A stretch of 64,000 nt of DNA from Methylocystis heyeri. Lineage in GTDB: Bacteria > Pseudomonadota > Alphaproteobacteria > Rhizobiales > Beijerinckiaceae. The notes under the pieces are model-generated. The model made no database searches. It was not told the DNA's origin and was given only the letters and a program-made list of their open reading frames with translations. The DNA lies in assembly GCF_004802635.2 (NCBI RefSeq), contig NZ_CP046052.1, positions 3,990,501-4,054,500 on the forward strand. Direction: 5' to 3'. Shown piece by piece: positions 1 to 64,000 of this stretch (its first letter is position 1; every line of letters begins with the position of its first letter). Both the position numbers and the translations under genes were made by a program.

Positions 1-1481
1 GTCAGCACGGGGGCCGCGACGCCCTCCGCCCGCGCCAGCGGGGTGGAGACGATCTCGTCGACGCCCTTGATGCGCAGGATCTCTTCGACGATATCGGCCT
101 TGCCTTCGATGTCGGGGCGCCAGCTCGGCGATGTGATTTTCGCGCGCCCTTCGGCGGCGGGCTCGACCGCAAATCCGAGCCGAGCGAGTATCGCCGTCGC
201 CTCCTCTGCAGAAACATCGAGGCCGGTGAGGCGCTTGGTTTCGCTGAAGGGGAAGTCGACCTCGCGCGTTCCCCGCGGCGCGGCGCCCGCCGAAACGACC
301 TGGGACGCTTCGCCCCCGCAAAGCTCGATCACCAGCCTGGTCGCGAGCTCCAGTCCCGGCAGGGTGAATGCGGGGTCGACGCCGCGCTCGAAACGGTAGC
401 GGGCGTCGGTCACGATGCCGAGCTTGCGGCCGGTATGGGCGATATTGTGCGGGTCCCACAGGGCGGACTCGATCAGCACGTCGGTCGTCGATTCGTCGCA
501 ACCCGAGGCCTCGCCGCCCATGACGCCGGCGAGGGACTCGGGTCCCGTCTCATCCGCGATGACGATCATGTCGCGGTCGAGCCGATAGGTTTTGCCGTCG
601 AGCGCCAAAAGCTCCTCGCCATCGCGGGCGCGGCGCACCACGAGGCCGCCTTTCACCTTTGTGGCGTCGAACACATGGAGCGGGCGCGCGCAGTCGAATG
701 TGAGGAAATTGGTGACGTCCACCAGAGCGTTGATGGGGCGCAGGCCGATCGAGCGCAGGCGGTCCTGCAGCCAGGCCGGGCTCGGGCCGTTCTTTACGCC
801 GCGCACGAGGCGCAAGCCGAAGAGAGGCGCGAGATGGGCGTCCTCGGCGGGCAAATCCAGCTTCACGCTCACGGGGGAGGAGAATGCTCCGGCGATGGGC
901 GCGGGCTGCTCCGTCTTCAGCGCGCCGAGGCCGGCCGCCGCGAGATCGCGCGCTATGCCGGAGATGCCGGCGGCGTCGGGCCGGTTGGGGGTGAGGTTGA
1001 TTTCGATCACCGGATCGTCGAGCCCGGCCCAGACGGGATAGACGGCGCCCACGGGCGCGGTTTCCGGCAGTTCGATGATGCCGTCGGAATCGCCGGGAAG
1101 ATCGAGCTCGGCCGCGGAGCACATCATGCCATGCGACTCGACGCCGCGAATGACGCCCTTGCTGAGCGTGAATTTCTTGGCCGGGATGTAAGTCCCCGGC
1201 GCGGCGAAGACGGTTTTGAGCCCGGCCCGGGCGTTGGGCGCGCCGCAGACCACCTGCAGGGGCGCGCCGGAGCCGGCGTCGACCTGACACACCTGCAGCC
1301 GGTCGGCGTTGGGATGGGGCGCCGCCGAGAGAATTTGCGCAATGACGAAATTCCTCAGCTCCGCTGCGGGGTCGTGCACATGCTCGACCTCCAGGCCGAT
1401 GCGCGTGAGCGTTTCGACGATTTCGGCCTGAGAGGCGTTTGTGTCGAGATGGGTTTTGAGCCAGGAGAGGGTGAGTTTCAT
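1..1481 (-). CDS. pheT: phenylalanine-tRNA ligase beta subunit (3' end cut by window)
   Basis: Beta subunit of the cytoplasmic (alpha-beta)2 enzyme that charges tRNA-Phe. The ATG at 1481 opens [13 protein letters not shown], the usual PheT start, and 493 codons lie in the window out of about 800 for the family. A tRNA-binding (EMAP-like) domain begins near residue 42 and contains [11 protein letters not shown]. It is followed by B3/B4-type editing sequence ([12 protein letters not shown] near residue 240) and the start of the B5-type region. It lies 82 bp downstream of pheS on the same strand, the standard pheST order. The frame is open to the window edge with no defect. Identity is very secure. 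Confidence 0.97.
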
Positions 1482-1563
1482 CAGCTTCTACAAATTGAAG
1501 GTTTGCCGCAGGGGGGCGAAAAGCTGCTCAGCCGCTTCTCTTCCAAATTACATGATCTGGCTT

Positions 1564-2646
1564 TTAACCGCTCAGTCCGCCGGCGAGGGTCGGGAAATCC
1601 AGCGGCCGGAAGCCGTAATGCTGCAGCCAGCGCGCATCGGCTTCAAAGAACGCCCTCAGGTCAGGCATGCCATATTTGAGCATGGCGAGGCGATCGATGC
1701 CGACGCCGAAGGCGAAGCCCTGGTAGACGTCGGGATCGAGGCCGCAATTGCGCAGCACATTGGGATGCACCATGCCGCAGCCGAGGATCTCCATGAAATC
1801 CTCGCCCTCGCCGAAGCGGATTTCGCCGCCCTGGCGCCGGCACTGGACGTCGACCTCCATCGACGGTTCGGTGAAGGGAAAGAACGACGGCCGAAAGCGC
1901 AGATTGACCGACTTCACCTCGAAGAACGCCTTCAGGAATTCCTCGAGCGCCCATTTGAGATGGCCGATATGGGTGGTCTGGTCGATGACCAGCCCCTCGA
2001 CCTGATGGAACATCGGCGTATGGGTCTGGTCGCTGTCGCAGCGGTAGGTGCGGCCGGGGCAGATCACGCGGATCGGCGGTTTTTGCGTCAGCATGGTGCG
2101 CACCTGCACCGGGCTGGTGTGCGTCCGCAGCAGCTTGCGCCGGCCGTCGGGGCCGGGCTCGAAGAAGAAAGTGTCGTGCATTTCCCGGGCGGGATGGCCC
2201 TCGGGAAAATTGAGCTTGGTGAAGTTGTAGTCGTCGGATTCGATATCCGGGCCTTCCGCGACGGCGAAGCCCATATCCGCAAAAATGGCGGTGAGCTCGT
2301 CCATGACCTGCGAAAGCGGGTGCAGCCGGCCGCGATCGAGGGCGCTCGCGGGCGGGGCCAAGGTCACGTCCAGCGCTTCGGATTTCAGGCGCGCTTCGAG
2401 CGCCTCGTTCTCGAGCACGGCGCGGCGCGCGGCGATCCGCTCGGTCACCGCGTCCTTGAGCGCGTTGATCCTGGCGCCCTGGGTTTTGCGTTCGTCGGGC
2501 GACATGCGGCCGAGCGTCGCCAGCAGGGCGGAAATCGCTCCCTTTTTGCCGAGAGCCGCGACGCGCACGGCCTCCAGGGCTGTTTCGCTGTCGGCCGCGT
2601 CGATCTGGCGGAGCGTTTCTGTTTCGAGTTCTGCTAAGTCGGTCAT
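1564..2646 (-). CDS. pheS: phenylalanine-tRNA ligase alpha subunit
   Basis: Catalytic alpha subunit of phenylalanyl-tRNA synthetase, 360 residues, normal for the family. The first ~90 residues form the expected charged coiled-coil arm. The class II core follows: motif 2 around [19 protein letters not shown] and motif 3 at [14 protein letters not shown] near the C-terminus, both complete. pheT follows 82 bp downstream. No leader peptide or Phe-rich attenuator is visible in the 64 bp upstream. Start MTDLAELE is typical. Identity is secure. Confidence 0.97.
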
Positions 2647-2710
2647 TTGTTCCAGGCCCGCCCGAATTTTGAACCGGGTTCTGCCACGGGCGCCGGCATA
2701 TGTCGAGTAA

Positions 2711-3166
2711 TCAGCTTTCTTCTTCCGGCTGTTTGATATGGGCCCTGAGGGCGAAGAGCTTTTCCAGCCCCATTCCCGCGGCCATCGCCGCCGCGAAAAT
2801 CGCGGCCTTAGCGTCGAAGAGGCCGAGATTGACGATCGCCGGGCCGGGACAGACCCCCGAGAGTCCCCAGCCCACGCCGAAAATCGCGCTGCCGATCAGG
2901 AGTTGCGCATCGACGCCATTGTCCCCGGAAAAGCTGAAGGGCTCGCCGAGCAAAGATCGCTCGAGCCGGCGGGAGAGGAAAAAGGCCAGCATGCCGATTC
3001 CCACCGCGCCTCCCATGACAAAAGCGAGAGAGGGGTCCCAAAGGCCGGCGATGTCCAGAAACCCCTGAACCTTGGGGGGCTGCGTCATGCCCGAGAGGCA
3101 AAGGCCGAAGCCGAACAGCAGGCCGAGGGCGAAAGACGGGATGAGGCTTCTTTTTGACGCGGTCAT
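2711..3166 (-). CDS. YeeE/YedE-type membrane protein, second half-size copy
   Basis: A 151-residue, strongly hydrophobic protein with about four membrane spans. The YeeE/YedE (DUF395/DUF6691) signatures are [15 protein letters not shown] near the N-terminus and [16 protein letters not shown] near residue 105. The family moves reduced sulfur compounds such as thiosulfate across the inner membrane, and half-size members come in adjacent pairs. The ATG at 3166 overlaps the stop of the preceding half-size gene (ATGA), so translation is probably coupled. A much longer open frame extends upstream but only this segment has YeeE character. Substrate is not determinable from sequence; the conserved cysteines fit sulfur handling. 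Confidence 0.85.
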
Positions 3167-3594
3167 TGAAAAACGTGCCGAACCAGGAAGACGGTGACGA
3201 TCGCCGTCGCCATGAAGGTCGCGGTCGCGACGGCGGAGCGCAGGGACAGGCGGGAGAGGCCGCAGACGCCATGGCCGCTGGTGCAGCCCGAGCCGAGCCT
3301 CGCGCCGAAACCGACCAGCAGGCCCGCGACGGCGAGAGTCGCCGGGCCGGAGCCGAATTCGGGCCGCGCCAGGGGATGAACCATGGCGAAGGCGGCAGGA
3401 GCGGCCAGAAGACCCGCGATGAAGGCCGCCCGCCATGCGACGTCGCCGGGGCGTGGCGGAATAAGACCGGCGAGAATGCCGCTGACGCCGGCGACGCGTC
3501 CGAGCAGCAAAGCGCAAAGCCCCGCGGCGAGGCCGATCAAAGCCCCGCCCGACAATGCGCTCCATGGTGAAAAATGCAGCCAGTCTATTTGCAT
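3163..3594 (-). CDS. YeeE/YedE-type membrane protein, first half-size copy
   Basis: A 143-residue inner-membrane protein with about four hydrophobic helices and the family motif [21 protein letters not shown] near residue 95. Together with the following half-size protein, with which it overlaps by 4 bp (ATGA), it makes the equivalent of one full-length YeeE/YedE transporter. The ATG at 3594 has an AGGA about 9 bases upstream. The pair lies downstream of a phosphate acetyltransferase-like gene on the same strand with a 30 bp gap, so it may share that transcript. A role in thiosulfate/sulfide-derived sulfur transport is family knowledge, not shown here. Confidence 0.85.
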
Positions 3595-3624
3595 TCAGTC
3601 GAGTCCTCGGGTCCTCTTCACCGC

Positions 3625-4563
3625 TCAATTCGCCGGGTGGCGCCAGTGGGCGAAAATCTGCGCCAGCGCGCAGGAGGCGGCGCGGGCTCTTATGTCGTCG
3701 GCGCGGCTGGTGAGAACGATCGGCGTCCGCGCGCCCAAAGCGAGGCCGGCGGTCTCGGCTCCGCCGAGAAACACCAGCTGCTTGGCCAATATGTTGCCGG
3801 CGTCCAGCTCCGGGGCCACCAGAATATCGGCGTCGCCCGCCACCGTCGAACGTATGCCCTTGGTCGCGGCGGCTTCGCGAGAGATCGCGTTGTCGAAGGC
3901 CAGCGGCCCGTCCAGCTCCGCGCCGAGGATCTGGCCCCGGTCCGCCATCTTGCACAGCGCGGCGGCGTCGATGGTGGACGGAATCTTGGCTTCGACCTCC
4001 TCGACCGCGGAGAGCAGGGCCACCTTCGGCCGTTCTATCCCGAGGGCGTGGGCGAGATCGATCGCATTGCGGACGATGTCGCGCTTCTCGTCCAGCGTCG
4101 GCGCGATGTTTATGGCGGCGTCGGTGATCAGAAGCGGTTTGGGGTAGGTTTTCACGTCGAGGACGAACACATGGCTCATCCGCCGATCGGTGCGCAGGCC
4201 GTGCTGCTTGTCGACCACGGCCTCCATCAGTTCGCCGGTGTGCAGCGACCCTTTTTTGAGGGCGTCGAGCTTGCAGTGGCGCGCAAGCGCGACGGCGGCC
4301 TCGGCGGCGGCGTGGCTGTGGGGGGCGTCCACGATCTCGACCCCGGCGAGCGAGACGCCGCCGGCCATGGCGACCGCCTCGATCTTGCTGCGGGGCCCGA
4401 TCAGCACGGGAATGATGAGGCCAAGGTCGCGAGCCGCCAGCGCGCCCGCCAGCGAGGGAGCGTCGCAGGGATGCACGACCCCCATTTTGATCGGGGGCAA
4501 GGCGGCGGCGCGCTTTATCAGACCCTCGAAGAACCGCCCGCTGACGGCGTTCGGAGCTTGCAT
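3625..4563 (-). CDS. phosphate acetyl/butyryltransferase family protein
   Basis: A 312-residue protein of the PTA_PTB family (phosphate acetyl- or butyryltransferase), which interconverts acyl-CoA and acyl phosphate. Visible family landmarks are RMSHVFVLDVKTYPKPLLI with ITDAAINIAPTLDEK near residue 135-160, and the C-terminal segment ILAKQLVFLGGAETAGLALG. The length matches the short, Ptb-like form without the N-terminal regulatory domain of Pta. The ATG at 4563 has a good AGGAGA Shine-Dalgarno. No acetate kinase gene is next to it. Similar proteins are often fused to or adjacent to a MaoC hydratase; that domain is absent. True acyl specificity is unknown. Confidence 0.85.
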   Translation of the reverse strand: MQAPNAVSGRFFEGLIKRAAALPPIKMGVVHPCDAPSLAGALAARDLGLIIPVLIGPRSKIEAVAMAGGVSLAGVEIVDAPHSHAAAEAAVALARHCKLDALKKGSLHTGELMEAVVDKQHGLRTDRRMSHVFVLDVKTYPKPLLITDAAINIAPTLDEKRDIVRNAIDLAHALGIERPKVALLSAVEEVEAKIPSTIDAAALCKMADRGQILGAELDGPLAFDNAISREAAATKGIRSTVAGDADILVAPELDAGNILAKQLVFLGGAETAGLALGARTPIVLTSRADDIRARAASCALAQIFAHWRHPAN

Positions 4564-4635
4564 GGTTTCTCCTGTGTCCGATTAAGGCGCAGGCCAAGAG
4601 CGGATCTTGCGCCTCGCGCGGCGAGATTTCGCTTT

Positions 4636-5031
4636 TTACGCGGTCCGTATGCAGGTGTCGGAGATTCTTTCCGGGCTGGAGGCGAGGCCGATCCATCGGT
4701 CGACCAGATCCGGGTCGAAGCCGGATTCGCAGCGCGCGTCCACTTGCATCAGCGGACGACGAATGAGCAGCGGTTCGGCGATCATCAGGTCGAGGGCTTC
4801 GTTTGCGCCGAGCGTCTCGATCTTTATCTCGCCCGATTTCACGCGCGGCGATGCGGGGTTGAACCATTCCCGCACCGGTTTTTCGCCAAAGAAGGCGGCG
4901 AGCCGCGCCGCCGTCCAGGGTTCGGCGAGCAGGCTGCGGACCTCCAATTCATGGCCGGAGGCGCGCAGCAGGGCCTTTTGCTTGGCGTTTCCGCCGCAGC
5001 CGGGTTTTTCGAAGAAAATTACATGCGCCAT
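4636..5031 (-). CDS. ArsC-family, nitrogenase-associated-like protein
   Basis: A 131-residue thioredoxin-fold protein of the ArsC/Spx type. It opens MAHVIFFEKPGCGGNAKQKA, which resembles the nitrogenase-associated subgroup (EKPGCxxNxxQK) found in nif regions of diazotrophs. The redox Cys is residue 12, and the ArsC-like RRPLMQVD (LxRRP) sits near residue 96. The ATG at 5031 has GGAAAG 7 bases upstream; a longer frame starting further upstream lacks a ribosome site. No nif gene is in the window, so the nitrogen-fixation link is family-based inference. An arsenate-reductase-like function is the alternative, but there are no ars neighbours. Confidence 0.7.
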   Translation of the reverse strand: MAHVIFFEKPGCGGNAKQKALLRASGHELEVRSLLAEPWTAARLAAFFGEKPVREWFNPASPRVKSGEIKIETLGANEALDLMIAEPLLIRRPLMQVDARCESGFDPDLVDRWIGLASSPERISDTCIRTA

Positions 5032-5176
5032 GTGATCTTTCCGTGGGGCGTCCGCCGCTTGCGGCGGGAAGTCCGTCGGCTTTTGGGCGAAACGCCGCGG
5101 GGATAATCCAGCGACCACAGGCTAGCGTATTTTTGTGCGTTGCGAAACGCCCGAACCGGGGCGGCGAACGCGCGGA

Positions 5177-5950
5177 TCAGGTTTCCGCTCCGAATTTATG
5201 CAGATGGGCGCCATGCGCCGAAAGCCAGGCTTCGGCGCGGTCCACTTCCGCCGAAAGCTGGCGCGCCAGCGCCCAGAAGCGCGGAGAGTGGTTGAGGTGG
5301 ACGAGATGCGCGACTTCATGCGCGGCGAGGTAATCGAGCACGAAGGGCGGCGCCATGATCAGGCGCCATGAAAAATTCAACGAGCCCGCCGCCGAGCAGG
5401 AGCCCCAACGGCTCACCGTGTCCCGCAAACCTATCGGGCGGGGAGCGACCCCGATAGCGCGCGTATGCCTCTCGATCGAGGCTTCGAGGTCGCGCCGGGC
5501 TTCCCGCTTGAGATAGTCGCGCACCCGCCGCTGCATATGCTCGCGTCCCCCGGCGACATAAAGCCCATGGGCCGGCGCTCCCGGGGCGGCTTCCCGCAGG
5601 GGCTCGCTCCAGACGACGCCGCGGGCGCCTGGAACATTGAGCAGAAGATGATCGAGGCCGCGCAAAGGAGCGACGGCGCCGTGCTCGAAAGGAATGACCG
5701 CCGGGAGCCTTTTGAGGCGGGCCGCGATCCAGGCCGCATGGCCCTCGGCGAAAGCGCGGGCGTCGCGCAGAGAACCGCGCTGGGGCATTGTGAGAACGGC
5801 GTCGCGCGCCGCGAAACGCACGCGCAGGGTGAAGCGCCGCGCGCTCGGCAGGCGCCTCAAGGTCACGACGATGGTCTCGCCCGCGTGGTTCAGGACGAGT
5901 TGGGAAGAACTCGCCGGCGGCGGGGTCTCTTTACGCAAGAGAGAAGGCAT
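5177..5950 (-). CDS. YgjP-like (DUF45) metallopeptidase
   Basis: A 257-residue protein of the YgjP/SprT-like zinc metallopeptidase family. The zinc motif HEVAH is near residue 215 and the third His probably lies in LNHSPRFW just after. Upstream, RDTVSRWGSCSAAGSLNFSW is the characteristic DUF45 segment. It is predicted cytoplasmic, with no signal peptide. Function in bacteria is poorly known. It stands 145 bp upstream of the ArsC-like gene, on the same strand. Family assignment is secure; substrate is unknown. Confidence 0.9.
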   Translation of the reverse strand: MPSLLRKETPPPASSSQLVLNHAGETIVVTLRRLPSARRFTLRVRFAARDAVLTMPQRGSLRDARAFAEGHAAWIAARLKRLPAVIPFEHGAVAPLRGLDHLLLNVPGARGVVWSEPLREAAPGAPAHGLYVAGGREHMQRRVRDYLKREARRDLEASIERHTRAIGVAPRPIGLRDTVSRWGSCSAAGSLNFSWRLIMAPPFVLDYLAAHEVAHLVHLNHSPRFWALARQLSAEVDRAEAWLSAHGAHLHKFGAET

Positions 5951-6032
5951 GCAGCCATGCTAACCCGAAACGCCGGTGAGTCGCGACCGCGCTACATCGC
6001 GCGCGCAGGATTTTTTGTGCGCCTTCCCCGCC

Positions 6033-6683
6033 TCACAAATAGCGTTCGAGCTCATGCGCCGCTTCGGCGGGTTTTCGGGAGACGTTGAACGCGCCGACAA
6101 AGCGGCCGTTCTTGTCCATCAGATAGACGATGCTGGTGTGGTCCACGCCGTAGTCGGCCGCGTCGCCGGGAGCGCGCTTGGCGTAGATGCGGTATTCTTT
6201 CAGCATCGGGTCGAGCGCCTCGTGAGCGCCTGTCAGTCCCACGATGCGAGGATCGAAGCTCGAAAGATAATCCTTCAGGGTCTGGGGGGTGTCGCGCTCG
6301 GGATCCACGGTCACGAACAACGCGCCGATTTTTGCGTCGGGACCGAGCGTCCGCAGCGCCTCCGACATTTCGAACAGCGTCGTGTGGCAGATATCGGGGC
6401 AATGGGTGTAGCCGAAGAACACCAGATAGGGACGGCCGACCATATCCGCATTGGTGAAGGTTCCGCCTTCGTGGCGGACCAGGCTGAAAGGCCCGCCGAC
6501 CTCCGGCGTGGTCGCCGGGCGGCTGGTGAGACCGACGAAAGCGGCGAACAGCAGCGCGCTGGCGACGCCGATCGCGATGAGCGGCTTCGTCGCGACGGCC
6601 GGGCCCTTGGCTTCGTTTCCGGCGTTTCGTTTCGCTGTGCGTCCGGTCGTTTTTTTTGTTTTGCTTCTTGCTTCATCCGACAT
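6033..6683 (-). CDS. SCO1/SenC-family copper chaperone
   Basis: A 216-residue membrane-anchored thioredoxin-fold protein. A lysine-rich cytoplasmic tail (residues 1-33) precedes one hydrophobic helix (about 34-52), then the periplasmic SCO domain. The copper ligands are present: CPDIC (Cys95, Cys99) and His182 in VDHTSIVYL. The family delivers copper to the CuA site of cytochrome c oxidase or acts as a thiol redox protein. No cox genes are nearby. The ATG at 6683 has only a weak ribosome site. A DUF411 copper-associated protein lies 5 kb away, but there is no operon link. Confidence 0.93.
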   Translation of the reverse strand: MSDEARSKTKKTTGRTAKRNAGNEAKGPAVATKPLIAIGVASALLFAAFVGLTSRPATTPEVGGPFSLVRHEGGTFTNADMVGRPYLVFFGYTHCPDICHTTLFEMSEALRTLGPDAKIGALFVTVDPERDTPQTLKDYLSSFDPRIVGLTGAHEALDPMLKEYRIYAKRAPGDAADYGVDHTSIVYLMDKNGRFVGAFNVSRKPAEAAHELERYL

Positions 6684-6778
6684 GAGGTGCCTATCCCAGC
6701 GAAGCTTCGTTTACCGCCGTCCTCTGCGGCGCCTATCGCGTTGCGGACGACCGGCGGCCGCCGCATCGGCGCAATCTT

Positions 6779-7144
6779 TCAGTCCACCATAACGATATGA
6801 GCGTCGTTGCACAGATCCAATGCGCCGGCGTCGTCCGCGTCGTCGAATTTCCAGCGCGCCTGAAACAGGCAGCCTGTGGCTCGTTCCAGTTTCAGATCGG
6901 CTTTTTCGCCTGCGGGGAGGGGCTTGTCCAGCTTCGCGACGATCAGTTCCGGCGCGGGCCCCGAGCCTTTCTTCGCTATGGTGAAGCTCTGGAGCGAGAC
7001 GCTCCGTTTGTTCTCGAGCGTCACCACGACCGGAGGCTCCCGTCTTACGGCGTCTCGTTTGGACGCGGCTTTTGCCGCCCCGACCTGCGTCGCGACGACG
7101 CAGATCACGAGTGCCGAGCGGGCGAGCGCTAAACGCGAACTCAT
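6779..7144 (-). CDS. small secreted protein, unknown function
   Basis: A predicted 121-residue exported protein. The start at 7144 is chosen because it gives a clean signal peptide (MSSRLALARSALVICVVATQ, then an AKAAS cleavage site) and has AGGA about 10 bases upstream; an in-frame start 54 bp further upstream would hide the signal peptide. The mature part is about 95 residues with two cysteines (GCLF and DLCND) that could form a disulfide. No family recognised. It lies 95 bp upstream of SCO1 on the same strand, so a periplasmic partnership is possible but not supported by more than position. Confidence 0.75.
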   Translation of the reverse strand: MSSRLALARSALVICVVATQVGAAKAASKRDAVRREPPVVVTLENKRSVSLQSFTIAKKGSGPAPELIVAKLDKPLPAGEKADLKLERATGCLFQARWKFDDADDAGALDLCNDAHIVMVD

Positions 7145-7283
7145 CGGGGGTGATCCTGTTGCGGCGGGGAATCTACCCTGTCCGCCCGTTTTCGCCAAGG
7201 GCGCCCGGCCCGCGCTCTACTCGCCTTATCTGATTTGCTTTTCGCCGGCGGAAAGCCGCTTTCGGGCTTTTTCGCGAACCCGC

Positions 7284-8159
7284 TCATCCATTTGGATGGA
7301 AAGGCGATCTGGACACGCCCTCGCTCAGCGGCGCCTCCAGGAAAAAGTCCAGAATGGCCTCCTCCGCGGGATCGACCGCATAAGAGGTGAAATCGGTCAC
7401 GCCCTCTTCGCGTAGGGCGGCGACGTCTATGAAAAAGTTGCCTGAGCAAGAGCGGGCGGGGCGGGTGAGAACGGCGTGGGCCGCATCCGCGACGATCTCG
7501 GGCTTGCGCGAGCGGCGCAGGGCCGCCTCGCCGCCCAGCAGATTGCCGACGGCCGCGGTCGCTATCGCGGTTTCGGGCCAAAGGGAATTTACGGCGACGC
7601 CCTCAGGCGCGAGCTCCCGCGCCAGACCCAGCGTCACGAGGCTCATGCCGTATTTGGCGATCGTATAGGCGAGATTGGGGGCGAACCACTTGGGATTGAG
7701 GTCGAGCGGGGGCGAAAGCGTCAATATATGCGGGTTTCCCGCCTTTTTCAGATGCGGTAGAGCCAGCTTGGAGCAAAGATAGGCGCCGCGCGCATTGACC
7801 TGCTGCATCAGATCGTAGCGCTTCATGTCCAGCGTCTCGACGCCGCGCAGATCGATCGCGCTGGCGTTGTTGACGAGAATATCTAGCCCGCCGAAGGTCT
7901 TCGCCGTCTCGGCGACCGCGGCCTCGACCTGGTCTTCGAAGCGGATGTCGCAGGCGAGCGGCAAGGCCTTGCCGCCGGCGGCTTCGATCTCTTTCGCGGC
8001 GGTGTGGATCGTACCGGGAAGCTTCGGGTGCGGCGCCGCGCTTTTCGCGACGATCGCCACATTGGCGCCGTCCCGGGCCGCCCTGAGCGCGATGGCGAGA
8101 CCGATGCCGCGGCTGGCGCCCGTGATGAACAGCGTTTTTCCGGCGAGAGATCGACCCAT
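7284..8159 (-). CDS. short-chain dehydrogenase/reductase (HSDL2-like)
   Basis: A 291-residue NAD(P)-dependent oxidoreductase with the full SDR signature: cofactor loop TGASRGIG (residues 13-20), NNAS near residue 96, and the catalytic YTIAK near residue 165. The sequence around the active site (SPPLDLNPKWF) and the length resemble the SDR_c/HSDL2-like group rather than FabG. Substrate is unknown. It is transcribed away from the CTAG-bounded repeat at 8242-8344 and followed by the small secreted protein gene 139 bp downstream. Confidence 0.9.
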   Translation of the reverse strand: MGRSLAGKTLFITGASRGIGLAIALRAARDGANVAIVAKSAAPHPKLPGTIHTAAKEIEAAGGKALPLACDIRFEDQVEAAVAETAKTFGGLDILVNNASAIDLRGVETLDMKRYDLMQQVNARGAYLCSKLALPHLKKAGNPHILTLSPPLDLNPKWFAPNLAYTIAKYGMSLVTLGLARELAPEGVAVNSLWPETAIATAAVGNLLGGEAALRRSRKPEIVADAAHAVLTRPARSCSGNFFIDVAALREEGVTDFTSYAVDPAEEAILDFFLEAPLSEGVSRSPFHPNG

Positions 8160-8241
8160 GCCATTATCCCTGCTGCGGGCGCATTATTGCGATGGTGACG
8201 CGCTTCGATTTGTCCTCGGGGCGCGCCCCGGCCGGCTCAGC

Positions 8242-8344
8242 CTAGAGCGCTTTCAGCCGAAGTGGATGCCGGTTCGGCGTTGGAAACGCGTTAAAACAAA
8301 AGCTTAGCGTGTCTTCATGTTTCCGGAACACGAAGACACTCTAG
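8242..8344. repeat. CTAG-bounded intergenic repeat, copy A
   Basis: A 103 bp non-coding element that begins and ends with CTAG. Its 5' half (CTAGAGCGCTTTCAGCCGAA, then GGTTCGGCGT and GGAAACGCGT followed by AAAACAAAA) closely matches the element at 50666-50789, and more loosely the one at 26936-26993. It lies between the start of the SDR gene and the end of hisG. The CTAG edges and dispersed copies suggest a small non-autonomous mobile or palindromic element of a kind seen in related genomes; mobility is inferred. Confidence 0.8.
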
Positions 8345-8426
8345 CCGATCTGGTACGCCCCGCAAGCGGGCCGGCCCGTTTCGCAGCGCATTCCCATCGA
8401 AATGCGCTTCGGGCGCAGGCAAGGCG

Positions 8427-9428
8427 TCAGCCCTGCTCCAGCCTGCCGGCGAGGCGGCTCCAGAGAGCGTTGTCGGCGCGGAAGACATAGTCCAGCCGGC
8501 CGCTCGTCACGGTCTGGGCCCCATGCGCAATGAGCCAGTCGGCGAGCGCGGGCACCTTGCCGGCGGGGGCGCTGAGCGCGAGCCCGCCATCCCCGTCGCG
8601 CTGGCGCAGACAGGCTCCGAACTTGGACTCCGCCTTGCGCAGAATCTTGTCGGTGACTTCGGGCAGGCTGGTCTTGACCTCCCTCGTGGTGCGGGCTTCT
8701 TCTTCCGCCGCGATGCGCGAGAGAATGATGCGCGCCGCCTCGCGCGCCTGTTCGCCCCAGGGAGCGCCGAGCGAGGCCACGAGATTGGCCTGCGAGCGCA
8801 GGATCACGCCGTCGTCGAGGGTTTTGAGGGCGTTCGCGGCGAGCGTCGCGCCCGTCGTGGTGATGTCCACGATGAGGTCCGCAGAACCCGCCGCCGGAGC
8901 GCCCTCGGTCGCGCCCGAGCTTTCGACGATGCGGTAGTCGCTCACGCCGTGGGCGGCGAAAAAACGCCTCGTGGTGTTGACATATTTGGTGGCGACCCGC
9001 AGCCCGCGGCCATGGCGGGCGCGAAATCCCCCCGCGACGTCGGCGAGGTCGGCCATGTCGCGGACGTCGATCCAGGCCTGGGGCACGGCGACGACGACAT
9101 TGGCGGCGCCGAAGCCCAGCGGGGCGAGCAGTTCCACGCGCCGGGCCGCTTCTTCGATTTCCTCCCGGATGAGGTCTTCGCCGGTGACGCCGAAATGCAC
9201 CTCGCCGCGCGCGAGCCGCCCCGTGATCTCCGAGGCCGATAGAAAGGCGGCCTCCACATTGTCGACGCCGGCCAGCGTTCCCCGGTAGTCGCGCGCGCCG
9301 CGGCCCTGCTGCAGCTCGAGTCCCGCGCGGGCGAAAAACGCGAAAGCGTTCTCCTGCAATCGGCCTTTAGAGGGGACGGCCACGATCAGCTTGTCGGCGG
9401 CGCTGTTTTTCTCGCCCTGGTTGGTCAT
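8427..9428 (-). CDS. hisG: ATP phosphoribosyltransferase
   Basis: First enzyme of histidine biosynthesis: condenses ATP with PRPP. 333 residues. Start MTNQGEKN at 9428 overlaps the hisZ stop by ATGA, indicating coupled translation; the open frame continues upstream only as an artefact antisense to nothing else. The catalytic domain shows [10 protein letters not shown] near residue 16 and the PRPP loop region [15 protein letters not shown] near residue 190. HisG proteins that pair with HisZ are usually short (~210-230), but this one has about 100 extra C-terminal residues, as in some alphaproteobacteria. Identity is secure. Confidence 0.95.
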
Positions 9429-10543
9429 TCCTGTTCTCCCGAAAGGCGATTGATCCAGATCGCCGCGCCGACCGCCGGAACGTCCTGGCCGGCGCCCAGC
9501 GTCCGCAAAAGCCTGTCGTAGCGTCCGCCGGCGACGACCGGGGCGGCTTCCGGGCGCTCGGCCGGGCGCGCCTCGAACACGAAACCGGAGTAATAATCGA
9601 GGCGCCGGGCGAAGCCGGCGGCAAAGCGCATCCGGTCGAGCTCCAGTCCGCGCGCCGCGATGAAGCTGGATCGCGTGTCGAAGGAATCGAGCGCGAAGCC
9701 GAGGTCGAGATCGGCCTCGCTCGCCAGCGCGCGCAGCCTGGCGGAGGCGGCGTCCGGGGATCCCGTTATGGCGAAAAAGGTCTCCATGAGGGTGCGCTTT
9801 TCCGCGCCCACGCCGGCGTCGTTTTCCAGTGAGGCCTGCTCCAGGAAGCGCTCGGCGATTTCTCCGGCGCTGCGTCCGCCGACCGTCGAGATGCCGGCGA
9901 TGGCGAGCAAATCCTCCACCAGTTTCCTGGCGTCGCCGGCGTTCGCCTTTTCGAGAGCGGCGAGCACGCCGGCGCCGACGGCGTTCTCCCTGCGTGGCGG
10001 CGCGCTCAGCATTTTCGCCAGCGGCTCGCCGCGGGCGTGGCCGATCTCGAAACGCCGGCGCCATGCCGCCGGGAGGTCGAGCCGGTCTAGAAACGTCTTC
10101 ACGAGGCCGGCGTCGCCGATCTGAAGAGCGAGGGAGGGCGCGCCTGCCGCTGCTGCGGCGTCGAGCGCGACGCCCAGGATCTCGGCGTCGGCGGCCTCGC
10201 GGTCGTCGCGGCCGAAGCTTTCGAGCCCGGCCTGAAGCGTCTCGCCCTCGCCGGCCCGGAAAATGGGGCCGCCATAGGCGAGCGCCGCCGGCCGGCCCGG
10301 CTCGAAGCTCGCGAGATATTCGAGACAGACCGGGATCGTGTATTCCGGACGCAGGCAGAATTCGCCGGCGCCGTCGCTGGCGAGGTAGAGCCTCCCGCGG
10401 AAATCCTCGCCGAGGCGATCGAGAAATATTCCCGCGGGCTGCAGCAGCGCGGGCTCGCGGCGCGCGAATCCCTCTGCGGAAAAGCGCGCCAGCGCGGCCT
10501 CCAGGCTCTTCTGGTCCGAGGGGCGGTTCCTAGCCTGCGTCAC
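9425..10543 (-). CDS. hisZ: ATP phosphoribosyltransferase regulatory subunit
   Basis: A HisRS-like protein (372 residues) that lacks aminoacylation function and serves as the regulatory partner of HisG. Class II synthetase-like landmarks include [15 protein letters not shown] near residue 66 and [12 protein letters not shown] near residue 344. The GTG at 10543 has AAGGA 8 bases upstream. The stop overlaps the hisG ATG, so the two subunits are made in step. No other his genes flank the pair, consistent with the dispersed his genes of alphaproteobacteria. Confidence 0.93.
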
Positions 10544-10702
10544 GGTCGAAATCCTTCATTTTGGCGCCCTCTTACCAGTTGCGGCTCACCGAGGCATCCG
10601 CTGTAAGGCGAAAGAATGAACGTTGTGCGAGCGGCGCGCTCTGGCGCCGCGCCGCGACGCGCATTAGCTTTTGTGGCGGTCATGATCCTGGCGGAGGGCG
10701 GC

Positions 10703-11587
10703 ATGGGCGAAGGCGTAGCCGAAAACGAGCGCTCGGGTAAAGGCGTCGCGATCAAGATATCGGCTTCCCGCGAGGAGGTCGGGCAGGGGCTCACCGTGCT
10801 GCGCGCCCTTCCCGCGCCCGAACTCGAAGCGGTCGGGCCTTTCATTTTCCTGGATCAAATGGGCCCGGCGGCCCCGCCGGCGGGCGGCGTGCCGGCCCAT
10901 CCCCATGCCGGAATAGAGGTCATCACCTATCTGCTGGAAGGGGCGAACGAGCACCGGGACTCCTTCGGGAACCGCAGCGCGATCCTGCCCGGCGGGGCCC
11001 AATGGATCGTCTCGGGCAGCGGCATGCTGCATGCGGAATTTCCCCGCGCCGGGGCGAGCGGGGTCATGCACGGGGTGCAGCTCTGGGTGCGCCAGGCTCC
11101 CGCCCTCGACGACCAACCGCCCCGCTACGCCGCGGTCGCGCCGGAGGATGCGCCCGTCGCGGATGTCGAGGGGGCGCGATTGCGCCTGCTCGCGGGCTCG
11201 ATGCCGATTTTCTTCACCGCTCCGGGCCCGATACGCCTGAGCGTCGCCGCGGATCTCGTCCATGTCACGCTCGCGCCCGGCGCTTCGGCGACCCTGCCGC
11301 TGCGCAAGTCCCATGAGGCCGGGGTTTATGTCCTCGCCGGCCGGGGAACAGTGGAGGGAGCAGCCTTGCAGCGAGGCGAACTGGCCCTGCTGCGGCCGGC
11401 CTCCACCGTGACGCTGGCGAATCCGGGACCCGCGCCTCTGGAGGCGCTGCTGCTCGGCGGCGAGCCGGCGCCGCGTCCGCTCGTTTTCCGGGGCCCTTTC
11501 GTGTTCAATTCACGGGAGAGAATAGAGCGCGCCTTCGCCGATTACGCCGCGGGCCGCATGGGCAGACTGGACGGCGCGCCGTTTTGA
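10703..11587 (+). CDS. pirin-family bicupin protein
   Basis: A pirin-family protein of 294 residues from the ATG at 10703, which is preceded by a GGAGG six bases upstream; the frame is open 29 codons further upstream but without a ribosome site. The metal-binding cupin motif is visible as PAHPHAGIEVITYLLEG (residues ~66-82) with HRD and GSGMLHAEFP following. The C-terminal pirin domain ends FNSRERIERAFADY. Bacterial pirins are iron-binding cupins with quercetinase or regulatory roles; this one cannot be specified. It is divergent from hisZ. Confidence 0.9.
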   Translation: MGEGVAENERSGKGVAIKISASREEVGQGLTVLRALPAPELEAVGPFIFLDQMGPAAPPAGGVPAHPHAGIEVITYLLEGANEHRDSFGNRSAILPGGAQWIVSGSGMLHAEFPRAGASGVMHGVQLWVRQAPALDDQPPRYAAVAPEDAPVADVEGARLRLLAGSMPIFFTAPGPIRLSVAADLVHVTLAPGASATLPLRKSHEAGVYVLAGRGTVEGAALQRGELALLRPASTVTLANPGPAPLEALLLGGEPAPRPLVFRGPFVFNSRERIERAFADYAAGRMGRLDGAPF

Positions 11588-11597
11588 TCCAATAAGA

Positions 11598-11614
11598 GCG
11601 CTTCAGAAAAGCGC
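11598..11614. other. perfect hairpin after pirin gene
   Basis: GCGCTT and AAGCGC separated by five bases, ten bases past the pirin stop codon. There is no T tract, so it is at best a weak terminator or mRNA-end stabiliser; the AGAGCGCTT start resembles the first bases of the CTAG-bounded repeats and may be a remnant. Confidence 0.4.
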
Positions 11615-11649
11615 GCTGGCGCTAAGTCACCTGCAGGGCGGCGTTCATC

Positions 11650-12123
11650 ATGACGATCAAGCGACGGGATTTTTTCATCGGCGCGGCCAGCGCCGCTCTG
11701 GCGGCCGTTTGCGCGGCCCCGGCGACCGCGGAGCCTGCGATCCGCGTCCTCGTGCACCGGGACGCGACTTGCGGCTGCTGCGGCCGCTGGGCCGCCAAGC
11801 TGAAGGATGCGGGTTTTGCGGTCGAGGTCGTCGACGAGCCCGACATGAAAGCGGTCAAGGCGCGGCTCGGCGTGCCGGCGGGGCTGACCTCCTGCCACAC
11901 GGCCGAGATCGAAGGCTATGTCGTCGAGGGTCACACGCCCGTCGCCGCGATCCAGCGGCTGCTGCAGGAAAAGCCGAAAGCCGCCGGCCTCGCCACGCCC
12001 GGCATGCCCTCGGGATCGCCGGGCATGGAGATGGGCGGCGAAGCCGAGCCTTACGAAGTGTATCTCTTCGGACCGCAAGGACAAAGCAGCTACGGCGGCT
12101 TCAAGGGCGGGTCGGCGATCTGA
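11650..12123 (+). CDS. DUF411 metal-binding protein
   Basis: A 157-residue exported DUF411 protein. The N-terminus (MTIKRRDFFIGAASAALAAV) looks like a Tat-type or Sec signal. The DUF411 metal site is DATCGCCGRWAAKLKDAG near residue 40, followed by the family segment SCHTAEIEGYVVEGHTP. DUF411 proteins are associated with copper or other metal handling and are periplasmic. The final 23 bp overlap, convergently, the end of the flavoprotein gene on the other strand. Its C-terminus carries a Met/Gly-rich stretch that might add metal ligands. Confidence 0.92.
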   Translation: MTIKRRDFFIGAASAALAAVCAAPATAEPAIRVLVHRDATCGCCGRWAAKLKDAGFAVEVVDEPDMKAVKARLGVPAGLTSCHTAEIEGYVVEGHTPVAAIQRLLQEKPKAAGLATPGMPSGSPGMEMGGEAEPYEVYLFGPQGQSSYGGFKGGSAI

Positions 12124-13369
12124 GTTCGAGCCCGAGATAATCCGCCGCGCCTTCGCCGGCGGCGAAGCCGGTGGAAAAGGCGGCTTGCAGCAGATAGCCG
12201 CCGGTCGGGGCGTCGAAATCCAGCATTTCTCCGGCCAGGAAAACGCCCGGCCGCCGGAGCAGCATCAGCCTGGCGTCGAGTTCTTCGAACTTCACGCCGC
12301 CCGAGGTGGAAATCGCGCGCTCGAAACCGGGGACGCCGGAAACCTCGAGCGGCAGCTGCTTGATCAGCGCCGCGAGCGCGGCCGCGTCGCGGGGCAGGGC
12401 CCGCCCCTGAACCTCCCGCAGCAGGGCGATTTCGATCTTCCCCAGTCCCGCCGCCTTGCGCAGGAAGGTCGACAGGGATTGCCGACCGGGGTCCTGTGCG
12501 AGCCTTTTTGCGATTTCGGCTTCTTCGAGATCCGGGCGCAGATCGAGCTTCAAGACGGCGGCCCCGGTCTTTGCGATCGTCTCGCGAAGCCGCGACGCCA
12601 GCGCATAGACCGGTCCTCCTTCGAGTCCGAGGCGGGTGACGACGAGATCGCCGCGGGCGGAGGCGTCGCCGTGAGCGATGCGGATCGTCTTGATCGGCCG
12701 GCCCTCGAAGGCGTCGCGGAAAATTTCGCTCCAGCCGATCAAAGCGCCGCAGTTCGCCGGGGCGAGCGGCGATATCTCGACGCCGAGAGCGCAAAAAGCT
12801 TCGACCCATGCGGCGTCGGAGCCGAGCTTGGGCCAGGAGGCCCCGCCGAGGGCGAAGACGCTAGCCTCGGGAAACAGGACCGATTCCTTTTCTCCCTCCA
12901 GGCGCATCCTCAGGCCGCCCTGTTCGGAAAAGCCCAGGAAGGAGCTGCGCATCCTGAAGCCGACGCCCTGGCGCGCGAGGCGCGCGAGCCAGGCTCTGAG
13001 CAGGGGCGAGGCTTTGAAGCTCGACGGAAAGACCCGGCCGCTGGAGCCGACGAAGGTCGGCTCGCCGAGTTCGGCGCAGAACTCCCGCAGGCGCGCGGGA
13101 GGGAAGGCGCGCAGCAGCGGCTCCAGCCGCCCGGCCGCCGCGCCGTAGCGGGCGAGGAATTTTTCTGGTTCTTCGCTGTGGGTGAGGTTGAGGCCGCCGC
13201 GCCCCGCCATCAGAAATTTGCGCGCCGGGCTCGCCCTGTGGTCAAAGACCGTCACCCGCGCGCCCGCCGCCGACAGGACGTCGGCCGCCATGAGGCCGGC
13301 GGGGCCGGCGCCGATCACGGCGCAGAATGGAGCGGATGCGGCGATGGCGCTGACTCCCCCTTGGGGCAT
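12101..13369 (-). CDS. BaiN/HI0933-family flavoprotein
   Basis: A 422-residue NAD(P)/FAD-dependent oxidoreductase. The dinucleotide fold is at the start (CAVIGAGPAGLMAADVLSAA), followed by KFLMAGRGGLNLTHSEEPE, typical of the HI0933/BaiN family, and the C-terminal LAGEMLDFDAPTGGY with FAD-binding sequence. The start at 13369 fits this family; the upstream extension to 13579 would overlap the leader of the divergent rluD gene. Its 3' end overlaps DUF411 by 23 bp, tail to tail. Physiological substrate is unknown. Confidence 0.88.
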   Translation of the reverse strand: MPQGGVSAIAASAPFCAVIGAGPAGLMAADVLSAAGARVTVFDHRASPARKFLMAGRGGLNLTHSEEPEKFLARYGAAAGRLEPLLRAFPPARLREFCAELGEPTFVGSSGRVFPSSFKASPLLRAWLARLARQGVGFRMRSSFLGFSEQGGLRMRLEGEKESVLFPEASVFALGGASWPKLGSDAAWVEAFCALGVEISPLAPANCGALIGWSEIFRDAFEGRPIKTIRIAHGDASARGDLVVTRLGLEGGPVYALASRLRETIAKTGAAVLKLDLRPDLEEAEIAKRLAQDPGRQSLSTFLRKAAGLGKIEIALLREVQGRALPRDAAALAALIKQLPLEVSGVPGFERAISTSGGVKFEELDARLMLLRRPGVFLAGEMLDFDAPTGGYLLQAAFSTGFAAGEGAADYLGLELRSPTRP

Positions 13370-13533
13370 GTTCCCGCAAAAGCCAGGCTGCTTTTTGCGA
13401 AGGAGATGCTCTATCGATAGTTTCGGGCGCGCTCGAACCGGTTCGAGGGCCGGGCTGACGCCGGGCGGGCGCAAAATGCGCGGCGCGGGCGGGAAGTAGC
13501 ACGGGCCGCGCCCAACGGAAAAGATGTCGAGGA

Positions 13534-14550
13534 ATGTCGCCAGAAAACACACCGCCCGAAGGCGCGGCCCTATTCGCATTCACGGTCCTGGAGGAGGACG
13601 CGGGCGCCCGGCTCGATAAATTCCTCGCCGAGCGCGAAGAGGTCTGCGCCGCGCATATTTCGCGGACCCGCGTGAAGTCGCTGATCGAGCAGGGGGCCGC
13701 GACGGTCGCCGGCCGCGCGGCCGCGGACGCCAATCGCCGGCTCGCCGCAGGCGAGACGGTCACGCTCGCCGTGCCGCCGCCGGAGCCCGCCGAACCGCAG
13801 GGCGAGGAAATCGCGCTCGACATCGTCTATGAGGACTCCCATCTCCTCGTCGTCGACAAGCCGGCCGGGCTCGTGGTGCATCCGGCTGCGGGCCATGAGA
13901 CCGGAACGCTGGTCAATGCGCTGATCGCCCATTGCGGCGATTCGCTGTCGGGCATCGGTGGGATCAGGAAGCCGGGGATCGTCCATCGCATCGACAAGGA
14001 CACCAGCGGGCTGCTCGTCGTCGCCAAGACCGACGCCGCGCATCTCGGGCTGTCGCGATTGTTCGAGGACCACGGACGGGAATTGCATCTCGTGCGCGAC
14101 TATCTTGCCTTCGTATGGGGCGTTCCGGATCGGCGCCACGGCGTCGTCGACGCGCCCATCGGCCGTCACGCCACCCACCGCGAGCGCATGGCGGTGGTCT
14201 CCGCGGCGCGGGGACGCGAGGCGATCACCCACTACGAGACGCTGGAAGATTTCGGCGTCGCATCGCTGGTCGGGTGCAGCCTCGAAACCGGACGCACCCA
14301 TCAGATTCGCGTCCATATGGCGCATCTCGGCCATCCCCTCGTCGGCGACGCCACCTATGGCGCCGGCTTCAAGACCAAGGCCGCCCTGCTGGGGCCCGAG
14401 GCGCGCGCGGGCGTGGAGGCGCTGGGGCGCCAGGCGCTGCACGCGGCGACGCTGGGTTTCGAGCATCCGGTGACGGGGGAGGAAATGCTGTTCGAAAGCC
14501 CGCTGCCGGCCGATCTCGCCCGCCTGCAGGAGCTTCTGGCGCAAAAATGA
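13534..14550 (+). CDS. rluD: RluA/RluD-family 23S rRNA pseudouridine synthase
   Basis: A 338-residue RluA-family enzyme that isomerises uridines in 23S rRNA. An S4 RNA-binding domain (residues ~15-75) precedes the catalytic domain with HRIDKDTSGLLVVAK (catalytic Asp near residue 155) and the C-terminal TGRTHQIRVHMAHLGHPLVG. S4 plus this length favours RluD over RluA or RluC, though RluC cannot be fully excluded. It is divergent from the BaiN-like gene with 164 bp between the starts. Confidence 0.92.
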   Translation: MSPENTPPEGAALFAFTVLEEDAGARLDKFLAEREEVCAAHISRTRVKSLIEQGAATVAGRAAADANRRLAAGETVTLAVPPPEPAEPQGEEIALDIVYEDSHLLVVDKPAGLVVHPAAGHETGTLVNALIAHCGDSLSGIGGIRKPGIVHRIDKDTSGLLVVAKTDAAHLGLSRLFEDHGRELHLVRDYLAFVWGVPDRRHGVVDAPIGRHATHRERMAVVSAARGREAITHYETLEDFGVASLVGCSLETGRTHQIRVHMAHLGHPLVGDATYGAGFKTKAALLGPEARAGVEALGRQALHAATLGFEHPVTGEEMLFESPLPADLARLQELLAQK

Positions 14551-14651
14551 AGTCCGCAGCCCGCGTCGCCCGCACCCGGCCCGGGAAAGGCTTGCCTTTT
14601 GCGGCGCGACTGGCGACTGTGCGGTCCAGTTTTATGTCAGGAGAATCAGCC

Positions 14652-15164
14652 ATGCGGCGCGCTTTGGCCTGCGTATTCGTTTCCGCTTTGCTCGCAGGAT
14701 GCAACCAGTCTTCTCCCCATCTCGACTCGGCCGCCTTCAACCCGGCGGAAGCCGCCTTTATCCGCGTCCCGGGAACCGCCAGCATAGCGGGACAGGCCTT
14801 CCTGACCGACGCCGGCGAGACCCGTTACGCGGCGGGCGAGGTCGTGCGCCTCATTCCGGCCTCCTCCTACGCCCAGGCCCGCATCGCGCATTTCTACGGC
14901 GCCTCCAAATTCGTCGCCGCCGACGCCATGCCCAAGTCCACGCCCGATCCCGAATATGTCGCCTACACCCGCGCGACCAAGGCCGGCGCCGAGGGCCGGT
15001 TCTCCTTCGACCATGTCGCTCCCGGGCGCTATTTCCTGACCACGCAGATCATCTGGAAGCCCAAGGGCGCGGCTCAGTCTCAGGGCGGCGGCGCCTTCTA
15101 CCAGGCGGTCACGGTTCCGGCGGGAGAAGCCGGCGTCGTCAATGTTTCGCTGACCGGCAATTGA
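14652..15164 (+). CDS. predicted lipoprotein with carboxypeptidase-regulatory-like fold
   Basis: A 170-residue predicted outer-membrane or periplasmic lipoprotein. The signal MRRALACVFVSALLAGC ends in a lipobox (LLAGC, Cys17), and AGGAGA lies 8 bases upstream of the ATG. The mature part (GQAFLTDAGETRYAAGEVVRL ... GRFSFDHVAPGRYFLTTQ) looks like a beta-sandwich of the carboxypeptidase-regulatory type. I recognise no named family. The stop codon overlaps the TTG start of mutT (TTGA), so the two are translationally coupled, although their functions look unrelated. Confidence 0.8.
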   Translation: MRRALACVFVSALLAGCNQSSPHLDSAAFNPAEAAFIRVPGTASIAGQAFLTDAGETRYAAGEVVRLIPASSYAQARIAHFYGASKFVAADAMPKSTPDPEYVAYTRATKAGAEGRFSFDHVAPGRYFLTTQIIWKPKGAAQSQGGGAFYQAVTVPAGEAGVVNVSLTGN

Positions 15165-15577
15165 CCCAGTCTTCGACCCGGCTCGTTCTCGTCGTCGCGG
15201 CCGCCCTGGTGGACCCCGACGGCCGCGTGCTTCTCGCCCAGCGGCCGGCCGGCAAGCAGCTCGCGGGGCTTTGGGAGTTCCCCGGCGGGAAGATCGAACC
15301 CGGCGAGCGCCCGGAACAGGCCCTGGCGCGAGAGCTCGCCGAGGAACTGGGGATAGACGCCTGCGTCTCCTGCATGCAGCCGCTGGCCTTCGCCAGCCAC
15401 GCCTATGAAGACTTCCATTTGCTTATGCCGTTGTTCGTGTGCCGGCGATGGGACGGCATGGTCGTCGCAAAGGAGGGACAGGCGCTCAAATGGGCGCGGG
15501 CCCGCGATTTGCGGAACTTCCCCATGCCGCCCGCCGATGCGCCGCTGATCGATCCGCTCGTCGCGCTGCTCGGATGA
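15161..15577 (+). CDS. mutT: 8-oxo-dGTP diphosphatase (MutT, Nudix)
   Basis: A 138-residue Nudix hydrolase that clears 8-oxo-dGTP. The Nudix box is complete: GGKIEPGERPEQALARELAE then ELGI. The start is a TTG at 15161 that overlaps the TGA of the lipoprotein gene; no ATG or GTG precedes the conserved domain in frame. A stem-loop with a T tract follows 4 bases after the stop. Identity as MutT rather than another Nudix enzyme rests on length and the flanking LWEFPGG and C-terminal pattern. Confidence 0.9.
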   Translation: MTQSSTRLVLVVAAALVDPDGRVLLAQRPAGKQLAGLWEFPGGKIEPGERPEQALARELAEELGIDACVSCMQPLAFASHAYEDFHLLMPLFVCRRWDGMVVAKEGQALKWARARDLRNFPMPPADAPLIDPLVALLG

Positions 15578-15581
15578 TTTT

Positions 15582-15620
15582 CGCCCCGGGGAGGCGGCGG
15601 CCTTCCCGGGGCGTTGTTTT
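15582..15620 (+). terminator. rho-independent terminator after mutT
   Basis: A 9 bp perfect GC stem (CGCCCCGGG / CCCGGGGCG) around a 14-base loop, followed by TTGTTTT. It lies directly after the mutT stop and just before the convergent end of the GloVer-repeat gene, so it could serve both. Confidence 0.8.
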
Positions 15621-15641
15621 CGATTTTGTTGCGCGCTGCGA

Positions 15642-18251
15642 TCAGTGGCGGAAGTCGTCGGACGCGCTGCGTTTTTTCACCTGATAGACCGCGCCGTGTC
15701 CCGTATCTCCGCCCTGACGCGTCACGCCGTAGAGAACGCCGCGCGAGGTGTCGAACACCGGCGCTCCGATCGGGCCGCCGCCATCGGTTCCGCCATGGAA
15801 GGCGTAAAGCGTGGTCTCGCTCCACTCTCCCTGATCGGTGTCCGGGGGCGTCAGCTTGAACAGCCCGCCGGCGCCGCCGGCTTCGCCGTCGGAGGTCGCT
15901 CCGTAAAGCGCGCCATGGGTGTCGAAGATCACGCCGCCATAGGGATGGCCGCCGTCGGTTCCGGCAAAGCCATGCAGCACGCTCTCGGTCCATTGTGAAT
16001 TATGCCCGGACGGCGGCGTCAGTTTGTAGATCACGCCATTGCCCGAGGCTCCACTGCGGACGGTCGCGCCATAGAGGGCGCCATGGACGTCCTGGACCAG
16101 CGCGCCGGCTGAAGGCGAGTCGCCGTCGCTTCCGCCCGCAAAGGCGTGGAGCAGGGTTTGGCACCATAAATTCGGCTGGGTCGGGGCGCAGCCGCTCGAC
16201 GGGCCGGGCGGGGTCAATTTGAAGGCGACGCCGAGGCCGCTCGATCCGCCCTGATAAGTCGTCCCATAGAGCGCGCCATGGTTGTCCATCGTCAGATCGC
16301 TCGCGGGGTGGCTCCCATCGGCGCCGCCGGTGAAGTGGTAGAGCATGGAATGGGACCAGCTCGTCTGGCTCTGAGCCGGCGGCGAGAGTTCATAGACCAC
16401 GCCCGCGCCATAGGCGCCGCCCTTGTAACTCTGGCCGTAGAGATTGCCCTGATTGTCGACGATGACGCCGCCATAGGGGGTGTCGCCGTCATTGGCGCCG
16501 CCGGAGAAGCTGTGGAGAACGCTTTGGGTCCAGACGACGCCCTGTCCGCCCCTCGGCGGCGCCAGCCTGAACACGACGCCTTTGCCGTAATCGCCGCCCT
16601 GCTTGGTCGTGCCATAGAGATTGCCGTTGGAGTCGATGTCGAGCGCGCCGTATTGGGGCGCCGCGCCGTCGCTCCCGCCGGTGAAGCTGTAGAGCACGGT
16701 TTCGGTCCATTGGGTGTTTTTTCCCGACGGCGGCGTCATCTTGAACACCGCGCCGAAGCCATGGACTCCTCCGGCAGTGGTCGTGCCGAAGGCGTCGCCC
16801 TGGTTGTCGAGGATCAGGGCGCCGTAGGGATCGGCGCCGTCGCCCGCCGAGCCGAAGCTGTGCAAATTGCTTTCGGAGTTCAGATTCGCGGCGCTGGCGG
16901 GAAGAACGACCTGGAAGATCGTGCCGTTGTTGTCTATGGCGCCGCTGGCGGTGACGCCATAGACCGACCCCGCCATGTCGAAAGCCAGCCCGCCCGGATG
17001 GGCGCCGTCGGCGCCGCCGGTGAACGTGTAGAGCACGTTCTCGGTCCATTGCGCCTGATTGGCGCCGGGCGGCGTCAGGGTGTACAGCACGCCCGCGGAC
17101 GAAGCCCCGCCGTTATATGCGGTTCCGTAGAGCGTCCCATAGCTGTCGAATGCGATGGCGGAATAGGGATTGGCGCCGTCGGGGCCGCCGGTGAAATTAT
17201 AAAGGACGGTTTCACCCCATTGTCCTACGGGCGAGGCCGGCGGCGTGAGCTTGTAGAGCATGCCGGCGTTGTACGTTCCGCCGCCATAGGTGGCGCCGTA
17301 GAGCGCATGATCGGAGCCGAAAACCACATTCGCGCGCGGGAAATTGCCCTCGACGCCGTCGAAACTGTGAATCAGCGTCTTGATCCACGGGCCTTGCCCA
17401 TTGGCGGGCGCGGAAAGCTTGTAGACCGTGCCGGCGCCCCTGTGCCCTCCGAAGGCGGTTGTGCCGTAAAGCGCGCCGCCAGAGGCGGCGTCGAAGGTGA
17501 CGCTCGAATAGGGGTTGGCGCCGTCCAGATCGCCCTGGAAACTATAGAGCAGGGTTTCGCTGTACCCGCCCTGAGCCGGCGTGAGCTTGTAAACGACGCC
17601 GTTGTTGGTCGCGCCGCCGCGAACCGTCGCGCCATAGAGCGCGCCGGCGTTGTCCAGCGTGACGCCGGAAAGCGGATTGGCGCCGTCCGAACCGTTCTGG
17701 AAGTTATAGAGCGTCGTCTTGATCCAGGCGGTCTGCGGGGAGCCGGCGACGGGCGGGGTCAGCTTGAAAACCGTGCCGGAATTTCCCGAGCCGCCTTCGC
17801 GCGTCGCGCCATAAAGCGCGCCATTGCTGTCGAAGGTCAGCGTCGCCTGAGGAAAGGCGCCGTCCGCGCCGCCCTGAAAGGCGTAGAGCGTCGTCTTGGT
17901 CCATTGCGTCTGACCGGAGCCGGCCACGGGCGGCGTCGCCATGAAGACGATTCCCGAACCATATTGCCCGCCGGACGACACGCCATAGACCGCGCCGTTG
18001 TTGTCGAAGATCAGGCCGGCTTCCGGGATGCCCCCGTCCAGGCCGCCCTGAAAGCTATAGATCGTAAATTCCGAGGCGGCCGTGGTTTTCGATCCGACGA
18101 CGAATCTGCCCGGGCCCGATTGAACCGTCGGCTTGACGCTCGCGAGGGAACCGCCCGCAGGAAAGACGCAGAGCGAGGCGAGCGCCGCAGTTGCGACCGT
18201 CAGCCGCAGACAGCGCGGATAGAAGCCGAGCGAAGCTTTCAACGTTTTCAC
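15642..18251 (-). CDS. secreted GloVer tandem-repeat protein (14 repeats)
   Basis: An 869-residue exported protein. The GTG at 18251 has AGGAAG about 6 bases upstream and gives a signal peptide (hydrophobic residues ~17-38, cleavage near GSLAS). From about residue 62 to the end there are 14 tandem repeats of 54-64 residues with the pattern YSFxGGxDGAxPxxxL, then GALYGTTxxGG, GTVFKLTPP and WTETVL. This is the TIGR03803-type (Gloeo_Verruco, GloVer) repeat, predicted beta-propeller-like. No C-terminal anchor is seen; the protein ends soon after repeat 14 (KKRSASDDFRH). The nucleotide repeats are diverged, so recent slippage is unlikely. Function is unknown; extracellular adhesion or binding is a guess. 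Confidence 0.88.
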   Translation of the reverse strand: MKTLKASLGFYPRCLRLTVATAALASLCVFPAGGSLASVKPTVQSGPGRFVVGSKTTAASEFTIYSFQGGLDGGIPEAGLIFDNNGAVYGVSSGGQYGSGIVFMATPPVAGSGQTQWTKTTLYAFQGGADGAFPQATLTFDSNGALYGATREGGSGNSGTVFKLTPPVAGSPQTAWIKTTLYNFQNGSDGANPLSGVTLDNAGALYGATVRGGATNNGVVYKLTPAQGGYSETLLYSFQGDLDGANPYSSVTFDAASGGALYGTTAFGGHRGAGTVYKLSAPANGQGPWIKTLIHSFDGVEGNFPRANVVFGSDHALYGATYGGGTYNAGMLYKLTPPASPVGQWGETVLYNFTGGPDGANPYSAIAFDSYGTLYGTAYNGGASSAGVLYTLTPPGANQAQWTENVLYTFTGGADGAHPGGLAFDMAGSVYGVTASGAIDNNGTIFQVVLPASAANLNSESNLHSFGSAGDGADPYGALILDNQGDAFGTTTAGGVHGFGAVFKMTPPSGKNTQWTETVLYSFTGGSDGAAPQYGALDIDSNGNLYGTTKQGGDYGKGVVFRLAPPRGGQGVVWTQSVLHSFSGGANDGDTPYGGVIVDNQGNLYGQSYKGGAYGAGVVYELSPPAQSQTSWSHSMLYHFTGGADGSHPASDLTMDNHGALYGTTYQGGSSGLGVAFKLTPPGPSSGCAPTQPNLWCQTLLHAFAGGSDGDSPSAGALVQDVHGALYGATVRSGASGNGVIYKLTPPSGHNSQWTESVLHGFAGTDGGHPYGGVIFDTHGALYGATSDGEAGGAGGLFKLTPPDTDQGEWSETTLYAFHGGTDGGGPIGAPVFDTSRGVLYGVTRQGGDTGHGAVYQVKKRSASDDFRH

Positions 18252-18489
18252 TTTGTCTTCCTCGTCTGATGAGCCGCTGCTTTGCGCAGGAGCGTTTTCG
18301 CCGCTTGTGCGAGAAATTACGACGAGGCTTTGAAAGCGGGCTTAAACTGGTTGTTTCAATGGCGGTTAACGAAACTTCACCAGCAGGAAAATCGGGCTGT
18401 CGCGGGCGGTGAACGCGCGTCTGCGACGCATCTGTGCTATTGATGCTCGCGCAGCGATCTTCACGCGCAAGGATTTCAAGGAGGACTCA

Positions 18490-19896
18490 ATGTACGCGAG
18501 GCAGTCGGACGCGCAGGCTCCCGCCGCCGGCGCGGCGCATCATCGGCCGTTCGAAGAGCGTTACGCGGCCGGCAAGCGCTTGCGCGACGAAACGCCGCGC
18601 GAGAAGCTTGCGAATTTTTCTGCGCCGGAGCGCGATCCGGTCGCGATCTTCGACGAAACCAACCGCACGCGCTTGCCCGAATTATTGCCCATCCGCGCGC
18701 AGCGCATGGCCGAGTCGCCTTTCACTTTTCTGCGCGGCGCCGCCGCCCTGATGGCCGTCGACCTCGCCTCGCAGCCCGCGCCGGGCATAAAGACCCAGGC
18801 CTGCGGCGATTGCCACCTGATGAATTTCGGCGCCTTCATCTCGCCGGAAGGCAATGTGCTGTTCGACATTAACGACTTCGACGAGACTCTGCCCGGGGTC
18901 GATTTCACCGTCGATCTGAAGCGCCTCGCGGCGAGCTGTTCGGTCGCGGCTTTGGCGGGAGGCGCTTCCGACAAGATCGCGAGACGCGTCGCGGAGAATG
19001 TCGCGAGAGCCTATCGCCTGCGCATGTTCAAGCTCGCGAAGCTGTCGCCGCTCGAAGCGTGGCACTCGCGGATATTGCTGGTGCGGGAGGCGAGCGATCT
19101 TTTCGAGGACGATCTCGTTCGCAAGCTGCGCGTCGCCGCGGATCAGAAACACGCCGATCGCCAGGAAGACCGCAACTTTCCAAATTACTCCCTCGACCCC
19201 AAGACCGGCGCCTGGCGCATCATCGATCGTCCTCCGCTGATCTATCATCCCTCCGCAGGACTGAGCGACGCCGCTCGGGTCGATGTCGCCAAAGTGTTCG
19301 AGGGCGTGAACGAAACGCTCGCCCCCGAGACCTTCACGCTGATCTCGCGCTACAAGCTGGCCGACAGCGCCATCAAGGTCGTGGGCGTCGGCAGCGTAGG
19401 CACCTATTGTGCGGTCGGCCTGTTCACGACTCACGACGGCGATCCGCTCTTCCTGCAGGTGAAGGAGGCCTTGCCCTCCGTGCTGGAGCGCCTCGGCGGC
19501 GGCGCCTGGCCCAAGCAGCAAGGCGCCCGCGTCGTTTCCGGCCAGCGCATCATGCAGGCTGCGACCGACATGTTCCTCGGCTGGACCACCGATCCGGAGT
19601 CGAACCGTCAGTTCTATGTGCGGCATCTCAAGAACAAGCGGCTCGGTTCGGTCGCCGATCTGCTGCAGGCCAAATCCCTGCCGGAATACGCCACCCTGTG
19701 CGGACGCACGCTCGCCCGCGCCCACGCCCGCTCCGCCGATGCGGCGACTCTCGCGGGCTATATGGGAAAAAAAGAGGCATTCGACGACGCCATCGCCTCT
19801 TTCGCAATGCTTTACGCCGCCCAAAACAAGATCGACCACCAGAGATTCGTGGCCGGCGGCATAGCCTCGCCGTCCCGTTCGGCGCCGCCTGCGTAA
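18490..19896 (+). CDS. DUF2252 domain protein
   Basis: A 468-residue cytoplasmic protein of the DUF2252 family. The start at 18490 has an AAGGAGG Shine-Dalgarno. Typical segments are FTFLRGAAALMAVDLA near residue 80, GDCHLMNFGAF near residue 103 and DINDFDETLPGVDFTVDLKR near residue 125, reminiscent of a kinase-like (APH-type) fold with a catalytic DxxNF and DxNDFD. Biological function of the family is not established. It lies divergent from the GloVer-repeat gene and convergent with the cysteine dioxygenase fusion (29 bp gap). Confidence 0.9.
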   Translation: MYARQSDAQAPAAGAAHHRPFEERYAAGKRLRDETPREKLANFSAPERDPVAIFDETNRTRLPELLPIRAQRMAESPFTFLRGAAALMAVDLASQPAPGIKTQACGDCHLMNFGAFISPEGNVLFDINDFDETLPGVDFTVDLKRLAASCSVAALAGGASDKIARRVAENVARAYRLRMFKLAKLSPLEAWHSRILLVREASDLFEDDLVRKLRVAADQKHADRQEDRNFPNYSLDPKTGAWRIIDRPPLIYHPSAGLSDAARVDVAKVFEGVNETLAPETFTLISRYKLADSAIKVVGVGSVGTYCAVGLFTTHDGDPLFLQVKEALPSVLERLGGGAWPKQQGARVVSGQRIMQAATDMFLGWTTDPESNRQFYVRHLKNKRLGSVADLLQAKSLPEYATLCGRTLARAHARSADAATLAGYMGKKEAFDDAIASFAMLYAAQNKIDHQRFVAGGIASPSRSAPPA

Positions 19897-19925
19897 CGGC
19901 CCCCCGACGCGCCGGTCTCCTTGCG

Positions 19926-21908
19926 CTATGTTGGCGCAGTCTGCGGCTCGCTTGCCATGGCCAGCCGATCGACGATTTGTTCGGCTGTCATGGACGCCTG
20001 CTCGCGCAGTTCTGGCGCGGCTATGCTCTCCCACAGCGTCGCCTTGCGCAGCGTGCCGACGACAAACATGTCGGGCGTCCGTGTCCCGTCGGCGGCGATG
20101 GCGGCGCCGTCTGGACAGGTCTCGACGCCGAGCGCCAGTTGGTCGACCCGCAGTCGGCCATGCAACAGCAGCGAACTCATCACTGGATTGGCCTCTGCAT
20201 TGTTGGACGGAGTCGGGCCGGTGCAATTGACCACCCAGCCGGCATCGATGTCGATCACTTGCTTGCTTCCGCGCAAACTAACCTTCGCACGGACCGCGTC
20301 TCCCTCGGCCTGGATCGAGGTCACCCGGCCGGCGATCACGCGCACTGCGCCGCGCTCGAGCATGGCGTAGAAAGGCTCGGCGACAGACAGCGTCATGCGG
20401 TGACGGTGCACCTCCCAGAACGGCCGTAGATGGCGCAGGAAACGCCGGCGTTCGTCGTTTGCCATGGCCTGCCAGAGCCTCGCAGTGTGCGGCCGCAGCC
20501 CGTCGACCAGGCTGCGCCAGTCCTGCCCTTCGTCGCCGCGCGCTTTTCGCCGTAACTCGACGAGTAGCGCCAGCGGCTTCAAGCCGCCCGGCGCGGCGAC
20601 ATATGTTTCGATCAGCTCCGTGAGATTGGCAGGTGTGATCTCCTGTGCGGCGTGCGCCAGTGGGTGCAGGCCGTAATGCGAGATGAGAACGATCGGCGTC
20701 GAACGCGGTTGCGCCGCTAGCGACAGCACGGCGTCGACCGCCGTCAATCCGCTGCCGATCACAATCACAGGCTCGTCCGGCCGCACCACGTTCATTGCGA
20801 ATGGCCGCCATGGATCGGCAATGAATCGAGTGCGCGGGCCGCTCCAGCTTTTGCCGATCGGGTCGGAGGGCGGTCGGTGGCCGATGGCCAACACCACCGC
20901 CTCGGCGCGCAGCGAGGCGCCATGCGCCAGATGGATTACCCAGCCGCCGCCGGGGCGGCGCGCGACACGGCGGACCTCGTCGTAGACTACCGAGAGTTTC
21001 GCCAGATCGCCGGCGTCCAACGCGGCGCCGCGCAGTGCGTCACGAATGTAATCGCCATACCATTCGCGCGGCAGGAAATCGTATGCCTGCACCCTCTCAT
21101 CCCGGTTTTGCGCCCAGCGGAGGAAATCCTCCGGACGGTCTGGCCATGCGCTCATGCGCTTGGCGGGTACATTCAGGAGATGCGTCGGCTCGCGCGTGGC
21201 GTAGGCAATTCCCTCGCCGACCGCGCCACGCCGTTCGACCATCACCACATTGAGCGCCAGACCGGCGCGTCTGGCGCGGGTCAGAAGCTGCGCCGCCGTC
21301 ATCGCGCCGCTGAAGCCGCCGCCGACTAACACCACTGTCGGAGGTTCCTGGGGCGCCAGCCCGCTGTCGCCGGGCGTCGCGGGCCGCACAATGAAACGGC
21401 GGAAATCGCGCAGACGAGGCGCATAGGCGTGTACCGTCACCAGAGTCTCGTCGGGGCGGGCGTTGCGCAAGGAATGCACGCCGGCGTCCTGAAAGGCGGC
21501 GACGCCGCCCGTCTCCAGATTCACCTCGTATTCGAAGTCGGCGTAGCCGTCCGGCGCGATGCGATAGCAGACTTCTGCTGCCTCTCCCTGCACGACCTGC
21601 AACACGCAGACCGAGCCGCTGTGATCGTGCGGAAAGCTCGCCTGCCCGGGCAGCCAGGTCATGACCAGCAGCTCGTATTGCTCGCGCACGACTACCGCGG
21701 CTCTGTTGTAGCCGCGCGGATCGGCCCGTATGAAGGACGCCACGTCGGACGGCGTCAGTTTTATGCCCTGCATCGTCCTGGCGATGTCGAACAGTGTGGG
21801 ATCGGATCCGAGCGCATCGAGTGTTTCCACCAGCGTCAGCAGCGCGCCGCCAAGCACGGGCGTGGCATGTGATCTGACGGCGGCCGATGCGGCGTGAGAT
21901 TGGGACAT
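19926..21908 (-). CDS. cysteine dioxygenase-flavoprotein fusion
   Basis: A 660-residue two-domain protein. Residues ~20-172 are a type I cysteine dioxygenase cupin with all key residues: Arg69, iron ligands His94, His96 and His145, Cys101 at the position of the mammalian thioether Cys, and Tyr162. Residues ~190-660 form an FAD/NAD(P)-binding module of the NAD_binding_9 type: VVLVGGGFSGAMTAAQLL, then THLLNVPAKRMSAWP, a second nucleotide motif VIVIGSGLTAVD, and the late CTGP segment. The dioxygenase oxidises cysteine to cysteine sulfinate; what the flavin half does is unknown. Start 21908 is the first ATG; the upstream frame begins only with TTG. Expected location is cytoplasm. Confidence 0.88.
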   Translation of the reverse strand: MSQSHAASAAVRSHATPVLGGALLTLVETLDALGSDPTLFDIARTMQGIKLTPSDVASFIRADPRGYNRAAVVVREQYELLVMTWLPGQASFPHDHSGSVCVLQVVQGEAAEVCYRIAPDGYADFEYEVNLETGGVAAFQDAGVHSLRNARPDETLVTVHAYAPRLRDFRRFIVRPATPGDSGLAPQEPPTVVLVGGGFSGAMTAAQLLTRARRAGLALNVVMVERRGAVGEGIAYATREPTHLLNVPAKRMSAWPDRPEDFLRWAQNRDERVQAYDFLPREWYGDYIRDALRGAALDAGDLAKLSVVYDEVRRVARRPGGGWVIHLAHGASLRAEAVVLAIGHRPPSDPIGKSWSGPRTRFIADPWRPFAMNVVRPDEPVIVIGSGLTAVDAVLSLAAQPRSTPIVLISHYGLHPLAHAAQEITPANLTELIETYVAAPGGLKPLALLVELRRKARGDEGQDWRSLVDGLRPHTARLWQAMANDERRRFLRHLRPFWEVHRHRMTLSVAEPFYAMLERGAVRVIAGRVTSIQAEGDAVRAKVSLRGSKQVIDIDAGWVVNCTGPTPSNNAEANPVMSSLLLHGRLRVDQLALGVETCPDGAAIAADGTRTPDMFVVGTLRKATLWESIAAPELREQASMTAEQIVDRLAMASEPQTAPT

Positions 21909-22007
21909 GGAAAGCGCCCTTCGCGGTGAAAACTCATGGAGTGTTCGCGAACCAGCAGCGCAGCAAGGCAAGATTCGTCGCCGCGCGTAAAAACTATTCT
22001 AATTAAT

Positions 22008-22035
22008 CCAGTAGATAGAAAGTATCAACTACTGG
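22008..22035. promoter_or_regulatory. inverted repeat upstream of dioxygenase fusion
   Basis: CCAGTAG and CTACTGG form a perfect 7 bp inverted repeat with a 14-base AT-rich spacer, 100 bp upstream of the dioxygenase-fusion start, in the most AT-rich spacer of this part of the window. It could be an operator for a dimeric regulator; no adjacent regulator gene is present to assign it to. Confidence 0.35.
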
Positions 22036-22116
22036 AAGGCGCTCAAACGGAAAAATCGTCTCCTTAGCGTCGCAACCTCGGACGGAGAGACATGAGTCCG
22101 ACAGGCTGCTAAAGTC

Positions 22117-23172
22117 TTATTTCACCATCACCCAGCTCGCCGGGGCGGAGAGAGTCCAGACGAACCCTTCGGGCGAAAAATTGAGCGTCGTCTCGCCGTC
22201 GAGAGCCTGCGGCACGAGCCGTTTTATCACCTTGTGGCCAAAGCCCTCCCGCCCTGGCGGCGACACTCTCGGGCCGCCGCTCTCGCGCCATTCCACAAGG
22301 AACCTGCCGTTGTCCAGCCTCCAGCTCAGAGAGACTTCGCCGCAGTCGTAGGACAGCGCGCCATAGGCGAGGGCGTTGGTCGCCAATTCATGCAGGGCGA
22401 GTCCGATATTCTGCGCGGCTTCGGGCTTCAGCATCAGTCTGGGGCCGTCGATGCGCGCATGCTGGGCGATTTCCCCGGCTTCGACATCGAGACAATAGGC
22501 CATTTGCGCGCGTGCGAGTTCATGCATGGAGGCGCCGCGCCAATCATGGGAGATCAGCAGGTCGTGCGCCATCGAGAGCGCTTGCAGCCGCGCCGAAAAC
22601 TTGCGCTGGAAATCGTCGATCGAGCCGGCGCCGGTCGCGGTCTGCCGCGACATGGCCTGCACCACCGCGAGGAGATTCTTCGAGCGGTGCACCAGTTCGC
22701 GCAGCAGATTATGCACATGCTGTTCGCGATGTTTGCGTTCGGTGACGTCGCGGACGGTGCCGACGATGCGGACGGCGCGGCCGCCGTCGAAAAAAGTGCG
22801 TCCCCGCACCGAGACCCAGCGCTCGACGCGGTCGGTGAGGCCGATGACGCGATATTCGCTCTCGTAATCGTCCTGGCAGGCGGGATCGAGGGCCTGTTCG
22901 ATCGCTTCTTTCGTCCGCTTCTTGTCCTGCGGATGGAGCGCGCGGCGAAATACGTCGAGATTGGCCGGCATTTCGGGGGTGAGGCCCCAGAGAGTGCGCA
23001 CGCGCGCATCGAGATGCACTTCGCCGGTGATCAGATTCCAGTCCCAGATCCCGGTCCTGCCCGCGTCCAGCGCGAGCTTCATGCGCTCCAGCATGAAGCT
23101 CTGTTCGTCGAGCGCGGCGCGGCCCGTCCCGGCGATGAATGATCGGATAGGAGGAGAATCTGTCTGCGTCAC
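22117..23172 (-). CDS. PAS-domain HWE histidine kinase
   Basis: A 351-residue soluble sensor kinase. A PAS domain with PAC tail spans residues ~30-145 (WDWNLITGEVHLD ... GTVRDVTERKH). It is followed by the HWE dimerisation/phosphoacceptor motif LVHRSKNLLAVVQAMS and the ATPase part with ALHELATNALAYGALS and the W-x-E motif VEWRESGGP. HWE kinases are common in alphaproteobacteria and often lack a cognate regulator gene nearby, as here. The GTG at 23172 (VTQTDSPP) is preferred because GAGGAGGG lies 5 bases upstream; the frame is open 20 codons further. Confidence 0.92.
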   Translation of the reverse strand: MTQTDSPPIRSFIAGTGRAALDEQSFMLERMKLALDAGRTGIWDWNLITGEVHLDARVRTLWGLTPEMPANLDVFRRALHPQDKKRTKEAIEQALDPACQDDYESEYRVIGLTDRVERWVSVRGRTFFDGGRAVRIVGTVRDVTERKHREQHVHNLLRELVHRSKNLLAVVQAMSRQTATGAGSIDDFQRKFSARLQALSMAHDLLISHDWRGASMHELARAQMAYCLDVEAGEIAQHARIDGPRLMLKPEAAQNIGLALHELATNALAYGALSYDCGEVSLSWRLDNGRFLVEWRESGGPRVSPPGREGFGHKVIKRLVPQALDGETTLNFSPEGFVWTLSAPASWVMVK

Positions 23173-23369
23173 CAAGCCCTCCTCACTCTGCGTCCGCCCG
23201 GGGCGCGCTCCGCAAGGCCCTTGCGATTGCAATCGATCCGTCTCAGCCCGGCCGTCGGCGCAGCTTTCCGCCGCACCCGCGATCCGCTCCGCGCATCATC
23301 ATGTCATGGAGACGCGCTGGCAAAGCCGGGTCGCCGCGCCGTCGCCGCCGCAGCGCATCGAACCCGAGG

Positions 23370-23801
23370 TCAATTGTGGTCCTGTTCCGCCTCGCCCGCA
23401 AGCTCGAGCACGACGCGCCATTCCGCGTCGCTCACAGGCTGCACCGAAAGGCGGGAATTATTCACCAGAACCATTTCGGAAAGACGCGGTTCGGCTTTGA
23501 TCCGGGCGAGCGGGACTTTATTCTGAAGCGGCTTCACCGCCCGGATGTCCACCATGCCGAATTTGCCGCTTTCATCGGTATGGTCGGGATAATAGGGCTT
23601 GATGACCTCGACGACGCCGACGATCGCCTTGTCCTCGTTCGAATGATAGAAAAAACCCTTCTCCCCGACCTTCATCGCCATCATGTGCTTTTTGGCGAGA
23701 TGGTTGCGAACCCCGTTCCAGAATGTGCCTTTTTCGCCGGCGTCGAGCTGCTGCTGGAAGGACCAGGTCGAAGGTTCGCTTTTGAAGAGCCAGCAAGCCA
23801 T
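23370..23801 (-). CDS. EVE-domain protein
   Basis: A 143-residue EVE-domain protein (PUA-like fold, implicated in binding modified bases or nucleotides). Typical features are the N-terminal WLFKSEPSTWSF, then WNGVRNHLAKKHM and VGEKGFFYHSNE, and the C-terminal LVNNSRLSVQPVSDAEW. It starts 2 bp after the YciI-like gene on the same strand, so they are co-transcribed. This EVE-YciI arrangement is common in alphaproteobacteria. Confidence 0.95.
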   Translation of the reverse strand: MACWLFKSEPSTWSFQQQLDAGEKGTFWNGVRNHLAKKHMMAMKVGEKGFFYHSNEDKAIVGVVEVIKPYYPDHTDESGKFGMVDIRAVKPLQNKVPLARIKAEPRLSEMVLVNNSRLSVQPVSDAEWRVVLELAGEAEQDHN

Positions 23802-23803
23802 GT

Positions 23804-24088
23804 TCAGAGCTCGGCTCCGACCACGCGGCGCCAGGGCCGAAGCTGAACGCTGGAGAACAGGTCGGCCTTGGCGTAGGGGTCTTCGGCCAGCAGGGCCTGC
23901 GCCGCAGCAAGGTTCTCACAGTCCAGAACGAGCAGGGAGCCGACCGGCTTGTCCGCCTCGTCGAGGAATGGGCCGCCGAGCTTGATCCGGGGCGCATTCG
24001 CCTCGAGGAACGCGAGATGGGCCGCCCGGGTGGCGAGACGCAGGTCGATTTGACCGGGCTTGTCGATGCAGATGGCGGCGAACAGCAA
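23804..24088 (-). CDS. YciI-like protein
   Basis: A 94-residue YciI-family protein (dimeric ferredoxin-like alpha-beta fold). MLFAAICIDKPGQIDLR is the usual start, followed by RAAHLAFLEANAPRI with the conserved His, and DPYAKADLFSSVQLRPWRRV at the end. The start is read as TTG at 24088 with GAGGA 4-5 bases upstream; the longer frame upstream encodes nothing family-like. It lies between the coiled-coil protein gene (79 bp) and EVE (2 bp). Enzymatic role is unclear. Confidence 0.88.
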   Translation of the reverse strand: MLFAAICIDKPGQIDLRLATRAAHLAFLEANAPRIKLGGPFLDEADKPVGSLLVLDCENLAAAQALLAEDPYAKADLFSSVQLRPWRRVVGAEL

Positions 24089-24167
24089 GATATCCTCGCG
24101 GGGTTGGAAGAAAAAGATCCGATATTTGTCCCAAAGCGGGGGGATGCGGTCAAGCCGCAGCCGCGGC

Positions 24168-25199
24168 TCAGGCCCTCTTCGCCGAAGCGGCTTGGTCGCG
24201 CTTTTCCCCGGGCGGCGGATCGCCGACGATCTGCGCGGCGAGTCCGGAGATTTCCTTGCGCAGGTCGGCGACATCCTTTGCGTCGGCGCCGCCGCCCGCT
24301 CCTCTGCGGGCGTGGTCGGCCCGCAGCGCTTCGATCGCGCCCTGGAGCATGGAGTTGTCCGCACGCGCCGTCTCCAGCCTATCCGCATGGTCGCGCGCCT
24401 CGGCGCGGGCGAGGCGCAAGGCTTTCTCGAGATGCGCGATTTCCGCCGCCTGGCGCTCTTCCGACTGCTTTGAGCGCTCACGGGTCTCCGTGAGGGTTTC
24501 CTCGAGGAAATCCCGGGCGATCGAGACTTTCCTGAACTCCTCGTTCAGCTGGCCGGCCTCGGCGTCGACCGCGCCGAGACGCTTCGCTTCGGCGGCGATT
24601 TCGGCGAAATCGGCCTGCAATTTGTTCAGTTCACGCCGCAGCTCGTCGTTTTCCCGGCCGAGTTCGTCGATCCTGGTCTCAAGAGCGGCTGCGCGCGAGA
24701 GCGCTTCGTCCTTCTCTCGGCCCTGCTCCTCATGGGCGCCGCGCAGGGCGCGCAGGCTGGCGACGCCCCGTTCGGCATGTTGCGTCACCTCGAGCAGGGC
24801 CGATTGGGTGGCGTTCAGCAACCCGGCGCGATCGACGGCGTTTTTTTGGGCTTCCTGCAGGCTATGCTCGAGCTCCCGGCCCTTGGCCTCCGATTTTTTG
24901 AGCGATTCGTCGAGGCCGGCGATGCGGAGGGCGTGGCGGCCGACCTCCAGGAGATCTTGCGCTTTGGAGGCCTTGATCGCCTCCATCTCCTGCTCCATGC
25001 GGCGCTCGCGCAAGGCAAATTCGGCGCGCAGGAGATCGCGTTCGGCTATGGCCTCCTCGCGCGAAAGCGGCGCCAGCAACTGGAGGCGGCGCATCGAAAG
25101 CCGCATCGCCCGCCGCCACAGAGCGGGCGTGAACATCAGCGTCAAAAGCCCGGCGACCAGAAACCCGAGCGCAAAATACATCGCCTGTTCTATCGACAC
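24168..25199 (-). CDS. membrane-anchored coiled-coil protein
   Basis: A 343-residue protein with one N-terminal membrane helix (MYFALGFLVAGLLTLMFTPA, residues ~7-26) followed by an almost continuous charged helix to about residue 310, rich in Glu, Arg, Ala and Leu with heptad-like spacing. The C-terminal ~35 residues are Gly/Ala-rich and disordered-looking. The GTG at 25199 (VSIEQAMYF) has GGGA 7 bases upstream. It sits downstream of the KirBac channel gene. The architecture suggests a scaffold or spacer from the inner membrane into the cytoplasm, but no family is recognised. Confidence 0.75.
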   Translation of the reverse strand: MSIEQAMYFALGFLVAGLLTLMFTPALWRRAMRLSMRRLQLLAPLSREEAIAERDLLRAEFALRERRMEQEMEAIKASKAQDLLEVGRHALRIAGLDESLKKSEAKGRELEHSLQEAQKNAVDRAGLLNATQSALLEVTQHAERGVASLRALRGAHEEQGREKDEALSRAAALETRIDELGRENDELRRELNKLQADFAEIAAEAKRLGAVDAEAGQLNEEFRKVSIARDFLEETLTETRERSKQSEERQAAEIAHLEKALRLARAEARDHADRLETARADNSMLQGAIEALRADHARRGAGGGADAKDVADLRKEISGLAAQIVGDPPPGEKRDQAASAKRA

Positions 25200-25356
25200 G
25201 CGTTCGTCCCTGCCTGCCGTGCGAGCGATAAAGAAATCGCGCCGGATTCGCCGACAGCGGCCGATTTCCGCGAAGATCCGGGGATTTCGCGAAAATGCGC
25301 CGCAACGCTTCGGGCTGTCGCCGCCAGCGGCATTTTTAAAGCAGCGCCGGAGGAAA

Positions 25357-26295
25357 TCAAACTTTGGCGGAGTCGAGGGGTTTGGGGCTCGCCGGCCTGA
25401 CTTCGTGGAACCTGTTGAAATCGACGACGGCGGCGCCGTTGTCGCCGAGCCGGAAAAGGTCCTCGTATTCGTAATCCACCAGCACGTCGCTCGCCGCATA
25501 GATGCGGCGCCCGCGCAGGGCCTGCTTCGAGCTTTCGTCGTGGCCGCTGAAGATGACGATCAGACTGGCGTCGGAATTGGCGAAATCCTCCTGCGTCCAG
25601 CCATGAACAGGACTGGTTTCGTCGACGACATGCAGGATAGTCCAGCTCAGGGCGAAGATCGGGTTTTCGTCGCGCATCAGCCTGAGCGGGTGAAATCTGC
25701 GGAAACTGGAGCCTTCGAGCGTGCGTTCGTTGCGCGCGAGCCATAATCTGGCGCCGGCCTCGGTGATGGCGTTGTGGCGTTCGTTGGCGAAGCGGATCAT
25801 CAGGGTGCGCGCGCCGTCATGCGTGGCGACCACGGGCCGCTGCGCGAAAAGCAGGCGGGCGCGGGGCTGCGAAAAACGGGCGAAGGTCAGGCCGGCCGTG
25901 ATCGCCATGGTGCAAACGCCGGCGAAAGTGGCGAGCGTCGCGACGACATGCCCCGCCAGCGAACGGGGGTGCATGTCGCCATATCCCACGGTCGCGAGGG
26001 TTTCGACGCTGAAGAAGAAATAATCCAGGAACGACCCCGGGCGCGCATTGGCGATGGGCTGATCCCCGAAATAGAAGCAGAGCCAGTAGAGGCCCGCGAA
26101 GACCAGGTTGAGAAGGACGAAAATAAGCGCCAGCGTGGCGAAGAAGGCCGGCCAGCCGACGCTCATGGCGTAGTGGTGCTGGTCCGTCCAGACGCTGCGC
26201 CGCAGCCCCTCGGCGATCAGACTCCTGCCGCCGATGCGGATGACCCGCCCGTTCGGCGCGCCGAAAAGTCGTTCCCGAACCTGCGCGAAAATCAA
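25357..26295 (-). CDS. KirBac-type inward-rectifier potassium channel
   Basis: A 312-residue channel. An amphipathic slide helix (WTDQHHYAMSVGWPAFF) precedes TM1 (~54-75), the pore helix and selectivity filter TVGYGD, and TM2 (~120-142). A C-terminal immunoglobulin-like cytoplasmic domain follows (RTLMIRFANERHNAITEA ... ASDVLVDYEYEDLFR). All match KirBac. The only start that keeps the slide helix is TTG at 26295, which overlaps the EipA stop (TTGA), so translation is probably coupled. Confidence 0.92.
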   Translation of the reverse strand: MIFAQVRERLFGAPNGRVIRIGGRSLIAEGLRRSVWTDQHHYAMSVGWPAFFATLALIFVLLNLVFAGLYWLCFYFGDQPIANARPGSFLDYFFFSVETLATVGYGDMHPRSLAGHVVATLATFAGVCTMAITAGLTFARFSQPRARLLFAQRPVVATHDGARTLMIRFANERHNAITEAGARLWLARNERTLEGSSFRRFHPLRLMRDENPIFALSWTILHVVDETSPVHGWTQEDFANSDASLIVIFSGHDESSKQALRGRRIYAASDVLVDYEYEDLFRLGDNGAAVVDFNRFHEVRPASPKPLDSAKV

Positions 26296-26915
26296 AACGG
26301 ATTCCAGGTCGAGCGTTCGGTGAACTTCAGATAGCCGAGGTTGAGCCCGAGCCGCGCGCCCACTCCCGATCGGATCGGGACCACGACCACGTCCTGGGCC
26401 TCGAGGGCCGTGAAGCCGAAGCCCCCGATCAGATAGGCCGAGCCGTCCATGCCGCTGAAGCGCTGGAACATCGCTTCGACCGACGGGAGGTTGTAGACCA
26501 GCATCATGGTGCGGTCGCCGTCCGCTCCGGCGTCCAGGCCGAGCGAGGGTCCCTGCCAGAAAATGCGCCGATGCCCGGCGTTGCGGGTGTACATGTCGCC
26601 TTCGCCGTAGCGCAGCCCGCCGATGAAGGCCCCGCCGGCCTCCTGGCCCAGAACATAGGCGTTGGGCTTGCCCCAGCGGCGCGTGGCCGATTCCACCCCT
26701 TCCGCGAGCCCGCGCGAAATCGAGCCGAAGAAGCGATGGCCGTTGGCGATCACCTCATTGTCGGAATAGGCTTCGGGGCGGTCGGCGGGAGGGGGCGCCC
26801 GCCCGAAGGCTTCGCCCGCGGCCAGCGTCAGGGCGGAGGAAGCCCCGGTGCGCAGCAGGGTTCGGCGCGAGACCTGCCCGCGCATGAACGGCGTGGAGTT
26901 GTCGGCGGCGCTCAT
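26292..26915 (-). CDS. EipA-family (DUF1134) envelope protein
   Basis: A 207-residue periplasmic DUF1134 protein of the EipA family, needed for envelope integrity in Brucella and relatives. A twin-arginine-like signal (VSRRTLLRTGASSALTLAA) spans residues ~15-40. Family landmarks: WGKPNAYVLGQEAGGAFIG, LRYGEGDMYTRNAGHRRIFW, then MMLVYNLPSVEAMFQRFSG and the C-terminal GARLGLNLGYLKFT. The ATG at 26915 has GGAGAGAGG upstream. It is the first gene of a likely operon with the KirBac channel. The family is alphaproteobacterial, useful for placing the organism. Confidence 0.93.
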   Translation of the reverse strand: MSAADNSTPFMRGQVSRRTLLRTGASSALTLAAGEAFGRAPPPADRPEAYSDNEVIANGHRFFGSISRGLAEGVESATRRWGKPNAYVLGQEAGGAFIGGLRYGEGDMYTRNAGHRRIFWQGPSLGLDAGADGDRTMMLVYNLPSVEAMFQRFSGMDGSAYLIGGFGFTALEAQDVVVVPIRSGVGARLGLNLGYLKFTERSTWNPF

Positions 26916-26935
26916 CTTGCCTCTCTCCTCAGCAG

Positions 26936-26993
26936 TAGAGTGTTTTCGAGCGCAGGGGATGCCGGTTCGCGTCAGGAAAACACGATCAAACAA
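26936..26993. repeat. CTAG-type intergenic repeat, diverged copy C
   Basis: Begins TAGAGTGTTTTCGAGCGCAG, then GGGATGCCGGTTCG, GGAAAACACG and ATCAAACAA. It aligns base for base with the first 55-60 bases of the 8242 element allowing scattered changes. The right end is not recognisable and the CTAG edges are degraded. It lies in the 279 bp spacer between EipA and cysQ; the rest of the spacer holds no gene I can support. Confidence 0.65.
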
Positions 26994-27194
26994 GGAAATC
27001 CGGAAGTCTTTTCGGCTCGATCCGAACCGGAAAGATTCTGGCGCCCCGGAATCCGCCTCGATCGAGCCGCCGAGCGGCGCGCGCCTCGCAAGGGCAACAG
27101 CGGATGCTCCGGCGACGCCGCGTCCCTGGAGCGGATGGTTTCCGGTCCCGGCTGTGGCCGCGACGCCACAGGAAAGCAATCTGCCTCGCTATCC

Positions 27195-28016
27195 TTAAGA
27201 AAAGGTTGCCGAATTAGGATCGCCAAAACAGACGAATGGACCGTTCTTATAGTTCTGGTCGGCTTTTCCGTATCTTAGCGGCTCCCCTCCGGGGATCAGG
27301 GTCACGCCGCCGGCGGCGCGCAGGACCGCGTCGCCGGCCGCCGTGTCCCACTCCATGGTCGGCCCCAGGCGCGGATAAATATCCGCGGCGCCCTCGGCCA
27401 CGCGGCAGAATTTGAGGGACGACCCCGCGTCGATCCGGTCCTTGATCTTCCGCCGCGCCAGAAAAGCCTCGGTCTCGGCGTCGAGGTGGGAGCGGCTGAC
27501 GAGGGCGGTCGCGCCTTCGGGCGGCAGCGGCCTGGTGCGCAAAACCCGCCAATCGGACGCCGGCGGCAAGGGGGCGCCCGGCGCAGCCCTGACGAAGCTG
27601 GCCGCGCCCCCCGCGAACCATAATTCTCCCAGCGCCGGCGCATAGACCGCGCCCGCGATCGGCGCGCCGTTCTCGACATAGGCGACATTGACGGTGAATT
27701 CCTTGCGCCGCGCGATGAATTCGCGAGTGCCGTCGAGCGGATCGACCAGCGCGAAACAGCCCGATTGAGAGGGCGTAATCCCGCGGGCGGCGCTCTCCTC
27801 CGCGATCACGGGAAGCCCCGGCAGGCGGCGGGACAGGGCGGCGAGCAGAAAAATCTCCGCGCGCTCGTCGGCCTCGCTGACCGGACTGCTGTCGCCCTTG
27901 ATGCGGGTTTCTATTGTCGCCCGGCCAAAGACTTCCATGACGATCGCGCCCGCTTCGAGGCAGAGTTCGGCAAAGAGCTTTGCGAGCGCGTCGGGGGCCA
28001 TTGGCGGGCTGGACAT
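27195..28016 (-). CDS. cysQ: 3'(2'),5'-bisphosphate nucleotidase
   Basis: A 273-residue inositol monophosphatase-fold enzyme that hydrolyses 3'-phosphoadenosine 5'-phosphate to AMP during sulfate assimilation. Metal and catalytic motifs: AEESAA (residues ~70), DPLDGTREF (~90) and WDTAAGDAVL near residue 220. The start at 28016 (MSSPPMAPD) has AAGGAAG upstream; the frame is open 17 codons further. No other cys genes are adjacent. Distinction from SuhB rests on the CysQ-type GTREF and IDAGSSLKFCRVAEG. Confidence 0.92.
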   Translation of the reverse strand: MSSPPMAPDALAKLFAELCLEAGAIVMEVFGRATIETRIKGDSSPVSEADERAEIFLLAALSRRLPGLPVIAEESAARGITPSQSGCFALVDPLDGTREFIARRKEFTVNVAYVENGAPIAGAVYAPALGELWFAGGAASFVRAAPGAPLPPASDWRVLRTRPLPPEGATALVSRSHLDAETEAFLARRKIKDRIDAGSSLKFCRVAEGAADIYPRLGPTMEWDTAAGDAVLRAAGGVTLIPGGEPLRYGKADQNYKNGPFVCFGDPNSATFS

Positions 28017-28108
28017 GGAGCGGGCTTCCTTGGGGGATGGGTCACAGGCGCATGATAGCCCGAACAAACCGGCTTGGCGCGTGGCCGGGATAGCCTTAAA
28101 ACCAGCCG

Positions 28109-28909
28109 ATGCGCCCTTCGCCTTTCTGGACCGATCTTTCCACCCGCGATTTCGCCTCCCTCGATTGGGAACGGACCATCGTCGTCGCGCCTCTCGCCGC
28201 GGTGGAGCAGCATGGACCGCATCTGCCGGTGGGGGTCGACGCCCAGATCATGGAAGGCTGCATTGCGCGCGTCGCTTCGCGGCTGCCCAAGGATCTCGAC
28301 GTGCTGTTCCTGCCGATTCAAAATATCGGCGTCTCCACCGAGCACAGGGCTTTTCCCGGCACATTGACGCTGTCGCCGGCGACCGCTTTGCTGGCGCTGA
28401 TCGAAACCTTGGAGGGCGCCATAGCCGCGGGAGCGCGCAAGCTCGCTATGATCAGCTCCCATGGCGGCAATTCCCCGCTCATCTCCCAGGCGGCGCTGGA
28501 GTTGCGGGCGCGGCACGGCGTGCTGGCGGTGACCTGCTCATGGAGCCGCTTCGGCTATCCCGACGGCCTCTTCGGCTCCGACGAACTGCGCCATGGCGTG
28601 CATGCGGGGGAGATCGAGACCTCGCTGATGCTGGCCTTCCGGCCCGAGCTCGTCGAAATGGCGCGGGCGAGGAATTTTGTTCCCGCCAGCCGGGATTTCG
28701 AGCGCGACTTCACTTGGCTGCGAGCTGACCGGCCGGCGGGTTTCGGCTGGATGGCGCAGGATCTATCGCCCTCGGGCGCGATGGGCGACGCCTCCAGGGC
28801 CACGACCGAGAAAGGCGTGGCCGCGGCGGATTATTGGGCCACCGCCTTCATCGAACTGCTCCGCGACATCGAGGCGTTCGATCTGGAGAGGTTGAAGGGG
28901 ACGGAGTAG
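28109..28909 (+). CDS. creatininase-family amidohydrolase
   Basis: A 266-residue creatininase-family metalloenzyme. Metal ligands are visible in VEQHGPHLPVGVD near residue 33 (E-x-H-G-x-H), SSHGGNSPL near residue 115, and GVHAGEIETSLML near residue 165. The family cleaves cyclic amides or peptides; members include creatininase and MftE-like peptidases, and this one cannot be assigned further. Divergent from cysQ. A partial decayed copy of its 3' third lies at 30027-30290, on the other side of the patatin gene. Confidence 0.9.
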   Translation: MRPSPFWTDLSTRDFASLDWERTIVVAPLAAVEQHGPHLPVGVDAQIMEGCIARVASRLPKDLDVLFLPIQNIGVSTEHRAFPGTLTLSPATALLALIETLEGAIAAGARKLAMISSHGGNSPLISQAALELRARHGVLAVTCSWSRFGYPDGLFGSDELRHGVHAGEIETSLMLAFRPELVEMARARNFVPASRDFERDFTWLRADRPAGFGWMAQDLSPSGAMGDASRATTEKGVAAADYWATAFIELLRDIEAFDLERLKGTE

Positions 28910-28924
28910 CCTCCTCCAAATGCT

Positions 28925-29848
28925 TCAAAGATATCGCCGCAGCATGGGCAGGGCGTGTTCGACGCAGGCGCGCCCTTCCGCGAAAGCCTGTTTCGCTTTG
29001 GTGAATTCGAGCACGCCGATGTTCTGCAGGCGCGGCGTCAGCATGACGTGGGGCGGCTCGCCGGCGAGGCGCGCCCGCGTGATCTGGTCCTGCATGATGT
29101 TGATGGAGTTGTTGAGAACGTCGAAATAGCCCGGCGTCGATGGCCCCTGCGGCAGCAGCCGCAGGGCGATCTGGGTCGCCTGCTCGCGCGCTGCGGCGGG
29201 AAAATCGGTCAGCATCCGCCCGAAAAACTCGCCCGGCGTCGCCGGGCCGCTCGAGACCGGCTTTTCGCGGGGGGCGTTGTCGGGCCGCTGTCCCAGCAGG
29301 TCGCCGTTGAGGTTGACGGCGATGATCACATCCGCGCCGAGCGCGCGGCACAGCGAGACCGGCACCGGATTCACCAGACCGCCGTCGATGAGCCATCGGC
29401 CTTCGACCTCGGCGGGGCTGATGAACCCTGGAAGCGCGATGGAGCCGCGCACGGCGTCGAGAATGGGGCCCGACTGCAGCCAGACCTCGCGGCCGGTGTT
29501 AAAATCCGTGGCGACCGCCGCGTATTTTTTGGCGTAGCTCTCGATCGGCGCGCCGATCCCCAATTTTCGCAGGAACTCTACGACCAGCCTGGCGTCGATG
29601 AGGCCGCCGCCGGCCAGCCGGACGTCGAGCAGCGGCGCGATCTCGCGCCAGCTCGCGGCCTCGGCCCATTGCCGCAAGTCGGGCAGGCGCTCCGAGACAT
29701 AGGCGGCTCCGATCAGCGCTCCCATCGAGGTTCCGCAGACGATTTCGGGTTCTATGCCGGCTTCCGTCAAAGCGTCGATGACGCCGATGTGGGACCAGCC
29801 GCGAGCGGCTCCGCTGCCGAGGGCGAGGCCGATACGAGGACGTGACAA
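28925..29848 (-). CDS. patatin-like phospholipase (RssA-like)
   Basis: A 307-residue patatin-family acyl hydrolase with the Ser-Asp dyad: oxyanion loop GLALGSGAARGWSHIG, nucleophile elbow GTSMG (Ser near residue 52), and DGGLVNPVPV near residue 155. It resembles the RssA/YchK group. The start is taken as TTG at 29848 because GGAGA lies 6 bases upstream and it begins right before the conserved domain; a second TTG at 29881 has no ribosome site. It converges with the creatininase gene (15 bp gap). Confidence 0.88.
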   Translation of the reverse strand: MSRPRIGLALGSGAARGWSHIGVIDALTEAGIEPEIVCGTSMGALIGAAYVSERLPDLRQWAEAASWREIAPLLDVRLAGGGLIDARLVVEFLRKLGIGAPIESYAKKYAAVATDFNTGREVWLQSGPILDAVRGSIALPGFISPAEVEGRWLIDGGLVNPVPVSLCRALGADVIIAVNLNGDLLGQRPDNAPREKPVSSGPATPGEFFGRMLTDFPAAAREQATQIALRLLPQGPSTPGYFDVLNNSINIMQDQITRARLAGEPPHVMLTPRLQNIGVLEFTKAKQAFAEGRACVEHALPMLRRYL

Positions 29849-29926
29849 AAGCGGTCTCCGTTTAAGAGAAGCGCGAAGCAAGCCGCAAAGGGGGCGTTGC
29901 TTGCGAGCCGGATGTCGGATTTTAGC

Positions 29927-29966
29927 CTAGCGCGCTTTCCGCGCGAACGGAATCGGTCGAACTCCA
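29927..29966. repeat. second CTAG repeat type, copy 1
   Basis: Starts CTAGCGCGCTTTCCGCGCGA and continues ACGGAATCGG. The first 15 bases and the GGAATC following are shared with 48353-48392. Intergenic, upstream of the patatin gene. Right boundary uncertain. Confidence 0.5.
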
Positions 29967-30026
29967 TAGACGCGCCGCCAGAGCGTTTGCAAGGATGAGG
30001 GGCGCTTGCGAAGAACAATGCCGTGT

Positions 30027-30290
30027 CGTGCGGGGGAAATCGAGACCTCGCTGATGATGGCCTTCCGGCCCGATCTGGTCGAAATGGGGGGGCCCGGAAT
30101 TTTGTCCCGCCAGCGGGGATTTCGAGCGTGATTTCATCTGGCTGCGCGCCGACCGGCCGGCGCGGTTCGGCTGGATGGCGCAGGATCTTTGGCTCGCCCT
30201 CGGGCGCGATGCGCGCCGCCTCCAGCGCCACCGCCTTCGTCGAACCGCTCCGCGATATCGAGGCGTTCGAGCCGGAGAGGTTGAAGGGGG
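30027..30290 (+). pseudogene. decayed partial copy of creatininase gene
   Basis: About 264 bp that align closely with the 3' part of the intact creatininase gene (about 28611-28897): shared runs include ATCGAGACCTCGCTGATG, TTCGGCTGGATGGCGCAGGA and GAGAGGTTGAAGGGG. It has several small indels that break the frame and one deletion of about 40 bp whose edges share GCCAC in the intact gene. No start region is present. It is therefore a truncated, non-functional duplicate, probably left by a local duplication that jumped the patatin gene. Confidence 0.85.
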
Positions 30291-30670
30291 AGGGGCAGGT
30301 TTTTGGCGGGATGCTGTAATGGAGGTCTTAAGACCGGTCTTGCGACGATAGTCCAATTTACAAGGCGCCGCCCAAGCATAATATGCCGCTCGCCGAAGCA
30401 ATTCTCTAGGTTCCACCCAAAGCAGAGATTACTCGCACTGGCTTGTTGGTCTGGAGCGAGTGTTCGTGACTGGACGGGTCGGGGCGTGTTTTCTGGTCGA
30501 TCGACGCAAACGGCGGGCTATAATAGAATGGAGATTACACAAATAATTTCATAGTAATTAGTACGAAATATGGCGTTTTCGATCGCTATAATATGCTTGA
30601 CAGCTCGTAAAAATAGGCTGCAATGTATGGTATTAACGACTTCCTTTCAATGAAGTGACAGGATCGAAGA
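30291..30670. other. AT-rich spacer before secreted-protein cluster
   Basis: No gene is supported in these 380 bases. Base composition shifts from GC-rich to AT-rich towards the right, marking the edge of the segment with the small secreted proteins. It contains a perfect TATAAT at 30587-30592 and a perfect TTGACA at 30597-30602, so at least one promoter for the cluster probably lies here. Confidence 0.6.
30597..30625 (+). promoter_or_regulatory. candidate promoter of secreted-protein cluster
   Basis: TTGACA at 30597-30602 matches the sigma-70 -35 consensus; the -10 at 17-18 bases spacing (CAATGT) is weak. A separate perfect TATAAT lies just upstream at 30587-30592 but lacks a clear -35. The leader to the first ATG at 30671 would be about 45 bases. 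Confidence 0.35.
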
Positions 30671-31204
30671 ATGGTTCGTCTCCTATATTCGTTTGTCGTT
30701 GTAAACGCGACGCTCTGCTGTGCTCTGACGGCGAGCGCCGATCCGGCGACAGTCGCCGGCGCGAAGGTGTTCGGCTATCTCGATCCCAAGACCAACACTT
30801 TCAGGGCCGCGCCCGAACCCCAAACACAATCTCAATTTGTGACCGGCCGACTCATCGAAGTGTCCGGAACGCTGAATCTCACCGTGAATGTGACCTTCGG
30901 CCCGAGCTTTCCGCCCTCGGCGACAACAGAAGTTTTTGTCACCGCCAATTCGAAGCCCTGGCGTTACGACAGGCCCGCCTATTCCTCCGGCTTCAGTGGA
31001 AAGGCGACTGTGGTCCGCTCAGGAAATTCAGGAACGGCCTCCCTGAGCATTCCCTATATCTTCGAGGCGACCTCGACCAAGGACACCGTAACGGTCACTC
31101 TGAATCTGCAGTCTTCGAGCGGCGACAGCGCCTTTCTCGGACAGACGTTTCCCCTGCCGAAGAACGGAGCGACCCCGCAACTGACTTTCAATCAGACTTT
31201 TTAA
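30671..31204 (+). CDS. small secreted cluster protein 1
   Basis: A 177-residue exported protein of no family I recognise. Signal peptide residues 1-23 (LLYSFVVVNATLCCALTASA). The mature N-terminus has FGYLDPKTNTFRAAPEP, resembling GYYDPATGTFAPLKP in protein 4 of the cluster. The rest is Ser/Thr/Val-rich and predicted beta, with GTASLSIPYIF and the end LPKNGATPQLTFNQTF. The second half lines up with proteins 3 and 5 (IPY segment, P-x-x-G-x-T, terminal F-x-x-T-F). AGGA lies 8 bases before the ATG. Gene 2 starts 16 bases downstream, so an operon is likely. Confidence 0.8.
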   Translation: MVRLLYSFVVVNATLCCALTASADPATVAGAKVFGYLDPKTNTFRAAPEPQTQSQFVTGRLIEVSGTLNLTVNVTFGPSFPPSATTEVFVTANSKPWRYDRPAYSSGFSGKATVVRSGNSGTASLSIPYIFEATSTKDTVTVTLNLQSSSGDSAFLGQTFPLPKNGATPQLTFNQTF

Positions 31205-31219
31205 GAGGGAAATCGAAAG

Positions 31220-31666
31220 ATGCGCGCCGCTTCCTTACCGCTTCTCGCTGTGGCCTGCGCTGCAATTCTCTTCGCTACGCCAAGGGATCTGGCAATCGCC
31301 TCCCCCACCACGATTTCGGGGACCTTCAGCGTAACCCTTGCGATCATGTCCGACAACGCCACTATTCCGCTGAACACCCCGATCGCACTCAGCGTCAGCA
31401 TCGGCGGTTCGGTTCCCCAGGCCTCGGGCAACCAGGCTACGTCCGCGCGCCAAACAGTGACCAAGACATCGACCACGCAGAACGTCACCATATCGCTGCC
31501 GTTCGACTGGACGTCGCAAGGCGCGCCGCCGACCGTCGCCACGCTCTCCGTGAGCGTTACGCCCGCGCTCAATTATCCGGCGAGCGACAGCCTTTACCTC
31601 ACGCTGACCGTTCCAGTCCCAGCCAATAACGGGACGATGGCCATCACCCTGCCTGCGCAGCTTTGA
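31220..31666 (+). CDS. small secreted cluster protein 2
   Basis: A 148-residue exported protein, unrecognised. Signal peptide in residues 1-28 (LPLLAVACAAILFATP). No cysteine in the mature part; Thr/Ser/Val-rich beta-type sequence throughout. The segment TTQNVTISLPFDW occupies the place of ISVNIPYAF in protein 3, and the end VPANNGTMAITLPAQL matches the P-x-x-G-T pattern of the others with a changed last residue. This is the most diverged member of the four similar ones. GAGGGA lies about 10 bases upstream; gene 3 begins 17 bases downstream. Confidence 0.78.
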   Translation: MRAASLPLLAVACAAILFATPRDLAIASPTTISGTFSVTLAIMSDNATIPLNTPIALSVSIGGSVPQASGNQATSARQTVTKTSTTQNVTISLPFDWTSQGAPPTVATLSVSVTPALNYPASDSLYLTLTVPVPANNGTMAITLPAQL

Positions 31667-31682
31667 TCTGGGATAGGACGCG

Positions 31683-32183
31683 ATGACGACGAGAAATATC
31701 TTCACGTTGCTTTTTTGCGCCGCAATGCTCTTTTCGGTCGACGCTCTGGCGATCGATGCCCAGACGCCTGGCGCAATCCCGCTGGAGAGCGTTCCCGTAA
31801 GGCTCAAGCCAGCGACGACAACGACCCAATATAACGGAACGGTCGCCATAAGCGCGGTGATCGCGGCCAATGCACAAACGCCAGATGGAACGACGATAAA
31901 TTACAACGCTTCGGCGGTCGTCATGGACGGCTTTTTTACCAGTGAGCGCTTCGTCGGCGGCAGCGCTACCTTTAGCGGCGGCGCGGCGACGATCTCCGTC
32001 AACATCCCCTATGCGTTTTTCATAGGGTCGTCTTCTGCGACGCTGAATATTTCTTTCGGGGTGAGCAGCACGGTCAATCCGCCAAACAGCGGACCCATAA
32101 CCTATAGCCTCGCTTTCGGCTCCAGTCCGCCCTTGCCGGCCAGTGGAGCTACGACGCCCGTCAGTTTTTCCGGGACATTTTGA
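31683..32183 (+). CDS. small secreted cluster protein 3
   Basis: A 166-residue exported protein. Signal peptide residues 1-23 (IFTLLFCAAMLFSVDALA). The mature part aligns over its whole length with protein 5: GTVAISAVIAANAQTPDGT against GTIQAAATVSANPGIPNGT, then GGSATFSGGAATISVNIPY against SGNATVSNGIISISANLPY, and the end TTPVSFSGTF against TTSLSFSGTI. So the two are clear paralogs. AGGA lies 4 bases upstream of the ATG. Predicted all-beta and periplasmic or extracellular; no known domain recognised. Confidence 0.82.
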   Translation: MTTRNIFTLLFCAAMLFSVDALAIDAQTPGAIPLESVPVRLKPATTTTQYNGTVAISAVIAANAQTPDGTTINYNASAVVMDGFFTSERFVGGSATFSGGAATISVNIPYAFFIGSSSATLNISFGVSSTVNPPNSGPITYSLAFGSSPPLPASGATTPVSFSGTF

Positions 32184-32184
32184 C

Positions 32185-32751
32185 ATGAAGAAATACTGCT
32201 CGCCTATCCTTGCGCTGCTGGCGCTTTTGTCAGAACCGGTCATGGCTCAACAAAGCAGCGCCGCCGGCGCACCGCAGAGCCCGGGGCCGGCGGTCGCCGA
32301 TCCGGCCTTGCCGGCGATCGATGAAATTCCCGGCTATTACGATCCGGCTACGGGAACATTCGCGCCGCTGAAACCGGGCCGGAGCCCGGCGCGGAATACG
32401 CCAACCTTTACGACAACAGCTTATCTGGTGATCTTCCCTTACGTTCATCACAGCGAAGGGTATGGCAGCATCACATGCAGCGCGCGGATCACTTATGTGT
32501 CTTCCGACCGCTCCAAACCCGCCGCCACTCTTACCCGCGAGGCAAAACCCAATGAAGGTAACTATGTTGAATTTGACGTAGACGCTGGTGGAGATACTCG
32601 GCCCATGGGAACCGTCACTGTGCAGTGCACAGGCTATGATGGCTCGGGCCGGTCTCGGTCGGCCTCGGGCGCCACGTTTGTCTACCTCGATCCACGAGCT
32701 ACGCCTTACACCGGGTGGATACCTGCCTATGTAGATATAGCATTCCCTTAG
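32185..32751 (+). CDS. small secreted cluster protein 4
   Basis: A 188-residue exported protein starting 2 bases after the stop of gene 3. Signal peptide residues 1-21 (ILALLALLSEPVMA). After a Pro-rich linker comes EIPGYYDPATGTFAPLKPG, the motif also seen in protein 1 and familiar from many uncharacterised proteobacterial exported proteins. The rest (YGSITCSARITYVSSD ... MGTVTVQCTGYDGSG) differs from proteins 1-3 and 5, and has two cysteines that could form an Ig-like disulfide. It may be a distinct partner in the same system. Function unknown. Confidence 0.78.
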   Translation: MKKYCSPILALLALLSEPVMAQQSSAAGAPQSPGPAVADPALPAIDEIPGYYDPATGTFAPLKPGRSPARNTPTFTTTAYLVIFPYVHHSEGYGSITCSARITYVSSDRSKPAATLTREAKPNEGNYVEFDVDAGGDTRPMGTVTVQCTGYDGSGRSRSASGATFVYLDPRATPYTGWIPAYVDIAFP

Positions 32752-32873
32752 TGCGGATCGACACCGTATCCTCTCGCTCGACCAATTCTCAAGGACAGGA
32801 AAGCGCGTCACCGAGGTGACCGAGCCAAAACAGCGCACCGAACGGAAAACGCAACAACCTCGAAAGCAAGCCA

Positions 32874-33368
32874 ATGATCGCCCGACACAAAATTGCAACA
32901 ATTTACGGTCTGGCCTGCGCGCTTGCGGCTTCCGCTCAAGCGCTGGCGCAAAGCGCGAACCCGGCGGCGCCTCTGGCGTCGCTTCCCTTGCCGACCCAAC
33001 CCGCGACCAGCGTCGCCGAAATTACCGGGACGATCCAGGCCGCCGCAACAGTCTCGGCCAATCCGGGCATCCCCAATGGGACGGCAGTGTATTACACGCT
33101 CTCGGCCTCGGTTCCGGATCCTTCTTTCAGCAACTCCCGCTCCGCCAGCGGCAACGCAACCGTCAGCAACGGAATCATTTCAATCTCCGCCAACCTGCCC
33201 TACGACATGCTCGTCTCTTCGTCCTCGGATAAAATAGTCTTCACGCTGCAGCTCACCGCAACCGTTCTCGGCACGCCGGCGCTTACTTTTTCGACGAGTT
33301 TCAACTCGGCCTTTGCTCCGCCCGCCAATGGGACGACAACTTCGCTCAGCTTTTCTGGAACCATATAG
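32874..33368 (+). CDS. small secreted cluster protein 5
   Basis: A 164-residue exported protein, clear paralog of protein 3. Signal peptide residues 1-26 (ATIYGLACALAASAQALA). The mature part is cysteine-free, rich in Ser, Thr, Ala and Asn and predicted beta; it ends PPANGTTTSLSFSGTI. It is separated from gene 4 by 122 bases, so it may have its own promoter or be less tightly coupled. The ribosome site is weak (AAAGCAAGCC). No domain recognised. Confidence 0.8.
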   Translation: MIARHKIATIYGLACALAASAQALAQSANPAAPLASLPLPTQPATSVAEITGTIQAAATVSANPGIPNGTAVYYTLSASVPDPSFSNSRSASGNATVSNGIISISANLPYDMLVSSSSDKIVFTLQLTATVLGTPALTFSTSFNSAFAPPANGTTTSLSFSGTI

Positions 33369-33686
33369 TTTTCGCAGGCGGAGAACGCCCTGTTCGCTTC
33401 GCGACAGGTGGTTGTGAGGAGCCCATCGACGCCGTAGGGCGGCGAACCCGCCTCGTTGCGAGGAATCTGCAGGCGATATTGGGCCGAAGCAGCTCAATCC
33501 GGAAGGCAGAGCCGCGAAGCCTTCGCCGAGTGTTGCGCGAGACGAGCGGGTAGTGCGGCGCCGCGCAGCTGCTTCTTTGGCGGCCTGAAAAAGCCGGGGC
33601 CGCGTCGGCGATCCCATAGCCACTATGAGCCGCTACCCTGCCGCCCTTGGGGACTCGCCAGCGGATGCTTATTTTTTGATTGTGAA
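33369..33686. other. spacer between secreted cluster and tRNA-Asp
   Basis: 318 bases with no supportable gene. Composition returns to GC-rich. Short open frames on both strands lack ribosome sites and family resemblance. No direct repeat of the tRNA 3' end and no integrase remnant could be seen by eye. Confidence 0.5.
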
Positions 33687-33763
<77 letters not shown>

Positions 33764-34124
33764 GCAACAACAGCGCGTTGCGTGTGGGGGGTCGAATAGG
33801 ACATGCGCCGGGGGATGTCAACGCCTTGATTTCGTTTTGTCGCGAGATCGGGCGAAACCCCCTGTATTGCGGGGCGTTTCCGCGTCGCGTCGGCTAAACT
33901 GGTTAAGGAGCCGTCGCTTCGGGTCGTCATGGCCGGGTCGTTCGAGACTTTCCGCGGCTCCGCGGCCTGGAGGCCCGCGACAAGCGCCAGCGCCGCCGCC
34001 GCCGACCGGCGGGAAATCTCGATTCGCAGCCGGGTTTCTGCGGAGCCACGCTGGACTTCGGCGGCGTCAAAGTCCTATGTCAGATCGAAACGTCAACGCC
34101 TTGCCCTCATCGCGCCAAAGAATC
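33764..34124. other. spacer upstream of sdhE
   Basis: 361 bases without a convincing gene; promoters for tRNA-Asp (leftward) and sdhE-mfd (rightward) should lie here. The frame of sdhE is open into this region, with a second ATG at 34077 that could extend SdhE by 16 residues. Confidence 0.5.
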
Positions 34125-34439
34125 ATGACCGGCGACGCCGCCTCCGCCAAAGCCGAACCACAATCGCCTCCCGACCCGCTGGACCTGATCCGGCGCCGCA
34201 TCCGCGTGCGCGCCTGGCGCAGGGGCATGCGCGAGATGGACATGATTCTCGGCGGATTCGTCGACGCCCATATCGAGAGGCTGGGCGCCGAAGAGCTGGC
34301 CCAGCTCGAGGCGCTGCTCGACGCCGACGACGATGTGGCCTTCTCCTGGTTCTGCGCCGGAGCAGCGCCCGCGCCCTACGACACCCCTGTTTTTCGCAAA
34401 ATCGCGGCCTTCCAGGCCGAAAAGGACAAGGATCCTTGA
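34125..34439 (+). CDS. sdhE: succinate dehydrogenase assembly factor SdhE
   Basis: A 104-residue SdhE (SDHAF2/YgfY) protein that promotes covalent flavin attachment to SdhA. The conserved RGMREMD (RGxxE) is near residue 36, followed by AEELAQLEALLDADD and DVAFSWF. An upstream ATG at 34077 would give 120 residues; neither start has a strong ribosome site and 34125 better matches family length. The stop overlaps the TTG start of mfd (TTGA). The sdhE-mfd neighbourhood is common in related bacteria; sdh structural genes are not in the window. Confidence 0.9.
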   Translation: MTGDAASAKAEPQSPPDPLDLIRRRIRVRAWRRGMREMDMILGGFVDAHIERLGAEELAQLEALLDADDDVAFSWFCAGAAPAPYDTPVFRKIAAFQAEKDKDP

Positions 34440-37400
34440 AAGCCCGCACCGATATTCGCGCCGAGACGGCGGCCGGCGCCCTGAAAACCGCGCTTTCGCG
34501 CATCGAGGCCGGGGAAAAGCTGCTCTGCGCCCATGCGCCCGAGGGTTTCGACGCTTTCATCGCCGCTGATTTCGCCCGCGCGCTGGCGGCGCGATCGGAG
34601 GGCGAGGCCGCCGTCTTCGTGCATGTGGCGCGCGACGCCACCCGCTCGGCGCAGTTCCGCGAGGCCTTGCGTTTCGCTGCGCCTTTTGTGGAGGCGCTCG
34701 ACATTCCGGGCTGGGACTGCCAGCCCTACGACCGGGTTTCGCCCAACGCGGCGATCGCGTCGCGGCGCATGACCGGTCTCGCCCGCCTCGCGCGCTCGCG
34801 TTCCTCGGCCGAGCAGCCCCGGGTCGTGGTCACAACCGTCGATTGCCTGCTACAACGCGTCCCCCCGCGGGCGAAAATCGCCGCCGACACTTTTTCCGCC
34901 GCGCCTGGCAATATGGTCGAGATGGACCTTCTGGCGCGCTGGCTGGAGAACAACGGCTTTTTGCGCTCCAGCACGGTGCGCGAGCCGGGAGAATACGCCC
35001 AGCGCGGCGGCATCGTCGATCTTTTCGCCCCCAGCATGCCGGCGCCGATCAGGCTCGATTTCTTCGGCAACACGCTCGAATCGATTCGCTCCTTCGATCC
35101 CGAGACCCAGCGCACCACGGGCCAGCTTCGCGCCCTCGATCTCGTGCCGATGAGCGAATTGCAGCTCGTCAGCGACACGATGCGGCGGTTCCGCCAGGGC
35201 TACACCACGCGTTTCGGCGGCGAGACCCGGGGCGACTCGCTCTATGAGGCGATCAGCGAAGGCCGCCGCCATCCCGGCGCCGAGCACTGGCTGCCGTTGT
35301 TCTACGACCGGCTCGACACATTGTTCGATTATTTCGGCGATGCGCCGCTCCTGCTCGACGCCCAGAGCGAGGACGCCGCCGGCGAGCGGCTGGCGCAGAT
35401 CGCCGATTATTACGAGGCCCGCAAGAGCGCCTTCGACGCCGAGCAGGGCCGCTCGAACTACAAGCCGCTGGAGCCGCGCGAGCTTTATCTCACGCAGGAG
35501 GAATGGCGCGGCCAGCTCGAGCGCCGGGCGCAGGCGCGCTTTTCGCCCTTTTCAGCGCCCGAGGGCGAGGCCGCGAGCCTTGATTTCGGCGCGCGGCCGG
35601 GCAGGGATTTCGCGCCCGAGCGCAGCCAGCCGGAGGTCAACGTTTTCGAGGCCGCGGTCGGCCATATCGAGGCGCTGGCGGCGCGGGACAAGACCGTGGT
35701 GGTCGCGGCCTGGTCCGACGGCTCGCGCGAGCGCCTCGGCCATGTGCTGACTGAACATGGCTTAAAGGCCCCTATGTTGGTTTCTTCGTTGCCGGCCGCT
35801 TTTGCGCTCGGCAAGGGGAAGGTTGCGCTCGCGGTGCTCGGCGTAGAGCACGGCTTCGAAACCGACGATCTCGCCGTCGTCGGCGAGCAGGACATTCTCG
35901 GCGACCGGCTGGTGCGCCGCCGCCGCAAGGCCAAGCGCGCTGAAAATCTCCTCGGCGAAATAGGCGCTCTTTCGGCGGGCGATCTCGTCGTGCATGTCGA
36001 TCACGGCATCGGCCGCTTCGTCGGGCTCGAGACCATCACAGCCGCCGGCGAGCCGCATGATTGCCTCGAAATCCATTACGCGGAGGGGGCCAAGCTTTTC
36101 CTCCCCGTCGAAAACATCGAGCTGCTGACCCGCTACGGCTCCGAGGACACCGAAGTCGCGCTCGACCGGCTCGGCGGCGCCGGCTGGCAGGGCCGCAAGG
36201 CGCGGATGAAGAACCGCATCCGCGAAATGGCCAAGGGCCTGATCGCGATAGCGGCGCAGCGCATGCTCAAACAGGCGCCCAAGCTCATTGCGCCGGAAGG
36301 GCTCTACGACGAATTCTGCGCCCGCTTTCCCTACGACGAGACCGAAGACCAGGCCGCGGCGATCGAGGCGGTTCTGGAGGATCTCGCCTCGGGCCGGCCG
36401 ATGGACCGGCTGGTTTGCGGCGACGTCGGTTTCGGCAAGACCGAGGTCGCCCTGCGCGCGGCCTTCTGCTCGGCGATCAACGGCAAGCAGGTCGCCGTGG
36501 TGACGCCGACCACGCTGCTGGCGCGGCAGCATTACAAGAATTTCTCGGAGCGGTTCTCGGGCCTGCCGGTGCGCATCGGGCGGCTGTCGCGCATGGTCGG
36601 CGCCGCCGAGACCAAAGAGACCAAGAAGCAGCTCGGCGAAGGCAGCGTCGACATATTGATCGGCACCCATGCCATTCTCGGCAAGGGGGTCAATTTCAAG
36701 GATCTCGGCCTCGTCATCGTCGACGAGGAGCAGCATTTCGGCGTCGGCCACAAGGAGCGCCTCAAGGAGCTGCGCGCCGAGGTCCATGTGCTGACGCTGT
36801 CGGCGACGCCGATCCCGCGCACGCTGCAGCTCGCCATGACGGGGGTGCGCGAGCTTTCGCTGATCGCGACGCCGCCGGTCGATCGTCTCGCCGTGCGCAG
36901 TTTCGTTTCGCCTTTCGATCCGCTCATCGTGCGCGAAGCTTTGCTGCGCGAGCGTTATCGCGGCGGGCAGGCCTTTTTCGTCTGTCCCCGGATCGAGGAC
37001 CTCGACGAAGCCTCGGCCTTTTTGCGCGAAAATGTGCCGGAGGCGAAATTCGTCGTGGCCCACGGCCAGATGCCGCCGACCGAGCTCGAAGAGAAGATGT
37101 CGGCGTTCTACGAGGGCGGCTACGACATTCTGCTGTCGACGACGATCGTCGAATCGGGGCTCGACATTCCGACCGCGAACACGCTGATCGTATGGCGCGC
37201 CGATATGTTCGGCCTCGCCCAGCTTTATCAGCTGCGCGGCCGCGTCGGGCGCGGCAAGACCCGCGCCTATGCGCTGTTCACGACGCCGGCCAACCGCACC
37301 ATCACGCCCCAGGCGCAAAAGCGGCTCGAGGTGCTGCAATCGCTCGACACGCTCGGGGCCGGCTTCCAGCTCGCGACCCACGACCTCGACATCCGCGGCG

Positions 37401-37990
37401 CCGGCAATCTCTTGGGCGACGAGCAGTCCGGCCATATCAAGGAGGTCGGCTACGAGCTTTATCAGCAGATGCTGCACGACGCGATCGAACTGCTGAAGGC
37501 CGGGGTCGATGAGCCGGAGGAGGAGGCCTGGTCGCCGACCATAGCGCTCGGCGCGCCGGTGACGATCCCGGAGGATTATGTCGCCGACCTCAGCCTGCGC
37601 CTGCAGCTCTACCGGCGGCTGTCCACGCTGGAGACCGACGCGGACATCGACGGTTTCGCCGCCGAAATGGTCGACCGCTTCGGGCCGACGCCGCCGGAAG
37701 TTCAGCAATTGCTCAAGATCGTCGCCATCAAGGCGCTGTGCCGAAGAGCCCATGTGGAGAAGGTCGACGCCGGACCCAAGGGCGTCATCATCGCCTTCCG
37801 CGACAACCTGTTCGCCGATCCGGCAGGCCTCGTCCGCTATGTCTCCCAGCAGGGCTTCGGCGCCAAGGTCCGCCCGGACATGAAGATCGTGTTCGTGCGC
37901 GACTTCGACAATCTCAAGCAGCGCCTCGAAGGCACGCGGGACATATTGCGCTCGCTGGTGACCATCGCCGAGAAAAAGCAAAAGAGCTGA
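34436..37990 (+). CDS. mfd: transcription-repair coupling factor
   Basis: An 1184-residue ATP-dependent DNA translocase that releases stalled RNA polymerase and recruits UvrA. The N-terminal UvrB-like region (~1-340) carries PYDRVSPNAAIASRRM. The RNA polymerase-interacting CarD-like domain has GDLVVHVDHGIGRFVGLE near residue 515. Helicase motifs: Walker A GDVGFGKTEVALRAAF (~665), DEEQHFGVGHKERLKE (~763), then the second RecA domain (GRVGRGKTRAYALF) and a C-terminal TRCF domain. The start is TTG at 34436, overlapping sdhE; the frame upstream of it is the sdhE region in another frame, not protein. Full length and intact. Confidence 0.96.
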   Translation: MKARTDIRAETAAGALKTALSRIEAGEKLLCAHAPEGFDAFIAADFARALAARSEGEAAVFVHVARDATRSAQFREALRFAAPFVEALDIPGWDCQPYDRVSPNAAIASRRMTGLARLARSRSSAEQPRVVVTTVDCLLQRVPPRAKIAADTFSAAPGNMVEMDLLARWLENNGFLRSSTVREPGEYAQRGGIVDLFAPSMPAPIRLDFFGNTLESIRSFDPETQRTTGQLRALDLVPMSELQLVSDTMRRFRQGYTTRFGGETRGDSLYEAISEGRRHPGAEHWLPLFYDRLDTLFDYFGDAPLLLDAQSEDAAGERLAQIADYYEARKSAFDAEQGRSNYKPLEPRELYLTQEEWRGQLERRAQARFSPFSAPEGEAASLDFGARPGRDFAPERSQPEVNVFEAAVGHIEALAARDKTVVVAAWSDGSRERLGHVLTEHGLKAPMLVSSLPAAFALGKGKVALAVLGVEHGFETDDLAVVGEQDILGDRLVRRRRKAKRAENLLGEIGALSAGDLVVHVDHGIGRFVGLETITAAGEPHDCLEIHYAEGAKLFLPVENIELLTRYGSEDTEVALDRLGGAGWQGRKARMKNRIREMAKGLIAIAAQRMLKQAPKLIAPEGLYDEFCARFPYDETEDQAAAIEAVLEDLASGRPMDRLVCGDVGFGKTEVALRAAFCSAINGKQVAVVTPTTLLARQHYKNFSERFSGLPVRIGRLSRMVGAAETKETKKQLGEGSVDILIGTHAILGKGVNFKDLGLVIVDEEQHFGVGHKERLKELRAEVHVLTLSATPIPRTLQLAMTGVRELSLIATPPVDRLAVRSFVSPFDPLIVREALLRERYRGGQAFFVCPRIEDLDEASAFLRENVPEAKFVVAHGQMPPTELEEKMSAFYEGGYDILLSTTIVESGLDIPTANTLIVWRADMFGLAQLYQLRGRVGRGKTRAYALFTTPANRTITPQAQKRLEVLQSLDTLGAGFQLATHDLDIRGAGNLLGDEQSGHIKEVGYELYQQMLHDAIELLKAGVDEPEEEAWSPTIALGAPVTIPEDYVADLSLRLQLYRRLSTLETDADIDGFAAEMVDRFGPTPPEVQQLLKIVAIKALCRRAHVEKVDAGPKGVIIAFRDNLFADPAGLVRYVSQQGFGAKVRPDMKIVFVRDFDNLKQRLEGTRDILRSLVTIAEKKQKS

Positions 37991-38259
37991 GCGAGCGGCC
38001 CTCGGGAGGCGCGCCGCCCCAATTGCTTAAAAATATGAGCCTGCGACCTTTTGGGTGATTCCCAATGCGACAATCTCGCGGACAGGAATCTGCTTTTGGA
38101 GTAATTTGCGTCTGTCCCCAAGAATTGGGGCCGGCTCCGGCGGAGGCATGGGGCGGCGGGCAGGTCGATCGAACTATGTTCGAGCAATAGAATCCGCCCG
38201 CTTCCTATAATCTCGACCAAGAGCATAGAATTTATAAACTGCGCTAATGGGAGAAACTC

Positions 38260-39006
38260 ATGACCTTGATCTCCAAATCCCTTAACAAGCCTATCTATTT
38301 TGGCCGCACGGCCGCGGCGACGGCTTTCGTTCTCCTCGCCGCCGGCGCCTTCGCCCAGACTCCCGCTCCGGCGCCTGCTCCCGCGCCCCAATCGGGCGGC
38401 GCGACGGGCCATGACATGAAAGGGATGGGCGGCATGGGTGGAATGATGGACCATGGCGCGGGCGGCGGCATGGGCCATGGCGGCGGCATGGGCATGATGG
38501 AGCACGGCGGCGGCGGCATGATGGGCCGCATGTTCTGCGGGATTTCCGAGCATATCGACGGCCGGCTCGCCTATCTGAAGGCTGAGCTCAAGCTCACCGA
38601 CCAGCAGCAGACCGCCTGGAACGGCTTCGCCGATTCCTATCGCGCCGCGATGGTGAAGATCGCCAAGAACTGCGCGGACGCCGAGGCGGCGGCCGGCGCG
38701 GATCACGCTATGCCGCACGGGGTGGTGGGTCATCTGACGATGATGGAGCGCCACATGGCTGAACATCTCGAGGCGGTTCGGGCGCTCAAGGCTTCGATCG
38801 AGCCGCTATACGCCGCCCTGAACGAAGACCAGAAAAAGACCGCGGATCACGTTTTCCATCACGTCATGGGTCTCGGCATGGGCAAAATGATGGGCGGCGG
38901 CATGGGAGGCATGGACCACGGCGGCGGCATGGGCGGCATGGGTGGCATGGGAGGCATGATGGGCGGCATGAAGCACGACGGCATGGATCATGGCGGCGGC
39001 CATTAA
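38260..39006 (+). CDS. Met/His/Gly-rich LTXXQ (Spy/CpxP-like) protein
   Basis: A 248-residue exported protein. Signal peptide residues ~1-32 (TAFVLLAAGAFAQ). The centre (~100-200) is the helical LTXXQ domain of the Spy/CpxP family with LTDQQQTAWNGF. It is flanked by two low-complexity Met/Gly/His-rich stretches (~50-92 and ~205-248) made of short MGG, GMDHGG and MMGGM units. Spy/CpxP proteins act as periplasmic chaperones or stress sensors; the Met/His tails suggest copper or silver binding, which is inference. A GC-rich hairpin follows the stop. Confidence 0.85.
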   Translation: MTLISKSLNKPIYFGRTAAATAFVLLAAGAFAQTPAPAPAPAPQSGGATGHDMKGMGGMGGMMDHGAGGGMGHGGGMGMMEHGGGGMMGRMFCGISEHIDGRLAYLKAELKLTDQQQTAWNGFADSYRAAMVKIAKNCADAEAAAGADHAMPHGVVGHLTMMERHMAEHLEAVRALKASIEPLYAALNEDQKKTADHVFHHVMGLGMGKMMGGGMGGMDHGGGMGGMGGMGGMMGGMKHDGMDHGGGH

Positions 39007-39039
39007 CCGTCCAAACTGATCCGACCCTCATAACCCCGA

Positions 39040-39078
39040 GGGCGGCCTGCCGGCGCGTCCATGCAGGCCGCCCAATTT
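39040..39078 (+). terminator. hairpin terminator after LTXXQ gene
   Basis: An 11 bp perfect stem (GGGCGGCCTGC / GCAGGCCGCCC) with a 12-base loop, 33 bases past the stop codon, followed by AATTTC. The T tract is short, so it may be a partial terminator. Confidence 0.6.
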
Positions 39079-39305
39079 CGCTGGACATGTCTCCAAATTA
39101 AGCGTCTTGTTGGTCGACTGCCGTCGAAGGACCCGCTCGCGCGGTCTGCGCACTCCTGTCGCAAGAGCCCGTCAATTGTTGGCGGCGCGCTCCGAACACG
39201 AGTTCGCCGGAAACGCCAATCATGTTCGTCACGATAGCGTGGTTCAAAGCAGCGTCCGGGCAAGGGCGGGGCCAATATCAATATGTCTATAAACGGAGGA
39301 AAAAA

Positions 39306-39689
39306 ATGAAGAAGTCTATCCTGGCCGCTGCGGCTGTTCTTCTCCTGTCCGGGGCCGCCGCTCAGGCGGCGGCGGTGCGCTGGAACATCAGCGAAGAAAA
39401 TTCCGGCGTGCCGAGCGCTCAGGGCGTCTGGAACGTCACCGAGGAGGGGGACAAGATTTCCGGCGCCGCCGAGCTTCAGCTCTCCAACGGCAGTCCTCTG
39501 AGCTACAAGTTCGAAGGCTCGCAGAAGGACGGAGTCTGGACCGTGAATCTGACCGACCGCACCGACGGCAAGAAGGGCTGCGTCTGGACCGGCCATGCGC
39601 CGACCGCCGGCGGCACCCAGACCACCGGCCTGCTCGGCTACGCCAATTGCGACGGCGGCGTGAAGATCATCATCCGCGCCAGTCATTGA
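39306..39689 (+). CDS. small secreted protein, unknown function
   Basis: A 127-residue exported protein. A strong GGAGG precedes the ATG. Signal peptide MKKSILAAAAVLLLSGAAAQ; mature part ~105 residues, predicted beta with WNISEENSGVPSAQGVWNV and two cysteines (KKGCVW and YANCDGG) spaced for a disulfide. No family recognised. It is monocistronic: a strong terminator follows. The 299 bp upstream hold only its leader. Confidence 0.78.
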   Translation: MKKSILAAAAVLLLSGAAAQAAAVRWNISEENSGVPSAQGVWNVTEEGDKISGAAELQLSNGSPLSYKFEGSQKDGVWTVNLTDRTDGKKGCVWTGHAPTAGGTQTTGLLGYANCDGGVKIIIRASH

Positions 39690-39721
39690 CGACCGGCCGC
39701 CTCGCCGGCGGCGATCTTCCG

Positions 39722-39758
39722 ATCGGGGACGGGCGCTTGTCGGTCCCCGATTTTTTTT
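39722..39758 (+). terminator. strong rho-independent terminator
   Basis: A perfect 9 bp stem ATCGGGGAC / GTCCCCGAT with a 12-base loop followed by eight T residues, 33 bases after the small secreted protein gene. Confidence 0.92.
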
Positions 39759-39801
39759 GCGCGGGTGCGGGGCTCGCTCGCTTCATGACCCCCTGATCCT
39801 T

Positions 39802-41847
39802 TTATCTCCCGCCGCCGAAGAAGCCCCTTACCGTCGCGAGAATGCCTTTGGGCCTCGGGGGCGGTGGCGCAGGCTCGGGCGACGCGGGCTCGGGAACGGG
39901 CTCCTGCATCCTTGCTTGTTCCGCCTTGGCCGCCGCCTCACGGTAATTGGCCAGAACCCCGATCAGCGAGGCCGCTTCGGTGAGGGAGACGAACCGGCCT
40001 TCGGCCCGGTTCTTGAGATAATCGCGCAGTCCTTCGGCGGATCGGGAGGCGCCCTGCTTCTGGAAAAAGGCGGCGGCCTGCCGCAGGGCCGGAAGATCGG
40101 AAAGCTTCTCGGCCACGGTCAGGGGGTCGGCGCCTCCCTGATCGTCCAGGATCAGCCGCGCCGCCCGAAGCTTGCGAGGGTCGGAAGTCTCGATGAGCCT
40201 GTCGAAAAGACGGGCCTGGTCCGCGACCGAAGCTTTCGGCGCCAGAAGTTCTTCCGCGCCGCAGGCCTCGGCGAAACGGTAGACCAGCGCAGCGGCGGAT
40301 GGAATCTTCAGTGCCCCGGCGGCGGCGGCGCCCCACTGGGGATGCAGCACGAGCGCCGCGAACAGGGAAGGATCGAGCCGGTAGGCGCGATAGCCGCCGA
40401 GACGGGCGGCGAGCACCCGGCCCGCGGGTTCGGACTGTTTCACGAGCGCGGCGAAATTGATCAGCAGCAGGGGCGTGAGCGGCTCCCAGGGCGCAAGGCC
40501 GTCGAAGCCCCCGGCGTAATCGAGGCGCGACAGCGACGCGTTCAGCGATTGCGAGAATTTCTCCCGCCGGGCCTGAAGGCTCGCCGCGCGCTCCAATGTC
40601 GCGCGAGGAATAAAAGCGCCGAGCGCGCCGTCCGCCTCCGCAACGAAGCGCCGCAATTCCGCGGCGAGAGGATCGTCCTCGGCCAGGCGGCGCGATCGCA
40701 CGCCCTCGGCCTCGACCCGGAACAGGCGAATGTCGGGCGCGTTGCCGGGAAGGCGAGGCAGGGTCCAGGCCTCGCCCGGCTCGGGACGCTGGCTGACGAG
40801 AGCGATGTCGTCCCCGAGCGCCGCGCCGTAGAAATCCAGCTCCAGCGCCACTGAGGAGGCGGTCGCTCCGGCGCCGAGGGCGCCGTTGGAGATCGAACGT
40901 CTTATCGTGAGGCCGTCCAGCGGGGCGTCCTCGGGCGCCGTGACCAGCTTCAGGAGATTGTAGACGACGACCGGCTCATGCGACCAGACCGCATCGGGAA
41001 ACTCCTCGAGCTGCTCCGTCGCCTGCCGGATGTCTTCGAAGGAAAGCGGCGTTACGGCCGGCTCGCCCGCCTCGCGCTGCTCCCGTGTCCATTCGCGCAG
41101 GCGCCGGCGCTGCTGCATGACCAGCGCCACGCTGATTTGCGACAGGACATTGACGGTTTCGTCGATCGGATCGGCAAGGCGCAGCCTCAGCGTCGGCCTC
41201 GGCGCGCCGCCTTCGCGCAGCCATTGCTCCATGACGGCGAAAGGGGCCTGGCGGCGATCTTCGAAGCCGTCCGGAGGATAGTCCAACCCCTCTGCCGCGA
41301 GCCGGATCCGGGTCGGCGGAAAGAGCTGGCTCGCCGGCCAGATGCGCAGCGAGTTCTTTGAATCTTCGCCCCGCACGGCGAGGCGCCTGTGCCCGCAGGC
41401 CCATATCAGCCGCCCCCCCGCCAGGGCGAACTGCTCGCGGGCGAAACGTGGGAAGTCGTTCTGCGCGGGGCAGGAAAGACTGCGCAGGACAGGCGCCTCG
41501 GCCGCGACGCTTTCGGGCGACAGGGTGAGGGCGAGACGCCATTCGCCGAGTTCGCTCTCCTCGCCATCCTCGAGGGACAGTCTCAATTCGGCGCCGTCGG
41601 ACGCGAGCAGGGCGACGAATCTGTGCCCCGGCGGCGTTCCGACGAGACAGGCCCCGGCGCGCCAGCGGGCCGCGTCGAGCCTGTCGACGAAGATCGTCTC
41701 CCCTGAAAAATCCGCGTTGCGCGAGGAGATGATCGTGAGATCGGGGCCGGCGTCCTTCAGTCGGGCGCCGTCGCCCCCCGAATCCAGAACTCCCAAAAGC
41801 AAGGCGCGGTCGCCATCCCAAAAAACGTCCAGCCGTTCCTGCCACAT
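39802..41847 (-). CDS. 681-residue orphan protein
   Basis: A long, intact protein I do not recognise. MWQERLDVFWDGDRALLLGVLD opens a soluble, mixed alpha-beta sequence with no signal peptide and no membrane helix. The C-terminal ~60 residues hold a helix (AAAKAEQARMQEP), a Pro/Glu linker (PVPEPASPEPAPPPPRPKG) and a final amphipathic Gly-rich tail ILATVRGFFGGGR, which might bind a membrane or partner. Codon position bias matches neighbours. Genes on both sides are transcribed outward or apart, so there is no operon clue. Confidence 0.8.
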   Translation of the reverse strand: MWQERLDVFWDGDRALLLGVLDSGGDGARLKDAGPDLTIISSRNADFSGETIFVDRLDAARWRAGACLVGTPPGHRFVALLASDGAELRLSLEDGEESELGEWRLALTLSPESVAAEAPVLRSLSCPAQNDFPRFAREQFALAGGRLIWACGHRRLAVRGEDSKNSLRIWPASQLFPPTRIRLAAEGLDYPPDGFEDRRQAPFAVMEQWLREGGAPRPTLRLRLADPIDETVNVLSQISVALVMQQRRRLREWTREQREAGEPAVTPLSFEDIRQATEQLEEFPDAVWSHEPVVVYNLLKLVTAPEDAPLDGLTIRRSISNGALGAGATASSVALELDFYGAALGDDIALVSQRPEPGEAWTLPRLPGNAPDIRLFRVEAEGVRSRRLAEDDPLAAELRRFVAEADGALGAFIPRATLERAASLQARREKFSQSLNASLSRLDYAGGFDGLAPWEPLTPLLLINFAALVKQSEPAGRVLAARLGGYRAYRLDPSLFAALVLHPQWGAAAAGALKIPSAAALVYRFAEACGAEELLAPKASVADQARLFDRLIETSDPRKLRAARLILDDQGGADPLTVAEKLSDLPALRQAAAFFQKQGASRSAEGLRDYLKNRAEGRFVSLTEAASLIGVLANYREAAAKAEQARMQEPVPEPASPEPAPPPPRPKGILATVRGFFGGGR

Positions 41848-42129
41848 GGACTTTGCGCGCCCCTTCGAACCCGGTTTTCGCGAAACTATCCGCTTCAGCG
41901 GTTAGAGCCAATCCGCCGGCCTTTTACAAGCAACGGCGCTCGCGGCTGTCGGAAAGCCGCCGCGCCCGCGACGGCGATCCAAGATGCGCAGTTAAAAGGA
42001 AACCGACAAAGCTTCCATGCGACATATGCGGCCCCGGCGCGCCGAGCGACAGGATCGAAACAGTTTGCGCGCATTTTCGATTCAAAAGCCTGTCGACTTT
42101 GCTGGCGACTCGATCCGATCGAAAAAACC

Positions 42130-43338
42130 CTACGGCGGCGACGGCTTCCCCAGCATCCGCAACAGCGGCGGCATGGTGAGGCCTTGCGCCACGATCGAGA
42201 AGGCGACGACGCCGAATGTGACGACGATTATGTCCTGGCGCAGCGGCAGTTGCGGCGGCAGGGCGAGCGCGAGCGCGAGCGACAGAGCGCCGCGCAGGCC
42301 GCCCCACCACATGACGTTCAGCTCCTTGAGGCTAAAAGCCCAGCGCGAAGCCGAAAAACACAGTCCAAGGGGATAGACGGTCAGCGCGCGGCCGAGGAGC
42401 GCTATGCCCGCCGCGGCCAGCAGGGTCCCGATCCCATAGGCGGCGAAAGGCAGTTCCGCGGCGTCTTCCCCGATCAGCAGGAAGACGACCGAGTTGGCGA
42501 GGAAAGCGGCGAACTCCCAGAAGGAGACCACGAATTCGCGGCCCTTTGGCGTGAGGAAGGCGCTTTCCTCGCGCGAGGAGACCGCAAGGTTTCCGATGAT
42601 GAGGCCGGCGATCACGGTCGCGAGAACGCCCGAGGCGTGAAGATATTCCGCGGTAAGGAACGAGCCGAACGCCACGATGGTCGTCAGGGACGCTTCGACG
42701 AGGTGATCGGAGGTTCGCCCGACCGCCAATATGGCGACGCCGCCGAAGAGCGCTCCGACCGCGACGCCGCCCGCCACGACCTGCAGAAGGTTGAACAACG
42801 CGCCGAGCGCGGTCCATCCTTCGCCCCCCGAGATCGCCCATTCGAGGCTGAGGCCGAAGAGCACGGCGGCCGCGCCGTCGTTGAGCAGGCTTTCGCTTTC
42901 GATGAGAAGGCGAAGCCGCCCTTCCATCCTGTTGTCCTTGAACATGGCGATGATGGCCACAGGATCGGTCGCCGCGATCAGCGAGCCGAACACCAGCGCG
43001 GGCGCCAAGGGCCAATGCAGGGCGAACATCATCAACGCCGTCACCGCGGCCATCGACAGCGCCGAACCCAGGGTCGCAAACAAGAGGATCGGGGCGAGAT
43101 CGCGCTTCAGCTCCCGCCACTGGATCGCCAGCGCGGCCTCGAACAGCAGCGGCGGCAATATGAGGTCGAAAATAAGATCGTGGGTGAGATGCGGTCCCAG
43201 GGTTTTGGAAATGGACGCCAGGGCGGCTCCGACGAAGACGAGGCCCACCGTATAGGGCAGCTTGAGGCGGCGCGCGGCTATCGCCACCGTCATCGCCACA
43301 GCCAGCAAGGCTATGATCTGTCTCAGCCCTTCGTCCAT
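42130..43338 (-). CDS. NhaP-type Na+/H+ antiporter (CPA1)
   Basis: A 402-residue antiporter with 11-12 hydrophobic spans. CPA1 landmarks: FGSLIAATDPVAIIAMF (TDPVA) near residue 118, ESESLLNDGAAAVLFGL near residue 145, and KELNVMWWGGLRGALSLALA in the late membrane part. No large cytoplasmic tail, so it is a short NhaP-like form; ion (Na+, K+ or Li+) is unknown. The ATG at 43338 is chosen over the GTG two codons upstream because GGAGG is 9 bases before it. It is divergent from the small membrane protein gene that heads the phosphoribosyltransferase group. Confidence 0.92.
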   Translation of the reverse strand: MDEGLRQIIALLAVAMTVAIAARRLKLPYTVGLVFVGAALASISKTLGPHLTHDLIFDLILPPLLFEAALAIQWRELKRDLAPILLFATLGSALSMAAVTALMMFALHWPLAPALVFGSLIAATDPVAIIAMFKDNRMEGRLRLLIESESLLNDGAAAVLFGLSLEWAISGGEGWTALGALFNLLQVVAGGVAVGALFGGVAILAVGRTSDHLVEASLTTIVAFGSFLTAEYLHASGVLATVIAGLIIGNLAVSSREESAFLTPKGREFVVSFWEFAAFLANSVVFLLIGEDAAELPFAAYGIGTLLAAAGIALLGRALTVYPLGLCFSASRWAFSLKELNVMWWGGLRGALSLALALALPPQLPLRQDIIVVTFGVVAFSIVAQGLTMPPLLRMLGKPSPP

Positions 43339-43404
43339 CTTCACTGACCTCCGACCGCGGTTCTATCCTGCGTTATAGCCGAGCTTTATCTCAAAGGAGA
43401 CATC

Positions 43405-43695
43405 ATGGACCTGCCTTCGATCGATCCTCTGGTCGCGCTGGGGGTGGCGTCGTCGACCGCCGTCACCGACGCCGTCTACGTTTTCTTCAATGCGGCGGTG
43501 TCGGCCCGGCGGCGCGTCGCCGCAGCGAGCTGGAGCAGCCTCTGGTATTTGCTCTCGGCCTTCGCGGTCATCAGCTACACATCCAATTGGGCCTATGTGC
43601 TTTTTGCGGCGATCGGAGCCTGGATCGGCGGTTTCCTGTCGATCACGGCGCTGGAATATGTCGTCCCCCGGCGCGAGAAACTTCACGGCGACTGA
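43405..43695 (+). CDS. small membrane protein, unknown
   Basis: A 96-residue protein with a strong AAGGAGA ribosome site. Two to three hydrophobic segments (about residues 8-33, 45-62 and 64-86) with WSSLWYLLSAFAVISYTSNW in the centre. No family recognised. It is first in a run with a phosphoribosyltransferase (73 bp downstream) and an APH-like kinase, and its start is 66 bp from the divergent antiporter start, so both share one promoter region. Confidence 0.8.
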   Translation: MDLPSIDPLVALGVASSTAVTDAVYVFFNAAVSARRRVAAASWSSLWYLLSAFAVISYTSNWAYVLFAAIGAWIGGFLSITALEYVVPRREKLHGD

Positions 43696-43768
43696 AGATA
43701 AGGCGCTTGCGCGCCGCCGCAGCGGGCCAATGTTTCTCTTCAGGGCCGTGAATGCGGGGAGGCAGGGC

Positions 43769-44449
43769 ATGGGGTTTTATGATCGGACCGACGCCGGAAA
43801 GCGTCTCGTCGCGCCGCTTTCGAAATACAAGGGGCAGGACGTCGTGGCGCTCGCCCTGCCGCGGGGAGGCGTCCCCGTAGCCGCGCCCATCGCCCGCGCA
43901 TTGGCGGCGCCGCTCGATCTCGTCCTCGTGCGCAAGATCGGCGTTCCCTTCCAGCCCGAACTCGCCATGGGCGCGGTGGCGGACGGGGGAGTTCCTTTCG
44001 TGGTGCGCAATGAGGACGTCATTGCGGCCGCGGGGGTTTCGCAACCCCAGTTCGAGGCGGTCTGCAGCAGGGAGCTCGAAGAAATCGAGCGGCGCAGGCG
44101 CTTTTATCTCGGCGGGCGCGCGCGGCCCGAGGTCGAAGGACGCATCGCCGTCGTCGTCGACGATGGCGTCGCGACCGGCGCGACGACGCGCGCCGCCTTG
44201 CGCTCCGTGCGGGCGCGCAGGCCCAAGAAGCTCGTGCTCGCCGTGCCGGTGGCGCCGCCCGACACGCTGGCTGCGCTGGAACAGGAAGTCGACGAGGCGA
44301 TATGCCTCGAGGTTCACGCGGATTTTGGGGCGATAGGCTTCTTCTACGCCGATTTCCGGCAGATCACGGATGAGGAAGTGATCGCGATCCTGGATGAATT
44401 CGGCTCTCCCGCCGCGGCGGACCGTGACGGGGCGGATTGTCGATCATGA
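43769..44449 (+). CDS. phosphoribosyltransferase-family protein
   Basis: A 226-residue type I phosphoribosyltransferase-fold protein. The PRPP-binding motif is VVVDDGVATGATTRAAL near residue 130, preceded by ALPRGGVPVAAPIARAL (residues ~31-47). It resembles the accessory phosphoribosyltransferases with ELAMGAVADGG rather than Upp, Apt or Hpt; the base substrate is unknown. The start at 43769 has GGGGAGG 6 bases upstream; an ATG 13 codons earlier has none. Its stop overlaps the start of the kinase gene (ATGA). Confidence 0.9.
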   Translation: MGFYDRTDAGKRLVAPLSKYKGQDVVALALPRGGVPVAAPIARALAAPLDLVLVRKIGVPFQPELAMGAVADGGVPFVVRNEDVIAAAGVSQPQFEAVCSRELEEIERRRRFYLGGRARPEVEGRIAVVVDDGVATGATTRAALRSVRARRPKKLVLAVPVAPPDTLAALEQEVDEAICLEVHADFGAIGFFYADFRQITDEEVIAILDEFGSPAAADRDGADCRS

Positions 44450-45477
44450 ACGCTGGCCCCGGCCCGTTCCAGGATGCGCAGGTCAGCCTCTCGGACAAGC
44501 GGCGCTTCCTGAGCGATCGCGGGAGCTACCCCCACGCGCCGCGGGAGGTGAGCGTCGTCGAAACCCATATGGCGCTGGTTTTTCTCGCCGGGGACAAGGT
44601 CTTCAAGCTCAAAAAGCCGGTGCGGTTTCCTTTTCTGGATTTCTCCACGCTGGAAGCGCGCGAAGCCATGTGCCGGGAGGAGCTGCGCCTCAATCGACGC
44701 TTGAACGACGGCCTCTATATCGGCGTGCTTTCTTTAAAGCTGTCTCCGGCGGGAGGGTTGACCTTCGGCGAAGGCGAGGTCGTCGACTGGCTGGTGGAAA
44801 TGCGCCGCCTGCCGGCTGAGCGCATGCTCGATCGGCTGATCGACCGGCGCGAGGCCGGGAATGAGGAAATCGGGCTGCTTTGCCGAAAGCTCGCCGGTTT
44901 TTATGGCCGCGCGGCGCGTTCCGCGATCTCTCCGGCGGAATATTACGACCGCTTCCTTCGCGAGCAGAGAGAAAATCGCCGGATCATCGAGTCGCGGCCT
45001 TTCGCGATAGATCGCGCCCGGGCAAATGCGGTTCTCGATCGGCTCGACGACCGCCTCTGCCGAAACCGAGCCCTCCTCGAGCAGCGCGCGGCTTCGGGAA
45101 GGGTCGTCGACGGGCATGGCGATCTACGCCCCGAACATATCTGTTTTGCGGCCGACCTCGCGATTTTCGACTGCCTCGAGTTCAATGCCGCGCTGAGACA
45201 GGTAGACCCTTTCGACGAGCTGGCGTTCCTTGGCATGGAATGCGCTCTTCTGGGCGACGGTTCTTTCGGGCGCAAGGTCATCGCCGGCGTCGGCGCGGCG
45301 CTTGAAGATTCGGTGCGTCCCGAACTGGTTTCGCTTTATGCGGCATGGCGCGCGGCGCTGCGGGCCAGGCTGGCGCTCGCCCATCTGCTCGATTCGCATC
45401 CGCGCCTGCCCGAGAAATGGGAGCCGCTGGCGGCGCGCTATCTCGCCCTCGCCGAGTCGGCATTGCGCGAGGTCTGA
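44446..45477 (+). CDS. aminoglycoside-phosphotransferase-like kinase
   Basis: A 343-residue protein like the N-terminal half of the bifunctional APH/ATP-binding proteins. It has THMALVFLAGDKVFKLKKPV (beta-strand and Lys of the kinase lobe) near residue 44 and the catalytic loop VVDGHGDLRPEHICF near residue 225, followed by IFDCLEFNAALRQVDPFDEL. The fused P-loop kinase domain of the long form is absent. It is coupled to the phosphoribosyltransferase gene by ATGA. Real substrate is unknown; antibiotic resistance is unlikely. It may phosphorylate a sugar or nucleoside related to PRPP metabolism (inference). Confidence 0.85.
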   Translation: MNAGPGPFQDAQVSLSDKRRFLSDRGSYPHAPREVSVVETHMALVFLAGDKVFKLKKPVRFPFLDFSTLEAREAMCREELRLNRRLNDGLYIGVLSLKLSPAGGLTFGEGEVVDWLVEMRRLPAERMLDRLIDRREAGNEEIGLLCRKLAGFYGRAARSAISPAEYYDRFLREQRENRRIIESRPFAIDRARANAVLDRLDDRLCRNRALLEQRAASGRVVDGHGDLRPEHICFAADLAIFDCLEFNAALRQVDPFDELAFLGMECALLGDGSFGRKVIAGVGAALEDSVRPELVSLYAAWRAALRARLALAHLLDSHPRLPEKWEPLAARYLALAESALREV

Positions 45478-45588
45478 GACGGGGCTGATCGCCTGGGGCG
45501 CATCGTCGCAAAGCTTCTCGGAGCATTCTCCGAGAAGCGCTCTGCAGGCGCTCCTCATTGATATGTATCTTCTGCAGCCTGCTGGGGC

Positions 45589-46572
45589 TCAGCTTTCGTC
45601 CTCGATAAGCTGCGAGAGAGACCCGCCATTATGGCATCGCTCGATCGCCTGCGCGAAAAGCCGGGCGGCGCCGACCACGCTCAGGCGATCTTTCAGCGCA
45701 GTCATGAAAGCTGGCAGCGGGACGGTGTCGGTCACGACGATGCGGTCGATCGGGGCGCCCCCAAGGGTTTTCGCGGCGCCGGACGAGAACACGCCGTGAG
45801 TCGCGGCGCACCAGACTTGCGTCGCGCCGCGGGTCTTGCAGGCCTGGGCCACGCGCGCCATGGTTCCGCCGCCCGAAATGAGATCGTCGAGCACGATGGC
45901 GATGCGGCCATCGACTTCACCGGCGAAAATATCGCCCGTGACCTCGCCCTGGCTGCGCCGCTTGTCCATGAAGGCCTTGTCCACCGGGCTCCCCAGTTTT
46001 CGTTCCAGCCGCTCGCGGAACAGCTCCGCCCTTTTTTCCCCGCCGAGGTCGGGAGATACGACGGCGACGGGCTGGTCGCCTGCGAGCCTCGCAAAATGCG
46101 AAGCAAACAGGCCGCGCGCGTCGAGATGGTCGGTGTCGCAGCGAAAGGCGTTCTGATAGGCCGCGACATTATGGGCGTCCATCGTAATGACGCGGTGGGT
46201 TCCCATCGCCTCCAGCAATTGCGCGAGATAGCGACTGGTCACGGGATCGCGCGGCTTGGTCTGCCGGTCTTTCCTCTGGTAGCAGAGATAGGGCGCCGCC
46301 AAGCAAACCTCGGCCGCGCCGGCGTCCTTCAGCGCGCCGATGAAAAACAGCAGACGGCAGAGCTTTTCGGAAACGCTGGTGTGAGGCTCCGCGCCGTGGA
46401 GGCTGGCGAGCACATAGACATCCCTGTTGCGAACATTGGACAGGGGCCGGATCTTGAATTCCCCGTCTTCGAAAGCGCGCTCCTCGTGGGGGGCGATGCC
46501 GACGCCGAGGAAGCGGGAAACCTCCGCTGCGAAGGATTTGTCCTCATCGAGGCAGAAGAGGGCGAGAGCCAT
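45589..46572 (-). CDS. ribose-phosphate pyrophosphokinase (accessory type)
   Basis: A 327-residue PRPP synthetase-family protein. Family segments: FEDGEFKIRPLSNVRNRDVYV near residue 35, PYLCYQRKDRQTKPRDPV near residue 95, and the ribose-5-phosphate/PRPP loop IVLDDLISGGGTMARV near residue 218. It is shorter on the C-terminal side and distinct from housekeeping Prs; KPRDPVTSRYLAQLLEAMG is typical of the accessory type. The ATG at 46572 with AAGGAT upstream is preferred to one three codons earlier. It converges with the kinase gene (111 bp gap), a likely functional group. Confidence 0.9.
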   Translation of the reverse strand: MALALFCLDEDKSFAAEVSRFLGVGIAPHEERAFEDGEFKIRPLSNVRNRDVYVLASLHGAEPHTSVSEKLCRLLFFIGALKDAGAAEVCLAAPYLCYQRKDRQTKPRDPVTSRYLAQLLEAMGTHRVITMDAHNVAAYQNAFRCDTDHLDARGLFASHFARLAGDQPVAVVSPDLGGEKRAELFRERLERKLGSPVDKAFMDKRRSQGEVTGDIFAGEVDGRIAIVLDDLISGGGTMARVAQACKTRGATQVWCAATHGVFSSGAAKTLGGAPIDRIVVTDTVPLPAFMTALKDRLSVVGAARLFAQAIERCHNGGSLSQLIEDES

Positions 46573-46667
46573 GGACGTCATCCTTCACCTGCGCTGGTTG
46601 TCTTCGATCGGCAAGTTAATCGCGGCGCCGCGCACAGCCAACGCCGGCGCGGCTTTTCGTCACAACT

Positions 46668-47006
46668 TCACCCCTCGGGCAGGCGACCGAATTGTTTGCG
46701 CAATTCGGTCTTGGCGCGTTCGAGGATCTCTTTTCTTTCCTGCGGCAGATTTCGTCCCGCCCGGTTCAAATAAAAGGTCAGCATCGACATGGCCGAACGA
46801 AAGGGCGGGCTCTTGCGCCGCGCGCTGGCTTCCGCGGATTTCTTCAGCGACGCTGCGATTTTCTCGGGCTCGTCCAGCGCAAAGACGCCGGCGTCGAGGT
46901 CGAGCGCGTTGCTTTTGCGGGTGACCTCGCCCGACCAGTAGGCCTCGCCGGATCTGGCGTCCTTGCTACGGGGGCCGGAGGAGGGAGCTTTTGAATTGCG
47001 CTTCAT
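46668..47006 (-). CDS. DUF3175 protein
   Basis: A 112-residue basic protein of the DUF3175 family. The conserved body runs SNALDLDAGVFALDEPEKIA, then ASLKKSAEASARRKS, FRSAMSMLTFYLNRAGRNLP and LERAKTELRKQFGR. Function is unknown; members are small, soluble and Lys/Arg-rich. It lies between the PRPP synthetase and dctA on the same strand but with gaps of 95 and 47 bp, so operon membership is uncertain. Confidence 0.9.
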   Translation of the reverse strand: MKRNSKAPSSGPRSKDARSGEAYWSGEVTRKSNALDLDAGVFALDEPEKIAASLKKSAEASARRKSPPFRSAMSMLTFYLNRAGRNLPQERKEILERAKTELRKQFGRLPEG

Positions 47007-47053
47007 AACGGGGTGCAAATGGGCGCAATGAAGAGGGTTTCTACCTTGCGGCT

Positions 47054-48322
47054 TCAGTCCAGATCGGTTCGCGCCAGATTTTTCTCCAGCTTCGCGCGGT
47101 CGAGTCCGCCTTCCCAGCTCGCGATGACCACGGTTGCGACGCCATTGCCGCAAAAATTGGTGAGCGCCCGGCATTCGCTCATGAATTTATCCACCCCCAG
47201 CAGCAGAGCCATTCCGGGCAAGAGCCGCGGGTCGATCGAGGCGAGCGTCGCGGCGAGGGTCACGAAGCCGGCTCCGGTCACCCCCGAGGCGCCCTTGGAG
47301 GTCAGCATGGCGACGCCGATGATCGTAAGCTCCTGCTCAGGCGACAGATCGACGCCCAGCGCCTGGGCGATGAAAATGGTCGCGAGGGTCATATAGATGT
47401 TGGTGCCGTCGAGGTTGAAGGAGTAGCCGGTCGGCACCACCAGCTTCACGATCTCGGGAGCGCAGCCGATCAGCTCCAGCTTCTGCATCAGCCTCGGCAG
47501 CGCGCTCTCGGAGGAGGACGTGCCGAGGACGATCAGCAGCTCGTCCTTGAGAAAGAACAGGAAGCGAAAGATATTGAATCCCGCGAGCTTCGCGATCAGG
47601 CCGAGGCAAAGGCAGATGAAGATGATGGAGGTGGCGTAGAAGGCGCCCACCAGCCAGCCGAGCGATACCAGGGCGCCGAGGCCGTATTTCCCGACCGTAT
47701 AGGCCATGGCTCCAAAAGCGCCGATCGGCGCGACATGCATGACGAGACCGATCACCCCGAACATGGCGTGGCCGAGATCGTCGACGAAGCTGCGAAGCGC
47801 GGCGCCTCTCTCCTTCAATCCCATGAGGGAGAAGCCGAACAATATCGCGAAAAACAGAACCTGCACGATTTCCCCGTCCGCGAAGGCGAGCACGACATTG
47901 TCGGGGATGATGTGCAGCAGGCTTTCGACCGCTCCGCGCGAATGAGCCGCCTTTTCGATATAGCCCGCGGCGGCGGCGGGGTCCGCCTTGCCCGGAAAAC
48001 CTGCTCCCGGCTTCAGAACGATTCCGACCAGCAGGCCTATCGCCAATGCGACGGTGGAAACGACCTCGAAATAGACGAGCGCCTTGAGTCCGACCCGGCC
48101 CACCTTCCTCGCGTCTTCTATATGGGCGATGCCCGACGACACAGTGCAGAATATGATGGGCGCGATCGCCATTTTGATGAGCTTGACGAAGCCGTCGCCG
48201 AGCGCCTTGACCCAGTCGGCCGTCGCTGCGCCTGGAAACACGGCGCCGAAAACGACCCCGAGCGCGATCGCGGCCAGCACCTGGACGTAGAGAATTTTGT
48301 GGAGAGGCTTTTGGATGGTCAT
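47054..48322 (-). CDS. dctA: C4-dicarboxylate:cation symporter
   Basis: A 422-residue DAACS-family transporter importing succinate, fumarate and malate. Landmarks are the Ser-rich re-entrant loop [17 protein letters not shown] near residue 270, [20 protein letters not shown] near residue 298, and [18 protein letters not shown] near residue 345, then [15 protein letters not shown]. Eight hydrophobic spans are apparent. No DctB/DctD system adjoins it. Identity as DctA rather than GltP rests on length and motifs. Confidence 0.92.
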
Positions 48323-48352
48323 GTGAGCGGAAATGCGGGAGGGGGCTGCAGT

Positions 48353-48392
48353 CTAGCGCGCTTTCCGATCGGAAGGAATCTCCCGATCGCGC
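48353..48392. repeat. second CTAG repeat type, copy 2
   Basis: Starts CTAGCGCGCTTTCCGATCGG and continues AAGGAATCTCCCGATCG; the first 15 bases and GGAATC match 29927-29966. Contains a CGATCGG/CCGATCG inverted repeat. Lies upstream of dctA. Confidence 0.5.
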
Positions 48393-48617
48393 CAGCTCCG
48401 TCGGAGAAAAATCCGTCGCCGCTTTGCGCGTCAGTCTTTCGCTCGGGAGGCCAAGGACTCTTAAACAGCTTTTTACGACAACTCTATACAGTTTTGCGAT
48501 CATTAAGCGCCAAAATAAATGATTGATCCAGCAAGCAGACTGCGGCTATTCTCTGGCTTGTAATAAAAAATGAGACAACGCGGCGCGCAGCCACAAGATA
48601 TGGAGGGACAAGGCGGG

Positions 48618-49793
48618 ATGGTCACGCATATTGACACGATATTGGCGATCGACGATTCGCCGCAGTATCTCAATATGCTCCGTGCCGTGCTGTCTCCGAG
48701 GTATCGGGTGCTTCTCGGACTTGGCGGCGAGGAGGGCCTCAGACTGGCGCAGGGCGCCGAAAAACCCGATCTCGTGCTGCTGGACGTGAACATGCCGGGT
48801 GAGAATGGCTACGAGGTTCTCGCAAAATTGCGCGAGAGCGGCTGCGGAGAAATCCCCATCATATTCCTCACCGGGCAGGACAGGCCCGAAGATGAGGAGC
48901 GAGGCCTCGAGGCGGGAGCCGCCGATTATGTCTCCAAGCCGATCAGCTCGGCGATTCTTCTCGCGCGCGTGCGCAATCAGCTGGAAATGAAACGAGTGCG
49001 CGATTGGCTGAAGAGCCAGAACGCCGTGCTGGAGGAGGAAGTGTCGCGCCGGATGGCGGAGAACGACCTCACCCAGAAAGCGGCCATTCGCGCGCTCGCC
49101 CATCTCGCGGAAATGAGAGATTCCGACACCGGCGACCATGTGTTGCGGACCCAGCGCTATATCGAGCTTCTCGCGGACCTCCTGCGCGACCACCCCCGCT
49201 TTTCGCAAACCCTCACGCAACGCTACATCGATCTTCTGGTTCGCTCCGCCCCGCTGCACGACATCGGCAAGGTCGGGGTGCCGGATCACATTCTTCGCAA
49301 GCCGGGAAAACTCACGGACGAAGAATGGGAGATCATGAAGACGCACGCCAAACTAGGCAGCGATGCGATAGAATCGGCCGAGCGCGATCTCGACCGGCCG
49401 GTCGAATTCCTCGCGCTCGCAAAGGAAATCGCCCACTGGCACCATGAGAGATGGGACGGCGAAGGTTATCCCGACGGGCTCGCCGGAGAAGCCATTCCCT
49501 TGTCGGCGCGAATGATGGCTGTAGCCGACGTCTTCGATGCGCTGGCGGCCGAGCGCGTTTACAAGGAGCGGATGCCGCTCGAACAAGCGCGCCGCATCAT
49601 CGCCGAGGGACGCGGCTCCCATTTCGATCCCGACATCGTGGATGTCTTCCTGGCTCAGTTCGATTCGTTCATGGAAATCGCGATGCGGTGTGATGACCAG
49701 CTGATCGAGACCCGACCGGGCGCCTTGAGGCGCCTGAACGAGCTTCCCCGGGATAGAGCCAGGCCGGAGTTTTGCGATCGGGATCCGCGCTAG
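48618..49793 (+). CDS. receiver-HD-GYP response regulator
   Basis: A 391-residue two-domain regulator. An N-terminal receiver (residues ~5-120) has the acidic pair DDSP, phosphoacceptor Asp in LVLLDVNMPGENG, and YVSKP lysine. A coiled linker (~125-165) leads to an HD-GYP domain with HDIGKVGVPDHIL near residue 217 and HHERWDGEGYPDGL near residue 278. HD-GYP domains degrade cyclic di-GMP. The ATG at 48618 is preceded by GGAGGG; upstream ATGs at 48600 and 48570 lack good sites. The TAG stop lies in the CTAG at the left edge of the IS insertion. Confidence 0.92.
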   Translation: MVTHIDTILAIDDSPQYLNMLRAVLSPRYRVLLGLGGEEGLRLAQGAEKPDLVLLDVNMPGENGYEVLAKLRESGCGEIPIIFLTGQDRPEDEERGLEAGAADYVSKPISSAILLARVRNQLEMKRVRDWLKSQNAVLEEEVSRRMAENDLTQKAAIRALAHLAEMRDSDTGDHVLRTQRYIELLADLLRDHPRFSQTLTQRYIDLLVRSAPLHDIGKVGVPDHILRKPGKLTDEEWEIMKTHAKLGSDAIESAERDLDRPVEFLALAKEIAHWHHERWDGEGYPDGLAGEAIPLSARMMAVADVFDALAAERVYKERMPLEQARRIIAEGRGSHFDPDIVDVFLAQFDSFMEIAMRCDDQLIETRPGALRRLNELPRDRARPEFCDRDPR

Positions 49794-50665
49794 GTCACCG
49801 ACTCATAAATCTTATCCAGATTTTGACTGCGGCGAGTTTGGCGAGAGCGAGGTAGTTAGCGTCGTGCTTTTCGAAGCGCGTCGCTACAGCCCTGAAGTGT
49901 TTGAGCTTGTTGAAGAAGCGCTCGACGAGATTGCGGTATCGATAAAGGAAGGGGCTGAAGGCTGGGACATTAACCCGCCCCGGCATGGGCTTGATGTTGG
50001 CCCAAGCGCCTCTTTCCTCGAGAGAGCTTCGTAGGGCATCGCTGTCATAAGCGCGGTCGGCGAGCAGAATTTGGCCATCGCCAAGGCCTCCCAGCATGTC
50101 TGCGGCGCTCTTGCCATCGTGAGCCTGGCCTTCCGTGAGCTTCAGGGCGATCGGTAGGCCATTGGCGTCGACAAGCGCATGAATCTTCGTTGTCAGTCCG
50201 CCGCGCGAGCGCCCCATGCATCGGCTTGCAGAGAGGTTCCCAACGGCGGCCGGCGTTTCGCCTTCGCCCCCTTTTTACCGTTGGCGCCATGCTGATGCAC
50301 CCGGATGGAGGAAGAATCGATCATTTGCAAATCGCCGTCATAGGCCTTGGAGACCGCCTCGAAGATGCGGTCCCAGACGCCAAGCCTGCGCCAGCGCACG
50401 AAGCGGTTGTAGCAGGTCGTCGCTGGTCCGTAGCGTTCGGGAATATCGGCCCAGGGCGATCCCGTTCGCAGCCGCCAATAGATGCCGTTCAGCACTTTGC
50501 GGTCGTCCGCGCGAGCAACCCCGCGCGGCTTGTTCGGCAATAGCGGCGCAATGATCGACCACTCGAAATCCGAAAGTTCATACCGGCGCTGGCTCATTCT
50601 CGCTCCTCCAAGGAGCTTGAATCACTATTCGCTTGAAAACGGAATCCCCTTTATGAGTTTGTGGC
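49794..50665 (-). mobile_element. IS5-family (IS427-like) insertion sequence
   Basis: An 872 bp element. Ends are imperfect inverted repeats: GTCACCGACTCATAAA on the left against GCCACAAACTCATAAA on the right (13 of 16 identical). CTAG flanks both sides (49790-49793 and 50666-50669), a likely 4 bp target duplication. It holds one transposase split in two frames. The right CTAG is the left edge of the repeat at 50666-50789, so the IS hit that repeat's terminal CTAG. Element looks complete and possibly active. Confidence 0.9.
49795..50597 (-). CDS. IS5-family transposase made by -1 frameshift
   Basis: OrfA (50193-50597, 134 residues, start MSQRRYELSDFEW) has the N-terminal DUF4096-type DNA-binding region (IIAPLLPNKPRG, RVADDRK-like, GSPWADIPERYG). 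OrfB lies in the -1 frame and ends at 49795; it holds the DDE core with MGRSRGGLTTKIHALVDANG and LLADRAYDSDALR. Slipping -1 at the A5G5 run (50267-50276) joins ...NGKKG to ...ETPAAVGNLSASRC, giving a continuous family-like transposase. The stop of OrfB lies inside the left inverted repeat. Confidence 0.9.
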
Positions 50666-50789
50666 CTAGAGCGCTTCCAGCCGAAGTGGGCGCCGGTTCG
50701 GCGTGGGAAACGCGTCAAAACAAAAACAAATCTCATTGACGGAGCAAGTTCCCAAGAACCGCTTCGCACTTTTGGGGAACATGCTCTAG
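50666..50789. repeat. CTAG-bounded intergenic repeat, copy B
   Basis: A 124 bp element bounded by CTAG on both sides. It shares CTAGAGCGCTT, CAGCCGAAGTGG, GCCGGTTCGGCGT and GGAAACGCGT with copy A at 8242-8344, and ends CTCTAG as that copy does. The middle differs. Its right CTAG supplies the TAG stop of the lone receiver gene; its left CTAG, duplicated by the IS, supplied the TAG stop of the HD-GYP gene. Confidence 0.8.
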
Positions 50790-51181
50790 TCTTTGCCTGC
50801 CAGCCTGGTTTTGAGAGTCTGCACGACGACGGCGACATCGACCGGCTTCAGGAACACGCCGGACACACCGAGTTCCGACAGGCCGACCGCTCCGACAAGG
50901 GCGTCCACCGCCGTGCTGACGATATAGACAGGCGGATGATTGCCGACGTCGTTGAGGCGAGCGGCTTCGGAAAGGCCGTCGACATCCTGATCCACCATGA
51001 GGTCGAAAAGCACGGCGTCGGGCTTCACCCGGGAGACAGTGCGTATCCCCTCGGCGCTGTTGGCTGCCTCGCCGACGCTGAAACCCGAGGCCTCCAGCGC
51101 ATTGCGGAGTATGGAGCGGGCATGGGGATCTGAGTCCACCAGCAGGACGATCCTGCGTTTCTCGCCCATGCCTATGTTCAT
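50786..51181 (-). CDS. lone receiver-domain protein
   Basis: A 131-residue CheY-like receiver with no output domain. Acidic pair VDSDPHARS near residue 16, predicted phosphoacceptor Asp in AVLFDLMVDQD near residue 60, Ser/Thr in YIVSTAVD near residue 89 and Lys in VFLKPVDVA near residue 110. The start overlaps the hoxW stop (ATGA at 51178-51181), so it is the last gene of the hydrogenase operon. The TAG stop falls in the terminal CTAG of the adjoining repeat, which raises the possibility that the original C-terminus was altered. Confidence 0.88.
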   Translation of the reverse strand: MNIGMGEKRRIVLLVDSDPHARSILRNALEASGFSVGEAANSAEGIRTVSRVKPDAVLFDLMVDQDVDGLSEAARLNDVGNHPPVYIVSTAVDALVGAVGLSELGVSGVFLKPVDVAVVVQTLKTRLAGKD

Positions 51182-51654
51182 CGCGGGCCTCCGGTCTGGG
51201 CGCAGATTTCGTCGCGCAGGAACGCGACCGCCCGTTCGAGATTGGCGGCGGCGCCCGGGGAAAGAGCCTCGCCGAGGCCGAACTCATAGCCGCGCACGCC
51301 GATCAGGCGGGCTTCCGGCGCTGCGCCGCAGCATCCGGCGGTGATGGCGAGCAGCGTCTCGGGCGTCAAATGGTGGCTGTCGAAGGCGATCTGCGAAGCC
51401 GGCTGCACCCGTCGATCATCGAATGGTTCGGCGCCGTTCTTCGCCGAATCGACGAACCAGACCAGATCGTGAGCCGCAATCTCGATCGAGTCCTCGATCG
51501 AAAGCTGATAGGGATCGTCGACCGACACATTGGCCAGTTCGAGCCCTGAGATGCGCGCCGCGACGGCGGGGCCCAGCCCATCGTCCATGCGTCCGGGATT
51601 GCCATAGCCGATCACCAGGATGCGCAACGGTTTTTGATCCGCGACCGCGTTCAT
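51178..51654 (-). CDS. hoxW: hydrogenase maturation protease HoxW
   Basis: A 158-residue HyaD/HoxW-type endopeptidase that removes the C-terminal peptide from the HoxH precursor once the NiFe site is in place. ILVIGYGNPGRMDDGLG near the N-terminus carries the Asp/Glu-type nickel-sensing residue (D24-D25 region), and a second acidic residue lies in WFVDSAKNG near residue 67; SHHLTPE holds the conserved His. ATGA overlaps link it to hoxH upstream and to the receiver gene downstream. Confidence 0.92.
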   Translation of the reverse strand: MNAVADQKPLRILVIGYGNPGRMDDGLGPAVAARISGLELANVSVDDPYQLSIEDSIEIAAHDLVWFVDSAKNGAEPFDDRRVQPASQIAFDSHHLTPETLLAITAGCCGAAPEARLIGVRGYEFGLGEALSPGAAANLERAVAFLRDEICAQTGGPR

Positions 51655-53102
51655 TGCTTGACCTTCCGATCGACGACCTCGCCCGCCGCGTCTTCCAGGG
51701 TCACGATCAGGGGCATCTGGCCGAGAGCGTGGGTGGCGCAGGACAGGCAGGGATCATAGGCCCTGATCGCGACTTCTATGTGGTTGAGCAGGCCCTCCGT
51801 GATTTCCTGGCCGGAAAGATATGTCGTCGCGACGCTCGCGACGGCGCGGTTGAGCGCTTCATTGTTGCTTGTCGTGGAGACGATCAGATTGGCCCTCGTG
51901 ACCTGATCGCGCTCATCGACCTCATAATGGTGGATGAGCGTTCCACGCGGCGCTTCGATGCAGGAAACGCCGCTCCCGCGCCGCTGGCCCGAAAGGATCA
52001 GATCGTCCCCCTGGAGATCGTCGTCGAACAGAAGCTGCTGGATCTTCTCGGCGCTGTGCACGAGACAGATCAGCCTCGCGTAGTGATAGGCGAGGGTGGC
52101 GTGCACGGGCCGTCCGGCGCCGATATTCATGAACAGGCGCCGTTCCGCTTCGGCGATGGGCGTATCGATCGAAGCGGCGCAGTTGAGCTGGGCCAGCGGA
52201 CCCACGCGATACCAGCCCTGATCGCGCCCGAGCGATCTTATGTGCGGAAACTTCATGAAGCTCCAGGGCCGAACCTCCTCGATGAGCTGCTCGCGGTAGA
52301 GGCAAGGCTCGACGCCGTCGAAAATGACGCCGCCGGCGGAATCGATCGCGCGCAGGGTCCCGTCGTAGAGATCCATGACGCCGTTTGCGCCGACGAGGCT
52401 GAGATAATTGGATTCGAAATAAGCGAAATCCTTATGTTCAGCTTCTCTCTCGGCGACGATTTGCTTGAGCTTGTCGAGGGCGAGCAGGCACCAGGAAAGA
52501 ATCTGTTCGATGTCGCGCCTCAGCGCGTCGCGGCTTTCCACGCAGAGGTTTTGGGTCACGCCGCCGGGAACCGCGCTGGTCGGATGGATCTTCTTGCCGC
52601 CGGTGGCCTTGATGACTTCCTGTCCGTATTTGCGAATGAAAATCGCCCATTTCCCGATTTCCGGAAAAGTTTCGAGAACCGAGACGATGTTTCGCTTCTC
52701 GGCGGGCGCGCCGAACCCGAACAGCAGGTCGGGCGAAGCGAGATGAAAAATATGAAGCGCGTTGGATTGCAGCAACTGACCGTAATGCATCAGCCGGCGA
52801 AGCTTGTCCGCGGTCGGGGTGACCGCATCCACCCCGGCGATCGCGTCCATCGCCTTGGCCGCGGCGAGATGATGGCTCACCGGACATATGCCGCAGAGCC
52901 GCTGGACGATGACCGGAACCTCCCAATAAAGCTTGCCCTGGATGAAGCGCTCGAAGCCGCGGAATTCGACCACGTGAAAGCGCGCTTCCTGCACTTTTCC
53001 GGCCTCGTCGAGGCGTATCGTCACTTTGCCGTGGCCCTCGACGCGGGTCACGGGATCGATCTCCAGCTTGCGCGCTCGTGACACGGTAGAAGGTTCGCTC
53101 AT
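51651..53102 (-). CDS. hoxH: NAD-reducing hydrogenase large subunit HoxH
   Basis: The 483-residue NiFe catalytic subunit of the soluble, bidirectional NAD-linked (group 3d) hydrogenase. L1 motif RLCGICPVSHH has Cys70 and Cys73; L2 motif DPCLSCATHALGQMP has Cys452 and Cys455. About 25 residues follow His458 and form the peptide removed by HoxW, so this is the unprocessed precursor. Start 53102 has AAGGA upstream and gives MSEPSTVSRARKLEIDPVTRVEGHG; the upstream frame extension overlaps hoxY. It follows hoxY by 34 bp. Confidence 0.96.
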   Translation of the reverse strand: MSEPSTVSRARKLEIDPVTRVEGHGKVTIRLDEAGKVQEARFHVVEFRGFERFIQGKLYWEVPVIVQRLCGICPVSHHLAAAKAMDAIAGVDAVTPTADKLRRLMHYGQLLQSNALHIFHLASPDLLFGFGAPAEKRNIVSVLETFPEIGKWAIFIRKYGQEVIKATGGKKIHPTSAVPGGVTQNLCVESRDALRRDIEQILSWCLLALDKLKQIVAEREAEHKDFAYFESNYLSLVGANGVMDLYDGTLRAIDSAGGVIFDGVEPCLYREQLIEEVRPWSFMKFPHIRSLGRDQGWYRVGPLAQLNCAASIDTPIAEAERRLFMNIGAGRPVHATLAYHYARLICLVHSAEKIQQLLFDDDLQGDDLILSGQRRGSGVSCIEAPRGTLIHHYEVDERDQVTRANLIVSTTSNNEALNRAVASVATTYLSGQEITEGLLNHIEVAIRAYDPCLSCATHALGQMPLIVTLEDAAGEVVDRKVKQ

Positions 53103-53136
53103 GCGTCGTTCCTTTGGAAAAGCGCGGCGTTCAGGG

Positions 53137-53679
53137 TCAGTCGTATTTGAACTGGCGATAGGGCAGGCTCGGCTCGTGGCCGGTGAGCAGGGCCTTGAAG
53201 AAAGACCAGATGGCGTCCCCGGAAGGCGGACAGCCGGGCAGGAAATAGTCGATTCTAACCACCTCATGGGCCGGATAGACCTTGTCGAGCAGGAGGGGCA
53301 GGTCCTCGTCGCCGGGGATGACGCCTTTACCTTCGACGGTCGGGCCGTTGAGATAGGCTTCTTCCAGACATTCCTTGAGGCCCACCGTGTTCCGCATCGC
53401 CGGAACATTGCCGTTCAGGGCGCAGGCTCCCACCGAGACGAGGATGCGGCAGTTTTTCCGGAACTCGGTCAGCGTGCGAATATGATGGTCGCTGGAGCAG
53501 CCGCCTTCGATGAAACCGATGTCGACTTCCCGATCGAATTCTTTTTTGTCCGTCAGCGGGGATTTGTCGAATTCAACTAGGTCGACGAGTTCGACCAGGC
53601 GTTCGTCGATATCGAGCAGCGACATATGGCAACCGAAACACCCGGTCAGGGAGCAGGTGGCCAATCTCGGTTTCGTCAT
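53137..53679 (-). CDS. hoxY: NAD-reducing hydrogenase small subunit HoxY
   Basis: A 180-residue small subunit carrying one 4Fe-4S cluster next to the NiFe site. The ligand cysteines are in SLTGCFGCHMS (Cys14, Cys17), GACALNG and LPGCPPSGD; EGGCSSD supplies another conserved Cys. There is no twin-arginine signal, so the enzyme is cytoplasmic, as expected for Hox. The ATG at 53679 has AAGGAACGA upstream. It lies between hoxU (49 bp) and hoxH (34 bp). Confidence 0.95.
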   Translation of the reverse strand: MTKPRLATCSLTGCFGCHMSLLDIDERLVELVDLVEFDKSPLTDKKEFDREVDIGFIEGGCSSDHHIRTLTEFRKNCRILVSVGACALNGNVPAMRNTVGLKECLEEAYLNGPTVEGKGVIPGDEDLPLLLDKVYPAHEVVRIDYFLPGCPPSGDAIWSFFKALLTGHEPSLPYRQFKYD

Positions 53680-53728
53680 TGGATCGTTCCTTTGGAACTC
53701 GCCGCGATGCGGCCCCGCCAGGGCCGGA

Positions 53729-54451
53729 CTATTTTGGCTTGGCGCCGCTTTTGTTTTCGATGTCGGAGCCTATAGGGGTCACATCGAAGCGTCTTAGGCC
53801 GACCGGCGTGCGATAGCCCGTCCGCTTGATGACGATGCAACCCACCGGGCATATTTTCGCCGCCTTGTCGATCGCGGAAAAAGTCGTCTCGTCGAGTTCC
53901 GCTTTGGCGTCGATGTTCAGTCTCATGCCCAATCCGCGCCCCGCGAAACCGAACACGGATTTGCCGTCCAAATCGCGCGAGGCGCGGATGCAGCGGGAGC
54001 ACAGCACACAGGTGTTGCGGTCGATGAACACGTCCGGATGCGAGGCGTCGATTTCATATCTCTGCCATTGATAGGGCAGCGAAGGCGAGGGGATATCGAG
54101 CCGATAGGCCAGCGCCTGCAATTCGCAGTCGCCGCTCTTCTCGCAGGTCGCGCAAATGTGATTGCCTTCCACGAACAGCATGTTGAGCACGACGCGGCGG
54201 TCGTTGTTGAGTTCCTCATTGTCGCTTATCACCACCATTCCCGGCGCCGCCGGCATGGTGCAGGCGCTGGCGCGGCGCCCGTCGATATAGCAGGAGCACA
54301 GCTTGCAGTGCCCGGCGGGCTTCAGATCCGGGTGATGACAAAGCCGAGGGATATAAATGCCGGCGGCGTCGCAGGCGGCGATGATGGTCTGGCCGGGCTC
54401 CGCCCGCACCTGCCGTCCGTCCACGGTGAAGAAAAATTCCTGGCCGTTCAT
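53729..54451 (-). CDS. hoxU: NAD-reducing hydrogenase diaphorase subunit HoxU
   Basis: A 240-residue NuoG-like electron-transfer subunit of the diaphorase half. The 2Fe-2S ligands are Cys38, Cys49, Cys52 and Cys64 (LCHHPDLKPAGHCKLCSCYI). The next cluster is formed by the NHICATCEKSGDCELQ segment near residue 97-112, and a ferredoxin-like part has CVLCSRC and ICPVGC for 4Fe-4S clusters. The ATG overlaps the hoxF stop (ATGA). The C-terminus ends soon after the clusters, as in the short HoxU form. Confidence 0.95.
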   Translation of the reverse strand: MNGQEFFFTVDGRQVRAEPGQTIIAACDAAGIYIPRLCHHPDLKPAGHCKLCSCYIDGRRASACTMPAAPGMVVISDNEELNNDRRVVLNMLFVEGNHICATCEKSGDCELQALAYRLDIPSPSLPYQWQRYEIDASHPDVFIDRNTCVLCSRCIRASRDLDGKSVFGFAGRGLGMRLNIDAKAELDETTFSAIDKAAKICPVGCIVIKRTGYRTPVGLRRFDVTPIGSDIENKSGAKPK

Positions 54452-56271
54452 TCTTCCTCCGCGCCGACCAGGCCGCGCCCCTGGAGGGCCTGTGCTTGGA
54501 TCAAAGTCTCCGAAAGCAGGAAGCGCGGCAGGAAATCTTGGGCTTGCAGGAGCGCCTCATAGGCTTCGGGAAAGTTTCGCATCGTGCTGAGAATAGGGTT
54601 GGGCGCGCTCTGGCCGAGCCCGCACCGGCTGGTGCGGGCGACGCTGCGCGCGAGGCCGTCGAGAGCGGTCACGTCACTGAGCGTTCCGCGCCTCCTCAAA
54701 ATCTTCTCCAGATCCTGCCGGAGCAGGGTGGTGCCGACCCGGCACGGGACGCACCATCCGCAGGATTCGTCTGCGAAGAATTCGGTAAATTGCAGGGCCG
54801 TGGCGAGCACGTCGCGCTCTGGACCGAACGCCATGACGGAGCCGCCGGTGGAGAGGTCTTCGTAAGCGATGCGCCTGCCGTAATCCTTGGGCCCGACGCA
54901 TTGTCCCGAAGGGCCGCCGACCTGGACGAAGCGGGCGTCGGGCGCGCCCACGAGATCGAGGAGTTCGTTGAGCGTCGTCCCGAAGGGCAGTTCATAAACG
55001 CCGGGATGCGCGCAATCGCCGCTGACGCTCAAGAGCTTGGTTCCCGCCGACTCGGCCGTGCCGAAGCTGCAGAACCAGGCTGCGCCTCTTTCCATGATGC
55101 GGGAGGCGCAGGCGAAGGTTTCCACATTGTCGACAGCCGTCGGACATCCGAGATAGCCGCGATCGGTCGGGAAGGGCGGGCGGTCGCGCGGCGCGCCTCT
55201 CTTGCCTTCGAGCGACTCGATCAGCGCGGATTCTTCTCCGCAGATATAGGCGCCCGCGCCGAGCTGGATGCGAATGTCGAAATCGAAGCCCTCGACGCCG
55301 CAGATGTCGGTTCCGAGAAGTCCGTAGCGCCGGCGCCGGTCGATTTCCTGCGTGAGCCTCGCCTCGAGACAGGCATATTCGCCGCGCAGATAAATGACGC
55401 CCTGCCGTGCGCCCAGCGCATGGGCGGCGATCGCCATGCCGTCCAGCACGAGGCCGGGGGCCAGCGTGAGAAGCGCGCGGTCCTTGAATGTGCCGGGCTC
55501 GCCTTCGTCGGCGTTGCAGACGACATAGCGCGCTTCGGCCTGCGCCTGTCGGCACAGGCGCCATTTGAGCCCGGTCGGAAAACCGGCGCCTCCCCGCCCG
55601 CGCAGTCTCGCTTTCGTAATCTCCTTGACGACGCCGTCGGGGGAAAGCCTGAGGGCGTTCTTTATGGCGTCGGCGCCGCCTGAGGAATTGTCGAACAGGA
55701 TGGGGCCGGGACGGATCAGCTTGATCGGCGCCTGCGCGCGCGCGAGGCTCGATGCGTCCGATCCCGGGAACAAGGGCAGCGGGTTTGTGCTGTCGCGGTT
55801 GCGCCGCAGCTCTGCGACGATCGGTCCCGCCTCGAAAGGCGCCAAAGCGGGAAAGGGAGCGCCGTTGATCAGCGCGGACGGCTCCTGATCCGCCATTCCC
55901 AGATCGCTCGCCCAATCGAGGGAAAAATCCCCATCGGCCGAGGTCCCGCCGATTTGCGCGCCTGTGGCCTGGGCGAAGGCGCGGGCGACGTCCTCCGCGC
56001 CCTTCATCATGGAGACCGGAGTCCGGGCGAGGCGAATATGGAACCGCCCCTTGGGCTCGCGGTTGAAAAAGGAATAAAACGACGCGACGTCTTCGACCTC
56101 GGCCGGATGACACTGCAGAACGGCGGCGATGGTTTCCACCGCGCGCCGGTCGAGAAAGCCGAGGCGGCTGTGGATATGCTGCAGCATGTCGAGGAGCCGA
56201 TGGCGCTCGCCACCGAATTTCCGGGCGGCCTCCTCGATCGTCGCTGCGTAGTCCTGGTCCGCAAGATCCAT
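54448..56271 (-). CDS. hoxF: NAD-reducing hydrogenase diaphorase subunit HoxF
   Basis: A 607-residue fusion of NuoE-like and NuoF-like modules that reduces NAD+. The NuoF-like part has the FMN/NADH site GRGGAGFPTGLKW (~225-240), YVVCNADEGEPGTFKD (~250), and the 4Fe-4S ligands ESCGWCVPCRVG plus SRCGLGQSAPNP near the C-terminus. The NuoE-like N-terminus (~1-150) has only one cysteine, in LQCHPAE, so its usual 2Fe-2S site is missing. It is first in hoxFUYHW. No RpoN (-24/-12) promoter could be seen in the 426 bp upstream. Confidence 0.95.
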   Translation of the reverse strand: MDLADQDYAATIEEAARKFGGERHRLLDMLQHIHSRLGFLDRRAVETIAAVLQCHPAEVEDVASFYSFFNREPKGRFHIRLARTPVSMMKGAEDVARAFAQATGAQIGGTSADGDFSLDWASDLGMADQEPSALINGAPFPALAPFEAGPIVAELRRNRDSTNPLPLFPGSDASSLARAQAPIKLIRPGPILFDNSSGGADAIKNALRLSPDGVVKEITKARLRGRGGAGFPTGLKWRLCRQAQAEARYVVCNADEGEPGTFKDRALLTLAPGLVLDGMAIAAHALGARQGVIYLRGEYACLEARLTQEIDRRRRYGLLGTDICGVEGFDFDIRIQLGAGAYICGEESALIESLEGKRGAPRDRPPFPTDRGYLGCPTAVDNVETFACASRIMERGAAWFCSFGTAESAGTKLLSVSGDCAHPGVYELPFGTTLNELLDLVGAPDARFVQVGGPSGQCVGPKDYGRRIAYEDLSTGGSVMAFGPERDVLATALQFTEFFADESCGWCVPCRVGTTLLRQDLEKILRRRGTLSDVTALDGLARSVARTSRCGLGQSAPNPILSTMRNFPEAYEALLQAQDFLPRFLLSETLIQAQALQGRGLVGAEEE

Positions 56272-56697
56272 CCCTCGCCCCTCCCGCGCGCCGGGCTCGT
56301 CTCCGGCGCTTATTCCGCCTGCATGAAATCATGGACGCGATCGGAAATGCCAAAGAGCCGAAATCTATCGGAGCGAAAGTGAAACGCGCCGGCTCAAAAA
56401 GCCCCGCCGGCGCGCGACAGGACGGCGAAGCTACAATGAATCATCACGTTTAATGTGACAGAAATCAACCGTTCGTCGGATCGCCGCAGCTGCGCCGTTC
56501 GGGACTGCGGCGGACAAGAGGTCGCATCCCCCAAAGGGGCTTCGCGCCTCACTTGAGAAGCGCAAGACGCCCGCCATCTAAGTCCATGCGCCGCAGATTG
56601 ATTTAGAGCGGCGCGAGCGGACGCGCCAGCCGTCTGGAAGGAGAGTTTGAAGCAGGCTCTGCAGGCCTGGCTGGCTGTCTTGATTTTGGAGGGAAAT
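56272..56697. other. divergent spacer between hoxF and hsp20
   Basis: 426 bases, the intergenic control region for hoxF (leftward) and hsp20 (rightward). No gene is supported. It holds a heat-shock-like promoter for hsp20. On the hoxF side I see no clear sigma-54 or FNR site. Confidence 0.6.
56552..56579 (+). promoter_or_regulatory. candidate sigma-32 promoter of hsp20
   Basis: CTTGAGA at 56552-56558 and CGCCATCT ending at 56579 resemble the heat-shock sigma consensus (CTTGAAA and CCCCATNT) with 13-14 bases between. The implied leader is about 110 bases. No convincing ROSE-type RNA thermometer was seen near the GGAGGG ribosome site, though folding was not computed. Confidence 0.45.
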
Positions 56698-57216
56698 ATG
56701 GCGGATAAGGAAAGCAACGTGCCCGTCAAGTCGGGTTCTGGAGCGCCCTCGCTCTATTCCGATTTTTTCGACTGGCATCCCTTTGGCTCCTTGAGGCGGC
56801 AGATCAATAATCTTTTCAACGAATTCACTCCTGCCGGAAAGACCGAGCTCGAGCCCTTCGAGCGTTTCTTCGCGCAAGGGTCGACCATGCCTGCGGTCGA
56901 TGTCGTTGAAAAAGACAAGGAATTCGCAATCACCGCGGAACTGCCGGGACTCGACGAGAAAAACGTCGAGGTGAAACTCGCCAACGGCTGCCTCGTCATA
57001 AGCGGGGAGAAAAAAGACGAGCGGGAGGAAAAAGAGAAGGGCTATTACTTCTCGGAGCGGCGCTACGGCTCGTTCCGGCGCGCTTTCAGAATTCCCGAAG
57101 GCGTCGACGCCGACAAGATCGAGGCCGCGTTCGACAAGGGCGTTCTGACCGTAAAGCTGCCGAAGACGGACGAAGCGCAGAAAGCCGAAAAGAAAATCGA
57201 CATCAAAGCGAAATAG
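56698..57216 (+). CDS. Hsp20 small heat-shock protein
   Basis: A 172-residue alpha-crystallin-type chaperone. N-terminal region SLYSDFFDWHPFGSLRRQIN, then the crystallin domain from about residue 63 (MPAVDVVEKDKEFAITAELP) to GVLTVKLPK near residue 158, with the GVLT motif complete. The Lys-rich tail lacks a clear I-x-I, apart from KKIDIKAK. The ATG at 56698 has GGAGGG 5 bases upstream. It is followed 240 bp later by ppsA. Members of this class bind unfolding proteins without ATP. Confidence 0.95.
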   Translation: MADKESNVPVKSGSGAPSLYSDFFDWHPFGSLRRQINNLFNEFTPAGKTELEPFERFFAQGSTMPAVDVVEKDKEFAITAELPGLDEKNVEVKLANGCLVISGEKKDEREEKEKGYYFSERRYGSFRRAFRIPEGVDADKIEAAFDKGVLTVKLPKTDEAQKAEKKIDIKAK

Positions 57217-57456
57217 CCGCCGCTCTGCGTCGACGCTTGCCGCCGGGGCGTCCGCCGCGCTCCGGCGTCCGCGTCGGCTCGCGCTGTCTTCAAGGCGGCG
57301 CGGGCGCTGCGACAAACTTATTGCTTGCCGCAAAGGGCTGTTCCGATAGACTTCGGCTCATCGCGCTTTCCGCTTGTCGGGACTTTCGGCGCCGACGGGC
57401 TCGAAGACGAGCGGCAGGCGTGACAGGGCGGGTCGGGCTTGACGCAGGGAGAGGCC

Positions 57457-59916
57457 ATGAGCACGGCATTATCGAGCGCGCGGGGCGACGCGGAGCGCGC
57501 TCCAGCTTCTTCCTATGTTCGGTTTTTTTCGCAAATAGGCATCGGCGACGTGCCTTTGGTCGGCGGCAAGAACGCCTCTCTCGGCGAGATGTATCGCGAA
57601 TTGACCGCCGCCGGCATCCTTGTGCCGAACGGCTTCGCCATTACGGCGGAAGCCTATCGATATACGCTCGATCGCGCGAACGCATGGCCCGACTTGCGGG
57701 AGGCGCTCGAAGACCTCGACGTCTCCGACGTCGTGGACCTCGCGCGCAGGGCGGCGCGGGCGCGGGAAATCATCTATGCGGCGGAACTGCCTTCCGATCT
57801 GAAGGAAGATATCCGCGAAGGTCTGACGCGCCTCACCGCCGAATATGGAGCCGACCTCACGGTCGCGATCCGCTCCTCGGCGACCGCCGAGGATCTGCCC
57901 AGCGCGAGCTTCGCCGGCCAGCACGAGAGCTATCTCAACATACGCGGCGAAGTCGGCGTTCTGGAGGCGGTGCGGCGCTGCTTCGCCAGCCTTTTCACCG
58001 ATCGGGCGATCCGCTATCGAATCGACAATGGTTTCGATCACTTCAAGGTGTTCAACTCGGTCGGCGTCATGAAGATGGTGCGATCGGATCTCGCGGCCTC
58101 GGGCGTCATCTTCACCATCGACACCGAGACGGGTTTCGAGGACGTCGTATTCGTCACCGGCGCTCTCGGCCTCGGCGAAAATGTCGTTCAGGGCGCCGTG
58201 GACCCGGACGAGTTTTACGTATTCAAGCCCGCTTGCCGCATCGGAAAAGGCACTGTGCTGAAGCGTTCGCTCGGCGCCAAGAAGATCAAAATGATCTTCT
58301 CGAACAGCGGGCGCGCCACGACGCGCAATGTGCCGACCGACGCCAAGGAAGCGGAAAGATTCTGCATCTCGGACGCCGAAGTCGTCGCCTTGGCGGGGCA
58401 GGCGATAAAGATCGAGGCGCATTACAGCGCGAAGGCGGGCGTCGCCCGACCCATGGACATCGAATGGGCCAAAGACGGCGTCGATGGACGGCTTTATATC
58501 GTGCAGGCGCGACCCGAAACGGTCGCCTCGCGCCGTGACCGCAACGTCGTCGAGGATTACATCATCGAGAAGCGCGGCGCCAAAATCGTCGAGGGCCGCG
58601 CCGTCGGAACCTCCCTAGCAACCGGCAAAGCCCGCGTCATCGCGCATTTGAGCGAATTGTCGCAGTTTGTGCCGGGGGAAATCCTGGTCGCGGATTCGAC
58701 CTCGCCGGATTGGGGAACGGTCATGAAATCGGCGGCCGCCATCGTGACCAATCGGGGCGGGCGGACCTGCCACGCCGCCATTGTGGCGCGGGAACTCGGG
58801 ATACCGGCGATCGTGGGGGCCGATTCCGCCACGAGGGCGATAAGGACGGGGCAGACGATCTCGGTTTGCTGCGCCGAAGGCGACGTCGGCGGGGTCTATG
58901 ACGGCAAGATCAGCTTCCGCATCGAGAAGACCAATCTTTCGAGCCTCCCGAGGCCGAAGACCCACATCATGATGAATGTCGGCAACCCCGATGTCGCTTT
59001 TTCGCTCGCGGCGCTGCCCAACGACGGCGTGGGCCTCGCGCGCATGGAGTTCATCATAGCAGAATCCATCAAGGCCCATCCGATGGCCCTGATTCACCCG
59101 GAGAAAATCGCAGACCCGAAGGAGCGCGCGCAGATCGCCAGACTGACCCGCAACCATGCGAGCCCTTCGGATTTCTTCATCGAGCGCCTGTCCGAAGGCG
59201 TCGCCACGATCGCCGCAGCTTTCTTTCCCAAGCCGGTCATCGTCCGGATGTCGGATTTCAAGACCAATGAATACGCCTCGCTGCTCGGCGGCCGCGCCTT
59301 CGAGACCAGCGAAGCCAATCCGATGATCGGTTTTCGTGGCGCTTCGCGATACGCCCATCCGGCCTATGCCGAGGGTTTCGCGCTGGAGTGCGCGGCCATG
59401 AAGCGTGCGCGCGAGGAGATGGGTTTTAACAATATCCGCCTGATGATCCCCTTCTGTCGAAGAGTGGAGGAGGCCGAAAGGGTGGTCGAGCACATGCGCA
59501 GCCTGGGGCTGGAGCGGGGCAAGAACGGCCTCGAACTCTATATGATGTGCGAGATTCCGAACAACGTCATGCTGATCGACGAATTCTCCCGATATTTCGA
59601 TGGCTTCTCGATCGGCTCCAACGATCTCACCCAGCTCACGCTCGGCGTCGATCGCGACTCCGAAATCGTCGCTTTCGATTTCGACGAGCGTGACGAAGGC
59701 GTGAAGAAAATGATCAGGCTCGCGATCGAGGGCGCAAAGCGCAACAACCGCCACACCGGCATATGCGGGCAGGCGCCTTCGGACTATCCCGAGATGGCGG
59801 AGTTCCTGGTTCGCCTCGGGATAGACTCGATCAGCCTCAACCCGGACACGGTGATACGAACGACGACAAAGGTGCTGGAGCTGGAAAAGTCTCTGGGGCG
59901 CGGCGCCGGGAAGTAA
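57457..59916 (+). CDS. ppsA: phosphoenolpyruvate synthase
   Basis: An 819-residue PEP synthase (pyruvate, water dikinase) that makes PEP from pyruvate and ATP. The ATP-grasp N-terminal domain has VGGKNASLGEM near residue 29 and IRSSATAEDLPSASFAGQ near residue 137. The phosphohistidine domain has GGRTCHAAIVARELGIPAI near residue 430. The C-terminal TIM barrel has NEYASLLGGRAFE, SNDLTQLTLGVDRD and the Cys-containing GICGQAPSDYPE near residue 770. The ATG at 57457 has GGGAGAG upstream. Full length; PPDK is excluded by length and motif order. Confidence 0.95.
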   Translation: MSTALSSARGDAERAPASSYVRFFSQIGIGDVPLVGGKNASLGEMYRELTAAGILVPNGFAITAEAYRYTLDRANAWPDLREALEDLDVSDVVDLARRAARAREIIYAAELPSDLKEDIREGLTRLTAEYGADLTVAIRSSATAEDLPSASFAGQHESYLNIRGEVGVLEAVRRCFASLFTDRAIRYRIDNGFDHFKVFNSVGVMKMVRSDLAASGVIFTIDTETGFEDVVFVTGALGLGENVVQGAVDPDEFYVFKPACRIGKGTVLKRSLGAKKIKMIFSNSGRATTRNVPTDAKEAERFCISDAEVVALAGQAIKIEAHYSAKAGVARPMDIEWAKDGVDGRLYIVQARPETVASRRDRNVVEDYIIEKRGAKIVEGRAVGTSLATGKARVIAHLSELSQFVPGEILVADSTSPDWGTVMKSAAAIVTNRGGRTCHAAIVARELGIPAIVGADSATRAIRTGQTISVCCAEGDVGGVYDGKISFRIEKTNLSSLPRPKTHIMMNVGNPDVAFSLAALPNDGVGLARMEFIIAESIKAHPMALIHPEKIADPKERAQIARLTRNHASPSDFFIERLSEGVATIAAAFFPKPVIVRMSDFKTNEYASLLGGRAFETSEANPMIGFRGASRYAHPAYAEGFALECAAMKRAREEMGFNNIRLMIPFCRRVEEAERVVEHMRSLGLERGKNGLELYMMCEIPNNVMLIDEFSRYFDGFSIGSNDLTQLTLGVDRDSEIVAFDFDERDEGVKKMIRLAIEGAKRNNRHTGICGQAPSDYPEMAEFLVRLGIDSISLNPDTVIRTTTKVLELEKSLGRGAGK

Positions 59917-59946
59917 GCCGGCAGATCATACAGCCAGGCCGGTTCA

Positions 59947-60029
59947 CGTCATCGCGAGCGAAGCGAAGCGATCTAGAGCCGCACCAGTCCCTCTGGATCG
60001 CCGCGGAGCTTACGCTCCTCGCGATGACG
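59947..60029. repeat. REP-like palindrome
   Basis: A perfect 12 bp outer stem (CGTCATCGCGAG / CTCGCGATGACG) with an imperfect inner stem (AGCGATCTAGAG / CTCTGGATCGC) over 83 bp. It lies between the convergent ends of ppsA and phaC. The CGTCATCGCGAG motif resembles dispersed REP elements of related alphaproteobacteria. It may also act as a two-way terminator. Confidence 0.75.
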
Positions 60030-60067
60030 TCGTCAGGCGTTTCCACCTGATTGCTGCGTCGAGCTTT

Positions 60068-61933
60068 TCACGGCTCCAAAACATATGTCCCCGGAGCAGG
60101 ACAGATCGACTCCGCCATCGGCGGCGGCGCAACGAAATCTCCCGAGCGCTCGCCGAGCCATCGCGCCCATTCAGGCCACCACGATCCCTCCTTGTGCGGC
60201 GCGAGCTTGAGCCATTCGTCGGGATCGGAATAATGATCCTGCGCTTTCTTGGTCAGGACCTGAAAGCCTGCGCGGCGGTGGCCGGGCTCCGACACGATGC
60301 CAGCATTGTGCCCGCCGGTCGCGAGAAGATAAGTGACCTCGACCTCGGTGAGCAAATGGATCTTGTAGGTCGATTTCCACGGCGCCACATGGTCGCGCAG
60401 CGCGCCCACGGCGAAAATTGGCGCGCGGATGTCGTGGAGGGCGACGGCTCTTCCGCCCGCATGCAGGCGACCCTCGGCGAGATCGTTGTCGAGGAACAGG
60501 CGCCGTAGATATTCCGAGTGCATCCTGTAGGGCATGCGGGTGGCGTCGGCGTTCCAGGCCATCAAGTCGCTGAGTTCGTCGCGTTCGCCGAGGAGATAGG
60601 CTTTTCTCACATGTGACCAGATGAGATCGTTGGATCTCAGCAGCTGGAAAGCGCCCGCCATTTGCCTGGTGTCGAGATAGCCCATCTCCCACATCAGATC
60701 CTCCAGGAAGTGGATCTGGCTTTCGTTGATGAAGAGCGTCAGCTCTCCGGCTTCGGTAAAATCGGTTTGCGCAGCAAGCAGGGTGAGGGATTGCAACCGG
60801 CGATCGTCGTCCCGCGCCATCGCCGCCGCGGCTATGGCCAGCAAGGTGCCGCCGAGGCAATAGCCGACCGCGTGAACCCTGGCCTGCGGCACGGCTTTCG
60901 TCACCGCGTCGAGCGCGGCCATGAAACCGAGATTGCGATAGTCCTCCATCCCGAGATCGCGGTCGCTCTCAGTGGGGTTTTTCCAGGAAATGATGAATAC
61001 GGTGAAGCCCTGGTCGGTCAGATATCTGACCATGGAGTTGTGGGCGGAGAGATCGAGAATGTAATATTTCATGATCCAGGCGGGGACGATCAGCATGGGC
61101 TCGGGCCGAACCTTGTCCGTCGTCGGCGCATATTGGATGAGCTCGATCAGCCGATTGCGGAATATGACCTCGCCACGCGACGTCGCCAGATTTTTTCCAA
61201 GCTGATAGGCTTCGGCGCCGGCGGGCCTTCTACCGTTGGAGGAGCGTTCGAAGTCTTCCAGAAAATTGAAAAACCCGCGCAGGAGATTGGCGCCGCCCTC
61301 CTGAACCGTGCGCTCTTGCGCCTCGGGGTTGGTGAGCAGGGAATTGGTCGGCGAAAACACATCGAGCAGCTGCCGCGAGGCGAAATCGACCACGTCCTCA
61401 TGTTGCTTGGTGACGCCGCCGACATCCGTCGCGGCGCTGTGCCAGAGCTGCTGATTTAAGAGGAAGCCCTGGTAAATGAGATTATAGGGCCATCGCCGCC
61501 AGCTTTCATGCGCAAAGCGCCTGTCCTGCGGAAGAGGCTCGATGCAGGGGGCGGCGTCCGGGCCGCGCCAGGCCTCGGTCACGGCGTATTTGGCGAAGCG
61601 GGCGGCTTTGCGCATCGCCTTGTCGGCGAGCTGAAGCTGTTTTCCCGGAGAGGCGGCGAGATGCGCCGCCCAATCCCAATAGGCGCCCGCGAGGGCCGCG
61701 GGCGAGAGGCCGCCGGTCAAGCGCGCGAGACTGGCGTGCAGGGCGCGGTCCAAAACGTCGGCGGGTTGATCTGTCCTGTGGAGGATTTGCGCCTCGTCGC
61801 CCGCGACAGGCCCGCCTGGAGCCGAAGGCGCGATCTGGCTTGGGGCTGCCGATTGCGGCGCGGAAGAGAGGCCCAGATCCGTCTGCTGGAGAGCGGGCTG
61901 CCGCTCTGTGCTTAAGCTTTTTGCGTCGTTCAT
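60068..61933 (-). CDS. phaC: class I poly(3-hydroxyalkanoate) synthase
   Basis: A 621-residue PHA synthase that polymerises hydroxyacyl-CoA into storage granules. The lipase-like box is VGYCLGGTLL with nucleophile Cys near residue 359; Asp in VGALRDHVAPW and His in TGGHNAGIV complete the triad. PAWIMKYYILDL and LGMEDY regions match class I enzymes. The first ~60 residues are a low-complexity N-terminal extension. ATG 61933 is chosen; a TTG two codons earlier is possible. No phaA/phaB genes adjoin it. Confidence 0.95.
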   Translation of the reverse strand: MNDAKSLSTERQPALQQTDLGLSSAPQSAAPSQIAPSAPGGPVAGDEAQILHRTDQPADVLDRALHASLARLTGGLSPAALAGAYWDWAAHLAASPGKQLQLADKAMRKAARFAKYAVTEAWRGPDAAPCIEPLPQDRRFAHESWRRWPYNLIYQGFLLNQQLWHSAATDVGGVTKQHEDVVDFASRQLLDVFSPTNSLLTNPEAQERTVQEGGANLLRGFFNFLEDFERSSNGRRPAGAEAYQLGKNLATSRGEVIFRNRLIELIQYAPTTDKVRPEPMLIVPAWIMKYYILDLSAHNSMVRYLTDQGFTVFIISWKNPTESDRDLGMEDYRNLGFMAALDAVTKAVPQARVHAVGYCLGGTLLAIAAAAMARDDDRRLQSLTLLAAQTDFTEAGELTLFINESQIHFLEDLMWEMGYLDTRQMAGAFQLLRSNDLIWSHVRKAYLLGERDELSDLMAWNADATRMPYRMHSEYLRRLFLDNDLAEGRLHAGGRAVALHDIRAPIFAVGALRDHVAPWKSTYKIHLLTEVEVTYLLATGGHNAGIVSEPGHRRAGFQVLTKKAQDHYSDPDEWLKLAPHKEGSWWPEWARWLGERSGDFVAPPPMAESICPAPGTYVLEP

Positions 61934-62153
61934 GGACAAGCCGCGTTGCCGAAAGCTGCGGATAGATTAGCACACTTTATTGCATTGCGATGAAGCCGCT
62001 TCCTCTGCGCCTCCAGCGTCGCGCATATTCTTCTTTGGCGACCGCGCGGAGGCGCGCTATAAGTTTTTTGCGGCCCCTCAGGCGGTCATCCGACTTGGAA
62101 ATGCCCCAGGCGCGTGCTGAAGCGAGGCAGGCGCGGACCAGGCGCGAACCGAC

Positions 62154-63239
62154 ATGAATCCGTGGGATTTCTGGACTCAGTCCTGGTTTTCGGGTTTCGA
62201 TTTATATTTGCGCGCCCTCCAGCCGGTCCGAGGGGACCGCTCTGGATTACCCGGCGCCGCGACGGCCCGCGCCTTGGAGGCGCCGGAATGGACGACGCCG
62301 AACCGGGAGGTTTTCAACCTGGCGTCGCTTCGCCTGCGTGATTTCTCCCGCGGTGAAAGCGCCGCCTCCAATGTCCTGATCGTGGCCCCCTTCGCCTTGC
62401 ACGACGCCGGCCTCGCCGACATCGCGCCCGGGCACAGCCTCATCGAGGCGTTGCTTGCGCAAGGATGCGATAGACTCTTTCTGGTCGAGTGGCTTTCCGC
62501 CGATTTGAACACGAAGCTGAACACGATCGACACGCAGCTGGCTTCGCTGAACGTCGCCGTGGACGAGATCGGGCCTCCGATCGATCTGATCGGTCTTTGC
62601 CAGGGCGGCTGGCTGTCGCTGGTCTATGCGGCGCGTTTTCCCTGGAAAGTGCGACGCCTCGTGTTGGTCGGCGCTCCCGTCGACACGAGGGACTCGAACT
62701 CCGTCGTATTTTCGAGGGCGGTCAAGCAGGGCGTCGACGCCTTCATCGACGAGTTCATCAGGCAAGGCGACGGCCTGGTGCTCGGCAGGCACACCAGAAA
62801 TCTATGGCCGGGAGAATGCGACGATATCTCCCGGGCCGCAAAGGCTTTGGAAATAGCGCTTCCTCTGGAGCGCGAAGAAGACCGCCGCAGCGTGGAGTCA
62901 TTCGCCCGCTGGGATCGCAGATTGCTGGACCTGCCAGGCCCGTTCTACCGCGAGGTCTTCACCTGGCTCTATCATGAAAACCGCCTGGCTAAAGGAGGTT
63001 TTCCTGCGCTCGGAAAGCTCATCGACCTCGCGGGGCTTCGCCTTCCGATCTATCTGCTGGCGGGGGCGCAGGATTGCGTCACGCCGCCGGCTTCCGCCTT
63101 CTCGGCGGCTGCTCTGGTGGGCGCGAGCAAATCCGACATAGAGACTGCGCTGGCGCCCTGCGGGCATCATGCGCTGATCATGGGAAAGCGCACGCTCGCC
63201 AATGAATGGCCCAGGATTGCGGCATGGCTTCAGAAGTAA
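62154..63239 (+). CDS. PhaC-like alpha/beta hydrolase with Cys nucleophile
   Basis: A 361-residue alpha/beta-hydrolase. Its nucleophile elbow is IGLCQGGWLS with Cys149 in place of Ser, as in PHA synthases and some PHB depolymerases. Asp lies in LLAGAQDCVTPP near residue 305 and His in CGHHALIMG near residue 340. It lacks the N-terminal domain and length of true PhaC. It is divergent from phaC (220 bp between starts). A role in PHA turnover or oligomer handling is likely but not proven. Confidence 0.85.
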   Translation: MNPWDFWTQSWFSGFDLYLRALQPVRGDRSGLPGAATARALEAPEWTTPNREVFNLASLRLRDFSRGESAASNVLIVAPFALHDAGLADIAPGHSLIEALLAQGCDRLFLVEWLSADLNTKLNTIDTQLASLNVAVDEIGPPIDLIGLCQGGWLSLVYAARFPWKVRRLVLVGAPVDTRDSNSVVFSRAVKQGVDAFIDEFIRQGDGLVLGRHTRNLWPGECDDISRAAKALEIALPLEREEDRRSVESFARWDRRLLDLPGPFYREVFTWLYHENRLAKGGFPALGKLIDLAGLRLPIYLLAGAQDCVTPPASAFSAAALVGASKSDIETALAPCGHHALIMGKRTLANEWPRIAAWLQK

Positions 63240-63262
63240 CTCCGCGAAAGGGTCGACAGTAA

Positions 63263-63484
63263 ATGCCATACGCCAGCAATTGCGACCTGCCCGAAAATTT
63301 GCAGCGCATATTGCCCGATCATGCGCAGGACATCTTCCGCGAGGCGTTCAATCACGCCTATGCGGCGCATTCCGGCGAGTTGCGCCAGGAGGAAGCCGCG
63401 CATCGCATCGCCTGGGCCGCGGTCAAGCGCAGCTATGAGAAAACGCCGGACGGCTGGCGCCGGCGCAGTTTTCCGCCATCGTGA
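63263..63484 (+). CDS. ChaB-family protein
   Basis: A 73-residue ChaB-family protein. The family core is LPENLQRILPDHAQDIFREA, then FNHAYAAH and EEAAHRIAWAAVKRSYEK. ChaB is a small putative regulator or partner of the ChaA cation exchanger, but no chaA gene is nearby. It starts 23 bases after the PhaC-like hydrolase and has AAAGGG upstream, so it may be co-transcribed. Confidence 0.92.
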   Translation: MPYASNCDLPENLQRILPDHAQDIFREAFNHAYAAHSGELRQEEAAHRIAWAAVKRSYEKTPDGWRRRSFPPS

Positions 63485-63486
63485 GA

Positions 63487-64000
63487 TTATTCGAAGGCCC
63501 GCGTCCGGATCGAAAGCAAAGCGCTTCGGTCGGCGCTGAGGCCCACCAGGATTTCGAATTCACCGGCCTCGAAGCGCGGCTTCAGGTCCCGGTCCAGCAG
63601 CGTGAAGCTTTCCCTGGCGAGGTTGAATTTCACCGTTTTCGTCTCGCCGGGAGCAAGAGAGACCTTGGCCCAGGCTTTGAGCGCCATTTGCGGCTGCGCC
63701 ACGCTCGCCGCAATGTCGTGGATGAAGAGAAAGACAGTTTCCTCGACCAATGCGCCCGCCTCGTTGACGGCCTCGGCTTCCACCATGATCTCGCCGGCCT
63801 CCGCGAAGCTGAACGCGCTCGGGCTCACGCGCAAATTGCCGAGCCTCGCCTGGGAATAGGATAGGCCGTGGCCGAAGGCGAACAATGGTTCCGGCGACAG
63901 GTCGATATATTTGCTCGTGAAAGGATTTGTCGCGTTGAACGGCCTGCCCGAAGAACGCTGGGCGTGAAACACCGGGATCTGGCCGGTCTCGCGGGGCCAG
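63487..64000 (-). CDS. GH3 beta-glucosidase, C-terminal part (cut by window)
   Basis: The last 170 codons of a glycoside hydrolase family 3 beta-glucosidase of the BglX type. The visible sequence starts WPRETGQIPVFHAQRSSGRP, then YIDLSPEPLFAFGHGLSYS, which is the end of the GH3 C-terminal domain, and a fibronectin type III-like domain follows (RLGNLRVSPSAFSFAEAGEI ... SLAPGETKTVKFNL). The catalytic domain lies outside the window. It ends 2 bp from the stop of chaB, convergently. Confidence 0.93.
   Translation of the reverse strand, partial: WPRETGQIPVFHAQRSSGRPFNATNPFTSKYIDLSPEPLFAFGHGLSYSQARLGNLRVSPSAFSFAEAGEIMVEAEAVNEAGALVEETVFLFIHDIAASVAQPQMALKAWAKVSLAPGETKTVKFNLARESFTLLDRDLKPRFEAGEFEILVGLSADRSALLSIRTRAFE

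Follow-up and report, generated by a model that had tools for sequence, protein, structure and literature searches.

TasA-type fibres, as outlined in PMC10903470, consist of beta-sandwich subunits joined by donor strands and are built without an usher. The locus considered here is a cluster of five genes in a 64,000-nucleotide stretch of the Methylocystis heyeri genome (hereafter the window). It resembles the fibres as outlined there in its small, predicted exported beta-sandwich subunits, in the N-terminal extension of two products (P1 and P4, numbered by gene) and in having no usher; it differs in having four different subunits, whose polymerisation is a supposition. If they do polymerise, the cluster proteins could work like TasA fibres, an analogy by which we claim no membership in the TasA family. 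No TasA match was found by sequence against solved structures, and TasA is absent among the best 50 of 912 Foldseek rows, none significant.

Chaperone-usher pili, in the sense defined in PMC10903470, likewise have several small exported beta subunits encoded together. In contrast, the window genome is without an usher and the cluster proteins are without a family match; no PapD-type chaperone was seen among the open reading frames (ORFs) read around the cluster. The curli inhibitors CsgH and CsgC, as presented in PMC4838910, share with the predicted cluster proteins a small exported beta-sandwich of seven or so strands, but structure 2n59 matched the P5 model at just E 0.11 and TM 0.25, which is not significant, and there is no curli evidence beside the cluster.

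The five genes and their neighbourhood

Five same-strand ORFs at 30671-33368 encode proteins of 148-188 aa whose N-termini are all Sec-like by sequence, which agrees with the run of small secreted proteins described in an earlier note on this DNA. All five frames are open, each with a start. Gene 1 (30671..31204, + strand; P1, 177 aa) encodes a signal peptide, a GYLDPKTNTF head at residue 35 and a beta domain. Signal peptides followed by headless beta domains are encoded by gene 2 (31220..31666, +; P2, 148 aa), the mature part of which has no Cys, and by gene 3 (31683..32183, +; P3, 166 aa). Gene 4 (32185..32751, +; P4, 188 aa) encodes a signal peptide, the head IPGYYDPATGTFAPL, two Cys and a body that cannot be aligned to the other four. 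At a distance of 122 bp follows gene 5 (32874..33368, +; P5, 164 aa), a local paralog of gene 3 whose model is a seven-strand all-beta domain. The AT-richness claimed for the segment is borne out by GC and GC3, both lower in the cluster than in four neighbour genes, and the codon positions of P4 are nearly without contrast in GC (0.59, 0.57 and 0.61). Compared with shuffles, promoter-like sites (3 vs 1.2) and terminator-like sites (7 vs 4.8) show no clear excess.

Upstream lie the gene for EipA (Envelope integrity protein A; 26292-27179, − strand; Pfam E 9.7e-70), about 3.5 kb from the cluster, a creatininase gene (28109-28909) and a patatin gene (28925-29881, −). A gene for EipA suggests an alphaproteobacterial host. 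The patatin gene separates the creatininase gene from a degraded partial second copy of its 3' end (30029..30298, +), which duplicates the portion at 28593-28909 and forms the upstream boundary of the AT-richer stretch; ungapped blocks are 85-92% identical, and identity is 77% over 313 columns. On the other side, a tRNA-Asp (gtc) gene (33687..33763, −) has its 3' end facing the cluster. The earlier note had named a pseudogene and a tRNA as the flanks.

In G033, the genome of the genus that matches best at the DNA level (81% in the creatininase gene, 83% across 3.4 kb on the far side), the creatininase stop lies 107 bp from tRNA-Asp, as against 4,777 bp in the window. The 4,777 bp hold the patatin gene, which is absent there in G033, the partial creatininase copy and the cluster. 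A tRNA-side query matched 38 of 39 genomes of the genus, many of them over no more than the tRNA and a little sequence downstream. The difference may be a gain in the window rather than a loss in G033, a reading favoured by the lack of same-genus matches in the A2 search. A tRNA-borne integrated island was considered and is not claimed, as there was no convincing tRNA-end repeat on the far side (28000-34200) and no integrase was recognised by eye among the ORFs of 27000-37000. Empty searches speak against a phage or plasmid origin: nothing was found by tblastn of P5 against phages or by plasmid searches with P1, P4, P5, the single-gene relatives L051 and L097, L029 and gene 3 of L027, viral contigs held no confirmed relative of L097, and PHROGs gave zero matches for six proteins.

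Kinship, motifs and predicted fold of the five proteins

P3 and P5 are clear paralogs, in keeping with the full-length paralogy claimed for them, and genes 3 and 5 form a sister pair in trees built both with heads (98/92) and without (99/88). Judged by sequence, gene 5 seems to have arisen locally by copying of gene 3, and it is the sole gene that looks like a local copy. The earlier picture of an expanding local family is for this reason too simple, the more so as a four-gene layout recurs in another bacterial family (below). P1 and P2 are weaker yet significant relatives. An IPY-type segment and a PxNGxT-type turn ahead of the last strand, the pattern that P1 and P2 had been said to share, occur in P1, P3, P5 and, with variations, P2; P4 is without them. 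P4 has in common with P1 only the N-terminal GYxDPxTxTF head, which had also been noticed earlier, the remainder being unalignable, and its match to the rest is a weak profile match. Key positions are kept among proteins at 17-35% identity to P5 across two bacterial families.

The absence of a recognised family was confirmed in Pfam, NCBIfam and PHROGs, where no match of a cluster protein exceeded the cut-off. Matches of P3 to US10 (E 0.015) and of P2 to an NCBIfam model (E 0.1) fall under the curated cut-offs and were dismissed as chance, as was a match of the single-gene relative L051 to VacA2 (E 9.5e-4; 19.4 bits, where the cut-off is 27; 1 of 14 A6 members). Of two profile searches of PDB sequences, one gave five chance-level rows (E 0.076-0.68) and the other none, and a narrow literature search returned nothing on a secreted beta family with GxxDPxTxxF and PxNGxT motifs.

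P5 was modelled from its alignment with P1, P2, P3 and one Acidobacteriaceae relative. The model has a mean pLDDT of 80.6 and a pTM of 0.66, with pLDDT at or above 90 at 96 of 164 residues; past residue 50, pLDDT is mostly above 90 and block averages range over 79-97. The model consists of seven strands and zero helices, and its N-terminal part is disordered, with no strand able to act as donor. The model of P4 was poor (pLDDT 52) and left unused. Structure prediction had been proposed as a check on whether all five proteins share one fold; it supports a single all-beta domain common to P5 and its aligned relatives, and gives no such support for P4, with its low pLDDT and weak profile match. 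Foldseek of the P5 model found nothing at E <= 0.001 against the PDB (best E 2.8e-3, TM 0.32) or against viral models (best E 5e-3). The lack of a structural match to a predicted model is no proof that the fold is new.

The four-gene layout and what it may encode

G099, a genome from the same order but a different family, has two four-gene clusters, each laid out as head, no head, no head, head. The first (L027, + strand: 6044-6550, 6565-6963, 7056-7508 and 7538-8185) has spacings of 14, 92 and 29 bp; the second (L028, − strand: 8330-7749, 7722-7333, 7305-6826 and 6829-6230) has spacings of 26 and 27 bp and an overlap of 4 bp. The window cluster is this layout plus gene 5, with a head on genes 1 and 4 but on neither 2 nor 3, and neighbour genes, as far as nameable by eye, differ between the window and G099 clusters. 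Co-conservation of gene order in relatives, which the earlier note had asked about, thus came out in favour, the layout being carried twice by G099.

With heads included, the best match fell at the same position in 13 of 14 comparisons. With heads removed, this dropped to 7 of 14 (gene 3, 5/5; gene 2, 2/3; genes 1 and 4, 0/3 each). In a tree of 18 proteins with heads, gene 4 left out, position labels clustered (4 changes against a shuffled mean of 9.1, as low in 0 of 200 shuffles), and support was 92/86 for the gene-1 group and 53/60 for the gene-2 group. Labels clustered less without heads (6 changes against 9.1, as low in 0 of 200); the gene-1 and gene-2 groups dissolved, the gene-1 group being no tighter than in shuffles. 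Orthology at all four positions is thus not upheld without heads and was kept for gene 3 and partly for gene 2. The gene 4 head is almost unchanged across the three clusters, whereas its body has diverged. As judged from these sequences, three clusters in two genomes keep the layout, with gene 3 traceable and genes 1 and 4 linked by the head. The four-gene layout is probably a real unit, and the cluster finding is real and modestly surprising.

We put at roughly 40% the probability that the cluster encodes a co-expressed, hetero-oligomeric, extracytoplasmic beta-sandwich assembly; its function and assembly, like the co-transcription, export, physical association, head docking and place of action of P1-P5, are what we infer. 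Genes 1-4, with gene 5 as a gene 3 copy, would be a conserved module for several different small Sec-exported subunits. These would join outside the cytoplasm into one hetero-oligomer (a fibre, coat or surface patch), built without an usher or anchor gene belonging to the module. Genes 2, 3 and 5 would supply bare domains, and the GxxDPxTxxF head of genes 1 and 4 would probably be a beta-hairpin docking onto a partner. Consistent with such an assembly are the single strand, short spacing and same layout of the two G099 clusters, the best matches of gene 3 and, in part, gene 2 to their counterparts without heads, the clustering of position labels with and without heads, the retention of the gene 4 head while the body diverged, and the confident seven-strand P5 model. 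Against it stand the 122 bp before gene 5, the failure of headless genes 1 and 4 to best match their positional counterparts, the finding of the layout in two genomes only, and the disordered N-terminal region of the modelled P5, in which no strand could act as donor. Because the other relatives are single genes, the beta domain can also work alone.

A more specific version, which we consider unlikely in full, is a not yet described, usher-free extracellular assembly of four different beta-sandwich subunits, three without the two-Cys pair of the single-gene relatives, in which the heads of subunits 1 and 4 dock and the four genes travel together from one bacterium to another, bringing no mobile genes with them. 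Should the four-gene unit yield a single structure, bacteria would have an extracytoplasmic assembly that needs very few genes and no usher. Even otherwise, the cluster belongs to a recurrent exported-protein family whose fold is predicted with confidence and which is unnamed in the libraries searched, and the simple head motif gives a handle for finding further members.

The assembly has a strong rival, ranked second and likewise short of an even chance: the proteins could each act on their own as soluble domains that bind a glycan, a metal or another protein (e.g. an amyloid subunit, as CsgH for curli), kept together by duplication and shared regulation without forming a single complex. In favour are the single-gene relatives, of which the own genome has two, and a weak Foldseek match to CsgH of R. 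palustris (rank 15, E 0.11, TM 0.25), but that match is not significant and no gene next to the cluster was recognised as a curli gene; moreover, the fixed head/no-head layout in three clusters exceeds what duplication alone predicts. It is improbable that the stretch is a new acquisition with little or no function, drifting since transfer. The GC and GC3 deficit, the adjoining broken gene copy, the absence from the best-matching same-genus genome, the patchy family and the nearly flat codon-position GC of P4 would fit drift; five open frames with starts, and key positions kept at 17-35% identity in two bacterial families, speak against it, and no close copy usable for dN/dS was found. Chaperone-usher pilus subunits, brought to mind by the grouping of several small, exported, Ig-like beta proteins that bear N-terminal extensions, are hardly credible, as an usher-built pilus is excluded at profile sensitivity by the absence of PF00577 in both the window genome (G000) and G099 (no first-look candidate; control positive in E. 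coli), and no SCPU or fimbrial Pfam match was seen.

Single-gene relatives and distribution

Relatives outside the clusters are single genes, and the window's own genome has two further members of this kind (C1:1809354-1809836 and C1:1164474-1165001). Beyond residue 25, two Cys are present in each of the eight single-gene relatives examined; in the clusters, 0 of 10 proteins of classes 1-3 have Cys there, and two Cys occur in gene 4 in 2 of 3. These sequences suggest that a disulfide was lost in the clustered classes. The own-genome relative at L051:6457-6999 has two Cys and a GFLNPATGAF head, in which N replaces D.

Members were counted as lower bounds, the largest searches having scored 8 or 9 first-look candidates per genome, and the counts include the own genome where drawn. 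They number at least 3 of 150 relatives with A2 (own genome included, and no other of the genus), at least 5 of 397 genomes of the order with A3, at least 2 of 385 in the class search, at least 3 of the 20 genomes from G099's family, at least 2 of 398 of the phylum with A5, and at least 2 of 200 with A6 in the order to which the Acidobacteriaceae genome belongs. The A9 search matched at least 19 of 397 genomes at E <= 0.01; five were accepted (G000, G099, G454, G206 and G287) and 14 dropped, judged from the table (best E 4.5e-4 to 8.6e-3). Weak matches were also dropped in G069 (an in-frame stop and no good match on recheck), G1009 (an in-frame stop; E 0.0013), G1302 (in-frame stops) and G745 (a long repetitive frame). 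The G745 frame (L052, C118:1-4000) is secreted, with many beta-domain-like repeats, and its E of 1.2e-4 was taken as chance.

A scan of a genome contig collection with P5 gave zero relatives. Scanning for a single exact version of the head returned one record, an Acidobacteriaceae bacterium MAG (JAFAYL010000017.1) holding a full-length relative at L097:3077-3628; gene 1 of G099 fits the pattern yet was not returned, so the collection scanned does not show every genome. Unlike the window cluster, the MAG relative is a lone gene, with two Cys in its mature part. In G461 an identical single-gene relative sits at a nearly equal offset on two contigs, C1 and C2 (L049 and L050), perhaps an assembly duplicate, and one copy of the protein entered the trees.
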